Below are positions 1 through 37,858 of a stretch of 37,858 nt of DNA, piece after piece. The stretch comes from Burkholderiaceae bacterium (GTDB lineage Bacteria > Pseudomonadota > Gammaproteobacteria > Burkholderiales > Burkholderiaceae_C). Location: the NCBI GenBank assembly GCA_004299095.1, contig SCQQ01000052.1, positions 1-37,858 on the forward strand. Reading direction: 5' to 3'. Below the pieces are notes generated by a model. The model was not told the DNA's origin. It searched no databases and saw only the letters and a program-made list of their open reading frames with translations. How positions within the stretch are numbered: position 1 is the stretch's first letter; each line of letters starts with the position of its first letter. Position numbers and translations under genes: made by a program.

Positions 1-896
1 CTCGCGGTATGACCCTGGGTCCATGCCGCGTACTGCTGCACGGCCTGCCGGATACGCTGATGCACCGGCGGCAAGGCCACCAGCACCACGCAGAACACCG
101 CCACGACACCGACCATTTTCAAAACGCGTGTCCGCGGCTGCCTGTGCGCCGGCGGCCGGCTGAGCCAGAGAATCAGCGGCAACAAAACGGGCAACGTGAT
201 CCAGCCACCGCGCGTGTCGGACAACACACTGGCCGTCAACCCAAGCAACGCGCACAGGATCGCCAGCGAGCGCTGCCATGAGCGCGGCAACTGCAAGGCC
301 CAGATCGCGCTCCAGAGCGCCAGCAGCAGGCTGATGTCGCCAAACTGAATGGCGTTGGTGTAGCCGCCAGCGCGCGGAATATGCAGGTGAAAAACCTGCC
401 ACAGCGCCGTGGCGCCAGCCCCTGCAGCACCAGCCACCGAGCCCCAGAACAGCACCTTGGCGTTGGGCCGTCGAGCCAGTAAGGCTGGCAATACCAGCAG
501 CACCAACAGATACTTCGACGGGCGGTCGAACCGACTCATGTGCGCGATCAGTGCGCCGCCTTGATCCGTGGTGTGCATCATCCACGCCACACCCATGATG
601 GCGATCGCCACGGCCCAAAGGGTCATCGGCCGGAACCGGCACGCATGGCGCGACATCGTCCGCACCCCATAGAACAGCCCCAACAGCAGCAGCAGCACGG
701 CGCCGTAGGAATACCCCGAAGGCAGCGCCATCGACAGCGCCAGCAGCACGAAAGCCGCCACGTCGACCGCTGATAGACGCATCGCGCCGGCGCGCGTCGC
801 TGGAATCGCAGGTCTCGGCGTGGGCGGTTCGCCGGCAACAGCCGGCTCACCGTCCTGAACGTCGGAACCGTTGGCGATCGGCCGGCGGCAGGTCAT
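1..896 (-). CDS. O-antigen ligase family protein (WaaL/Wzy_C-like), 3' end outside window
   Basis: Inner-membrane protein expected to join O-antigen or a related glycan to lipid A-core on the periplasmic side. The frame is open for 298 codons from ATG 896 to the window edge, so the C-terminus is missing. The start is chosen at MTCRRPIANG; the first ~38 residues are polar and probably cytoplasmic. Then come successive hydrophobic helices (AFVLLALSMALPSGYSYGAV, LLVLLVLPALLA, a helix after TNAIQFGDISLLLALWSAIW and LAILCALLGLTASVLSDTRG). The TNAIQFGD and SDTRGGW segments resemble the conserved central part of O-antigen ligases; the large periplasmic loop would start near the truncation. Family assignment is by recognition, not alignment. 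Downstream of ilvE and the zinc-finger gene on the same strand, an order I associate with Burkholderiales LPS loci. No clear Shine-Dalgarno sequence. Confidence 0.8.
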   Translation of the reverse strand, partial: MTCRRPIANGSDVQDGEPAVAGEPPTPRPAIPATRAGAMRLSAVDVAAFVLLALSMALPSGYSYGAVLLLLLGLFYGVRTMSRHACRFRPMTLWAVAIAIMGVAWMMHTTDQGGALIAHMSRFDRPSKYLLVLLVLPALLARRPNAKVLFWGSVAGAAGAGATALWQVFHLHIPRAGGYTNAIQFGDISLLLALWSAIWALQLPRSWQRSLAILCALLGLTASVLSDTRGGWITLPVLLPLILWLSRPPAHRQPRTRVLKMVGVVAVFCVVLVALPPVHQRIRQAVQQYAAWTQGHTA

Positions 897-957
897 GGAA
901 ACGAGGAGTCAGCGCAGAGCCGGACCGCGATAGACGACGCGCGAATTGCGCGCCCCA

Positions 958-1179
958 TCACTGCTTCGGAACCACTTTCTCGCCCGCCTTCAGCCGATAC
1001 AGCGTGCTGCAGTACGGGCACAGCACCTCGCGGTGCTCATCGAGCACCAGGTAGACGCGCGGGTGCGTGTTCCAGCGCGCCATTTCGGCTTTGGGATGCG
1101 GGCAATAGACTTCGCCGCGCGGCGTCAGGTCGGCGGCGGTCAGCTCGACGACGCGGGTCGGCTTCTGCGGGCTCGGCAT
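958..1179 (-). CDS. Small zinc-finger domain protein (zf-CHCC type)
   Basis: A 73-residue protein with the zf-CHCC pattern: YCPHPKAE (Cys and His) followed about 28 residues later by VLCPYCSTLYRL (two Cys), giving a Cys-His-Cys-Cys zinc site. The family is related to the zinc-binding NDUFS6 subunit of respiratory complex I, but the role of the free-standing bacterial protein is unknown. ATG 1179 is preferred; a TTG at 1188 in the same frame would add three residues and would overlap the ilvE stop codon. It lies 5 bases after ilvE and is surely co-transcribed with it, followed by the O-antigen ligase gene. Confidence 0.85.
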   Translation of the reverse strand: MPSPQKPTRVVELTAADLTPRGEVYCPHPKAEMARWNTHPRVYLVLDEHREVLCPYCSTLYRLKAGEKVVPKQ

Positions 1180-1184
1180 CGCGC

Positions 1185-2123
1185 TCAAACCCGCGCCAGC
1201 CAGTGGGCGTACTCAGGGTTGCGGCCACCCACGATGTCGAAGAACGCCTTCTGGATTTTTTCGGTCACCGGGCCGCGCTCGCCGGCGCCGATCTGCAGAC
1301 CGTCCACTTCGCGGATCGGGGTGATCTCGGCCGCGGTGCCGCTGAAGAACACTTCGTCGGAGATGTACATCTCGTCGCGCGTGATGCGCTTTTCCACCAG
1401 CTTGATTCCCAAATCTTCGCAAATGTGCAGCACGGTGTTGCGCGTGATGCCGTTCAGCGCGCCGGCGGACAGGTCGGGCGTGTACACGGTGCCGTCTTTC
1501 ACGATGAACACGTTCTCGCCCGAGCCTTCGGCCACGAAGCCGCTGGTGTCCAGCAGAACGGCTTCGTCGTAGCCATTGTCAGTGGCTTCCATGTTGGCCA
1601 GGATGGAGTTGGTGTAGTTGCTCACCGTCTTGGCCTGCGTCATGGTGATGTTGACGTGGTGGCGCGAATAGCTGCTGATCTTCACGCGGATGCCCTTCTT
1701 CAGGCCTTCCTCGCCCAGATACGCGCCCCATTCCCACGCCGCCACCATGATGTGGATGGTGTTGTTCTTGGGCGAGACACCGAGCTTTTCCGAGCCGATC
1801 CAGACCAGCGGCCGGATGTAGCAGCTGCTGAGCTTGTTGGCTTTCACCACGTCCTTTTGCGCCTGGTTCACCTGTTCCGGCGTGAACGGAATCTTCATGC
1901 GCAGGATCTTGGCGCTGTTGAACAGGCGCTTGGTGTGGTCTTCCAGCCGAAAAATCGCGCTGCCGCCGTCCACCGGATACGTGCGCACCCCTTCGAACAC
2001 GCCGCAGCCGTAGTGCAAGGTGTGCGTCAGCACGTGGATCTTGGCGTCGCGCCATTCGACGAACGTGCCGTCCATCCAGATTTTGCCATCGCGGTCAGAG
2101 AGCGGAGTCGTGGGAGTTGCCAT
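1185..2123 (-). CDS. ilvE: Branched-chain amino acid aminotransferase
   Basis: Cytoplasmic PLP-dependent transaminase of fold type IV that makes the last step of Leu, Ile and Val synthesis (and the first step of their breakdown), exchanging the amino group with glutamate. The 312-residue length fits the family. Family landmarks are GKIWMDGTFVEWRDAKIHVL near the N-terminus, HYGCGVFEGVRTY, the lysine of TQAKTVSNYTNS as the likely Schiff-base residue, the SGFVAEGSGENVF motif that contacts PLP, and ISDEVFFSGTAAEITPI. ATG 2123 (MATPTTPLSD) is chosen; an in-frame extension to 2183 has no family counterpart. Heads the ilvE / zf-CHCC / O-antigen ligase run on the minus strand. Confidence 0.96.
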   Translation of the reverse strand: MATPTTPLSDRDGKIWMDGTFVEWRDAKIHVLTHTLHYGCGVFEGVRTYPVDGGSAIFRLEDHTKRLFNSAKILRMKIPFTPEQVNQAQKDVVKANKLSSCYIRPLVWIGSEKLGVSPKNNTIHIMVAAWEWGAYLGEEGLKKGIRVKISSYSRHHVNITMTQAKTVSNYTNSILANMEATDNGYDEAVLLDTSGFVAEGSGENVFIVKDGTVYTPDLSAGALNGITRNTVLHICEDLGIKLVEKRITRDEMYISDEVFFSGTAAEITPIREVDGLQIGAGERGPVTEKIQKAFFDIVGGRNPEYAHWLARV

Positions 2124-2222
2124 GGGATTTTGTGACGTGTTCGGGTGGAGCGCGCGCACGGTGGCGCGGCGTACAGCGCTCATTCTAAGCCGCGCCTGCC
2201 ACGCTCGGGAATGGGTTCAAGA

Positions 2223-2262
2223 CACCCGCGCTGGCGGGCCAGCATAGGCCGAGCCAGCGGGT
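2223..2262 (-). terminator. Possible terminator of the betaine transporter operon
   Basis: Immediately after the proX stop codon the minus strand can form a stem from ACCCGCTGGC (2262-2253) and GCCAGCGCGGGT (2235-2223 region), with a two-base bulge and a 17-base loop. There is no strong U-tract, so termination is an inference from position and pairing. Confidence 0.4.
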
Positions 2263-2263
2263 C

Positions 2264-3139
2264 TCAGCCCGCGGGTGCCGCCAGCCACTTGGCCACGCGC
2301 TTGGGATGCTCGACCACCCATTGCGCCGCATCCTTGCTCGGGTTTGCGCCCTCCTTGCGGTCGGCCGCCATCACCGCGCCGCGGTCCGCGCCGTCGATCT
2401 GGATGGCGCCCAGGATGGCGGTGGCCTTGGGATCGGCCGCCTTCAAGCCCTTGCGCACCAGTGTGTCGATGTGGTCGGGCTTGCCATAGACGTCATCGGG
2501 GTCCTGCAGGTAGCGCAGCTTCCAGGTCGACCACATCCAGTGCGGCTGCCAGCTCGTGACCACCACCGGCTTGTGCTGGCGAATCGCGTCCGCCAGCACG
2601 GCGGTCATGGTGGCGTCGGTGCCGTCCACCAGCTTCTCCGGCAGCTTGTAGTGTTCGATGACTTTTTCGGTCAGGCGCATCAGGCCGGCGCCCGGATCGA
2701 TGCCGACGATTCTGCCGCCGATTTCCTTGGAAACGCTGGCCTTGGCCAAATCAGGAATGGTCTTGAAATTCACGTAGTCAGGCACTGCCAGGCCGAGATC
2801 GGCGCGCGCCATGTTGGACCCGAGGTTGACCACCCGATCCTTCGTCTTGGCGTAGTAATCGGCATGCGTGGTCGGCAGCCAGGCGCACATGATCGCGTCC
2901 AGGTCGTCGTTCGCCAGGCCTTCGAACATCAGCGCCGCGGACACGGCCATGGTCTGCACCTTGTACCCCGCTTTTTCCAACACCGCCTTGGTGATGTTGG
3001 TCGCGGCCACGCAACTGTCCCATTCGACGTAGCCGAGCCTGATGGTCTTCGGTGCGGCGCTGGCGCTCACGGACGTGACGCTCAGCGCGGCGGCCAGGGC
3101 GCCGACCGACATCAACTTGATGAATGATCGCAATTGCAT
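2264..3139 (-). CDS. proX: Glycine betaine/choline-type ABC transporter, periplasmic binding protein (OpuAC/ProX family)
   Basis: Periplasmic ligand-binding subunit of a quaternary-amine importer. The first ~28 residues are a Sec signal peptide (basic MQLRSFIK, hydrophobic core, cleavage near ASA-AP). The mature part starts KTIRLGYVEWDSCVAATNI, typical of the OpuAC family. Trp and Tyr residues in WLPTTH and in SWQPHWMW are placed where the family builds its aromatic cage round the trimethylammonium group. 291 residues is a normal size. A good ribosome-binding site (AAAGGAG) precedes ATG 3139. It is last in proV-proW-proX, 49 bases after proW. The exact ligand (glycine betaine, proline betaine, choline, carnitine) cannot be read from the sequence. 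Confidence 0.92.
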   Translation of the reverse strand: MQLRSFIKLMSVGALAAALSVTSVSASAAPKTIRLGYVEWDSCVAATNITKAVLEKAGYKVQTMAVSAALMFEGLANDDLDAIMCAWLPTTHADYYAKTKDRVVNLGSNMARADLGLAVPDYVNFKTIPDLAKASVSKEIGGRIVGIDPGAGLMRLTEKVIEHYKLPEKLVDGTDATMTAVLADAIRQHKPVVVTSWQPHWMWSTWKLRYLQDPDDVYGKPDHIDTLVRKGLKAADPKATAILGAIQIDGADRGAVMAADRKEGANPSKDAAQWVVEHPKRVAKWLAAPAG

Positions 3140-3188
3140 GATGAATCTCCTTTTTGAGGAATTGCAAGAAAAACAGACACGCCCGTGA

Positions 3189-4025
3189 TCAATATTTGCG
3201 CCTGCCGATACGTTGGGTGATGCGGTCGAGGATCATGGCCAGCACGACGATGGCAATGCCCGCCTGGAAGCCGCGGCCCGGCTGCAACCGTTGAATGGCG
3301 CGCCAGACTTCGCCGCCCAGCCCGCCCGCGCCGATCATGGCGGCGATCACCACCATGGACAGCGCCAGCATGATGGTCTGGTTCACGCCCGCCATGATGG
3401 TCGGCACTGCCATCGGGATTTGCACCTTGAACAGCTTCTGCCAGCGGCTGGAGCCGAACGAATCGGCCGCTTCGATCAAATCGGCGGGCACCTGGGTGAT
3501 GCCGAGGATCGTCAGACGGATCGCGGGCGGCGTGGCGAAAATCACCGTGGCCACGCTGGCCGATACCGCGCCCAGGCCGAAGAACGGAATCGCCGGAATC
3601 AAGTAGACGAAGGCCGGCATCGTCTGCATGAAATCCAGGATCGGCACGACGATTTTTCCGGTGCGCTTGTTGAGCGCGGCGGCGATGCCGACCGGCAAGC
3701 CGATGGCGACCGCGACCAGCGTGGAAATCAGCACCAGCGTGAAGGTCGATACCGTGGCGTCCCAGAGGCGCAAATTCCACAGGAACAGCAGCCCCGCCGC
3801 GCTCCAGATGGCCACCTTGCGGCCGGCCACGCGCCACGCCACCAACACCACCAAAGCAATCAGCAGCCACGGCGGCAGCCAGGTCAGGCCGTCGGTGACG
3901 GCGTCGATGGCCGCGCCCACACCGGTGCTCAGACCGCGGGTGATGAAGGCGATGTGCGCGGTGAGCCAGTTCAGCCCGACGTCGATCAAATGGGCCAGCG
4001 GGAATTTCGGAACGGTGAAATTCAT
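3189..4025 (-). CDS. proW: Glycine betaine-type ABC transporter, permease
   Basis: Inner-membrane permease of the ProU/OpuA type. In 278 residues there is a hydrophobic N-terminal part, then a BPD-transporter domain with LISTLVAVAIGLPVGIAAAL, the stretch IPAIPFFGLGAV and the EAA loop region ITQVPADLIEAADSFGSSRW, which contacts the ATPase; the last core helices contain MVVIAAMIGAGGLGGEVWRA, highly typical of ProW. Its ATG overlaps the proV stop codon in an ATGA arrangement, so the two are translationally coupled. The frame could be extended upstream but MNFTVPKFPL is the natural start given that overlap. Confidence 0.93.
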   Translation of the reverse strand: MNFTVPKFPLAHLIDVGLNWLTAHIAFITRGLSTGVGAAIDAVTDGLTWLPPWLLIALVVLVAWRVAGRKVAIWSAAGLLFLWNLRLWDATVSTFTLVLISTLVAVAIGLPVGIAAALNKRTGKIVVPILDFMQTMPAFVYLIPAIPFFGLGAVSASVATVIFATPPAIRLTILGITQVPADLIEAADSFGSSRWQKLFKVQIPMAVPTIMAGVNQTIMLALSMVVIAAMIGAGGLGGEVWRAIQRLQPGRGFQAGIAIVVLAMILDRITQRIGRRKY

Positions 4026-5317
4026 GCCGCCACCTCCCGCGTTTCGGTGGACTCTGGCGTGACGCCGAGGGTGCCAGCCGTTGCGGCGCCCTCAATGCCT
4101 GCATCAACAGCCGCATCTCCGGCATCACCGCCCGACGCCGACGGACTGGACGACAGCACGTTCAAGGCGCTGGTGCGCGTCACCACGCCCAGCAGTTGAC
4201 CGCTGCTGGGGTCGACGACCGGCTCGGCAAACGGCCAGTTGGTCAGCCCGCCGAGGATGTCGCCCAGTGTTGCATCCGGGCGTATCGATGGCGTTTTTTT
4301 GTAGACCTCGCTGATATTCGGCAGGCGTTTTTTCACCGCCTGCTCGACCGCGTCCAGACCGATGGTGCCGCAATACGAGAAATCGCGCTTCACCACCGCA
4401 ATGCTGGTGAAATCGGCCTCGTTCATCTTGTGCAGCACGGTGCGCGGGCCGTCGCGGTCGAGTGCTACGACGCGCGCCGGCACCATGGCCGCTTTCGCCG
4501 TCAAAACGCGCGACAAATCCACGTGCTCGACAAAGCGTTCGACATACGCGTTGGCGGGGTTGTTCAAAATCGCCTCAGGCGTGTCGAATTGCACCACGCG
4601 CCCGTCTTTCATCAAAACGATGCGATTGCCCAGTTCCAGCGCTTCATCCAGGTCGTGGGTAATGAAGATAATGGTTTTCTTCATTTTCTGTTGCAGTTGC
4701 ATGAGTTCGCGCTGCATGTCGCGGCGAATCAGCGGATCGAGCGCGCTGAATGCCTCGTCCATCAACAAGATGTCCGATTCCACCGTCAATGCACGCGCCA
4801 AGCCGACGCGCTGTTGCATGCCACCACTCAATTGGCCGGGATATGCGTCTTCCCAGCCGGACAGCCCCACCAGTTGCAGCGCCCGGCGGGCGCGCTCGCG
4901 CCGCTCGGCGCGTTTCACGCCCTGGACTTCGAGGCCATACGCCGCGTTGTCGGTCACGGTGCGGAATGGAAACAGCGCGAAATGCTGAAACACCATCGAG
5001 ACTTTCTTGCGCCGGTAGTCCAGCAACTGCTCGCGATCGAAACACGTGATGTCTTCGCCATCGACATACAGATGGCCGCTGGTAATGCTGTTCAAACCAT
5101 TGAAACAGCGAATCAACGTCGATTTGCCGCTGCCGGACAAACCCATGACGACGAGGAATTCGCCCTCTTCGACTTCAAACGACACGTCGATGCAGCCGAC
5201 GGCAAAACCGGCATCGCGCATTTCCTGATTGGTTTTGCCGGCATCCAGCAAACGCAAGCCTTGGCGCGGGCGCTCTCCATACAACTTGGTCAATTTCTCG
5301 ACTTTAATTTTCGGCAT
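4022..5317 (-). CDS. proV: Glycine betaine-type ABC transporter, ATP-binding protein with CBS domains
   Basis: ATPase subunit of the importer, 431 residues. Walker A is GLSGSGKST at 59-67; the signature LSGGMQQRVGLARAL and Walker B ILLMDEAFSALD follow in the expected order. The part after about residue 290 is a pair of CBS modules (for example FTSIAVVKRDFSYCGTIG and GGLTNWPFAEPVVDPSSGQL), which in OpuA-type transporters sense ionic strength or nucleotides; this suggests osmotic control of transport. The start MPKIKVEKLTKLYGE has a GAGG site (GCGAGGCG) 6-10 bases upstream and matches the family. The same frame stays open another 215 codons upstream to 5962, but that stretch has no family similarity and is rejected as coding. 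Confidence 0.94.
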   Translation of the reverse strand: MPKIKVEKLTKLYGERPRQGLRLLDAGKTNQEMRDAGFAVGCIDVSFEVEEGEFLVVMGLSGSGKSTLIRCFNGLNSITSGHLYVDGEDITCFDREQLLDYRRKKVSMVFQHFALFPFRTVTDNAAYGLEVQGVKRAERRERARRALQLVGLSGWEDAYPGQLSGGMQQRVGLARALTVESDILLMDEAFSALDPLIRRDMQRELMQLQQKMKKTIIFITHDLDEALELGNRIVLMKDGRVVQFDTPEAILNNPANAYVERFVEHVDLSRVLTAKAAMVPARVVALDRDGPRTVLHKMNEADFTSIAVVKRDFSYCGTIGLDAVEQAVKKRLPNISEVYKKTPSIRPDATLGDILGGLTNWPFAEPVVDPSSGQLLGVVTRTSALNVLSSSPSASGGDAGDAAVDAGIEGAATAGTLGVTPESTETREVAA

Positions 5318-6157
5318 GGAACGCCTCGCGATGAAAAAGAAAGAATATGAGCGGTATTTGAAGCAATGAGGTTCGCAAATCGTTGATGAAAAATGGGGCT
5401 TGGCGAAGCCTTGATGCACCGTGTCAAACGGATTGGCACTGATTGCAAGCGCCAGCTGCGCGGCCAACTGCAACTCGAACGGAAGAAATGCGCCAGACCG
5501 GCGCGCGGGTGGAAAGTCCCGAACGTGGTTCAAGAACCCTGTCACATGGAAGCAATCCGGCCATACGCTCTCCGCAGTCGATGAAAGCTGGCGCGAATCG
5601 CGAAACCTTCGAAGAGGAGCCGGGACGCGCGCACAGCGCGGTCTTTGCGGGACGCCCTGCACGACCTCTCGCGCGCCGCACATCGCAGGATTTCGGGGGA
5701 CTGACGCGTTGCTTTCGTTGGCAATAGCCCCGCTATTGCGTGCGAAAAAGCGCCTTGCAGCCCATTCGAATCCAGCGCGTGCGTCAACGCTCAGGCGATT
5801 CAGAGCATCCTTGAGTGACCTGGAATCGCATGCGAAGGTCGCCAAACAATTCCGGGCGGGCGATGTGGGGGCGGGCCCCAGCAAGTCCTTGGTGCCTCCA
5901 ACCGCCGCGCGGGCGACGGCACTCATGGAGGCAGTCGTTCCGGCGCTTGCGAGCCGAAACATGCCGTCGCGCGATCAAAGATTTCAACCGCGGACCTGGT
6001 TGATTATATTGGCTTCAGCATGATGCGCAAGAGGTGCAGCGATCTTCCAATATAAGAAAGAGCGTGCCTATCCGCGCGTGGCGACCGGGCGCCCAGGTTC
6101 GCGGTTCGCAGCACAATGAGCGCGGGTAGCATCGCTCGGATATCAACGGAGACAAGC
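5318..6157. other. Long divergent intergenic region between proV and the amidohydrolase gene
   Basis: 840 bases with no gene I can support. Overlapping frames are open on both strands but none resembles a protein. It must hold the promoters of the proVWX operon (minus) and the amidohydrolase operon (plus). Visible structures are a 7-bp hairpin GCAATAG/CTATTGC at 5721-5739 and an inverted repeat TTATATTGG/CCAATATAA at 6004-6055. A long 5' leader of proV or a small RNA is possible but cannot be shown. Confidence 0.6.
6004..6055. promoter_or_regulatory. Inverted repeat, candidate operator or promoter region
   Basis: TTATATTGG at 6004-6012 is the exact reverse complement of CCAATATAA at 6047-6055, 34 bases apart. 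The sequence is AT-rich in a GC-rich setting and lies about 100 bases upstream of the amidohydrolase ATG. It could be a two-site operator or a pair of facing promoter elements. Confidence 0.4.
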
Positions 6158-7444
6158 ATGACCACAGAAACCAAGGACGCCGCACTCGCCCCCATGGCGG
6201 ACCTGATGCCCAAGATCGACAGCCTCTACAGGGACCTGCACGAGCACCCCGAGCTGTCGCTGATGGAACAGCGCACCGCCGGCAAGGCAGCGCAGTGGCT
6301 GCGCGACGCAGGCTATCAGGTGACCGAAGGGATCGGCGGCACCGGCGTGGTCGGTCTGCTGAAAAACGGCGACGGCCCCACCGTGCTGCTGCGCGGCGAC
6401 ATGGACGCGCTGCCGGTCAAGGAAGAAACCGGTTTGCCCTACGCCAGCACGGTCACGGCCAAGGACCACAACGGGCAGACGGTGCCGGTGATGCACGCCT
6501 GCGGCCACGACGCGCATACCAGTTGCCTGGCGGGCGCGGCGACGCTGCTCGCCCAGGCGAAGCAGCAGTGGCACGGCACCCTGATGGTGGTGTTCCAGCC
6601 GGCCGAAGAGTTGGTGGCCGGGGCGCTCGCCATGGTGCGGGACGGCTTGTACCAGAAAGTGGCCCGGCCCGACGTGGCGCTGGGACAGCACATCATCCCG
6701 TTTCCGGCGGGCGTGATCGCGCACCGCAGCGGGCCGACGATGGCGGCCTCGTATGCCATGGGCATCACCATCCACGGCAAGGGCGGGCACGGCTCGGCGC
6801 CCGACGCCACGGTCGATCCGGTGGTGATCGCGGCCTACATCGTCACGCGCCTGCAAACCATCGTGGCGCGCGAGATTTCGCCTTCGGAACGCGCCGTGGT
6901 CACGGTGGGGCTCCTGCAGGCCGGAATCAAGGACAACGTGATTCCGAACGACGCCCGCATGGAGCTCAACATCCGCAGCTACAGCGACCCCATCCAGGCG
7001 CACATCCTGGAGGCCATCAAGCGCATCGTCACGGCCGAATGCGACGCCGGACGCGCGCCGAAGCCGCCGGAATTCAAGGAGCTCTACAGCACCATCGCCA
7101 CGGTGAACGACGCCGCCACCATGGCGCGCGTGAAAGCCGCGCACGCCGCGCACTTCGGCCAGGACCGTCTGGTGGAAATGCCGCAACTGAACGGCAGCGA
7201 GGACTTCCCGTATTTCGGCGCCTCCGGCCCGGGGCGTTTCGACGGGCCGGACATTCCCTATGCCTACTGGTTCGTGGGCGCCACCCGCCACGACACCTGG
7301 GCCAAGGCCAAGGGCGACACCTGGGAGCAAAAAGTCACGCAAGTGCCGTTCAACCACAACTCGCACTTCGCCCCCGACCGCGAGATCACGCTGAAAGCGG
7401 GCGTGGAAGCGCTGACCACCGCGGCGCTCGAGTTCCTCAAGTAA
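6158..7444 (+). CDS. M20 family amidohydrolase (aminoacylase/hippurate hydrolase type)
   Basis: Metal-dependent hydrolase of the M20D peptidase family, which releases amino acids from N-acyl conjugates; the substrate is not identifiable here. It is 428 residues. Landmarks are LHEHPELS near residue 28, GDMDALPVKEETGLPYAS at 80-97, the ligand motif HACGHDAH at 113-120 (Cys115, His117), and PAEE at 149-152 (general base and ligand), then a dimerisation domain beginning about GITIHGKGGHGSAPDATVDP and the late motif NGSEDFPYF with a C-terminal His in NSHFAPDRE. ATG 6158 has GGAG seven bases upstream; an earlier ATG at 6116 is in frame but adds unrelated residues. The MFS gene begins 99 bases downstream, so the two probably form an import-and-hydrolysis operon. 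Confidence 0.9.
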   Translation: MTTETKDAALAPMADLMPKIDSLYRDLHEHPELSLMEQRTAGKAAQWLRDAGYQVTEGIGGTGVVGLLKNGDGPTVLLRGDMDALPVKEETGLPYASTVTAKDHNGQTVPVMHACGHDAHTSCLAGAATLLAQAKQQWHGTLMVVFQPAEELVAGALAMVRDGLYQKVARPDVALGQHIIPFPAGVIAHRSGPTMAASYAMGITIHGKGGHGSAPDATVDPVVIAAYIVTRLQTIVAREISPSERAVVTVGLLQAGIKDNVIPNDARMELNIRSYSDPIQAHILEAIKRIVTAECDAGRAPKPPEFKELYSTIATVNDAATMARVKAAHAAHFGQDRLVEMPQLNGSEDFPYFGASGPGRFDGPDIPYAYWFVGATRHDTWAKAKGDTWEQKVTQVPFNHNSHFAPDREITLKAGVEALTTAALEFLK

Positions 7445-7543
7445 ATCCACGCGGACAGCAGGCCGTGCGCTGCCTGGACCGAGCACGCATGTGCAGCATT
7501 CCGGATTCATCGCGCAGACCGATTCACAACACCGGAGACAACC

Positions 7544-8851
7544 ATGATCACCAGCACGGCTCTCACTGACATCCCGGTCACGACACCACGACAGTCGCCG
7601 ATGAAAACCATCGTCGGCACCGGCATCGGCAACACGCTCGAGTGGTACGACTGGAACGTCTATGCGACGTTCGCAGCATTCTTCTCGGTCCAGTTGTTCG
7701 ACAAGACCGACCCGCGTTCGGCCTTTCTGGCCACGATGGCAGTGTTTGCCGTCGGCTTCGTGGCGCGGCCGCTGGGCGGCGCGCTGTTCGGCTGGATCGG
7801 CGACCGTATCGGCCGGCGCATGTCGCTCGCGCTGAGCGTCGGCACCGCGGCGGTGGGCTCGCTCATCATCGGCCTCACGCCGAATTTCGAGCACATCGGC
7901 GTCTGGGCTTCGGTCATCCTGCTGGCGGCGCGGCTCATCCAGGGCCTGGCGCACGGCGGCGAACTGCCTTCGGCGCAAACCTACCTGGTGGAACACGCGC
8001 CGCGCGAAAAGCGCGGGTTTTACGCGAGCTCGATCTACATCAGCGGCACGCTCGGGGTGCTGCTGGGCCTGGCACTCGGCTTGATCCTGCAGAACGTGCT
8101 GGACCGGCAGCAGATGGCATCGTGGGGCTGGCGCGTGCCCTTCCTGTTCGGCGCGCTGCTCGGCTTCGTCGCGCTCTACATCCGCGAGTCGATGACCGAA
8201 TCCGAGGTCTTCACCGAGCACCAGGCCGCGGTCAAACCGGCGCAAAAGAAAAACCTCTACGTCGAGGTGGCGAAGAACTGGCGCACCGGCCTGCGCGTGA
8301 TCTTCCTCACGGCAGGCGGCACGATGTTCTATTACGTCTGGGCCGTGACCATGCCGTCGATCGCGCAGAAAAGCCTGGGCTTCACCGCTGACCAGGCGTT
8401 CACCGCGTCGCTGATCGGCAGCATCGTGCTCATCCTGGCGCTGCCCGTCGGTGGTTGGCTGGCCGACCACTGGGGTCGCAAGCCCGTGCTCTATCTCTCG
8501 ACCATCGGCTCCATCATCCTGTACTTCCCGCTGGTGGCGTACGTGACCGGCGTCGCGACGCCCTTCGCGCTCACCGTGACCATCGCCATCCAGATGATCC
8601 TGATCGCCATGTTCGCCGGGCCAGCGCCGGCGTTTTACGCGGAGATGTTCTCGACCGAACAGCGCACCGCCGGTTTCGGCATTTACTACGCAATCGCGAT
8701 TGCGGTGTTCGGCGGCACAGCGGGGTTCGTTTTTGCCTACTTGAGCAACGTCTACCACTTCGCCATCTACAACGTCTGCTTCCTGGTTCTGGCGCTGATC
8801 GTGATCTGGTTCATGCCGGAGACCAAGGGGCTGGATTTGCGCAAACTCTGA
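7544..8851 (+). CDS. MFS transporter, metabolite:H+ symporter (MHS) family
   Basis: 435-residue inner-membrane protein with about 12 hydrophobic helices. The N-terminal GTGIGNTLEWYDWNVYATFA is the hallmark of the MHS subgroup (shikimate, citrate, alpha-ketoglutarate, osmolyte symporters), followed by the A-motif GWIGDRIGRRMSLALSV between helices 2 and 3 and its repeat LADHWGRKPVLYLSTIGS in the second half. RBS GGAG lies before ATG 7544. It probably imports the substrate of the amidohydrolase just upstream. The protein is of the same subgroup as the transporter at 36142 but clearly divergent from it. Confidence 0.92.
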   Translation: MITSTALTDIPVTTPRQSPMKTIVGTGIGNTLEWYDWNVYATFAAFFSVQLFDKTDPRSAFLATMAVFAVGFVARPLGGALFGWIGDRIGRRMSLALSVGTAAVGSLIIGLTPNFEHIGVWASVILLAARLIQGLAHGGELPSAQTYLVEHAPREKRGFYASSIYISGTLGVLLGLALGLILQNVLDRQQMASWGWRVPFLFGALLGFVALYIRESMTESEVFTEHQAAVKPAQKKNLYVEVAKNWRTGLRVIFLTAGGTMFYYVWAVTMPSIAQKSLGFTADQAFTASLIGSIVLILALPVGGWLADHWGRKPVLYLSTIGSIILYFPLVAYVTGVATPFALTVTIAIQMILIAMFAGPAPAFYAEMFSTEQRTAGFGIYYAIAIAVFGGTAGFVFAYLSNVYHFAIYNVCFLVLALIVIWFMPETKGLDLRKL

Positions 8852-8865
8852 CGCGCTGCGGCGCG

Positions 8866-9002
8866 ATGACGGAATGACTTCGCCGCTGCGCGGCTCAATG
8901 ACGGCGGCTTCGCCGCCATGACCTCCAACATTCATGGCCGCGCCAGCGGCCGTCATCGAAGCCGCAGGCAAGGTCATGCCGCAACGCAGCGGCGGCGGTC
9001 AT
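8866..9002. repeat. Array of ATGAC motifs and small GC hairpins (REP-like), copy A
   Basis: Between the convergent MFS and spoVR genes lie four direct ATGAC motifs (starting 8866, 8874, 8898, 8918) followed by three inverted ones, GTCAT (8952, 8973, 8998). Between them are short GC stems: GCCGC/GCGGC (8882-8894), GGCGGC/GCCGCC (8903-8917) and GGCCGC/GCGGCC (8936-8951). The same four-plus-three layout recurs at 29222-29355. A REP/BIME-like role, perhaps as a two-way terminator, is inferred. Confidence 0.7.
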
Positions 9003-9028
9003 CGCGCCACGCCACGGGCGCGGCGCGT

Positions 9029-10651
9029 TCAGACGGGCGGTGCCGGCGCGCTGTAGCGCTGCACCGGCGGGTCGCCGTCGCCCTCGGCGCTTTCCAGTTG
9101 CACGCCAAAGCCCCACAGGCGCGCCACGTGCTTGAGCACCTCCTCGGCATCCTCGGCCCGCAGCGGACGGCCGTGATAGGGCGTGTGGCGCAGCGTCAGG
9201 CAGCGGTCGCCGCGCCGGTTCACGTTCCAGACCTGGATGTTGGGCTCGCTCACGCCCAGGTCGTACTGCTGCGACAGCAGCTGGCGCAGCACGCGATAGC
9301 CATCCTCGTCGTGGATGGCGCTCACCAGCAGTTCGTCGTCGCTGGCGTCGTCGTGGATGGCGAACAGGCGCAGGTCGCGGATCAGCTTGGGGCTCAGGAA
9401 CTGGCCGACGAAGCTCTCGTCCTTGAAGTTGCGCATGGCGTAGTCCAGCGCCGGCAGCCAGGGCGTGCCGGCCAGGTCGGGAAACCAGCGCCGGTCTTCT
9501 TCGGTCGGGTGCTCGCAAATGCGCCGGATGTCGCGGTACATGGCAAAGCCGAGCGCGTACGGGTTGATGCCGCTGTACCCGGGGTGCCCCGCCGGCGGCT
9601 GGTAAATCACATTGGTGTGCGAGCTGAGCCACTCGACCATCACGCCGTCGGTGAGCCAGCCTTCGTCGTACAGGGCATTGAGCAGCGTGTAGTGCCAGAA
9701 CGTGGCCCAGCCCTCGTTCATCACCTTGGTCTGGCGCTGCGGATAGAAGTACTGCGCGATCTTGCGCACGATGCGCACGATCTCACGCTGCCACGGCTCC
9801 AGGAGCGGCGCATTCTTTTCGATGAAATACAGGAGGTTCTCTTCCGGCTCCTTGGGAAAGCGCTCGCTGGTCTGCGCGGCGCTGTCTTTCTCGGGGCGTG
9901 CCGGCAGCGTGCTCCACAGCACGTTGACCTGCTGCTGCACGTAGGCCTCGCGCTCCTGATGCTCGGCGCGTTCGCGCGCCAGGCTTTTCTTGGACGGGCG
10001 CCGGTAGCGGTCGACGCCGACGTTGGCGAGCGCGTGACACGAATCCAGCAACTGCTCGACCGCATCGACCCCATGGCGCTCCTCGCACTGGGCGATGAAA
10101 TCGCGCACGTACACCAGGTAGTCGACGATGCTGCCGGCGTCGGTCCACATGCCGAACAGGTAATTGTTCTTGAAAAAACTGTTGTGCCCGTACGCCGCGT
10201 GCGCGATCACCAGCGCCTGCATGGCGGTGGAGTTCTCTTCCATCAGATAACTGATGCACGGGTTGGAATTGATCACCATTTCGTACGCCAGTCCCATTTC
10301 GCCGCGCCGGTAGCGCCGCTCGATCGCCAGGAATTCCTTGCCGTAGCTCCAGTGGTGGTAGCCCACGGGCATGCCCATGCTGGCGTAAGCGTCCATCATT
10401 TGCTCGGCCGAAATCACTTCGAGCTGGTTCGGGTAAGTGTCCAGGCCGTAGCGCTCGGCCGCGGCGGCGATGGCGGCGTGGTAGCGCTCGATCAGATCGA
10501 ACGTCCAGTCGCTCGGGTCCGGCAACGGATGCGCCGGGCGCTTGGCCGCAGGCAGCGGACTGCGTGGCACGCCGCGCGGCCGCACGGCGGGACGCTTGCG
10601 CGGAGGGTGGCCCGGGTGGTGGCCCAGCACGGGCGACGAGACGGGATTCAT
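9029..10651 (-). CDS. SpoVR family protein
   Basis: 540-residue cytoplasmic protein of the SpoVR family (E. coli YcgB). The biochemical role is unknown; in Bacillus SpoVR affects spore cortex, and in proteobacteria the gene travels with the YeaG kinase and YeaH and is linked to stationary phase and stress. Highly typical stretches are DWTFDLIERYHAAIAAAAE, YHHWSYGKEFLAIERRYRRG, EMVINSNPCISYLMEENS, HAAYGHNSFFKNNYLF, VMNEGWATFWHYTLLN and HPGYSGINPYALGFAMY. The ATG at 10651 overlaps the yeaH stop codon (ATGA), so the start MNPVSSPVLG is well supported although the first ~45 residues are Arg/Pro-rich and poorly conserved. Confidence 0.95.
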   Translation of the reverse strand: MNPVSSPVLGHHPGHPPRKRPAVRPRGVPRSPLPAAKRPAHPLPDPSDWTFDLIERYHAAIAAAAERYGLDTYPNQLEVISAEQMMDAYASMGMPVGYHHWSYGKEFLAIERRYRRGEMGLAYEMVINSNPCISYLMEENSTAMQALVIAHAAYGHNSFFKNNYLFGMWTDAGSIVDYLVYVRDFIAQCEERHGVDAVEQLLDSCHALANVGVDRYRRPSKKSLARERAEHQEREAYVQQQVNVLWSTLPARPEKDSAAQTSERFPKEPEENLLYFIEKNAPLLEPWQREIVRIVRKIAQYFYPQRQTKVMNEGWATFWHYTLLNALYDEGWLTDGVMVEWLSSHTNVIYQPPAGHPGYSGINPYALGFAMYRDIRRICEHPTEEDRRWFPDLAGTPWLPALDYAMRNFKDESFVGQFLSPKLIRDLRLFAIHDDASDDELLVSAIHDEDGYRVLRQLLSQQYDLGVSEPNIQVWNVNRRGDRCLTLRHTPYHGRPLRAEDAEEVLKHVARLWGFGVQLESAEGDGDPPVQRYSAPAPPV

Positions 10652-11919
10652 ACCGGTACCCCTTCTTTCCGGAACAGCTCGCGGAACACCGGGTAGATTT
10701 CGCTCGGCTCTTCCACCGTGCGCATCGCGAACTGTGGAAAATCCGGCGGCAGGCGGCTGTATTCCTGCCACAGGTTCTGCTCCTCGGGCGCCACCTGCAC
10801 GTAAGCGAAGTAGCGCACCAGCGGCAGGATCTTGTCGGCCAGCAGGTTGTGACAGATGGTGGCGTCGTCGCCATAGTCGTCGCCGTCGCTCACCTGCGCC
10901 ACGTACACGTTCCAGGCATCCGACGGGTAGCGCGCGCGCATGATCTGCTCCAGCAGCACGAGCGCGCTGCTGACCACCGTGCCGCCGCTTTCGATGGCGT
11001 GAAAAAAAGTATTCTCATCGACCTCGTCGGCACGCGTGTGGTGGCGAATGAACACCAGGTCGATCTTCTCGTAGTGGCGCGTAAGAAACAGGTACAGCAG
11101 GATGAAAAAGCGCTTGGCCAGATCCTTGCGCGCCTCGTCCATCGAGCCGGACACGTCCATCAGGCAGAACATCACCGCCTGGCTGGTGGGCACGGGCACC
11201 AGGGTGTGGTTGCGGAAACGCAAGTCGATGGGGTCGAGGAAAGCCACCTTGTGCAGGCGCAGCTTCAGCGCGGTGATGCGCTGCCTGAGCTCGGCGGCGG
11301 CGGCGCTCTCGCCTTGGCCCTGGTCCTGCAACGCGGCCAGCGCCTCGCGCAGCGCCTGCAACTCGCGCAGCGGCGCCTTGGTGAGCGCGATGCGCCGTCC
11401 GAGCGCGCCGCGCATGGTGCGCAGCACTGCCAGGTTGTGCGGCGTGCCTTCGTGGCTGTAGCCGGCGCGGCGCGAGCGGTACAGCGGCGTTTCGCCCAAG
11501 TGGGTGCGCAGCAGGCGCGGCAGCGCCAGGTCTTCGAAAAAAAGCTGCATGAACTCTTCCTTGGACAGCGTGAAGATGAAGTCGTCTTCGCCCTCGCCGC
11601 TGTCGCTCGCCTGCGAACCCGTGCCGCGGCCCGCGCCGCCCGCAGGGCGGGCGATGCGGTCGCCGCGCACGTGGTCGCGGTTGCCAGGATGCACCGTGTC
11701 CTGCACACCGCCCGGGCCATGGCGGAACACCGGTTCGCGGATGTCCTGCCGCGGAATCGCGACGTTCTCGGCCTGCTCGATGTGGCGGATGTCGCGCTTG
11801 GCGACCGCACGGCGCACGGCGTCGGCAATCTGCCGCTTGAAGCGGCGCACGAAGCGCTCGCGGTTCACCACCGACTTGTTCTTGCCAGCGAGCCTGCGGT
11901 CGATGATTTGCAGTGCCAT
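10648..11919 (-). CDS. yeaH: YeaH/YhbH family protein (DUF444, von Willebrand A-type)
   Basis: 423 residues. The N-terminal MALQIIDRRLAGKNKSVVNR and RFVRRFKRQI are diagnostic of the family. A flexible Gly/Arg-rich linker (about 66-112) precedes a helical middle part (FTLSKEEFMQLFFEDLALPR) and a C-terminal vWA domain with a complete MIDAS motif DVSGSMD at 255-261, plus a threonine in SGGTVVSSAL and aspartates in VSDGDDYGDD. Probably a metal-dependent partner or adaptor in the kinase pathway; its function is not established. It starts 42 bases after the prkA stop and overlaps spoVR by four bases. Confidence 0.95.
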   Translation of the reverse strand: MALQIIDRRLAGKNKSVVNRERFVRRFKRQIADAVRRAVAKRDIRHIEQAENVAIPRQDIREPVFRHGPGGVQDTVHPGNRDHVRGDRIARPAGGAGRGTGSQASDSGEGEDDFIFTLSKEEFMQLFFEDLALPRLLRTHLGETPLYRSRRAGYSHEGTPHNLAVLRTMRGALGRRIALTKAPLRELQALREALAALQDQGQGESAAAAELRQRITALKLRLHKVAFLDPIDLRFRNHTLVPVPTSQAVMFCLMDVSGSMDEARKDLAKRFFILLYLFLTRHYEKIDLVFIRHHTRADEVDENTFFHAIESGGTVVSSALVLLEQIMRARYPSDAWNVYVAQVSDGDDYGDDATICHNLLADKILPLVRYFAYVQVAPEEQNLWQEYSRLPPDFPQFAMRTVEEPSEIYPVFRELFRKEGVPV

Positions 11920-11961
11920 GCCCGGCCTCCTTGCGCCTGCGCTACCGCCGCGTCGGGCGTC

Positions 11962-13884
11962 CTATGAACTCTTGCGCACCCGCAAGTACCACTCGCACAG
12001 CAGGCGCACCTGCTTGGGCGTGTAGCCCTTGGCCGCCATGCGCGTGACGAACTCCTCGTGCTTGCGCGCGTCTTCCGCGCTGGCCTTGGCATTGAAGCTG
12101 ATGACGGGCAACAGCTCCTCGGTGTTCGAGAACATCTTCTTCTCGATCACCTGGCGCAGCTTCTCGTAGCTGGTCCAGCTCGGGTTCTTGCCCATGTTGT
12201 TGGCACGCGCGCGCAGCACGAAATTCACGATCTCGTTGCGGAAATCCTTGGAATTGGCGATGCCCGCGGGCTTTTCGACTTTTTCCAGCTCGGCGTTGAG
12301 CGCATTGCGGTCGAACACTTCGCCGGTGTCGGTGTCGCGGTATTCGCTGTCCTGGATCCAGTAGTCGGCGTACGTCACGTAGCGGTCGAAAATGTTCTGG
12401 CCGTACTCGCTGTAGCTTTCCAGGTACGCGGTCTGGATCTCCTTGCCGATGAACTCGGCGTAGCGCGGCGACAGGTATTCCTTGATGTAGCCGATGTACT
12501 TGGTTTCCAGCTCGGCTGGAAACTGCTCGCGCTGGATCTGCCGCTCCAGCACGTACATCAGGTGCACCGGGTTGGCCGCCACTTCGGTGCTGTCGTAATT
12601 GAACACCTTGGCCAGGATCTTGAAGGCAAAGCGCGTGGAAATGCCTTCCATGCCTTCGTCCACGCCGGCGTAGTCGCGGTATTCCTGATAGCTCTTGGCG
12701 CGCGGATCGGTGTCTTTCAGGCTTTCGCCGTCGTAGACCTGCATCTTGCTGTAGATGCTGGAGTTCTCCGGCTCTTTCAGGCGCGTGAGCACGGCAAACT
12801 GCGCCAGCATCTTGAGCGTGCCGGGCGCGCACACCGCCTCGGACAGAGACGATTCGCGGATCAGTTTTTCGTAAATCTTCACCTCTTCCGAGACGCGCAG
12901 GCAGTACGGCACCTTGACGATGTAGATGCGGTCCAGGAAAGCCTCGTTGTTGCGGTTGTTGCGAAACGCTTTCCACTCGCTCTCGTTGCTGTGCGCCAGG
13001 ATGATGCCGTCGAACGGAATCGCGCCAAAGCCCTCGGTGCCCTTGTAGTTGCCCTCCTGCGTGGCGGTGAGCAGCGGGTGCAGCACCTTGATCGGCGCCT
13101 TGAACATCTCCACGAATTCCAGCAGGCCCTGGTTGGCCAGGCACAGGCCGCCGGAGTAGCTGTAGGCGTCGGTGTCGTCCTGGGCGTAGCTTTCCAGCTT
13201 GCGGATGTCGACCTTGCCCACCAGGCTGGAAATGTCCTGGTTGTTCTCGTCGCCCGGCTCGGTTTTCGAGATGGCAATCTGGCGCAGGATGCTGGGGTAG
13301 CGCTTGACCACGCGAAATTGGCGAATGTCGCCGCCGTATTCCTGCAGGCGCTTCACCGCCCAGGGCGAGAGCACGTGATGCAGGCAGCGGCGCGGAATGC
13401 CGAACTGCTCCTCCAGCACCGGACCGTCCTCGGCCTCGTCGAACAGGCCCAGCGGCGACTCGTTCACCGGCGAGCCCTTGAGCGCGTAGAACGGCACCTG
13501 CTGCATCAGCGACTTGAGGCGCTCGGCGATCGAGCTCTTGCCGCCGCCCACGGGCCCGAGCAGGTAGAGGATCTGCTTGCGCTCTTCCAATCCCTGCGCC
13601 GCATGGCGGAAGAAGCTCGCCACCTGCTCGATCACGTCCTCCATGCCGTAGAACTCGACAAAAGCGTGGTAGCGGCGAATCACCTTGTTGGCAAACAGGC
13701 GCGACAGCACCGGATCGGTGCGCGTATCGACCATCCCCGGCTCGCCAATGGCAGTCAGCATGCGCTCGGACGCGCTGCTGTAGGCCATGGGATCGTGCTG
13801 ACACAGCGCGAGGTACTCGTCCACCGACATTTCCTCTTCGCGCAAGTGACCATAACGCGCGACGGCATTGCTCACTGCATCCAT
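11962..13884 (-). CDS. yeaG: PrkA family serine protein kinase (YeaG)
   Basis: 640 residues, very near the 644 of E. coli YeaG. The family combines an AAA+ domain with a C-terminal PrkA kinase domain. Walker A is GPVGGGKS at 110-117; the central stretch LTATQEGNYKGTEGFGAIPFDG IILAHSNESEWKAFRNN (with the sensor-like HSNESEW) is almost invariant in the family. The C-terminal part holds RFAFKILAKVFNYD and YAEFIGKEIQTAYLESY. In E. coli yeaGH responds to nitrogen starvation and stationary phase. The chosen start MDAVSNAVARYGH has AGGAG five bases upstream; an earlier frame start at 13968 is rejected. It is the promoter-proximal gene of prkA-yeaH-spoVR. Confidence 0.96.
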   Translation of the reverse strand: MDAVSNAVARYGHLREEEMSVDEYLALCQHDPMAYSSASERMLTAIGEPGMVDTRTDPVLSRLFANKVIRRYHAFVEFYGMEDVIEQVASFFRHAAQGLEERKQILYLLGPVGGGKSSIAERLKSLMQQVPFYALKGSPVNESPLGLFDEAEDGPVLEEQFGIPRRCLHHVLSPWAVKRLQEYGGDIRQFRVVKRYPSILRQIAISKTEPGDENNQDISSLVGKVDIRKLESYAQDDTDAYSYSGGLCLANQGLLEFVEMFKAPIKVLHPLLTATQEGNYKGTEGFGAIPFDGIILAHSNESEWKAFRNNRNNEAFLDRIYIVKVPYCLRVSEEVKIYEKLIRESSLSEAVCAPGTLKMLAQFAVLTRLKEPENSSIYSKMQVYDGESLKDTDPRAKSYQEYRDYAGVDEGMEGISTRFAFKILAKVFNYDSTEVAANPVHLMYVLERQIQREQFPAELETKYIGYIKEYLSPRYAEFIGKEIQTAYLESYSEYGQNIFDRYVTYADYWIQDSEYRDTDTGEVFDRNALNAELEKVEKPAGIANSKDFRNEIVNFVLRARANNMGKNPSWTSYEKLRQVIEKKMFSNTEELLPVISFNAKASAEDARKHEEFVTRMAAKGYTPKQVRLLCEWYLRVRKSS

Positions 13885-14129
13885 ACGATCTCCTGCAGCG
13901 ACACGTCCGCCCGGCGGTCCGTGCCGCGAAGTTGTCATGCACGCGCGGTTGCACGGGCCTTGTGGCACCCCGCTCCGCTTTGGGACAGCCTACGACGAAT
14001 TGCCGTACTCCGCTTGGCGGTGAGCCCGGGACCAGTTGCGGCCGCGCCGATCAGCCGCGCCGCGAAGCCCGACTGACCGCACCTGTTCGATGGCCTTTCG
14101 GGCGCCGAGGTTCAACCCCGCCGCAACCG

Positions 14130-14149
14130 ACCCGGGCGCGCGCCCGGGT
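14130..14149. terminator. Perfect 20-bp palindrome just after radA
   Basis: ACCCGGGCGCGCGCCCGGGT is self-complementary over its full length and starts two bases beyond the radA stop codon. It could fold as a strong stem in the radA transcript, but no U-tract follows, so a terminator role is an inference. It also sits about 245 bases upstream of the prkA start. Confidence 0.45.
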
Positions 14150-14151
14150 GG

Positions 14152-15546
14152 TCATATCTCTTCCAGGCCGCGCACCAGCGCAATCGCTTCTTCCACGCGC
14201 TCCACCGCGTGCAGCGTCACGCCTTCCAACTCGGGGCCGGGCTTGCGCGGCGCGTTGGCCTTGGGAATCATCACGTGCGCAAAGCCGAGCTTGGCCGCCT
14301 CCTTCAACCGCTCCTGGCCGCTGGGCGCCGGGCGCACTTCGCCCGCAAGCCCGACTTCGCCAAACGCCACGAACCCCTTGGGCAGCGGCTTGCCGCGCAA
14401 GCTGCTGGCAATCGCGAGCAGCACCGCCAGATCCGCCGCCGGTTCGCTGATGCGCACGCCGCCAACGGCGTTGACGAACACGTCCTGATCGCCCGTGGCG
14501 ACACCGGCGTGGCGGTGCAAGACGGCGAGCAGCATGGCCAGGCGATCACGCTCCAGCCCGACCGAGAGGCGCCGTGGACTCGGGCCGCCCAGATCGACCA
14601 GCGCCTGCACCTCCACCAGCAGCGGGCGCGTGCCTTCGAGCGTGACCAGCACGCAGGTTCCGGGCACCGGCTCGGCGTGCTGGCCGAGGAAAATCGCGCT
14701 CGGGTTGCTCACGCCTTTCAAGCCATGCTCGGTCATGGCGAACACGCCGATTTCGTTCACCGCGCCGAAGCGGTTCTTGATGGCGCGGATCAGGCGGAAG
14801 CGCGAATGCGTGTCGCCTTCGAAATACAGCACGGTATCGACCATGTGCTCCAACACGCGCGGGCCGGCGAGTTGCCCGTCCTTGGTCACGTGCCCCACCA
14901 GCACCAGCGCGCTGCCGCTCGCCTTGGCCCAGCGCGTCAGGTGCGCGGCGCATTCGCGCACCTGCGCCACGCTGCCGGGAGCGCTGGTGAGTTGGTCGCT
15001 GTAGACCGTTTGAATCGAATCGATCACCGCCACCGCGGGCTGCTGCTCGGCGAGTGTCGCGATGATTTTCTCCAACTGGATTTCAGCCAGCACCGCCACT
15101 TGCGAACCGGTGATGCCGAGGCGCTTGGCGCGCAGCGCCACTTGCGCGCCGCTTTCCTCGCCGGTGACGTACAGCGTGGAAAGCCCGGCGCGCTGCAGCG
15201 TGTCCAGCGCCTGCAACAGCAGCGTCGATTTGCCGATGCCCGGATCGCCGCCCAGCAGCACCACGCCGCCCGCCACGATGCCGCCGCCCAGCGGCCGGTC
15301 CAGCTCGCCCTGCCCGGTCGGCGTGCGCACCACGTCCTCGCTGGCGATGGCGGCGAGCGGCCGCACCTCAGCCGACGGCACCAGCGCATTGAAGCGCCCG
15401 CTCAAGCGGTTCTTGCCCGCCGTCGCCGGCTCGACCACCGATTCGACCAGCGAATTCCACGCCCCGCACGACGGGCACTTGCCCAGCCAGCGCGGGCTGG
15501 TCGCGCCGCAGGCATTGCACACGTAAACCGATTTGGGATGGGCCAT
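14152..15546 (-). CDS. radA: DNA repair protein RadA
   Basis: RecA-related helicase-like ATPase that speeds branch migration of recombination intermediates. 464 residues, matching the family. The N-terminal four-Cys zinc finger is Cys10, Cys13, Cys24, Cys27 (CNACG...CPSCG); Walker A GGDPGIGKST is at 99-108; the RadA-specific KNRFG motif is present in AIKNRFGAVNEIG; the Lon-like C-terminal domain includes SPRRLSVGLERDRLAMLLAV and GFVAFGEVGLAGEVRP. ATG 15546 gives the classical MAHPKSVYVCNACG start; no Shine-Dalgarno is visible, and a -10-like TACGAT lies 6 bases upstream, so a leaderless transcript is likely. Confidence 0.97.
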   Translation of the reverse strand: MAHPKSVYVCNACGATSPRWLGKCPSCGAWNSLVESVVEPATAGKNRLSGRFNALVPSAEVRPLAAIASEDVVRTPTGQGELDRPLGGGIVAGGVVLLGGDPGIGKSTLLLQALDTLQRAGLSTLYVTGEESGAQVALRAKRLGITGSQVAVLAEIQLEKIIATLAEQQPAVAVIDSIQTVYSDQLTSAPGSVAQVRECAAHLTRWAKASGSALVLVGHVTKDGQLAGPRVLEHMVDTVLYFEGDTHSRFRLIRAIKNRFGAVNEIGVFAMTEHGLKGVSNPSAIFLGQHAEPVPGTCVLVTLEGTRPLLVEVQALVDLGGPSPRRLSVGLERDRLAMLLAVLHRHAGVATGDQDVFVNAVGGVRISEPAADLAVLLAIASSLRGKPLPKGFVAFGEVGLAGEVRPAPSGQERLKEAAKLGFAHVMIPKANAPRKPGPELEGVTLHAVERVEEAIALVRGLEEI

Positions 15547-15552
15547 CGCCCG

Positions 15553-15558
15553 ATCGTA
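15553..15558 (-). promoter_or_regulatory. Candidate -10 box for leaderless radA transcript
   Basis: TACGAT on the minus strand ends 6 bases before the radA ATG. This spacing would place transcription initiation on or next to the A of the start codon, which fits the lack of a ribosome-binding site. No convincing -35 box is visible. Confidence 0.4.
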
Positions 15559-15829
15559 ATCGTGGACGATGGCGTCAGTGCTTGGTTCGAGCGCAGCGAT
15601 AACCCGTATGGTTTTCCTGCTCCCTTCTGGCTGCGCTGAGGCGCGCAGCGGCTGGGGTGGGCTGGCGCACCACCGCAGGATGTGCTCGCTTGCGTATCTG
15701 GCTCGCCACGGTTGTCTGAACGGAGCGGCTTTGCCGCGCAGTGAGTTCTGCGGCGCACCCCGGCCGCGAGCACCGCAGGTTGCCCGCAACGCAGCGGAGG
15801 GTCGCAAACAGTGAGGTCGCCTTCTTTTG

Positions 15830-15861
15830 CCTTCTTTTCTTGGCGACGCAAGAGAAGAAGG
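15830..15861. repeat. Hairpin of the CTTCTTTTCTTGGCG type
   Basis: CCTTCTTTTCTTG (15830-15842) pairs with CAAGAGAAGAAGG (15849-15861), one mismatch, around a 6-base loop GCGACG. The sequence is pyrimidine/purine rich and unlike its surroundings. Similar hairpins are scattered between genes in Burkholderiales and Xanthomonadales as far as I recall; whether this belongs to that family was not tested. Confidence 0.6.
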
Positions 15862-16139
15862 TCGCCCGCCGGGGCGAACTCCCGGCCGACCCCGTCGAAA
15901 AGGAGCGCCACTCATGCATCCGTGCCCAACGCACGCGCAGCAAGTCGGGCACCCGGCGCGCTACGATGCACCCTTCACGACCGCAAGCGCGCCACCCATG
16001 ACGTTTTCAACCGCCACCGGCGGTTTCCCACCCGCCGTTTCACGCCGGCCTTCGACTCGCCGACCCGACCGTGCGACAGCGCGCGCGTTCCGGCTGCGCG
16101 CTCAATGCACCGTGGCTCGGGTACCCGACTTTTCGCACG

Positions 16140-17066
16140 ATGACTCGGTCTGACGCCATCCACGCCGCCTCCGCCGCGCCCATCGGCGTCTTCGACAGCG
16201 GCATCGGCGGCCTGAGCGTGCTGCGCGCGCTGCGTGCCGAATTGCCGCAGGAAAGCTTCGTTTACCTGGCCGATACCGGCTTTGCGCCCTATGGCGAACG
16301 CGGTGACGCCTTCGTGCGGGCACGCACCGAGGCCATCACGGCGTGGCTGAAGGCCGAGCACCACATCAAGGCGCTGGTGGTGGCGTGCAACACCGCCACG
16401 GCCGCCGCCATCCACGACCTGCGCGAGCGCTATCCGGGCTTTCCCATCATTGGCGTGGAACCCGCGCTCAAGCCGGCCGTGGCCGCCACGCGCACCGGAC
16501 GCATCGGCGTGCTGGCGACCCGCGGCACCGTGGCCAGCGCGAAATTCGCGCGCCTGCTGGCAAACCTCCAAGCACAAGCCGAATTCATCGTGCAGCCGTG
16601 CGCCGGGCTGGCACGCGCCATCGAGCATTCGGTCGAGCCGGGTGTGCCCGGCACGCAAAGCCGCGCGGAGGTCGAAGCGCTGTGCGCGCGCTACCTGGAT
16701 GCGATGCGGCCGTTTGGCACGCAGCCGGGCGCCGTCGACACGCTGGTGCTGGGCTGCACGCACTACGTTTTCGCCGAAGCGGTGTTGCGCCAACTGGCGG
16801 GACCGGCGGTGCGGTTGATCGAGACCGGCATGCCGGTGGCACGCCACACCCGGCGCCTGCTGGCCCAGGCCGATGCACTCGCGGCGCACGCGCCGGCCGA
16901 CGTGTACCTGCTCACCACCGGCCATCCGCAGTGGTTGCAGGCCGCCGCCACGCGCTGGCTCAAAGCCGGCGCGCCCCGATCGGCGACGCGCGTCCACATT
17001 CCCAACCCGACGCAAGCGGCTGCCCCGCACCTGGCTGCATCCGCGCTGCTGCACGGGTCGACCTGA
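16140..17066 (+). CDS. murI: Glutamate racemase
   Basis: Cofactor-independent racemase that makes D-glutamate for peptidoglycan. 308 residues from ATG 16140. The N-terminal PIGVFDSGIGGLSVLRAL contains the catalytic-site Asp19; the two catalytic cysteines are Cys83 in VVACNTATAAA and Cys206 in LVLGCTHYVF, both in the exact family context. LADTGFAPYGER and GVEPALKPA also match. A GTG at 16071 in the same frame would add 23 residues (RQRARSGCALN...) that do not look like family sequence. No clear Shine-Dalgarno site. First of a run of plus-strand genes. Confidence 0.96.
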   Translation: MTRSDAIHAASAAPIGVFDSGIGGLSVLRALRAELPQESFVYLADTGFAPYGERGDAFVRARTEAITAWLKAEHHIKALVVACNTATAAAIHDLRERYPGFPIIGVEPALKPAVAATRTGRIGVLATRGTVASAKFARLLANLQAQAEFIVQPCAGLARAIEHSVEPGVPGTQSRAEVEALCARYLDAMRPFGTQPGAVDTLVLGCTHYVFAEAVLRQLAGPAVRLIETGMPVARHTRRLLAQADALAAHAPADVYLLTTGHPQWLQAAATRWLKAGAPRSATRVHIPNPTQAAAPHLAASALLHGST

Positions 17067-17108
17067 GCGCCGCGACACGCACCGTCCCGCTCCATCCGAA
17101 CGAATTCC

Positions 17109-17912
17109 ATGCAAACACCCCGCAACCCTTTCAAGCAAGCGTTGGCCGCAGGTCGGACGCAAATCGGCCTGTGGATCGCGCTCGCCAGCGCCTACAGCAC
17201 CGAACTGCTGGCCGGCGCCGGCTACGACTGGTTGCTGCTCGACGGCGAGCACGCACCCAACGACGTAGCGAGCATCCTGCCGCAGTTGCAAGCGGTTGCC
17301 AGCGCGCAGCAAGCGTACAGCGACCTGCGTTCGCACCCGGTGGTGCGCGTGCCGCTCGGCACCGGCGAAGCGGGCACGGCGTTCATCAAGCGCTACCTCG
17401 ATCTGGGCGCGCAAACACTGCTGGTGCCCATGGTCAATACGTCGGAACAGGCGCAGCAAGTGGTCGCGGCCACGCGCTACGCCCCGGCCGGCGTGCGCGG
17501 CATGGGCAGTGCGCTCGCGCGCGCTTCGCGCTGGCTGGCTTACGAGCAGTACGTACGTGAAGCCGACGAGCAAATCTGCGTGCTGGTGCAAGCCGAAACC
17601 ACGACCGCCATCGCGCATCTGGACGCGATTGCCGCCACGCCCGGCGTGGATGGCGTGTTCATCGGCCCGTTCGATTTGAGCGCGTCCATGGGACATCCGG
17701 GCGAGCCCGATCACCCGGAGGTGCAGGCCACGATAGCGCGCGCCATCCAGCGCATCCTCAAAGCCGGCAAGGCGCCCGGCATCCTGGCGACTGGCGAGCC
17801 AGCCGCGCGCAAGTGGCTCACTGCCGGCGCGCGCTTCGTGGCGGTGGGCGCCGATACGCTGCTGCTGAACGCCGCCGCGCGCGATTTGCTCGCGCGCTAC
17901 AAGACCCCCTGA
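17109..17912 (+). CDS. HpcH/HpaI family aldolase (4-hydroxy-2-oxoheptanedioate aldolase-like)
   Basis: Class II metal-dependent aldolase that cleaves 4-hydroxy-2-oxo acids to pyruvate (or a related 2-oxo acid) plus an aldehyde. 267 residues, family length. Signature [20 protein letters not shown] contains His48; Arg80 in HPVVRVP is the residue that holds the pyruvate enolate; the metal ligands are Glu163 in QAETTTA and Asp189 in [14 protein letters not shown]. The physiological substrate is unclear, since no homoprotocatechuate genes are nearby; these aldolases are promiscuous. Starts 43 bases after murI and is followed 10 bases later by a ketopantoate-reductase-like gene, so co-transcription is likely. 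Confidence 0.92.
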
Positions 17913-17921
17913 GCCAAAGCC

Positions 17922-18908
17922 ATGTTCGAAAAGATTGCGATTTACGGTACCGGCGCCATCGGCGGCTGGCTCGGCGCGCGCCTTGCCGCGGCCGGCGCGC
18001 ACGTGGGCGCGGTGGCGCGCGGCGCAACCTTGCAGGCGGTGCGCCAAAACGGCTTGCGGCTGATTGAACAAGGCACCGAGCGCGCCGTCAAGATCGAAGC
18101 CAGCGACGATCCCGCCGCGCTCGGCGCGCAAGACCTGGTGATCGTCGCCGTGAAAGCGCCCGCGATGGCCGCCGTCGCGCAGCACATCGCGCCGCTGCTC
18201 GGTCCAGAAACGACAGTACTCACCGCCATGAACGGCGTGCCGTGGTGGTTCCTGCAAGGCTTCGGCGGCCGAGCCGCCGGCCGCACGCTCGAATCCGTCG
18301 ATCCGGGCGGCGCGGTCGCGCGCGCGATCGCCGCGCGCCGCGTGATCGGCGGCGTGGTGCACGCCAGTTGCTCGCTCGATGCGCCGGGCGTGGTGCATCA
18401 CCGCATGGGCAACCGGCTAATCGTGGGGGAACCCAGCGGCGAAGCCACGGCGCGCGGGCGGGCGCTGCACCGGCTCCTGCAAAAAGCCGGCTTCGACGCC
18501 GAACTCACGCCGCACATCCAGAAAGAGATTTGGTACAAGCTCTGGGGCAACATGACCATCAACCCGGCGTGCGCGCTCACCGGCGCCACGGCCGACCGCA
18601 TCCTGGACGATCCGCTCACGCGCGCCTTCATCAGCCGCATCATGCTGGAGGCGCGCGACATCGGCGCACGCATCGGCATCCCGATCGCGGAAAACCCGGA
18701 AGACCGCCACGCCGTCACGCGCAAGCTCGGTGCGCTCAAACCCTCGATGCTGCAGGACGTGGAAGCGCACAAGCCGCTGGAGCTGGACGCGCTGCTCACG
18801 GCGGTGCGCGAACTGGGCCAGTTGACTCACGTGGCCACGCCCAACACCGACGCGCTGCTGGGGCTTGCGCGGGTGCACGCGCGGGCGCTGGGTCTTTACC
18901 CCGGTTAA
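17922..18908 (+). CDS. 2-dehydropantoate 2-reductase family protein
   Basis: NAD(P)-dependent reductase of the ketopantoate reductase (ApbA/PanE) family, 328 residues. The Rossmann motif GTGAIG is at 9-14; VKAPAMAAVAQHIAPLLG and the tract TVLTAMNGVPWWFLQGF follow; the catalytic lysine is expected in KEIWYKLWGNMTINP, with the C-terminal SMLQDVEAHKPLELDAL typical of the family. It may be the pantothenate enzyme, but many bacteria carry paralogs of other specificity, and the position 10 bases after a 2-oxo-acid aldolase suggests it could act on an aldolase-related 2-oxo acid. I therefore give no gene symbol. Confidence 0.9.
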   Translation: MFEKIAIYGTGAIGGWLGARLAAAGAHVGAVARGATLQAVRQNGLRLIEQGTERAVKIEASDDPAALGAQDLVIVAVKAPAMAAVAQHIAPLLGPETTVLTAMNGVPWWFLQGFGGRAAGRTLESVDPGGAVARAIAARRVIGGVVHASCSLDAPGVVHHRMGNRLIVGEPSGEATARGRALHRLLQKAGFDAELTPHIQKEIWYKLWGNMTINPACALTGATADRILDDPLTRAFISRIMLEARDIGARIGIPIAENPEDRHAVTRKLGALKPSMLQDVEAHKPLELDALLTAVRELGQLTHVATPNTDALLGLARVHARALGLYPG

Positions 18909-18915
18909 ACCACCG

Positions 18916-19818
18916 GTGCCCACGACCCGCGCACTCAGCCGGCTGGCTTTTGCCACGCTGTTTTTCGTGGCGTTCCTGGTGGGTGCGAATCACGTCGCGG
19001 CGCGTTTGGCATTCAACAACGGTGCCGACGTCGCTACCGCCGCGTTCATGCGCAGCATCGGCACGGCGGTGGCGACCGGCATCCTGCTCATCACCGGTCA
19101 CGTTGCGCTGCGTGCCTCGGCGCACGAACGCCGCGCGCTCCTCTTCATCGGCTTTCTGGTCGGTATCCAGAGCCTGTGGCTGTATGGGGCGGTGGCGCGC
19201 CTGCCGGTGGCGCTGGCGCTCCTGGTGTTCAACACCTACCCGTTCCTCACCTCGGTCTGGGCGCGCATCCTCTACCGGCAGCCAATGGAGCGCCGGCTGA
19301 TCGCGATGATGGGCGTGCTGCTGGTCGGCCTGGCGCTGGCGCTCGACCTCTTCGGCACGGCTTCGGGCATCGGTATGGCGGCGCACTGGCGGCAAATGAG
19401 CGTGGGCGTGCTGATGGCGCTGGCGGCCTCGGCCACCTTCAGCCTGGCGCTCATCCTCACGCAGCACGAAGCGGGCGCGGTCGACGGCCGCCTGCGCACC
19501 TTCACCACCATGGTGCTGGCCGCCCTGATCGCGCTGGCGGCGGTGGCGACCGAAGGCGGTTTCCACTGGCCGCATGCCGCGGCCGGCTGGGTCGGCCTCG
19601 TGATCCTGATGCTGTTCTACGGCGTCGGCATCACCGTCATGCTGGCGCTCTTGCCGCGCTGGGGTGTGGTCGGCAATTCGGCCATCCTGAATGCTGAACC
19701 GGTGTTTGCACTGGTGCTGGCATGGATCATCCTGAACGAGACCATGGCGCCGCTGCAGGTGGCAGGAGCGCTGCTGGTAGTCGGCACGGTCATTGCAGTG
19801 GGGTTCCGTCGGGAATGA
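18916..19818 (+). CDS. EamA/DMT family transporter
   Basis: 300-residue inner-membrane protein with ten predicted helices in two EamA repeats (drug/metabolite transporter superfamily). The first repeat starts ATLFFVAFLVGANHVAARLA; the second ends NAEPVFALVLAWIILNETMA PLQVAGALLVVGTV, the usual close of the second EamA unit. Substrate unknown; family members export amino acids, nucleosides or other metabolites. GTG 18916, 7 bases after the PanE-like stop, is chosen as start; the upstream in-frame ATG at 18865 would overlap the preceding gene by 44 bases and add an unlikely Arg-rich segment. Confidence 0.88.
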   Translation: MPTTRALSRLAFATLFFVAFLVGANHVAARLAFNNGADVATAAFMRSIGTAVATGILLITGHVALRASAHERRALLFIGFLVGIQSLWLYGAVARLPVALALLVFNTYPFLTSVWARILYRQPMERRLIAMMGVLLVGLALALDLFGTASGIGMAAHWRQMSVGVLMALAASATFSLALILTQHEAGAVDGRLRTFTTMVLAALIALAAVATEGGFHWPHAAAGWVGLVILMLFYGVGITVMLALLPRWGVVGNSAILNAEPVFALVLAWIILNETMAPLQVAGALLVVGTVIAVGFRRE

Positions 19819-19885
19819 CGACCGTCACGAGGGCGTGCCTCTGCACGCGACGCCGCGGTGATAGTCCATCGCACGAAAGCACCGC

Positions 19886-21133
19886 GTGGTCCTGAACTAC
19901 GTCTGGCTCGGCTTCTTCATCAGCGCGTTCGTGGCGGCGCTGGTGCAAACGCTGATGGGCGATTTCAGCGTGTTCCCGCGCGTCATGACGGCGCTGTTCG
20001 ACGCGGCGCAGACCAGCTTCGAGATCGCGCTGGCGCTCACCGGGATGATGGCGCTCTGGCTCGGCTTCATGCGCATCGGCGAGCGCGCGGGCGTGATGGA
20101 CGGCTTCGCCCGCGGGGTCGAACCGGTCATGCGCCATCTGTTCCCGGGCGTGCCACGCGGCCATGCGGCGCAGGGCGCGATGACCATGAACATCAGCGCC
20201 AACCTGCTGGGCCTCGACAACGCCGCCACACCACTGGGCCTGAAAGCCATGCAGGAGCTGCAGGCGCTCAACCCGGAGCCGGAGACCGCCACCAACGCGC
20301 AAATCATGTTCATGGTGCTAAACACCGCCGGACTCACGCTGATCCCGACGTCGGTGATCGCGATCCGGCAGACGCTGGCGATCAAGCAGGGTGTCACCGG
20401 CTTCAACGCCGCCGACATTTTCCTGCCCACGCTGGTGGTGACAGCGATCACGCTGGTGGTTGCCATCGGCTCGGTCGCCTGGGTGCAGCGCATCAACCTG
20501 CTGCGCGCCAGCCTGCTGATTCCACTCGCCGTACTCACGGCCGTGCTCGGCGCCTTGAGCTGGTGGCTCGCCGGCCTGTCGGCCGCAGACGCAAGCCGCT
20601 GGATGGGCCTGATCGGCGCCGCGGCCATCCTCTCCATCGTGCTGCTCTTCCTGGTGGCAGGCGCGGTGCGCAAAGTCAACGTGTACGACGCCTTCGTCGA
20701 CGGCGCCAAGGGCGGCTTCGACGTCGCCGTGCTGATCATTCCCTACCTGGTCGCCATGCTCTGCGCCATCGCCGTGTTCCGCGCCGCCGGCCTGCTCGAC
20801 TGGCTGATGCACGGCATCGCGTTCGGGGTCGCGGCGGCCGGGTTGCCCACCGATTTCCTGCCCGCCGTGCCGGTGGCGCTGATGAAAGTGCTCTCCGGCT
20901 CGGGCGCGCGCGGCCTCATGGTGGACGTGATGGAGCACTACGGCGTGGCGTCTTTCCCCGGCGAACTCGCGGCCATCATCCAGGGATCGACGGAGACCAC
21001 GTTCTACGTGCTCGCGGTGTATTTCGGCAGCGTGGGCGTGAAGCACGTGCGCCATGCGCTGGCGTGCGCACTGACGGCGGACGGGGTCGGGTTGGTCGCG
21101 GCGGTTGTCGTGGGGTATGCGTTTTTCAAATAG
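19886..21133 (+). CDS. Nucleoside recognition (Gate) domain membrane protein, SpmA-SpmB fusion type
   Basis: 415-residue polytopic membrane protein in which an SpmA-like half (to about residue 190, including TMNISANLLGLDNAATPLGLKAMQELQ) is joined to an SpmB-like half (KGGFDVAVLIIPYLVAMLCAI, LMKVLSGSGARGLMVDVME, IIQGSTETTFYVLAVYFGSV). In Bacillus the separate SpmA and SpmB proteins take part in spore dehydration; in non-spore-formers the role is unknown, possibly nucleoside or small-molecule transport. GTG 19886 gives MVLNYVWLGFFISAF, the expected N-terminus. Thirteen bases upstream of the DUF2272 gene. Confidence 0.88.
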   Translation: MVLNYVWLGFFISAFVAALVQTLMGDFSVFPRVMTALFDAAQTSFEIALALTGMMALWLGFMRIGERAGVMDGFARGVEPVMRHLFPGVPRGHAAQGAMTMNISANLLGLDNAATPLGLKAMQELQALNPEPETATNAQIMFMVLNTAGLTLIPTSVIAIRQTLAIKQGVTGFNAADIFLPTLVVTAITLVVAIGSVAWVQRINLLRASLLIPLAVLTAVLGALSWWLAGLSAADASRWMGLIGAAAILSIVLLFLVAGAVRKVNVYDAFVDGAKGGFDVAVLIIPYLVAMLCAIAVFRAAGLLDWLMHGIAFGVAAAGLPTDFLPAVPVALMKVLSGSGARGLMVDVMEHYGVASFPGELAAIIQGSTETTFYVLAVYFGSVGVKHVRHALACALTADGVGLVAAVVVGYAFFK

Positions 21134-21145
21134 AGCCAAAACGCC

Positions 21146-22168
21146 ATGAGACCTGTTCACGCTGGTTTGCGGCCCCTTGCACCGTGGGTCGTCGCAACCG
21201 CGGTCGCGCTGGCCGCGCTGTTGCCTACGCCCGCCGCCGCGCAATCCGCATGTCAGCGCGAACCACAGCTCGCGCGACCCGCCGTCGCCGCCACGCTGGC
21301 GACCGTTGCCCTGAACGAAAACGCCCACATGGGCGGTTCGCTCATCGACGAAAGCGGCGGGCTGATCCAGCAGGGCTTCTACGAAGCCGAGCGCGACCAT
21401 CTGCCGGGCGACGAGCCCGCTTGGCGGCGCGTGTGGAACTACTGGCGCGCGGTGCCCGACGTGTACGCCCGCGACTTCGCGCCGCTGGAAGCACTCGGGT
21501 CCACGGCCGAGCAGCGCGTGGCGCTGATCGATCACCCGTGGTCGGCCGTGTTCATTTCGTGGGTGATGCGCTCGGCCGGTTTCACCGAAGCGCAGTTCGA
21601 TTTTTCCGCGCTGCACAGCGACTACGTGCGCGCGGCGCTGGATGAAACCGCCGCGGAAGCTGCGAGGCAACCGACCGACTACGCCTACCGCGCCTGCGAT
21701 CTGGCGCAGACCGCGCCGCGCGTGGGCGACCTGCTGTGCTTCGCGCGCGCGGACGACGCCTCGCTCGTCACGTTCGACGCCGTGCGCGCCGCCGTGCTGC
21801 AAGGCTCGATCCCGATGCACTGTGATCTGGTGGTGAAGCGGGACGCCGCGCACATCGAAACCGTGGGCGGCAACGTGGCGCAGTCGGTCACGCTGCGGCG
21901 CCTGCGCCTGGCAGCCGATGGCAGCGGCCGGCTCTGGCCGGGTTATCTGGAATCCGCACATCGGGCACAGGCCGCCGCGCTCGCAGGACAGCCCAGCGCG
22001 GGCACGGCAGCCGCACTGCTGCCGGACACCTATCTGAGCCAGCAGCCATGGAGCGTGCTGCTGCAGTTGCGCAACGGGGTCATCACAACGGGAACAAACC
22101 CGGTCGTCAGCCCGCGGCTTGGCGGGCCGCCGCCTCCGATCACGCCCGATTCGATTTACCGCAACTGA
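21146..22168 (+). CDS. DUF2272 domain-containing exported protein
   Basis: 340 residues. An N-terminal signal peptide of about 33 residues (WVVATAVALAALLPTPAAAQ) targets it to the periplasm. The rest fits DUF2272: an ERDHLPGDEPAWRRVWNYWR segment, then HPWSAVFISWVMRSAGFTEAQF and HSDYVRAAL, a PRVGDLLCFAR motif, MHCDLVVKRDAAHIETVGGN and VTLRRLRL. The Trp-Ser-x-x-Phe, Gly-Asp-Leu and His-Cys-Asp pattern resembles amidase/NlpC-like papain folds (CHAP-like), so a cell-wall hydrolase is conceivable, but the catalytic residues are not established. The last ~40 residues are Pro-rich and low complexity. Twelve bases after the SpmAB-like gene. Confidence 0.8.
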   Translation: MRPVHAGLRPLAPWVVATAVALAALLPTPAAAQSACQREPQLARPAVAATLATVALNENAHMGGSLIDESGGLIQQGFYEAERDHLPGDEPAWRRVWNYWRAVPDVYARDFAPLEALGSTAEQRVALIDHPWSAVFISWVMRSAGFTEAQFDFSALHSDYVRAALDETAAEAARQPTDYAYRACDLAQTAPRVGDLLCFARADDASLVTFDAVRAAVLQGSIPMHCDLVVKRDAAHIETVGGNVAQSVTLRRLRLAADGSGRLWPGYLESAHRAQAAALAGQPSAGTAAALLPDTYLSQQPWSVLLQLRNGVITTGTNPVVSPRLGGPPPPITPDSIYRN

Positions 22169-22309
22169 CGCGCGGGCCATGGCCGTGACGCAGCGTTCGC
22201 AAAGCCTGCCGGACACGGGGGAAAGCGAGCTTTAGATAATCGACGCCGCAAGCGGCAGGCCACGCGGACCCCACCCGGTGGCCCTGCCGCGTTTTCCAGG
22301 AACCCCACC

Positions 22310-24307
22310 ATGCCCGCCTCACGCCACCCCGAATCCGAACTGACGCTGCGCGGCATCGTGATCGGCATCCTGATCACGCTGGTGTTCACGGCGGCCAACG
22401 TGTATTTCGGGCTCAAGGCGGGGCTTACGTTCGCCACCTCGATCCCGGCGGCGGTGATTTCCATGGCCATCCTGCGCAAGTTCCAGCGCGTGACCATCCA
22501 GGAAAACAACATCGTGCAGACCGTGGCATCGGCCGCGGGAACGCTCTCGGCCATCATCTTCGTGCTGCCGGGGCTGGTCATGATCGGCTGGTGGCAAGGT
22601 TTTCCGTTCTGGCAGACGTTCGGCATCTGCGCCACCGGCGGCGTGCTGGGCGTGATGTACACCATCCCGCTGCGGCGCGCGCTGGTCACCGATTCGGACC
22701 TGCCCTACCCGGAAGGCGTGGCCTGCGCCGAAGTGCTCAAGGTGGGCGCCGAAACCGGCCGTTCCAGCGGTGACGCGGGCGAGCACGCCACCGGCCGCGC
22801 GGGGCTGATGGCGGTGATCGTGGGCGGTGTCGTTTCCGCAGCGTTCGCGCTCATCGTCGCCACCAAGCTGTTCGCCGCGTCGCTGTCGGACTATTTCCGC
22901 GTGGGCAAGGGCGTGACCGGCTACGACTTCAGCCTGTCGATGGCGCTGTTCGCGGTGGGGCACCTGGTCGGCTTCTGGGTCGGCCTCGCCATGCTGGTGG
23001 GCGCCATCGTCGGCTGGGGCTGGGGCATTCCGCACTACAGCGCGCTGGCCGGCACCGCGCCGGGCTCGCTCCTGGACCTGGCGCAATCCACCTGGTCGCA
23101 CAAGGTGCGCTTCGTCGGCGCCGGCGCCATCGGCGTGGCCGCGGTCTGGGCGCTGGTCAGGCTGGTGCGGCCAGTGTGGACCGGGCTGCAAGATGCGTGG
23201 CGTTCCTCGCGCGTGCGCAAGGCCGGGCGCGGCGACACGCTGCCGCGCACCGAGTTCGACATTCCGATCTCCATCGTCGGCCTGGTGATCGCCGTCACGC
23301 TGGTGCCCATCGTCTGGCTGCTGGTGCATTTCATCCAGGCGAGCGGCCTGCACGGGCACGTGCTGGAACTGGCGATCAGCACCGGCATCTTCATCGTGCT
23401 GATCACCGTGTTCGTGGCCGCGGTGTGCGGCTACATGGCGGGGCTGATCGGCGCCAGCAACAGCCCACTCTCGGGCGTGGGCATCCTGGTGATCATCATC
23501 GCCTCGCTGCTGCTCACGCTCGGCTTCGGCCACCTGTATCCAGGCGACGAGGCCAAGGCGCTGGTGGCGTACGCCCTGTTTGCCACCTCGATCATCTTTG
23601 CCGGCGCCACCATTTCCAACGACAACCTGCAAGACCTGAAGACCGGCCAACTGGTGGACGCCACACCCTGGAAGCAGCAGGTGGCGCTGGTGATCGGCGT
23701 AGCCGCGGGCGCGGTCATCATCCCGCCAGTGCTGGATTTGCTGCGCGCGGCCTACGGCTTCGTCGGCATGCCCGACGCCGACCTGTCGCGCGCGCTGCCG
23801 GCGCCGCAGGCCGGACTGATTTCGGCGCTGGCGCAAGGCGTGATCGAGAGCAACATCGACTGGAACCTGATTGGTGTCGGCGCCGCCATCGGCGTGGCCG
23901 CCGTCATCGTCGACGAGCTGCTGGCGCGCACCCGGAGCGGCGCCAAGCTGCCGCCGCTGGGCGTCGGACTCGGCATTTACCTGCCGACCTCGACCACGCT
24001 GATGGTCGTGGTCGGCGCGCTCGTGGGTTCGTGGTTCAACCGCCGCGCCGACCAGAAGCCGAAGCCGCAGGCCGATGCCACCAGGCAGCTCGGCGTGTTG
24101 CTGGCCTCGGGCCTGATCGTCGGCGAAAGCCTGATGGGCGTGGTGCTCGCGGCCATCATCGCGTTCTCCGGCGGCGGCGCGCCGCTCGCGCTCGTCGGCA
24201 GCGGCTTCGCCACGCTGTCGCTCTGGCTGGGCGGGGGCGTGTTCGCGCTGGCGCTGATCGCGCTGTACCGTTGGATTGCGCGTGCCGGGGCGCGGGCGAT
24301 CGCCTAA
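22310..24307 (+). CDS. OPT family oligopeptide transporter
   Basis: 665-residue membrane protein with about 14-16 hydrophobic helices. The start MPASRHPESELTLRGIVIGI and the following VYFGLKAGLTFATSIPAAVI are hallmarks of the bacterial OPT family, as are QENNIVQTVASAAGT and IPLRRALVTDSDLPYPEGVA. AGCGTLFAT-like features of eukaryotic members are absent; the family imports peptides or metal chelates, and the substrate here is unknown. RBS CAGGA precedes ATG 22310. A 140-base gap separates it from the DUF2272 gene. Confidence 0.93.
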   Translation: MPASRHPESELTLRGIVIGILITLVFTAANVYFGLKAGLTFATSIPAAVISMAILRKFQRVTIQENNIVQTVASAAGTLSAIIFVLPGLVMIGWWQGFPFWQTFGICATGGVLGVMYTIPLRRALVTDSDLPYPEGVACAEVLKVGAETGRSSGDAGEHATGRAGLMAVIVGGVVSAAFALIVATKLFAASLSDYFRVGKGVTGYDFSLSMALFAVGHLVGFWVGLAMLVGAIVGWGWGIPHYSALAGTAPGSLLDLAQSTWSHKVRFVGAGAIGVAAVWALVRLVRPVWTGLQDAWRSSRVRKAGRGDTLPRTEFDIPISIVGLVIAVTLVPIVWLLVHFIQASGLHGHVLELAISTGIFIVLITVFVAAVCGYMAGLIGASNSPLSGVGILVIIIASLLLTLGFGHLYPGDEAKALVAYALFATSIIFAGATISNDNLQDLKTGQLVDATPWKQQVALVIGVAAGAVIIPPVLDLLRAAYGFVGMPDADLSRALPAPQAGLISALAQGVIESNIDWNLIGVGAAIGVAAVIVDELLARTRSGAKLPPLGVGLGIYLPTSTTLMVVVGALVGSWFNRRADQKPKPQADATRQLGVLLASGLIVGESLMGVVLAAIIAFSGGGAPLALVGSGFATLSLWLGGGVFALALIALYRWIARAGARAIA

Positions 24308-24468
24308 TGGAACGCCTGGCAGCCATGGAGCCGGCGCGCGCGGCCGCGGATCGTCGCTTGATCGCCGCGACAGCCAGCGAATGCGTGGCACACTCGCCCG
24401 TCTTTTCCGGGGGCTGCCGCGCCGGCTCGACGATTCGGCTGCAGCAACGCCCCCATTGATCCGCGTTC

Positions 24469-26049
24469 ATGAAAATCGCTCGCCGCTCCGCCCCATCGTC
24501 CGCCCAAATCGTTTGGTGCCTGGCCGCCCTGTGCGCCATCTGGGCCGTCGCCACGTGGTTCCCCAACGCCAATCTGGACCACTACCACGACATGCTGGAG
24601 AACTACGCGTGGTCGCAGCCGCTGCGCTGGGGCACGCACAAGCACCCGCCGTTTTTCGGCTGGACCACGGGGGCGTGGTTCGCGCTGTTTCCGCAGGATG
24701 ACCTGAGCTACCGCTTCCTGTCGTATTTCAACGTCTTCGTCGGGCTGATCGGGGTCTGGTTCCTGGCGCGGCGGCTGAAACTGGGCGCCGCAGCGCCCTG
24801 GGCCGCGCTGCTGCTGCTTTGGACACTGCCATACACCAACCTGGCGGCCAAATTCAACGCCAACACGCAATTGCTTTCGATCTGGCCGTGGGGCGCCTGC
24901 TTGCTGCTGGCTTCGTGGCAGGAAACCGGTTGGCGGCGCTTCTGGACCAGCATTGGCCTCGGGCTGGTGGCGGCGGCGGCCATGCTGAGCAAGTATTACA
25001 GCGGCCTGTTCCTGGCGGGCCTGCTGGTGCCGGCGCTGCTGCACCGCGACGGCCGGCGCTGGTTCTCGACTTGGTCGCCGTATCTGGCGGTGGCGGTCTT
25101 TGCGCTGGCCCTGGTGCCACACGTGATCTGGAGCTTCGCCAACGGCTGGCCGACCCTGACCTACGCCGAGGAACAGGGCGGCGGCACTGTCTCCTGGCAC
25201 TACATCCTGCACTTCGGGCTGGCGCCGCTGTTCTACTGGTTGCCTGCATGGCTGGCACTTTGCCTGGTCTGGGCGCATGTGCACGCGCGTCGCAGCGGCG
25301 CGTCGTGGCTGCGCACGTCCGGCCGATTCCTGGTGCAAAGCTGGCTGCCGCGCGGACGCGACGACGTGCTGTTCTGGCTTGCCTTCATGCCATGGGCACT
25401 GTCGATCGGCTTTGCGCTGGCGGAACTGGTGGCGCTGTCCACGCCTTGGGCGATTCCGATCGGCTATGCGTATTCCGTGCTGTGGCTGCGCAACTTGCGA
25501 CAACTCGCGCCCGAAGCCGAGCCACAGGTGCTGCAACGCCTGGCCCGCGCCTGGTGGCCGGTGGCGGCGCTGGTCGTCGTGCTGGCGGTGGTGGTGGCGG
25601 TCGTGAACGCGCGCGACGGCAACGCCGGCTATTACCGTCCGGAAAAAGTGGCGGCGCAGACCATCGTGCACGATTGGCACCTGCGCCATCCGGGCCAAAA
25701 ACTGCAATGGGTGGGCGGCGACTGGGCCGGCAACGCCATGCTGGCGTTTTATGCGCAGCCGCATCTGCTGACCGTGCCGGGCCTGCCCGACAGTCCCGAA
25801 GCGCGCATGGAACAAGTGGGCGACTGGCTGCACCAGAACGGCGTGCTGCTGTGCCTGCGCGGCGAGGTCAAGGGGAGCACGGCGCCTGCGCCCACCGACT
25901 GCGACCAGCAAGCGGCGCAATGGCTGGCCGCGCGCGGACTGTCCAGCACCCCACACGTGGTGCGGGCCGAGCGCAGCGGCTGGCGCTTCCCGCATCCGCG
26001 TGCCTGGGACTACGCGGTGTACGACGTGGACGCGGTGCCGCAACGCTGA
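24469..26049 (+). CDS. Glycosyltransferase family 39 protein (ArnT/PMT_2-like)
   Basis: 526-residue inner-membrane protein: about ten to twelve hydrophobic helices followed by a soluble periplasmic tail from around residue 390. The first loop has NLDHYHDMLENYAWSQ and GTHKHPPFFGW, matching the acidic catalytic loop and HPP motif of the PMT_2 domain, where a lipid-linked sugar is moved to an acceptor on the periplasmic side. FNANTQLLSIWPWGACLLLA and MLSKYYSGLFLAGLLVPALL also match. The acceptor may be lipid A or another envelope glycan, consistent with the LPS gene at the left end, but it is not shown. No Shine-Dalgarno visible before ATG 24469. Confidence 0.88.
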   Translation: MKIARRSAPSSAQIVWCLAALCAIWAVATWFPNANLDHYHDMLENYAWSQPLRWGTHKHPPFFGWTTGAWFALFPQDDLSYRFLSYFNVFVGLIGVWFLARRLKLGAAAPWAALLLLWTLPYTNLAAKFNANTQLLSIWPWGACLLLASWQETGWRRFWTSIGLGLVAAAAMLSKYYSGLFLAGLLVPALLHRDGRRWFSTWSPYLAVAVFALALVPHVIWSFANGWPTLTYAEEQGGGTVSWHYILHFGLAPLFYWLPAWLALCLVWAHVHARRSGASWLRTSGRFLVQSWLPRGRDDVLFWLAFMPWALSIGFALAELVALSTPWAIPIGYAYSVLWLRNLRQLAPEAEPQVLQRLARAWWPVAALVVVLAVVVAVVNARDGNAGYYRPEKVAAQTIVHDWHLRHPGQKLQWVGGDWAGNAMLAFYAQPHLLTVPGLPDSPEARMEQVGDWLHQNGVLLCLRGEVKGSTAPAPTDCDQQAAQWLAARGLSSTPHVVRAERSGWRFPHPRAWDYAVYDVDAVPQR

Positions 26050-26434
26050 CGGCGCGAGGCGCCGGGCGCGGGGAGAAATCGTCCATACGTCCGCGCACAG
26101 TTGAGCGGAACGCGGAACAATGCCCGTGTCGCAGCGCGTGAACGAAATGCCCTCGAAACCGCTCTCACGCATGATCCTGGAAACGACAGTTGACCGCTCG
26201 TGATTCCCACCAGAACTGCATGAACATTGACGTCAGCCGCTTCGATGCACATCACCTTTTGGATGCGCACGCTCCATGCTCGCCAGTACTACTTCTCGGT
26301 GCGCCGTGCCGCGTTGCTCCGCCTCGCGAGCGCGGGCCCGCAGTGTTGTCGCGCCTTGCCGGCACGCCGACCGCGGCACTGGCGGACGTTGTTCAACCGC
26401 CGTTCCCAGGATGATCCAACGCAGGGTCCGTTTC
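26050..26434. other. Intergenic region before the DUF4136 lipoprotein gene
   Basis: 385 bases with nothing I can identify as coding. The first bases form a short GC stem (GGCG/CGCC) but lack a U-tract. The promoter of the lipoprotein gene presumably lies in the later half; no strong box is seen. Confidence 0.5.
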
Positions 26435-27178
26435 ATGAAACTCAAGCTCGTCCTCATCCTGGCCACCAGCGCGCTGCTGAGCGCCTGCGCCACCGGCCCG
26501 CGCGTGGTCGATTCGCTGGTCACCACGCAGGCCGCGCACGCGCCCGGCACGGCGCTGCTGCAGAACGCGCACTACCGCTTCGTGCAGGAACCCAGCGTGG
26601 TCGGGCAGCCGTCACAGGAACAATTGCAAGCCATGGCCGCGCAAGCGCTGTTGCGCGTGGGCGCCGTGCAGGACGATGCGCACGCGCGCGTAAGCGTCCA
26701 GGCGGAGGGGCAGGTGGGCGTGGTCTGGGTGCCCGATTACTACGGCGGCTGGAGCAACCCGCAAATCGCGCTCGGACTGGGCTACGGCGGTGGCTGGCGC
26801 GGCGGCGGCTTCGGCTTGGGGTTTGATTGGCCATCCGCGTACCCGTATGGCTACCCGAGCCAGCCGGTCTACGTGAGCGAAGTCAGCCTGGTGATGCGCG
26901 ACCTGAAAACCGGCCAGATCGTGTACGACACGCGGGCGCGCCACCAGGGTCTGCGGGGCGACGTGGTTCCGGTGCTCTCGGCGCTGTTCGTCGCGGCGCT
27001 GCAGGGTTACCCCAATCCGGGGCCTGCGGTGCGCCGGGTCGATGTTCCCCTGATCCCCCTGGCGCCCGCGCCTGCGGCTGCAGAACCGGCACCTCGCGCG
27101 CCACAAGCCCCCGCCGCACCGGACGCGGCCACGCCGCTGCCGGTGCAGCCGCATGCCGCGGACCAAAACGACCTCTGA
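26435..27178 (+). CDS. DUF4136 domain-containing lipoprotein
   Basis: 247-residue outer-membrane-type lipoprotein. The N-terminus MKLKLVLILATSALLSAC is a lipoprotein signal with Cys18 in the lipobox LLSAC; the residue after Cys is Ala, favouring outer-membrane sorting. The DUF4136 body contains ALLQNAHYRFVQEPS, QAEGQVGVVWVPDYYG and a Gly/Tyr-rich stretch, then EVSLVMRDLKTGQIVYDTRA, typical of the family, which also supports the reading frame. The last ~50 residues are Pro/Ala-rich. Role unknown. ATG 26435 is chosen over the ATG at 26276 because of the lipoprotein signal. Confidence 0.88.
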   Translation: MKLKLVLILATSALLSACATGPRVVDSLVTTQAAHAPGTALLQNAHYRFVQEPSVVGQPSQEQLQAMAAQALLRVGAVQDDAHARVSVQAEGQVGVVWVPDYYGGWSNPQIALGLGYGGGWRGGGFGLGFDWPSAYPYGYPSQPVYVSEVSLVMRDLKTGQIVYDTRARHQGLRGDVVPVLSALFVAALQGYPNPGPAVRRVDVPLIPLAPAPAAAEPAPRAPQAPAAPDAATPLPVQPHAADQNDL

Positions 27179-27242
27179 CCCACGAGATCGGCGGGCATGC
27201 CGGAGGCGCCGGCTGAATGCGCTTGCAGTGCCGCGGCCAGCG

Positions 27243-28490
27243 CTATGGGTTCGCGCTTGACGCGGTGGCGACGCTCGCGGGTTGCGGCAGCCAGCGGAAC
27301 GCCAGCGCGCCCATGAACAGCGCCAGCGCGATGGCGCCGAACACCGGGCCGTAAGGATCGATCTGATGCGCTTGCGCGGACGACGCGATCAGTCCCGTGA
27401 TCCACTGCAATAAAGCGACGCCCATGAATAGCGCCATGGTGAAAAGTGCGAACGCGCGCCCGAGCACGGCCGGTTCGTAGGCGTCCTTCACGTCGGGGTA
27501 TTGCAGCGTGCCATAGCCGGACAGCGCGGCAAACAGGACCATGACCGCGATGTCGACATAGAGCCCGACATCGAACGCCATGACCGCGAACAGCGCGCCC
27601 GCCGCCATGGTGCACCAGAACAGCACGCCGCGGCGCGGCCGCGGACCCGGATCCGCACGGCCGAAGAGCGGCAGGCTGACCAGCGAAATGAGCGTGACCA
27701 CGATGATCAGGTTGCCCGTGGCCACTAGGTCCCAGCCGTAGCGATCGGCCATGAGCGGCCCCATCCACAGGCCGCGCAACGCAATGAAAGCGCCATACGT
27801 CACCAGCGCCAGCGCAATGATGCCCCAGGTGTGCGGCAGCTTGAACAGGTGGCCGAACGTGCGCAGCGCATGCGCGAGGGTTTCGCGCTGCGCGGTGTCA
27901 GGGCGCGTGGGCTCGCGCACGCCCAGCGCCATCACGGTCCAGGCGAGCGCCGCGAGCGCCGCCAGCAGCCAGAATCCGGCGTGCCACGACGCGGTGTCGA
28001 TCAGCCACGCGAGCGGCGTGCCGGTGAGCAGCATGCCCAGGCTGCCGAGCGCCAGGATGATGCTGGAAATAGTGGCGTACTGGCGCGCCGGAAAATGGCG
28101 CGCGATGTACACCGCGCACACCAGGAACGCCGGCGCGCAGCCGATGCCGATCAACACCTGGCCGAGCACCAGCAGGGGAAAAGTGTGCGCCAGCGCCGAC
28201 ACCACCGCGCCCAGCACCATCAGCGGCGACGCCAGCAGGATGGTGCGGCGCACGCCGTACAGGTCGATGCCGAGCCCCATGAACAGTTGCAGGCCGCCAA
28301 AAGCGAAGTGGTAGGCGGCGGCAAACAGGCCGAGCTGCCCCGGCGACAAATGCATTTCCGCCTGCAGCGGCGGCGCCATGATGGCCGCCACCGTGCGAAA
28401 CGCCTGGCTCATGAAAAAACCGGTGGTAAGCAGCAGCAGCGACGCCCAGGCGGCTGTCATGCGGAGCTTGGGCAATCGAAGCGGCGTCAT
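27243..28490 (-). CDS. MFS transporter
   Basis: 415-residue inner-membrane protein with twelve predicted helices. The N-terminal SLLLLTTGFFMSQAFRTVAA and PGQLGLFAAAYHFAFGGLQL, the A-motif-like GLGIDLYGVRRTILLASPLM between helices 2 and 3, and GIGCAPAFLVCAVYIARHFP place it among the set of MFS proteins often labelled as NarK/nitrate-type or sugar-phosphate-like; the substrate cannot be told. ATG 28490 is used; a TTG three bases upstream is in frame but unnecessary. Divergent from the phosphatase gene and convergent with the lipoprotein gene. Confidence 0.88.
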   Translation of the reverse strand: MTPLRLPKLRMTAAWASLLLLTTGFFMSQAFRTVAAIMAPPLQAEMHLSPGQLGLFAAAYHFAFGGLQLFMGLGIDLYGVRRTILLASPLMVLGAVVSALAHTFPLLVLGQVLIGIGCAPAFLVCAVYIARHFPARQYATISSIILALGSLGMLLTGTPLAWLIDTASWHAGFWLLAALAALAWTVMALGVREPTRPDTAQRETLAHALRTFGHLFKLPHTWGIIALALVTYGAFIALRGLWMGPLMADRYGWDLVATGNLIIVVTLISLVSLPLFGRADPGPRPRRGVLFWCTMAAGALFAVMAFDVGLYVDIAVMVLFAALSGYGTLQYPDVKDAYEPAVLGRAFALFTMALFMGVALLQWITGLIASSAQAHQIDPYGPVFGAIALALFMGALAFRWLPQPASVATASSANP

Positions 28491-28558
28491 CAATGGTTCG
28501 GGGCGGGGCGAGTCCAGCGCCGATGGTAGCGGGTCCCCGACGGGACCGGACCGGCCAC

Positions 28559-28564
28559 TACACT
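28559..28564 (+). promoter_or_regulatory. Candidate -10 box for leaderless phosphatase transcript
   Basis: TACACT ends 6 bases before ATG 28571, the same spacing as at radA. The gene has no Shine-Dalgarno site, so transcription starting on the A of the ATG is plausible. No clear -35 element. Confidence 0.4.
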
Positions 28565-28570
28565 TGCGCC

Positions 28571-29212
28571 ATGGACGCCACCCGCCTGCTGCTGATCCGC
28601 CACGGCGAGACCGACTGGAACGCCGCCAACCGGATCCAGGGGCAGCTCGACATCCCGCTCAACGCCCGCGGCCGGGAACAGGCGCGGCTGCTGGCCGAAG
28701 CACTGGCCGAGCGCGACCCGATCGACCACATTTACAGCAGCGACTTGGCGCGCGCGTTACAAACCGCGCAGGCCATCGGGACACGACTACAGAGCCCGAT
28801 CACACCGATGGCGGTGCTGCGCGAACGCGCATTCGGTGCCTTCGAGGGGCGCACCTTCGCCGACGTGCGCGCGAGCGACCCCGAGCAGAGCGAGCGCTGG
28901 CGCCGCCGCGATCCCGGCTGGGCGCCGCCGCACGGCGAAACCCTGGTGCGCTTCCGTGATCGCATCACGCGCGCCGTAACCGCATTGGCGCAGCAGAACC
29001 CGGGCCGGCAAATCGCGGTGGTGGCGCACGGCGGCGTGCTGGACGTGATGTACCGCGCCGCCACCGGCCTGGAGTTGCCGCCGCCGCGCACCTGGAAAAT
29101 CCCGAACGCGGCGGTCAATCGCGTGTTGTGGACGACAGACTCGGGCTTCACGCTGGTGGGCTGGGCCGATACCTCGCACCTGGACGCGACGCTGGACGAA
29201 GGGGTGGCCTGA
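28571..29212 (+). CDS. Histidine phosphatase family protein (phosphoglycerate mutase-like)
   Basis: 213 residues. The RHG motif is in LLLIRHGETDWNAANRIQGQ, where the His carries the phosphate; the second catalytic His is in VVAHGGVLDVMYRA, with Glu in LRERAFGAFEGR as the likely acid/base. The family includes phosphoglycerate mutases, cobalamin phosphatases and sugar-phosphatases; the substrate here is not clear. ATG 28571 is chosen over the in-frame 28493 because the residues before MDATRLLLIRHGE are not family-like. Faces the MFS gene divergently. Confidence 0.92.
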   Translation: MDATRLLLIRHGETDWNAANRIQGQLDIPLNARGREQARLLAEALAERDPIDHIYSSDLARALQTAQAIGTRLQSPITPMAVLRERAFGAFEGRTFADVRASDPEQSERWRRRDPGWAPPHGETLVRFRDRITRAVTALAQQNPGRQIAVVAHGGVLDVMYRAATGLELPPPRTWKIPNAAVNRVLWTTDSGFTLVGWADTSHLDATLDEGVA

Positions 29213-29221
29213 GCATCCGGA

Positions 29222-29355
29222 ATGACTGCCTGCGCTGCGCTCCGGCATGACCTCGCTGCGCACCAATGACGGGCGCTCCCGCGCCCATGACTCGAGTCAT
29301 GGCGACAACGCCGCCGTCATGTCGCCGCCGCGCGGCGACGTCCTCCCGTCATGAC
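29222..29355. repeat. Array of ATGAC motifs and GC hairpins (REP-like), copy B
   Basis: Four direct ATGAC motifs (29222, 29247, 29266, 29287) followed by three inverted GTCAT (29296, 29316, 29348; the last one overlaps a further ATGAC at 29351), spaced about 20-25 bases with GC-rich stems between, e.g. GGGCGC/GCGCCC at 29271-29285. The centre is the dyad ATGACTCGAGTCAT (29287-29300). It lies in a convergent gap, like copy A at 8866-9002. Confidence 0.7.
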
Positions 29356-29414
29356 ATCGCCAGCGCACGAGCGGTGCTCTTGTCGAGGCGCGCGTCTCGC
29401 CGCCAAACAGCGCT

Positions 29415-29900
29415 TCACGCGTGAAGCGCGCCGAGCGGCAAGCGCGTCTCGAACTTGGCGCGCTTGGTGGAAAAGAAGACGCGCACGTTGCGCACGTTGG
29501 CGTCCTGCGTGAACAGGCGTTCCGCCAGCGTCTGATAGGCCGCCATGTCGGCCACGCGCGCCATCAGAAAAAAATCCGGCCCAGACGACACTCGCCAGCA
29601 TTGCAGCACCGCGGCGTCGGCCACGGCGCGGCGCTCGAACTGATCCAGGTACTCGGCACCCTGGTGATCGAGCGTGACCTCGGCGATCGCGCTCAATCCC
29701 TCGCCCTGTAGCGCGGCCAGGCGGTCTTCGTTCAACAGGGCGACGGTGCGCGCAATCAGACCCGCCCTGACTAGGCGCTGCACGCGGCGCAGCGCCGTGG
29801 CCGGCGACACGCCAGCGCGCTCGGCCAGGGCCAGATTGCTCAGGCCGGCATCCGTCTGCAAAAGATCAAGCAGCGTCCAGTCGATGCTATCGAGTTTCAT
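29415..29900 (-). CDS. Lrp/AsnC family transcriptional regulator
   Basis: 161-residue DNA-binding regulator. The N-terminal winged helix-turn-helix (about 3-60) is typical: DSIDWTLLDLLQTDAGLSNL, then AERAGVSPATALRRVQRLVR AGLI. The C-terminal RAM ligand domain (about 65-150) has LSAIAEVTLDHQGAEYLDQF, SGPDFFLMARVADMAAYQTL and NVRNVRVFFSTKRAKF. Effector unknown, probably an amino acid. No Shine-Dalgarno: a palindrome ends one base before the ATG (29902-29920), suggesting autoregulation. It is divergent from glmS and may affect it. Confidence 0.93.
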   Translation of the reverse strand: MKLDSIDWTLLDLLQTDAGLSNLALAERAGVSPATALRRVQRLVRAGLIARTVALLNEDRLAALQGEGLSAIAEVTLDHQGAEYLDQFERRAVADAAVLQCWRVSSGPDFFLMARVADMAAYQTLAERLFTQDANVRNVRVFFSTKRAKFETRLPLGALHA

Positions 29901-29901
29901 A

Positions 29902-29920
29902 ATTTCAGCAAATCTGAAAT
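29902..29920. promoter_or_regulatory. Candidate operator of the Lrp/AsnC-family regulator
   Basis: ATTTCAG (29902-29908) and CTGAAAT (29914-29920) form a perfect 7-bp dyad with a 5-base AT-rich centre, the size and layout of Lrp-family sites. It directly abuts the regulator's start codon. A further weaker dyad, TTAATC (29934-29939) and GATTAA (29954-29959), lies in the same AT-rich intergenic region. Confidence 0.55.
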
Positions 29921-30025
29921 CTCTATTCTTGCGTTAATCATGTCGCAATCCCAGATTAATTTTTAAAGCTTAATGATATTTAAATTTCTTCACGAATCGC
30001 TAGCATCCATCCCGTTCACAGCAAC

Positions 30026-30040
30026 GGAGGGGTTTTCCCC
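30026..30040 (+). promoter_or_regulatory. glmS ribosome-binding site inside a GGGG-TTTT-CCCC hairpin
   Basis: GGAGG (30026-30030) is a strong Shine-Dalgarno sequence; its last bases are part of GGGG (30029-30032), which can pair with CCCC (30037-30040) directly before the ATG. The stem is only 4 bp, so its effect is uncertain. Confidence 0.5.
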
Positions 30041-31921
30041 ATGTGCGGCATCGTCGGCGCGGTTTCCACGCGCAACATCGTTCCCATCCTCGTCCAGGGG
30101 CTGCAACGGCTCGAATACCGGGGCTACGACTCCTGCGGGCTGGCAGTTCAAGCCGCCGGCAACGGCTTGCGGCGCATCCGCGGGATTGCGCGCGTGGCCG
30201 ATCTGGCGCAGCAGTGCGAGCAGGAGGGGTTGCAAGGCACCACCGGCATCGCGCACACGCGCTGGGCCACGCATGGCGCGCCGGCGGTGGCCAACGCCCA
30301 CCCGCACTTCAGCTTCGGCCCCAACGCCGGCGCCGAGCGCCGCGCGCGCGTCACGCTGGTGCACAACGGCATCATCGAGAACCACGAGGCACTGCACGCC
30401 GAACTGGCGGCCAAGGGCTACCGCTTCGACAGCCAGACCGACACCGAAGTCATCGTCCATCTGATCGACAGCCTGTATCAAGGCGATCTGTTCCGGGCGG
30501 TGCAGGCCGCCACTGCGCGCCTGCGCGGCAGCTATTCGATTGCCGTGCTGCATCGCGACGAGCCCGGTCGCCTGGTGGCGGCACGGCAAGGCTCCCCGCT
30601 GGTATTGGGGCTGGGATACGACGGCAAGGAGCGCTTCGTCGCCAGCGACGCCATGGCGCTGGCGGGCGTGACCGACCAGTTCATTTACCTGGAAGAAGGC
30701 GACGTGGCCGATGTCCAGTTGGGCAAGCATTGGATCGCCGACCGGTCGGGCCGCACGGTCGAGCGCGCGACGCGCACGGTGCATGCCACTGCGGCTGCGG
30801 CCGAGCTGGGGCCGTACCGCCATTACATGCAGAAGGAAATCTTCGAGCAGCCACGGGCGGTGGCCGACACGCTGGATGGTGTCGAGGCGCTGACGCCGGC
30901 GCTGTTCGAACCCGCGGGCACGAACGCGCCGGCCGGCGCAAAGGCCGAAGCGGTCTTCAAACGCATCCGCCAGGTCCTGATCCTCGCCTGCGGCACCAGC
31001 TACTACGCCGGCTGCGTCGCCAAGTACTGGCTGGAAGGCATCGCGCACATCCCGTGCCAGGTCGAGATTGCAAGCGAATACCGCTATCGCGATTCGGTGC
31101 CCGATCCCGACACGCTGGTGGTCACCATCTCGCAATCGGGCGAAACCGCCGACACGCTGGCGGCGCTGCGCCACGCACAACAGCTCGGCATGCGGCACAC
31201 GCTCACGGTGTGCAACGTCGCCACCAGCGTCATGGTGCGCGAATGCGAATTCGCGTTCCTGACGCGCGCCGGCATCGAAATCGGCGTGGCCAGCACCAAG
31301 GCGTTCACCACGCAACTGGTCGGCCTGTTCATGCTCACGCTGACGCTCGCGCGCCTGCGCGGCCACCTGAGCGCCGAGCAGGAAGCAGCCCACCTGAAAG
31401 CGCTGCGCCACGTTCCCACGGCGCTGCAATCGGTGCTGGCGCTGGAGCCGCAACTGATCAACTGGGCGGAACAGTTCGCCGCCAAGGAGGACGCGCTGTT
31501 CCTGGGACGCGGCCTGCACTATCCCATCGCGCAGGAAGGCGCGCTCAAGCTGAAGGAAATCAGCTACATCCACGCCGAAGCCTATGCCGCGGGCGAGCTC
31601 AAGCACGGACCGCTGGCCTTGGTCACCAGCGAGATGCCGGTGGTGACGGTCGCGCCCAAGGACGCGCTGCTGGAAAAGCTCAAAAGCAACATGCAGGAAG
31701 TGCGCGCGCGCGGCGGCGTGCTGTACGCCTTGGCCGACGCCGACACCCAGATCGAAAGCGGCGACGGCCTGCACGTGATTCGCATGCCCGAGCACTACGG
31801 GCTGCTGTCGCCCATCCTGCACGTGGTGCCGCTGCAATTGCTGGCCTATCACACCGCCATCGCGCGCGGCACCGACGTCGACAAGCCGCGCAACCTGGCC
31901 AAGAGCGTGACGGTGGAGTGA
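30041..31921 (+). CDS. glmS: Glutamine--fructose-6-phosphate aminotransferase (isomerizing)
   Basis: Makes glucosamine-6-phosphate from fructose-6-phosphate and glutamine, the first step toward UDP-GlcNAc for peptidoglycan and LPS. 626 residues (E. coli 609). Cys2 after Met1 is the glutaminase nucleophile (MCGIVGAVS); the N-terminal domain has [26 protein letters not shown]-like TRWATHGAP and [11 protein letters not shown]. Two SIS domains follow: [20 protein letters not shown] with [16 protein letters not shown], and [20 protein letters not shown] with [16 protein letters not shown]. The C-terminus [13 protein letters not shown] is canonical. It has a strong Shine-Dalgarno site. The upstream neighbour is the Lrp-type regulator, divergent. 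Confidence 0.98.
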
Positions 31922-31948
31922 CTTGATCTGCGGCCGGGCGGCTCGGTA

Positions 31949-31964
31949 ACCGCGGCGCCGCGGT
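31949..31964. terminator. 16-bp GC palindrome between convergent genes
   Basis: ACCGCGGCGCCGCGGT is perfectly self-complementary and lies 28 bases past the glmS stop, between glmS and the converging antiporter remnant. A bidirectional terminator is plausible; there is no U-tract. Confidence 0.4.
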
Positions 31965-31974
31965 GCGCCGCTGC

Positions 31975-32724
31975 TCAGATGGCGGACAACGGTTCGGTGC
32001 CGCAGACCGTTGCTGGTTGATCCGCGTCGGGATGCGAATCGGCCGTGCCTTCCGGCGGAACCAGCGCCATTACGGCCCAGCCGGTGTGCGGCTCGGTCTT
32101 GCACTGGGCGCCGGCGACGTGCAGACAGCCGGCGAGATCGATCAAGAACAGCAGCAGTGACGCGGTGCCGTGCTGCGCCAGGAATTGCAGCCAGCCGAAC
32201 CTCTTGGTCAGTTCGGTCGCTTTGATGGACCAGCCGGCTTGCAGGCGCGACTGGAGGCGCGCGTGCGACACGTCGTTGCCGAAGAGCGCGCGGGCCCGCA
32301 ACGACTTGACGAACTTGCGCTGGTCGGTCGCTTTCGCGCGCGCCAACACATGCCTGTGGAACACCTGGTCCTGGCCGAACTTGCGCCGGTAATGCAGACA
32401 GGCGAGCGGGTTGAATTCGCGCTCGGTGGACATGGCGAGCAGTTGGCCGAGGCCACTCAAGTCCAGATTCAGCTCGGCGAAGTGTGAAGTCGCATTGCCG
32501 TAGAACGTATTGAGATCTGCCATGCGCGCCTCGCTCACGCCCTCCCAGTCGTCATCGGCCAACACCACGCGCACCTTCTGGTCGGCCAGCGCCTTGCCGA
32601 CGGCGCGCGCCACGTCGTCGGAGCCCAGGATCAGTACGTCGTCGGGTTCCGGCTCGACCACCTTGAGCCACTTGGCCAGCGGCCACGCCGTGACGTTTTT
32701 CAGCACCACCGTGCCGATGATCAG
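31975..32724 (-). pseudogene. C-terminal remnant of a CPA1-type Na+/H+ antiporter with TrkA-N-like domain
   Basis: About 249 codons of the 3' part of a cation/proton antiporter gene. It begins inside the last membrane helix (LIIGTVVLKNVTAWPLAKWL) and continues into a cytosolic Rossmann-like RCK domain: DDVLILGSDDVARAVGKALA, VRVVLADDDWEGVSEARMAD, NTFYGNATSHFAELNLDLSG, and the LLAMSTEREFNPLACLHYR region; the C-terminal tail HTGWAVMALVPPEGTADSHP is typical. The ~350 residues of transmembrane antiporter core are missing. The open frame continues upstream to 32790 through unrelated codons (QSTRQKLGVDLNRLE) and has no ATG, so it is not expressible as a normal protein. The break at about 32722-32730 coincides with the start of the low-GC module; I infer that the module's arrival removed the 5' end. 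Confidence 0.85.
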
Positions 32725-32822
32725 TTCAAGCCTATTCAGATCGACACCAAGTTTCTGACGGGTGCTTTGAGTGTGCGCCGTAAGAAGCAAGGGTTTTCAC
32801 CTATAGACAACCCAATCCTCAA

Positions 32823-32858
32823 GGAGATCATTGGTCTGAGGTCAGACCTCTGATCTCC
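32823..32858. promoter_or_regulatory. 36-base near-perfect dyad, probable operator of the GntR regulator
   Basis: GGAGATCA (32823-32830) pairs with TGATCTCC (32851-32858) and GGTCTGA (32833-32839) with TCAGACC (32842-32848); only the TT/TC positions between break the symmetry. The core contains the GGTC...GACC half-sites expected for FadR-type GntR regulators. It lies 29 bases before the gntR ATG, so autoregulation is likely. A tandem ATTACAAC pair (32865-32880) follows it. Confidence 0.65.
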
Positions 32859-32887
32859 TGCGGCATTACAACATTACAACTAAGCCA

Positions 32888-33667
32888 ATGGCTCGCAACT
32901 CAACGCCTCTTGATTCGATAGACGCTTCTCCGAAAAGCTCTGACCCCGGCGCACTTCTCTCACCACCGCTTGCCGCGCAGTCAGGAAGAGGTGTCGTACT
33001 GCCGATCAGGGGTAACCGGCTCACTGTGCCTCAGCAAATCGTGGCTGAAATTCAGAGACTCATTGCCAGTCGGGCGCTCAAAGCCGGCGACAAACTACCG
33101 CCTGAGCGCCAGCTTGCGGTGCAGCTCAACGTCAGCCGCTCCGCACTGCGGGAAGCGCTTAGAGTACTGACCGAGCTCGCAATTCTGGACGTCAAACACG
33201 GGAAGGGTACCTATGTGTTAGAGCCACAGTTGAGGCCCCTGACCGATCTCTCGATCGTGGAGGACAGCGCCAAGCTGGCTTTCATGAAGCAAGCCATCGA
33301 AGCGCGAGCAGCCATCGAAATCGAAGTGGTTCGCCTCGCAGCTTTGCGCGCGGATGCCGAGAATATCAACGGCTTGGAAGCGTATTACGCCGAAAGTATT
33401 TCGGAGCCTTTGCAATCGAAACGGCGCTACGACTACGCATTAGCGTTCGAGAAGTTGATAGGGGAAGCAAGCAAGAACCCTTATTTAGTCAGTCTCCAAA
33501 ACCAGGCCCACAAATTCTTTTCCGAGGCTTGGCGCACCGGCGGATTCATTCCCAGGTCCGCTGACCAAAGAAACGTGCAGCACGCCCGCATTCTGCAGGC
33601 AATTGCCAGTCATAACGCGGATTTAGCTGTCGAATTGATGAAAATTCACATGCATATTAGTTTCTAA
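32888..33667 (+). CDS. FadR-subfamily GntR transcriptional regulator
   Basis: 259 residues. A poorly conserved N-terminal ~45 residues is followed by a winged helix-turn-helix (about 48-110: VPQQIVAEIQRLIASRALKA, DKLPPERQLAVQLNVSRSAL, VKHGKGTYV) and an FCD ligand-binding domain (about 125-255: MKQAIEARAAIEIEVVRLAA, AFEKLIGEASKNPYLVSL, QHARILQAIASHNADLAVEL). Where FCD proteins usually have Asp-x3-His, this one has Asp followed by Ala-Phe-Glu (DYALAFEKL), so one metal ligand may be replaced by Glu. The final HMHISF ends early. It presumably controls the downstream dehydratase/transporter genes by binding a sugar-acid-like effector. The 3' end is markedly AT-rich. Confidence 0.92.
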   Translation: MARNSTPLDSIDASPKSSDPGALLSPPLAAQSGRGVVLPIRGNRLTVPQQIVAEIQRLIASRALKAGDKLPPERQLAVQLNVSRSALREALRVLTELAILDVKHGKGTYVLEPQLRPLTDLSIVEDSAKLAFMKQAIEARAAIEIEVVRLAALRADAENINGLEAYYAESISEPLQSKRRYDYALAFEKLIGEASKNPYLVSLQNQAHKFFSEAWRTGGFIPRSADQRNVQHARILQAIASHNADLAVELMKIHMHISF

Positions 33668-33709
33668 CCATTATCAGTTCACTCATTAACTTGTTCACAC
33701 GAGATCATC

Positions 33710-34822
33710 ATGAAAATCATCAACATAGAAAATATACCGATTCAAATGCCGCTCAAAAAAACTTACCGCGGCAGTCATTACTATATGACACATCGATGCA
33801 CAATTATCACCAGAATTTACACTGACGAGGGGATCATAGGTGAATGTTATAACGGAGATGAATTCGAAACACAGTCCGAAATTATCAATATTATTCAGAA
33901 AGAAATTAAACCCCAAGTATTAGGCATGGATATATTCTCCAGCGAACGCATTTGGCAGGCTATGCTGCCGCCCACGTACAACATCTTGCGTGACCGCAAG
34001 TTGGCCACCAACGCCATGGCTTGTGTTGATAGCGCCGTCCTTGACGCTTGGGGCAAAGCGTTGAATCAGCCGCTGTTCAAGCTTTGGGGTGGTTACCGCG
34101 ACGAGCTGCCTATCATTGCTATTGCGGGGTATTACGAAGAGGGCAAGAAGCTCGCTGATTTCGGCACCGAGATGGAGAAGTTGCGCGAGGCTGGCTTGGG
34201 TGGTTGCAAATTCAAGGTCGGCGGGCGCTCTCCTGAAGAAGATGCGGAGCGTGTACAGGTCGCACGCAAGGCTGTTGGCAACGATTTTATCCTCACGGTA
34301 GATGCTAATCAAGGTTTCACCCAGCGTGAGGCAATCCGATTTGGCCGACTGGTGCAAGACTGCAACGTTCGCTGGTTTGAGGAGCCCTGCCGTTGGTACA
34401 ACGACCGCTCCTCGATGGCACTGGTGCGCAACGTGACCGGCATTCCCGTTGCCGCAGGCCAGAGTGAATATCACCGAGGCGGTTGCCGCGATTTGTTCGA
34501 AAGCGGCTCCGTCGACGTGTGCAACTTTGATGCCAGTTGGGGTGGCGGGCCGACGGAGTGGCGCCGCGTAGCGGCCATGGCGCTGTCCTACGAAGTGCAG
34601 ATGGGGCATCACGAAGAGCCGCAAGTGTCCGCTCAATTGTTGGCATCGATCCCACACGGAACGATGGTCGAGGTATTTCATCCTGATCGCGATCCGCTGT
34701 TCTATGCATTGTTTGCCAATCACAGCAAATTTGACCACGGTAAATATAAGGTTCCGACCGGACCGGGCTGGGGCCTTGAGCTGGATCAGGACGTGATCAA
34801 AAAATATCGCGTCGATAAATGA
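33710..34822 (+). CDS. Enolase-superfamily enzyme, mandelate racemase subgroup (first copy)
   Basis: 370 residues. The N-terminal capping domain runs to about 125. Barrel motifs: Lys167-x-Lys169 (CKFKVGG), Asp198 in TVDANQG, Glu224 in RWFEEP, Asp274 in CNFDASWGGGPTEW, and His300/301 in MGHHEEPQ. This is the mandelate-racemase set of Lys-x-Lys plus His-Asp, used in acid-sugar dehydratases and racemases. The usual third metal-ligand Glu (as in AGGES of the second copy) is Gln251 here (AAGQSE), with Glu253 two residues on. Substrate unknown; sequence suggests a subgroup distinct from the second copy. The first ~83 codons are AT-rich (about 37% GC by hand count over 33661-33960), then GC rises near 57%, so a composite origin is possible. 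RBS weak (CGAG). Confidence 0.88.
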   Translation: MKIINIENIPIQMPLKKTYRGSHYYMTHRCTIITRIYTDEGIIGECYNGDEFETQSEIINIIQKEIKPQVLGMDIFSSERIWQAMLPPTYNILRDRKLATNAMACVDSAVLDAWGKALNQPLFKLWGGYRDELPIIAIAGYYEEGKKLADFGTEMEKLREAGLGGCKFKVGGRSPEEDAERVQVARKAVGNDFILTVDANQGFTQREAIRFGRLVQDCNVRWFEEPCRWYNDRSSMALVRNVTGIPVAAGQSEYHRGGCRDLFESGSVDVCNFDASWGGGPTEWRRVAAMALSYEVQMGHHEEPQVSAQLLASIPHGTMVEVFHPDRDPLFYALFANHSKFDHGKYKVPTGPGWGLELDQDVIKKYRVDK

Positions 34823-34946
34823 ACGCTGGGCAGCGAAAGCTCATCTCCAAAGCAATCTTCGGCAAAGGCTCGCTCTTAACCCCATGAGATTGCGATAGCT
34901 CATCGGATATTCAGAGCCAAGCCGATATCTCAAGGGGAGGTTCGAA

Positions 34947-36095
34947 ATGAAAATAACCGACGTCATCACCTATCCAGTCTCTTATGAACTCGACACCGAG
35001 TTCTGGATGTCGCGGGAGCCATACCGAACCGCGTCCGCCATCATCGTTCAAGTTCGAACGGATGACGGCGTGGTCGGCACCGGCATCATCAACGGTCGCC
35101 CGATGACGGAAATCGTCAACATCGTAACGATGCTCCGTGATGTCATCATGGGCATGGATGCCTTGGCACATGAGGCAGTCTGGCAAAAGATTTTTGCAAT
35201 CACCTATACCCGCGCCGGCGCAGCACTAGACCGAGACGCGGGGCAGCCTCATTTCGGCGCCGGCAAGCGCCCTCAAATTTTGGCGGCCCTAGCAGGCATT
35301 GATCTTGCCCTCTGGGACATCAAGGGGAAGGCACTGAAACTACCTATCTGGCGCTTACTCGGCGCTACGTCCGGCACGACTTACGCCTATGCAAGCGGTG
35401 GGTACTACGAAGCAGGTGAGCCAATTTTGAAAGTCGCGCAGGAAATGGCGTCCTATGTGGATATGGGCTACACGGCGGTAAAGATGAAATGCGCCGGTGT
35501 CAGCTTGGCCGATGACGTGAAGCGCGTCTCCGAAGTGCGAGCCGCCATTGGCCCTGAAACCAAACTCATGTTGGATGCAAATTTGGGGTATTCACTCGAC
35601 GAAGCGACCGACGCACTTCGAGCTTACGAAAAATTCAACATCTTCTGGTTCGAGGAGCCGCTTTACTGGTATGACAGCATACGAGCTCTTGGAGAGCTGG
35701 CCCGTCGCACCCACGTTGCCATTGCCGGTGGCGAGAGCCAGTTGACCGCGTGGGAGGCTCGTGATTTAGTAGATTTGGGCGGCGTCAATTTCATGCAGTT
35801 CGATGCCACTCGTGCTGGCGGTATCACCGAATTGCTGCGCGTGGCTCACTATTGTCATTTGCGCCACGTTCGCATCACGCCGCATCACGATCCAGAAATA
35901 CATGCCCACGTCGTCGCAGCAATGGTCAATGGCTTTGGCGTAGAGACTTTCCCGTACAAGGCGCGTGATCCGCTGTGGGATCGTTTGTATTCAAAAAAAC
36001 CAATTATCAAGGACAGCTACTTGCATTTGGATAGCGAGCCGGGTTTTGGTTTCGAGTTAGATTGGCAAGAGGTCGAAAATCATAAATTAATTTGA
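34947..36095 (+). CDS. Enolase-superfamily enzyme, mandelate racemase subgroup (second copy)
   Basis: 382 residues with the full metal and catalytic set: Lys179-x-Lys181 (AVKMKCAG), Asp210 in MLDANLGYS, Glu236 in WFEEPLYW, Glu263 in AIAGGESQ, Asp286 in QFDATRAGGITE and His313/314 in TPHHDPEI. This pattern fits an acid-sugar dehydratase (aldarate or aldonate type). The N-terminal capping domain has KITDVITYPVSYELDTEFWM. It differs widely from the first copy, so it probably performs a different step or handles a different stereoisomer. Strong Shine-Dalgarno (GGGGAGG) before ATG 34947. It is followed 46 bases later by the transporter gene. Confidence 0.9.
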   Translation: MKITDVITYPVSYELDTEFWMSREPYRTASAIIVQVRTDDGVVGTGIINGRPMTEIVNIVTMLRDVIMGMDALAHEAVWQKIFAITYTRAGAALDRDAGQPHFGAGKRPQILAALAGIDLALWDIKGKALKLPIWRLLGATSGTTYAYASGGYYEAGEPILKVAQEMASYVDMGYTAVKMKCAGVSLADDVKRVSEVRAAIGPETKLMLDANLGYSLDEATDALRAYEKFNIFWFEEPLYWYDSIRALGELARRTHVAIAGGESQLTAWEARDLVDLGGVNFMQFDATRAGGITELLRVAHYCHLRHVRITPHHDPEIHAHVVAAMVNGFGVETFPYKARDPLWDRLYSKKPIIKDSYLHLDSEPGFGFELDWQEVENHKLI

Positions 36096-36141
36096 AGATA
36101 TTAAGAATGTCGTTCAATAGAATACAAGGAGCAACCTCACC

Positions 36142-37416
36142 ATGGACAAAGATTTGCGCTGGACTGCCGCAGGCAGCATTGTTGGTAGCGTCTTAGAGTG
36201 GTATGACTATGTTTTATATGGAACGGCATCAGCCCTTGTGTTCGATAAGCTCTTCTTTGGGAATGTAAGTACCAGCGTCGGGACGTTGCTTGCGTTTGCG
36301 ACGTTCGCCATAGGCTTTCTGGTGAGGCCAATAGGAGGCACACTGTTCGGTGCGCTAGGAGATCGCATCGGGCGTCGGAACGTCCTTTTTATTACCTTGA
36401 TCCTCATGGGACTAGCGACGACCGCCATCGGCTTGTTACCTACCTTCGCCAGTATTGGTGTGTGGGCTCCGATCCTGCTTGTCCTCGTGCGGATTGTGCA
36501 AGGTATCGGTTCCGGCTCTGAATACGCTGGTGCGGTCATTGTCATGAGTGAAAGCTCCCCCATTAAGCACCGAGGCCTTTACTCAACTTTCCCCTATATC
36601 GGCGTCTCTGCTGGTTTGTTGCTGTCCTCAGTTGTCTTTGCGGTATTTCAGCGGATGCCCTCTGATGAATTCATGAGTTGGGGCTGGAGGATTCCCTTTC
36701 TGTTAAGTATGGTTTTGGTCATCGTGGGTATTTTGGTTCGCCTGCGTATGCCAGAGAGCCCAATCTACAAGGATCTCGTCGAAAGCGGTCGAACTGTACG
36801 CAAGCCCTTCCTCGACGTTTTCAAGACCTCGGGTAAACACATTGTCCTAGCTTGGGCCGTAGGTATCACGGATAACTCATTCGCTTATTTCTTCCAGACT
36901 TATATGGTGGCTTATATCGCGCACGACTTGCATATGCCAACTTCGCTGACACTGATCACCTTGACCGCCTTGGGCATCGTGCAGCTTTTCACTGTACCCG
37001 GCTGGGGTGCCATATCCGACAAGATTGGCAGAAGGCCAGTTTTGATGATCGGAAGCCTTTGCTCGATTTTGTTCGCATTTCCCCTGTTCTGGCTCTTGAA
37101 CACGCGGATTGAGATCGTGATCGTCCTCTCCATCGTCTTAGCCTCCAGCGTATTTCGCGGCGCCATCGTTGCGGCTCAAGCGTCGTGGTATTGCGAACTA
37201 TTCAGTTCGAATGTCCGTTACTCGGGTTTCGCGATAGGCCGGGAGTGGTCATCAATCTTCGGCGGGTTGATGCCGGTGATTGCCAGTGCAATCCTATTGA
37301 TGAGTGGTGGCAAGACTTGGATTCTGTCCGTGATCATTATTGTCTTTGCGCTCCTGACGTTTCTGGCCGCCTTCTTCGGTCCGGAGAATTTCAAGAAATC
37401 TTTGAGCAATATTTGA
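36142..37416 (+). CDS. MFS transporter, metabolite:H+ symporter (MHS) family
   Basis: 424-residue twelve-helix transporter. The start GSIVGSVLEWYDYVLYGTAS is the MHS signature, with the A-motif GALGDRIGRRNVLFITLIL and the second-half equivalent ISDKIGRRPVLMIGSLCSIL. RVVQGIGSGSEYAGAV-like VRIVQGIGSGSEYAGAVIVM and ESSPIKHRGLYSTFPYIGVS are also typical. It probably imports the acid sugar or hydroxy acid used by the two enzymes upstream. Good RBS (AAGGAG). It is the last gene of the module. Confidence 0.92.
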   Translation: MDKDLRWTAAGSIVGSVLEWYDYVLYGTASALVFDKLFFGNVSTSVGTLLAFATFAIGFLVRPIGGTLFGALGDRIGRRNVLFITLILMGLATTAIGLLPTFASIGVWAPILLVLVRIVQGIGSGSEYAGAVIVMSESSPIKHRGLYSTFPYIGVSAGLLLSSVVFAVFQRMPSDEFMSWGWRIPFLLSMVLVIVGILVRLRMPESPIYKDLVESGRTVRKPFLDVFKTSGKHIVLAWAVGITDNSFAYFFQTYMVAYIAHDLHMPTSLTLITLTALGIVQLFTVPGWGAISDKIGRRPVLMIGSLCSILFAFPLFWLLNTRIEIVIVLSIVLASSVFRGAIVAAQASWYCELFSSNVRYSGFAIGREWSSIFGGLMPVIASAILLMSGGKTWILSVIIIVFALLTFLAAFFGPENFKKSLSNI

Positions 37417-37742
37417 CTTGTGCAGATGCGTGAAGTAGGCATTTCTGACGCAGAATTGCCTGCGTTAGCCGGGATCAACGCTTAGTCGGTCATCATGCGG
37501 CTGAGTGTAGGCAGTCGGATAGGGCGCAAACGTGCGGCCCCAAGGTGTGCGATCGGCGGAGCGCCAGGCGCCGCGGCGCACCCGCTGGAAGCCCGCTCAC
37601 TGGCGCGGATGCGGCCTGCTCAGCCCCGTGTCACACTGGAAAGCAGCGGGTATCGGGGCGCGAACGGACTACACTCAAAACCAATCTGCCCAGCGCTGCA
37701 ACGCGCGGGGCGGACGCCATCCCCAACTCATCCCCTCTCGCC
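37417..37742. other. Intergenic region between the module and pckG
   Basis: 326 bases with no supported gene. It includes the hairpin at 37445-37468 and the right edge of the low-GC module, where GC content returns to the chromosomal level (about 37500). The -10-like TACACT at 37670-37675 is a weak candidate pckG promoter element. No part of the missing antiporter N-terminus is recognisable here. Confidence 0.6.
37445..37468 (+). terminator. Hairpin after the transporter gene
   Basis: CTGACGCAG (37445-37453) pairs with CTGCGTTAG (37460-37468) with one G:U pair, around AATTGC. It lies 29 bases past the stop codon. No U-tract follows, so termination is inferred. Confidence 0.4.
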
Positions 37743-37858
37743 ATGAATGCCACTCTTGCCGCTGGAACTGGCGTTGCCCTGAACGTCCCCGCCACCGTCA
37801 AACACAAGCGCCTTGTGGCCTGGGTAGGCGCCATGGCGGCGCTGTGCAAGCCCGAGCG
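37743..37858 (+). CDS. pckG: Phosphoenolpyruvate carboxykinase (GTP), 5' end only
   Basis: The first 38 codons run to the window edge. MNATLAAGTGVALNVPATVK and KRLVAWVGAMAALCKPE fit the N-terminus of GTP-dependent PEP carboxykinase from Burkholderiales (a short leader, then a helix ending VxxMAALxKPE). The enzyme converts oxaloacetate to PEP in gluconeogenesis. The active site lies beyond the window, so the call rests on the N-terminal pattern. Confidence 0.75.
   Translation, partial: MNATLAAGTGVALNVPATVKHKRLVAWVGAMAALCKPE

Follow-up and report, generated by a model that had tools for sequence, protein, structure and literature searches.

Near the right end of the window (the whole 37,858-nucleotide stretch analysed, which is one complete contig of a 122-contig draft genome) lies a four-gene module that we consider probably to be a horizontally acquired, FadR-type-regulated catabolic operon for a hydroxy acid or sugar acid, placed at a gene-order breakpoint. 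The genes are all on the plus strand (32888–37416), their reading frames are intact and the encoded proteins carry Pfam domains above cut-offs (Table 1). This agrees with an earlier note on this DNA, which had read from its letters a self-contained set of a regulator, two mandelate-racemase-like enzymes (here ENZ1 and ENZ2) and a transporter of the MHS family, with no aldolase or dehydrogenase inside.

Table 1 Features between the antiporter remnant and the end of the window
Feature	Position	Strand	Description
Antiporter C-terminal remnant	31975–32724	-	About 250 aa, TrkA-N domain (Pfam), convergent with glmS
Module leader/promoter region	32725–32887	+	GC falls here (fine GC scan)
Palindrome, candidate operator	32822–32859		Inverted-repeat scan; operator role putative
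FadR-type regulator	32888–33667	+	GntR HTH and FCD ligand domain (Pfam), 259 aa
ENZ1, mandelate-racemase-type	33710–34822	+	MR_MLE N and C (Pfam), 370 aa
ENZ2, mandelate-racemase-type	34947–36095	+	MR_MLE N and C (Pfam), 382 aa
MHS-type metabolite/H+ symporter	36142–37416	+	MFS (Pfam), 424 aa
Right junction zone	37417–37742		GC in 40-base steps is about 0.55 and climbs to 0.70 near 37520
pckG (GTP-dependent PEP carboxykinase), first 38 codons	37743–37858	+	Rest on contig C68

Gene content and composition of the module

The domains of the regulator are those that define the FadR type of GntR proteins, and the domain pair of ENZ1 and ENZ2 is that of the mandelate racemase subgroup. The best NCBIfam model for the transporter is TIGR00883 (384.1 bits against a cut-off of 443.45); although formally under that cut-off, the protein probably works like the metabolite/H+ symporters that the model describes. 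Upstream of the regulator gene is a palindrome, AGGAGATCATTGGTCTGA-GG-TCAGACCTCTGATCTCCT, whose 18-nt arms are 89% complementary and 2 nt apart. It is the only one of its kind (18-nt arms with no more than 2 mismatches, 0–8 nt apart) in the window, and none was found in three shuffles. A promoter-like site at 32804–32831 does not exceed chance expectation (4 such sites in the region versus 3.6 expected). The intergenic gaps within the module are 45, 127 and 49 nt (preceding stop codon counted), and the four genes may well be co-transcribed. Conservation gives an operon no backing, because the same gene set was absent at all 80 loci compared, out of 111. The flanks of these 80 loci, which extended at most 8 kb and were shorter on short contigs, contained no ENZ1 match above 40%, and the weak matches there were an MHS-like protein at one locus (39%) and GntR-like proteins at five (28–32%).

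The lower and more variable composition proposed for the module was borne out by measurement. GC in 1-kb windows drops from 0.66 at 31501–32500 to 0.50–0.57 in the module, within which 200-bp windows range from 0.36 to 0.61; a second, milder dip (0.556–0.579) occurs at 4501–6000. GC3 is 0.60–0.62 in the four module genes versus 0.83–0.88 in six neighbouring genes, namely the antiporter fragment, the pckG of C68 and four genes that we take, by eye, to be an MFS gene at 27246, a phosphoglycerate-mutase-like gene, an Lrp-like gene and glmS. Similarity to neighbouring codon use, a comparison that the note had called for, is 0.30–0.39 for the module genes versus 0.62–0.74 for the neighbours, five of which (all but the antiporter fragment) themselves form the reference. 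By codon use, one mark of a horizontally acquired region, the module is foreign.

The signs of an integrative mobile element are lacking at the module. The Pfam domains of the five genes at 31975–37416 include no integrase or transposase, no tRNA site was found at the module and the longest exact word common to both borders is 9 bases; beyond the contig end, positions 1–8000 of C68 were judged by eye. An imperfect 16-nt inverted pair (81%) joins the border zones (32766–32781 and 37664–37679) and is one of 13 inverted pairs listed. Positions 31000–37858 have no match in Rfam. We rejected a Tn7-type use of the end of glmS, because the sequence after this gene is that of the antiporter and not a transposon end.

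A truncated antiporter and a gene-order breakpoint

To the left, the module abuts the remnant of a gene, which by sequence comparison is the C-terminal end of a predicted monovalent cation/H+ antiporter. Ten full-length homologues of 602–675 aa match it from its residue 21–23 (near 32724), and relative to them it is without 368–435 residues; its GC of 0.655 is host-like. The full-length homologues (three typed) combine Na_H_Exchanger and TrkA_N domains. A KefB/KefC-like identity was rejected, since the homologues score best with the PRK05326 potassium/proton antiporter models of NCBIfam, below cut-off. The left border proposed in the note, at about 32723, proved accurate, as antiporter homology ends at codon 32722–32724 or at most two codons beyond; the right border turned out not to be sharp, with a GC jump at about 37520 and the start of pckG at 37743. 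The identity of pckG is given by its C68 protein, which scores above the cut-off of NCBIfam NF003253.

The note had the module inserted against a broken antiporter gene. The truncated gene does stand at the left edge, and its sharp end at 32724 coincides with the start of foreign composition, as it would if an island had simply inserted into the antiporter gene and the other part had later been lost or removed. The insertion itself did not hold up in the same way: the right flank carries pckG in place of the first part of the antiporter, and the genome's five PF00999 loci gave no match to the first 365 residues of eight full-length homologues (tblastn, E ≤ 1e-3). Together with the absence of a long border repeat and the position of pckG, which is more than 400 kb from glmS in four congeners, this makes simple insertion unlikely in our view. 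We prefer a breakpoint, at which the left side would have kept an antiporter without its first part and the right side a pckG deprived of the channel gene found ahead of it in congeners. A gene of the mechanosensitive channel family (Pfam) stands upstream of pckG in seven of seven congener regions, one of which is the query's own, and had no match in the source genome at E ≤ 1e-10 in a search run without a positive control.

The alignment to relatives lacking the region, proposed as a check, could not fix the borders, as no empty site was found among the congeners: the genes after glmS differ between their stretches (by eye) and the antiporter is missing there. With a single distant antiporter match (28%) in 28 congeners, no empty site could be aligned; nor did the same gene order with a complete antiporter appear in most relatives, the finding that would have spoken against the note.

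Two flanks unlinked in relatives could also reflect an assembly artefact, in which the contig joins pieces of different strains or organisms. The module sits on a whole contig of a fragmented draft, and the last 120 bases of this contig are exactly the first 120 bases of C68, suggesting an unresolved branch at pckG. The same overlap, however, ties the module contig to a contig carrying a host-like pckG, and the genome scores 99.54% for completeness and 0.19% for contamination. We regard an artefact as improbable.

Catalytic residues and relatives of the two enzymes

ENZ1 and ENZ2 are 30% identical and fall into separate supported clades, and are therefore not the products of a recent duplication. 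Alignment with PDB 3msy and relatives shows that both contain the K-x-K motif, D, E, the D–H pair and the C-terminal Glu, as K167-x-K169, D198, E224, Q251-x-E253, D274, H301 and E321 in ENZ1 and as K179-x-K181, D210, E236, E263-x-Q265, D286, H313 and E333 in ENZ2. We provisionally assign these residues the roles that they have in the mandelate racemase subgroup, with D and E as the first two metal ligands. At the place where we take a Glu to be the third metal ligand, ENZ2 has Glu263; ENZ1 carries Gln251 there and, two positions further, Glu253. All ten ENZ1-type rows of the alignment, 3msy included, have Gln at this place, and all 37 others have Glu (two of them rows of one protein). The same loop is complementary in the two enzymes, Q-x-E in ENZ1 and E-x-Q in ENZ2, and elsewhere in the ENZ2 clade it reads E-x-E in 11 of 12 rows (two rows being one protein).

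Comparison with known proteins places ENZ1 and ENZ2 in a known superfamily but in subfamilies to which we could attach no function. ENZ1 is 54% identical to 3msy over the aligned length, and 3msy, 3no1 and 4h83 have the same residues (K-x-K, D, E, G-Q-x-E, D, H, E); their shared title, 'mandelate racemase/muconate lactonizing enzyme', gives no tested function. Term searches of open-access papers, which do not prove absence, found no paper that mentions 3msy or describes an operon of this sort, and for 4h83 only an unrelated paper. The best relatives of ENZ2 are unnamed betaproteobacterial proteins (51–53% identical), closer to it than the top PDB chains for which a reaction is named, galactonate dehydratase (5olc, E 3.5e-47) and 3,6-anhydro-alpha-L-galactonate cycloisomerase (5xd7, E 8.2e-42). 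Among NCBIfam equivalogs for acid-sugar dehydratases, 16 models matched ENZ1 and 18 matched ENZ2 at E ≤ 0.001, none above cut-off. The best-scoring curated models, archaeal arabinonate dehydratase (NF040866) and L-talarate/galactarate dehydratase (NF047820), gave 145.7–173.3 bits where the cut-offs are 650 and 500, and neither enzyme is a member. Because every equivalog lies far below its cut-off, dehydration is a putative reaction.

ENZ1 is rare, judged from even draws of the class (0 of 368 other genomes at E ≤ 1e-80) and of the phylum (0 of 397 at E ≤ 1e-60), in both of which scoring covered the first-look candidates alone (up to five among the rows listed). For ENZ2, a search of 99 relatives, including 28 congeners, gave no match better than 44%; the congener search covered ENZ2 and the antiporter. 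Of 13 genomes selected because they carry an ENZ2 relative, 7 also have an ENZ1-type gene (48–52%), not adjacent to it, and since all the genomes with both are labelled Betaproteobacteria, the co-occurrence possibly comes from shared ancestry. A bolder reading, which we rate as a long shot, is that the two enzymes act as a relay on a single acid not reported before: the Gln-site ENZ1 would invert a stereocentre and ENZ2 would eliminate water, the pair recurring across genomes and being joined in one regulated operon here.

Neighbouring genes offer some context. In seven uncultured genomes, ENZ1-type genes lie beside metG in five and have no transporter or regulator partner (both by eye). Gfo/Idh, tricarboxylate-receptor and cyclase genes lie near ENZ2 relatives, with a DHDPS-family gene at one locus, as judged by eye at four loci and by Pfam at locus L033 (the cyclase also at L034), and these neighbourhoods look like an acid-catabolism setting. 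Five plasmid regions with ENZ1 or ENZ2 relatives have ABC transporters, fumarase-like lyases, a cyclase or an RraA protein nearby; no partner set is common to all five, and we draw no substrate from them.

Proposed function

In the model that we propose, the palindrome is the probable binding site of the FadR-type protein, which would release it once an acid occupies the FCD domain. The MHS protein would import a small carboxylate together with protons, and ENZ1 and ENZ2 would each abstract the alpha-proton beside the carboxylate. With its complete mandelate-racemase-type site, ENZ2 would most likely remove water from a hydroxy or sugar acid and so yield a 2-keto-3-deoxy acid. ENZ1, whose third metal-ligand place holds Gln, might epimerise the substrate or take a second stereoisomer.

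A related possibility, to which we give rather limited credence, is that the enzymes work in parallel as dehydratases or racemases for different stereoisomers, allowing the use of chirally mixed acids. That both retain the K-x-K motif and the D, E, D, H and E residues, and that they belong to separate clades, agrees with such a division of labour, but the present data do not separate racemase from dehydratase. The passages on SAR202 in PMC6946804 propose that expanded sets of enolase-superfamily enzymes act on chiral acids and so open chirally complex matter; there the proposal is a genome-based hypothesis and concerns large paralogue sets, whereas here we see a putative regulator–transporter operon. 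One SAR202 protein was included in our enzyme tree.

The substrate might instead be an alicyclic or aromatic acid, similar to shikimate or quinate, handled by cycloisomerase or racemase chemistry. The second-best model for the symporter is a shikimate transporter, and two ENZ2 relatives (L033 and L034) have cyclase-family genes in their neighbourhood. That model is also below its cut-off, however (315.4 bits against 538), and MHS proteins have varied substrates. The top models of ENZ1 and ENZ2, themselves below cut-off, are sugar-acid dehydratases, and we think a shikimate- or quinate-like acid quite unlikely. A hydroxy or sugar acid is still our preferred substrate class.

Many proteins of the mandelate racemase type have a sequence or structure but no known substrate. 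The module unites the 3msy subfamily, which has a crystal structure, with another enzyme, a ligand-sensing regulator and a transporter, and so may offer several independent handles on one substrate; the Gln variant could probe how much depends on having a third carboxylate ligand. Outside enzymology the interest is modest, catabolic operons gained from other bacteria being common.

The later steps from the keto acid would fall to enzymes encoded elsewhere in the chromosome. A genome-wide search for one aldolase family, DHDPS, found two genes, and neither is a convincing candidate for this pathway. The genome also carries another acid-sugar dehydratase, of the ManD type and above cut-off.

A four-gene module of foreign composition

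The module, real and modestly interesting, is probably a familiar kind of catabolic operon that was acquired; it encodes two enzymes without assigned function and probably lies at a breakpoint of gene order. The self-contained plus-strand unit proposed in the earlier note is present, and consists of a GntR/FCD regulator, two mandelate-racemase-type enzymes (ENZ1 and ENZ2) and an MHS-type symporter. Because the gaps between the genes are short (45, 127 and 49 nt, preceding stop codon included), they likely share one transcript. The palindrome, which has no other of its kind in the window, is a natural candidate for the operator.

Features of the module and its borders
Feature	Position	Strand	Detail	Source
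Antiporter remnant ORF	31975-32790	-	TrkA-N domain only	Pfam
Palindrome, 18-base arms	32822-32859		directly upstream of regulator gene	inverted-repeat search
Module (regulator, ENZ1, ENZ2, symporter)	32888-37416	+		gene calling, Pfam/NCBIfam
pckG start (GTP-dependent PEP carboxykinase)	37743		continues on contig C68

The proposed foreign base composition is borne out by both GC and codon use: GC3 is 0.60-0.62 in the module genes versus 0.83-0.88 in six neighbouring genes, and codon-use similarity to the neighbours is 0.30-0.39 versus 0.62-0.74 for the neighbouring genes, five of which themselves form the reference. The antiporter remnant, left out of that reference, has host-like values, and composition therefore shifts at its broken end. 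Another, milder GC dip (0.556-0.579) occurs at 4501-6000.

A truncated antiporter at a probable gene-order breakpoint

The left border had been placed within an antiporter gene. The remnant is indeed truncated there; alignment to relatives gave no empty site. Homologues drawn from the same order are full-length (602-675 amino acids) at 10 of 11 loci, and in these ten the alignment starts at remnant residue 21-23, equivalent to homologue residue 369-436. Three full-length homologues carry Na_H_Exchanger and TrkA_N domains (Pfam). Together, the alignment starts and the Na_H_Exchanger domain indicate that the remnant has lost nearly all of the antiporter's membrane domain. Searches with residues 1-365 of eight homologues gave no hit in the five PF00999 loci of the genome. 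A Kef-type identity was rejected, the homologues being PRK05326-like; the best NCBIfam models for the two scanned are potassium/proton antiporter models, below cut-off.

At E<=1e-10 the remnant matches 5 genomes of a 100-genome set, its own among them, and a single one of 28 congeners (G007, 28% identity); order-wide, 15 of 399 genomes match at E<=1e-35, its own counted (best 52%). Matches this sparse make the antiporter, like the module, unusual for the genus, and left no empty site to align.

Plain insertion into the antiporter, as first suggested, is less likely in view of the right flank: glmS lies left of the remnant and pckG right of the module, and in four congeners (G003, G011, G014 and G024) the two are more than 400 kb apart on one long contig. 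In each of seven congener regions (L134, L138, L141, L143, L144, L145 and L180, one of them the region of the query itself; Pfam), pckG is preceded by a mechanosensitive-channel-family gene, and in G011 both genes were confirmed. A search of the window's genome for this channel gene, run without a positive control, gave no match. From gene order, the site is probably a breakpoint.

The window is the complete contig C41, and its last 120 bases (37739-37858) are identical to C68:1-120 of the same genome; the module is linked to pckG through this overlap. Assemblers leave such end overlaps at graph branches, which suggests an unresolved assembly branch at pckG, perhaps reflecting strain variation. 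That the junctions themselves are an assembly artefact seems unlikely. An imperfect 16-nt inverted pair (32766-32781/37664-37679, 81%) joins both border zones; it is probably due to chance, since 13 inverted pairs are listed in the region.

Two divergent enzymes

ENZ1 and ENZ2 are 30% identical and fall into separate supported clades. Both enzymes retain the proton-abstraction residues, which gives good grounds for predicting chemistry adjacent to a carboxylate. The curated NCBIfam models listed for either enzyme all score below their cut-offs and so do not discriminate between dehydration, epimerisation and cycloisomerisation.

The closest solved structures to ENZ1 are 3msy (54% identity), 3no1 and 4h83. 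No other genome matched it at E<=1e-80 in a class draw of 368 genomes or at E<=1e-60 in a phylum draw of 397, and ENZ1 appears rare. Plasmid relatives occur in Rhizobium (up to 50%, in two pieces) and in Haladaptatus and Halomarina (43-45%). In a 47-row alignment, the position that we take to be the third metal ligand is Gln in all 10 ENZ1-type rows and Glu in the remaining 37, two of which are one protein. The ENZ2 loop reads E-x-Q; in 11 of the 12 remaining rows of its clade the loop is E-x-E.

The best ENZ2 relatives (51-53%) lie at four loci of uncultured Betaproteobacteria, all with tricarboxylate-receptor and Gfo/Idh genes nearby (by eye); Pfam identified both at L033, together with a cyclase and a DHDPS-family gene, and a cyclase at L034. 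Of the 13 genomes that carry the top ENZ2 loci, seven encode an ENZ1-type protein (48-52%, E<=2.4e-112), all among the eight labelled Betaproteobacteria; in the other six the top-scoring matches are 30-34% identical. Those lacking it include four alphaproteobacterial genomes (Ancylobacter and Rhodospirillales among them) and one 'uncultured bacterium'. Co-occurrence may be owed largely to shared ancestry. No ENZ1-type gene neighbours the ENZ2 relative in these genomes, within flanks of up to 8 kb. Near ENZ1-type genes of uncultured Betaproteobacteria, metG, assigned by eye and tested in one, adjoins in three of seven and lies within ~3.5 kb in five of seven (L170-L174), an unexpected setting for a catabolic enzyme.

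Literature term searches listed nothing published about 3msy or an operon of this type; enolase-superfamily expansions in SAR202 have been proposed to act on chirally complex acids (PMC6946804).

The genome's third mandelate-racemase-type protein is a ManD-type D-mannonate dehydratase, over cut-off (L003:895-2133, G000:C97). Given this separate dehydratase, the genome may already dispose of keto-deoxy acids; the aldolase search covered the DHDPS family only. By eye, the ManD-type gene comes after an ABC-permease-like gene, with a kinase-like gene facing it. A second DHDPS-family gene (L169/L177, G000:C44) lies near an apparent FAD-dependent oxidoreductase (by eye) and perhaps serves hydroxyproline breakdown.
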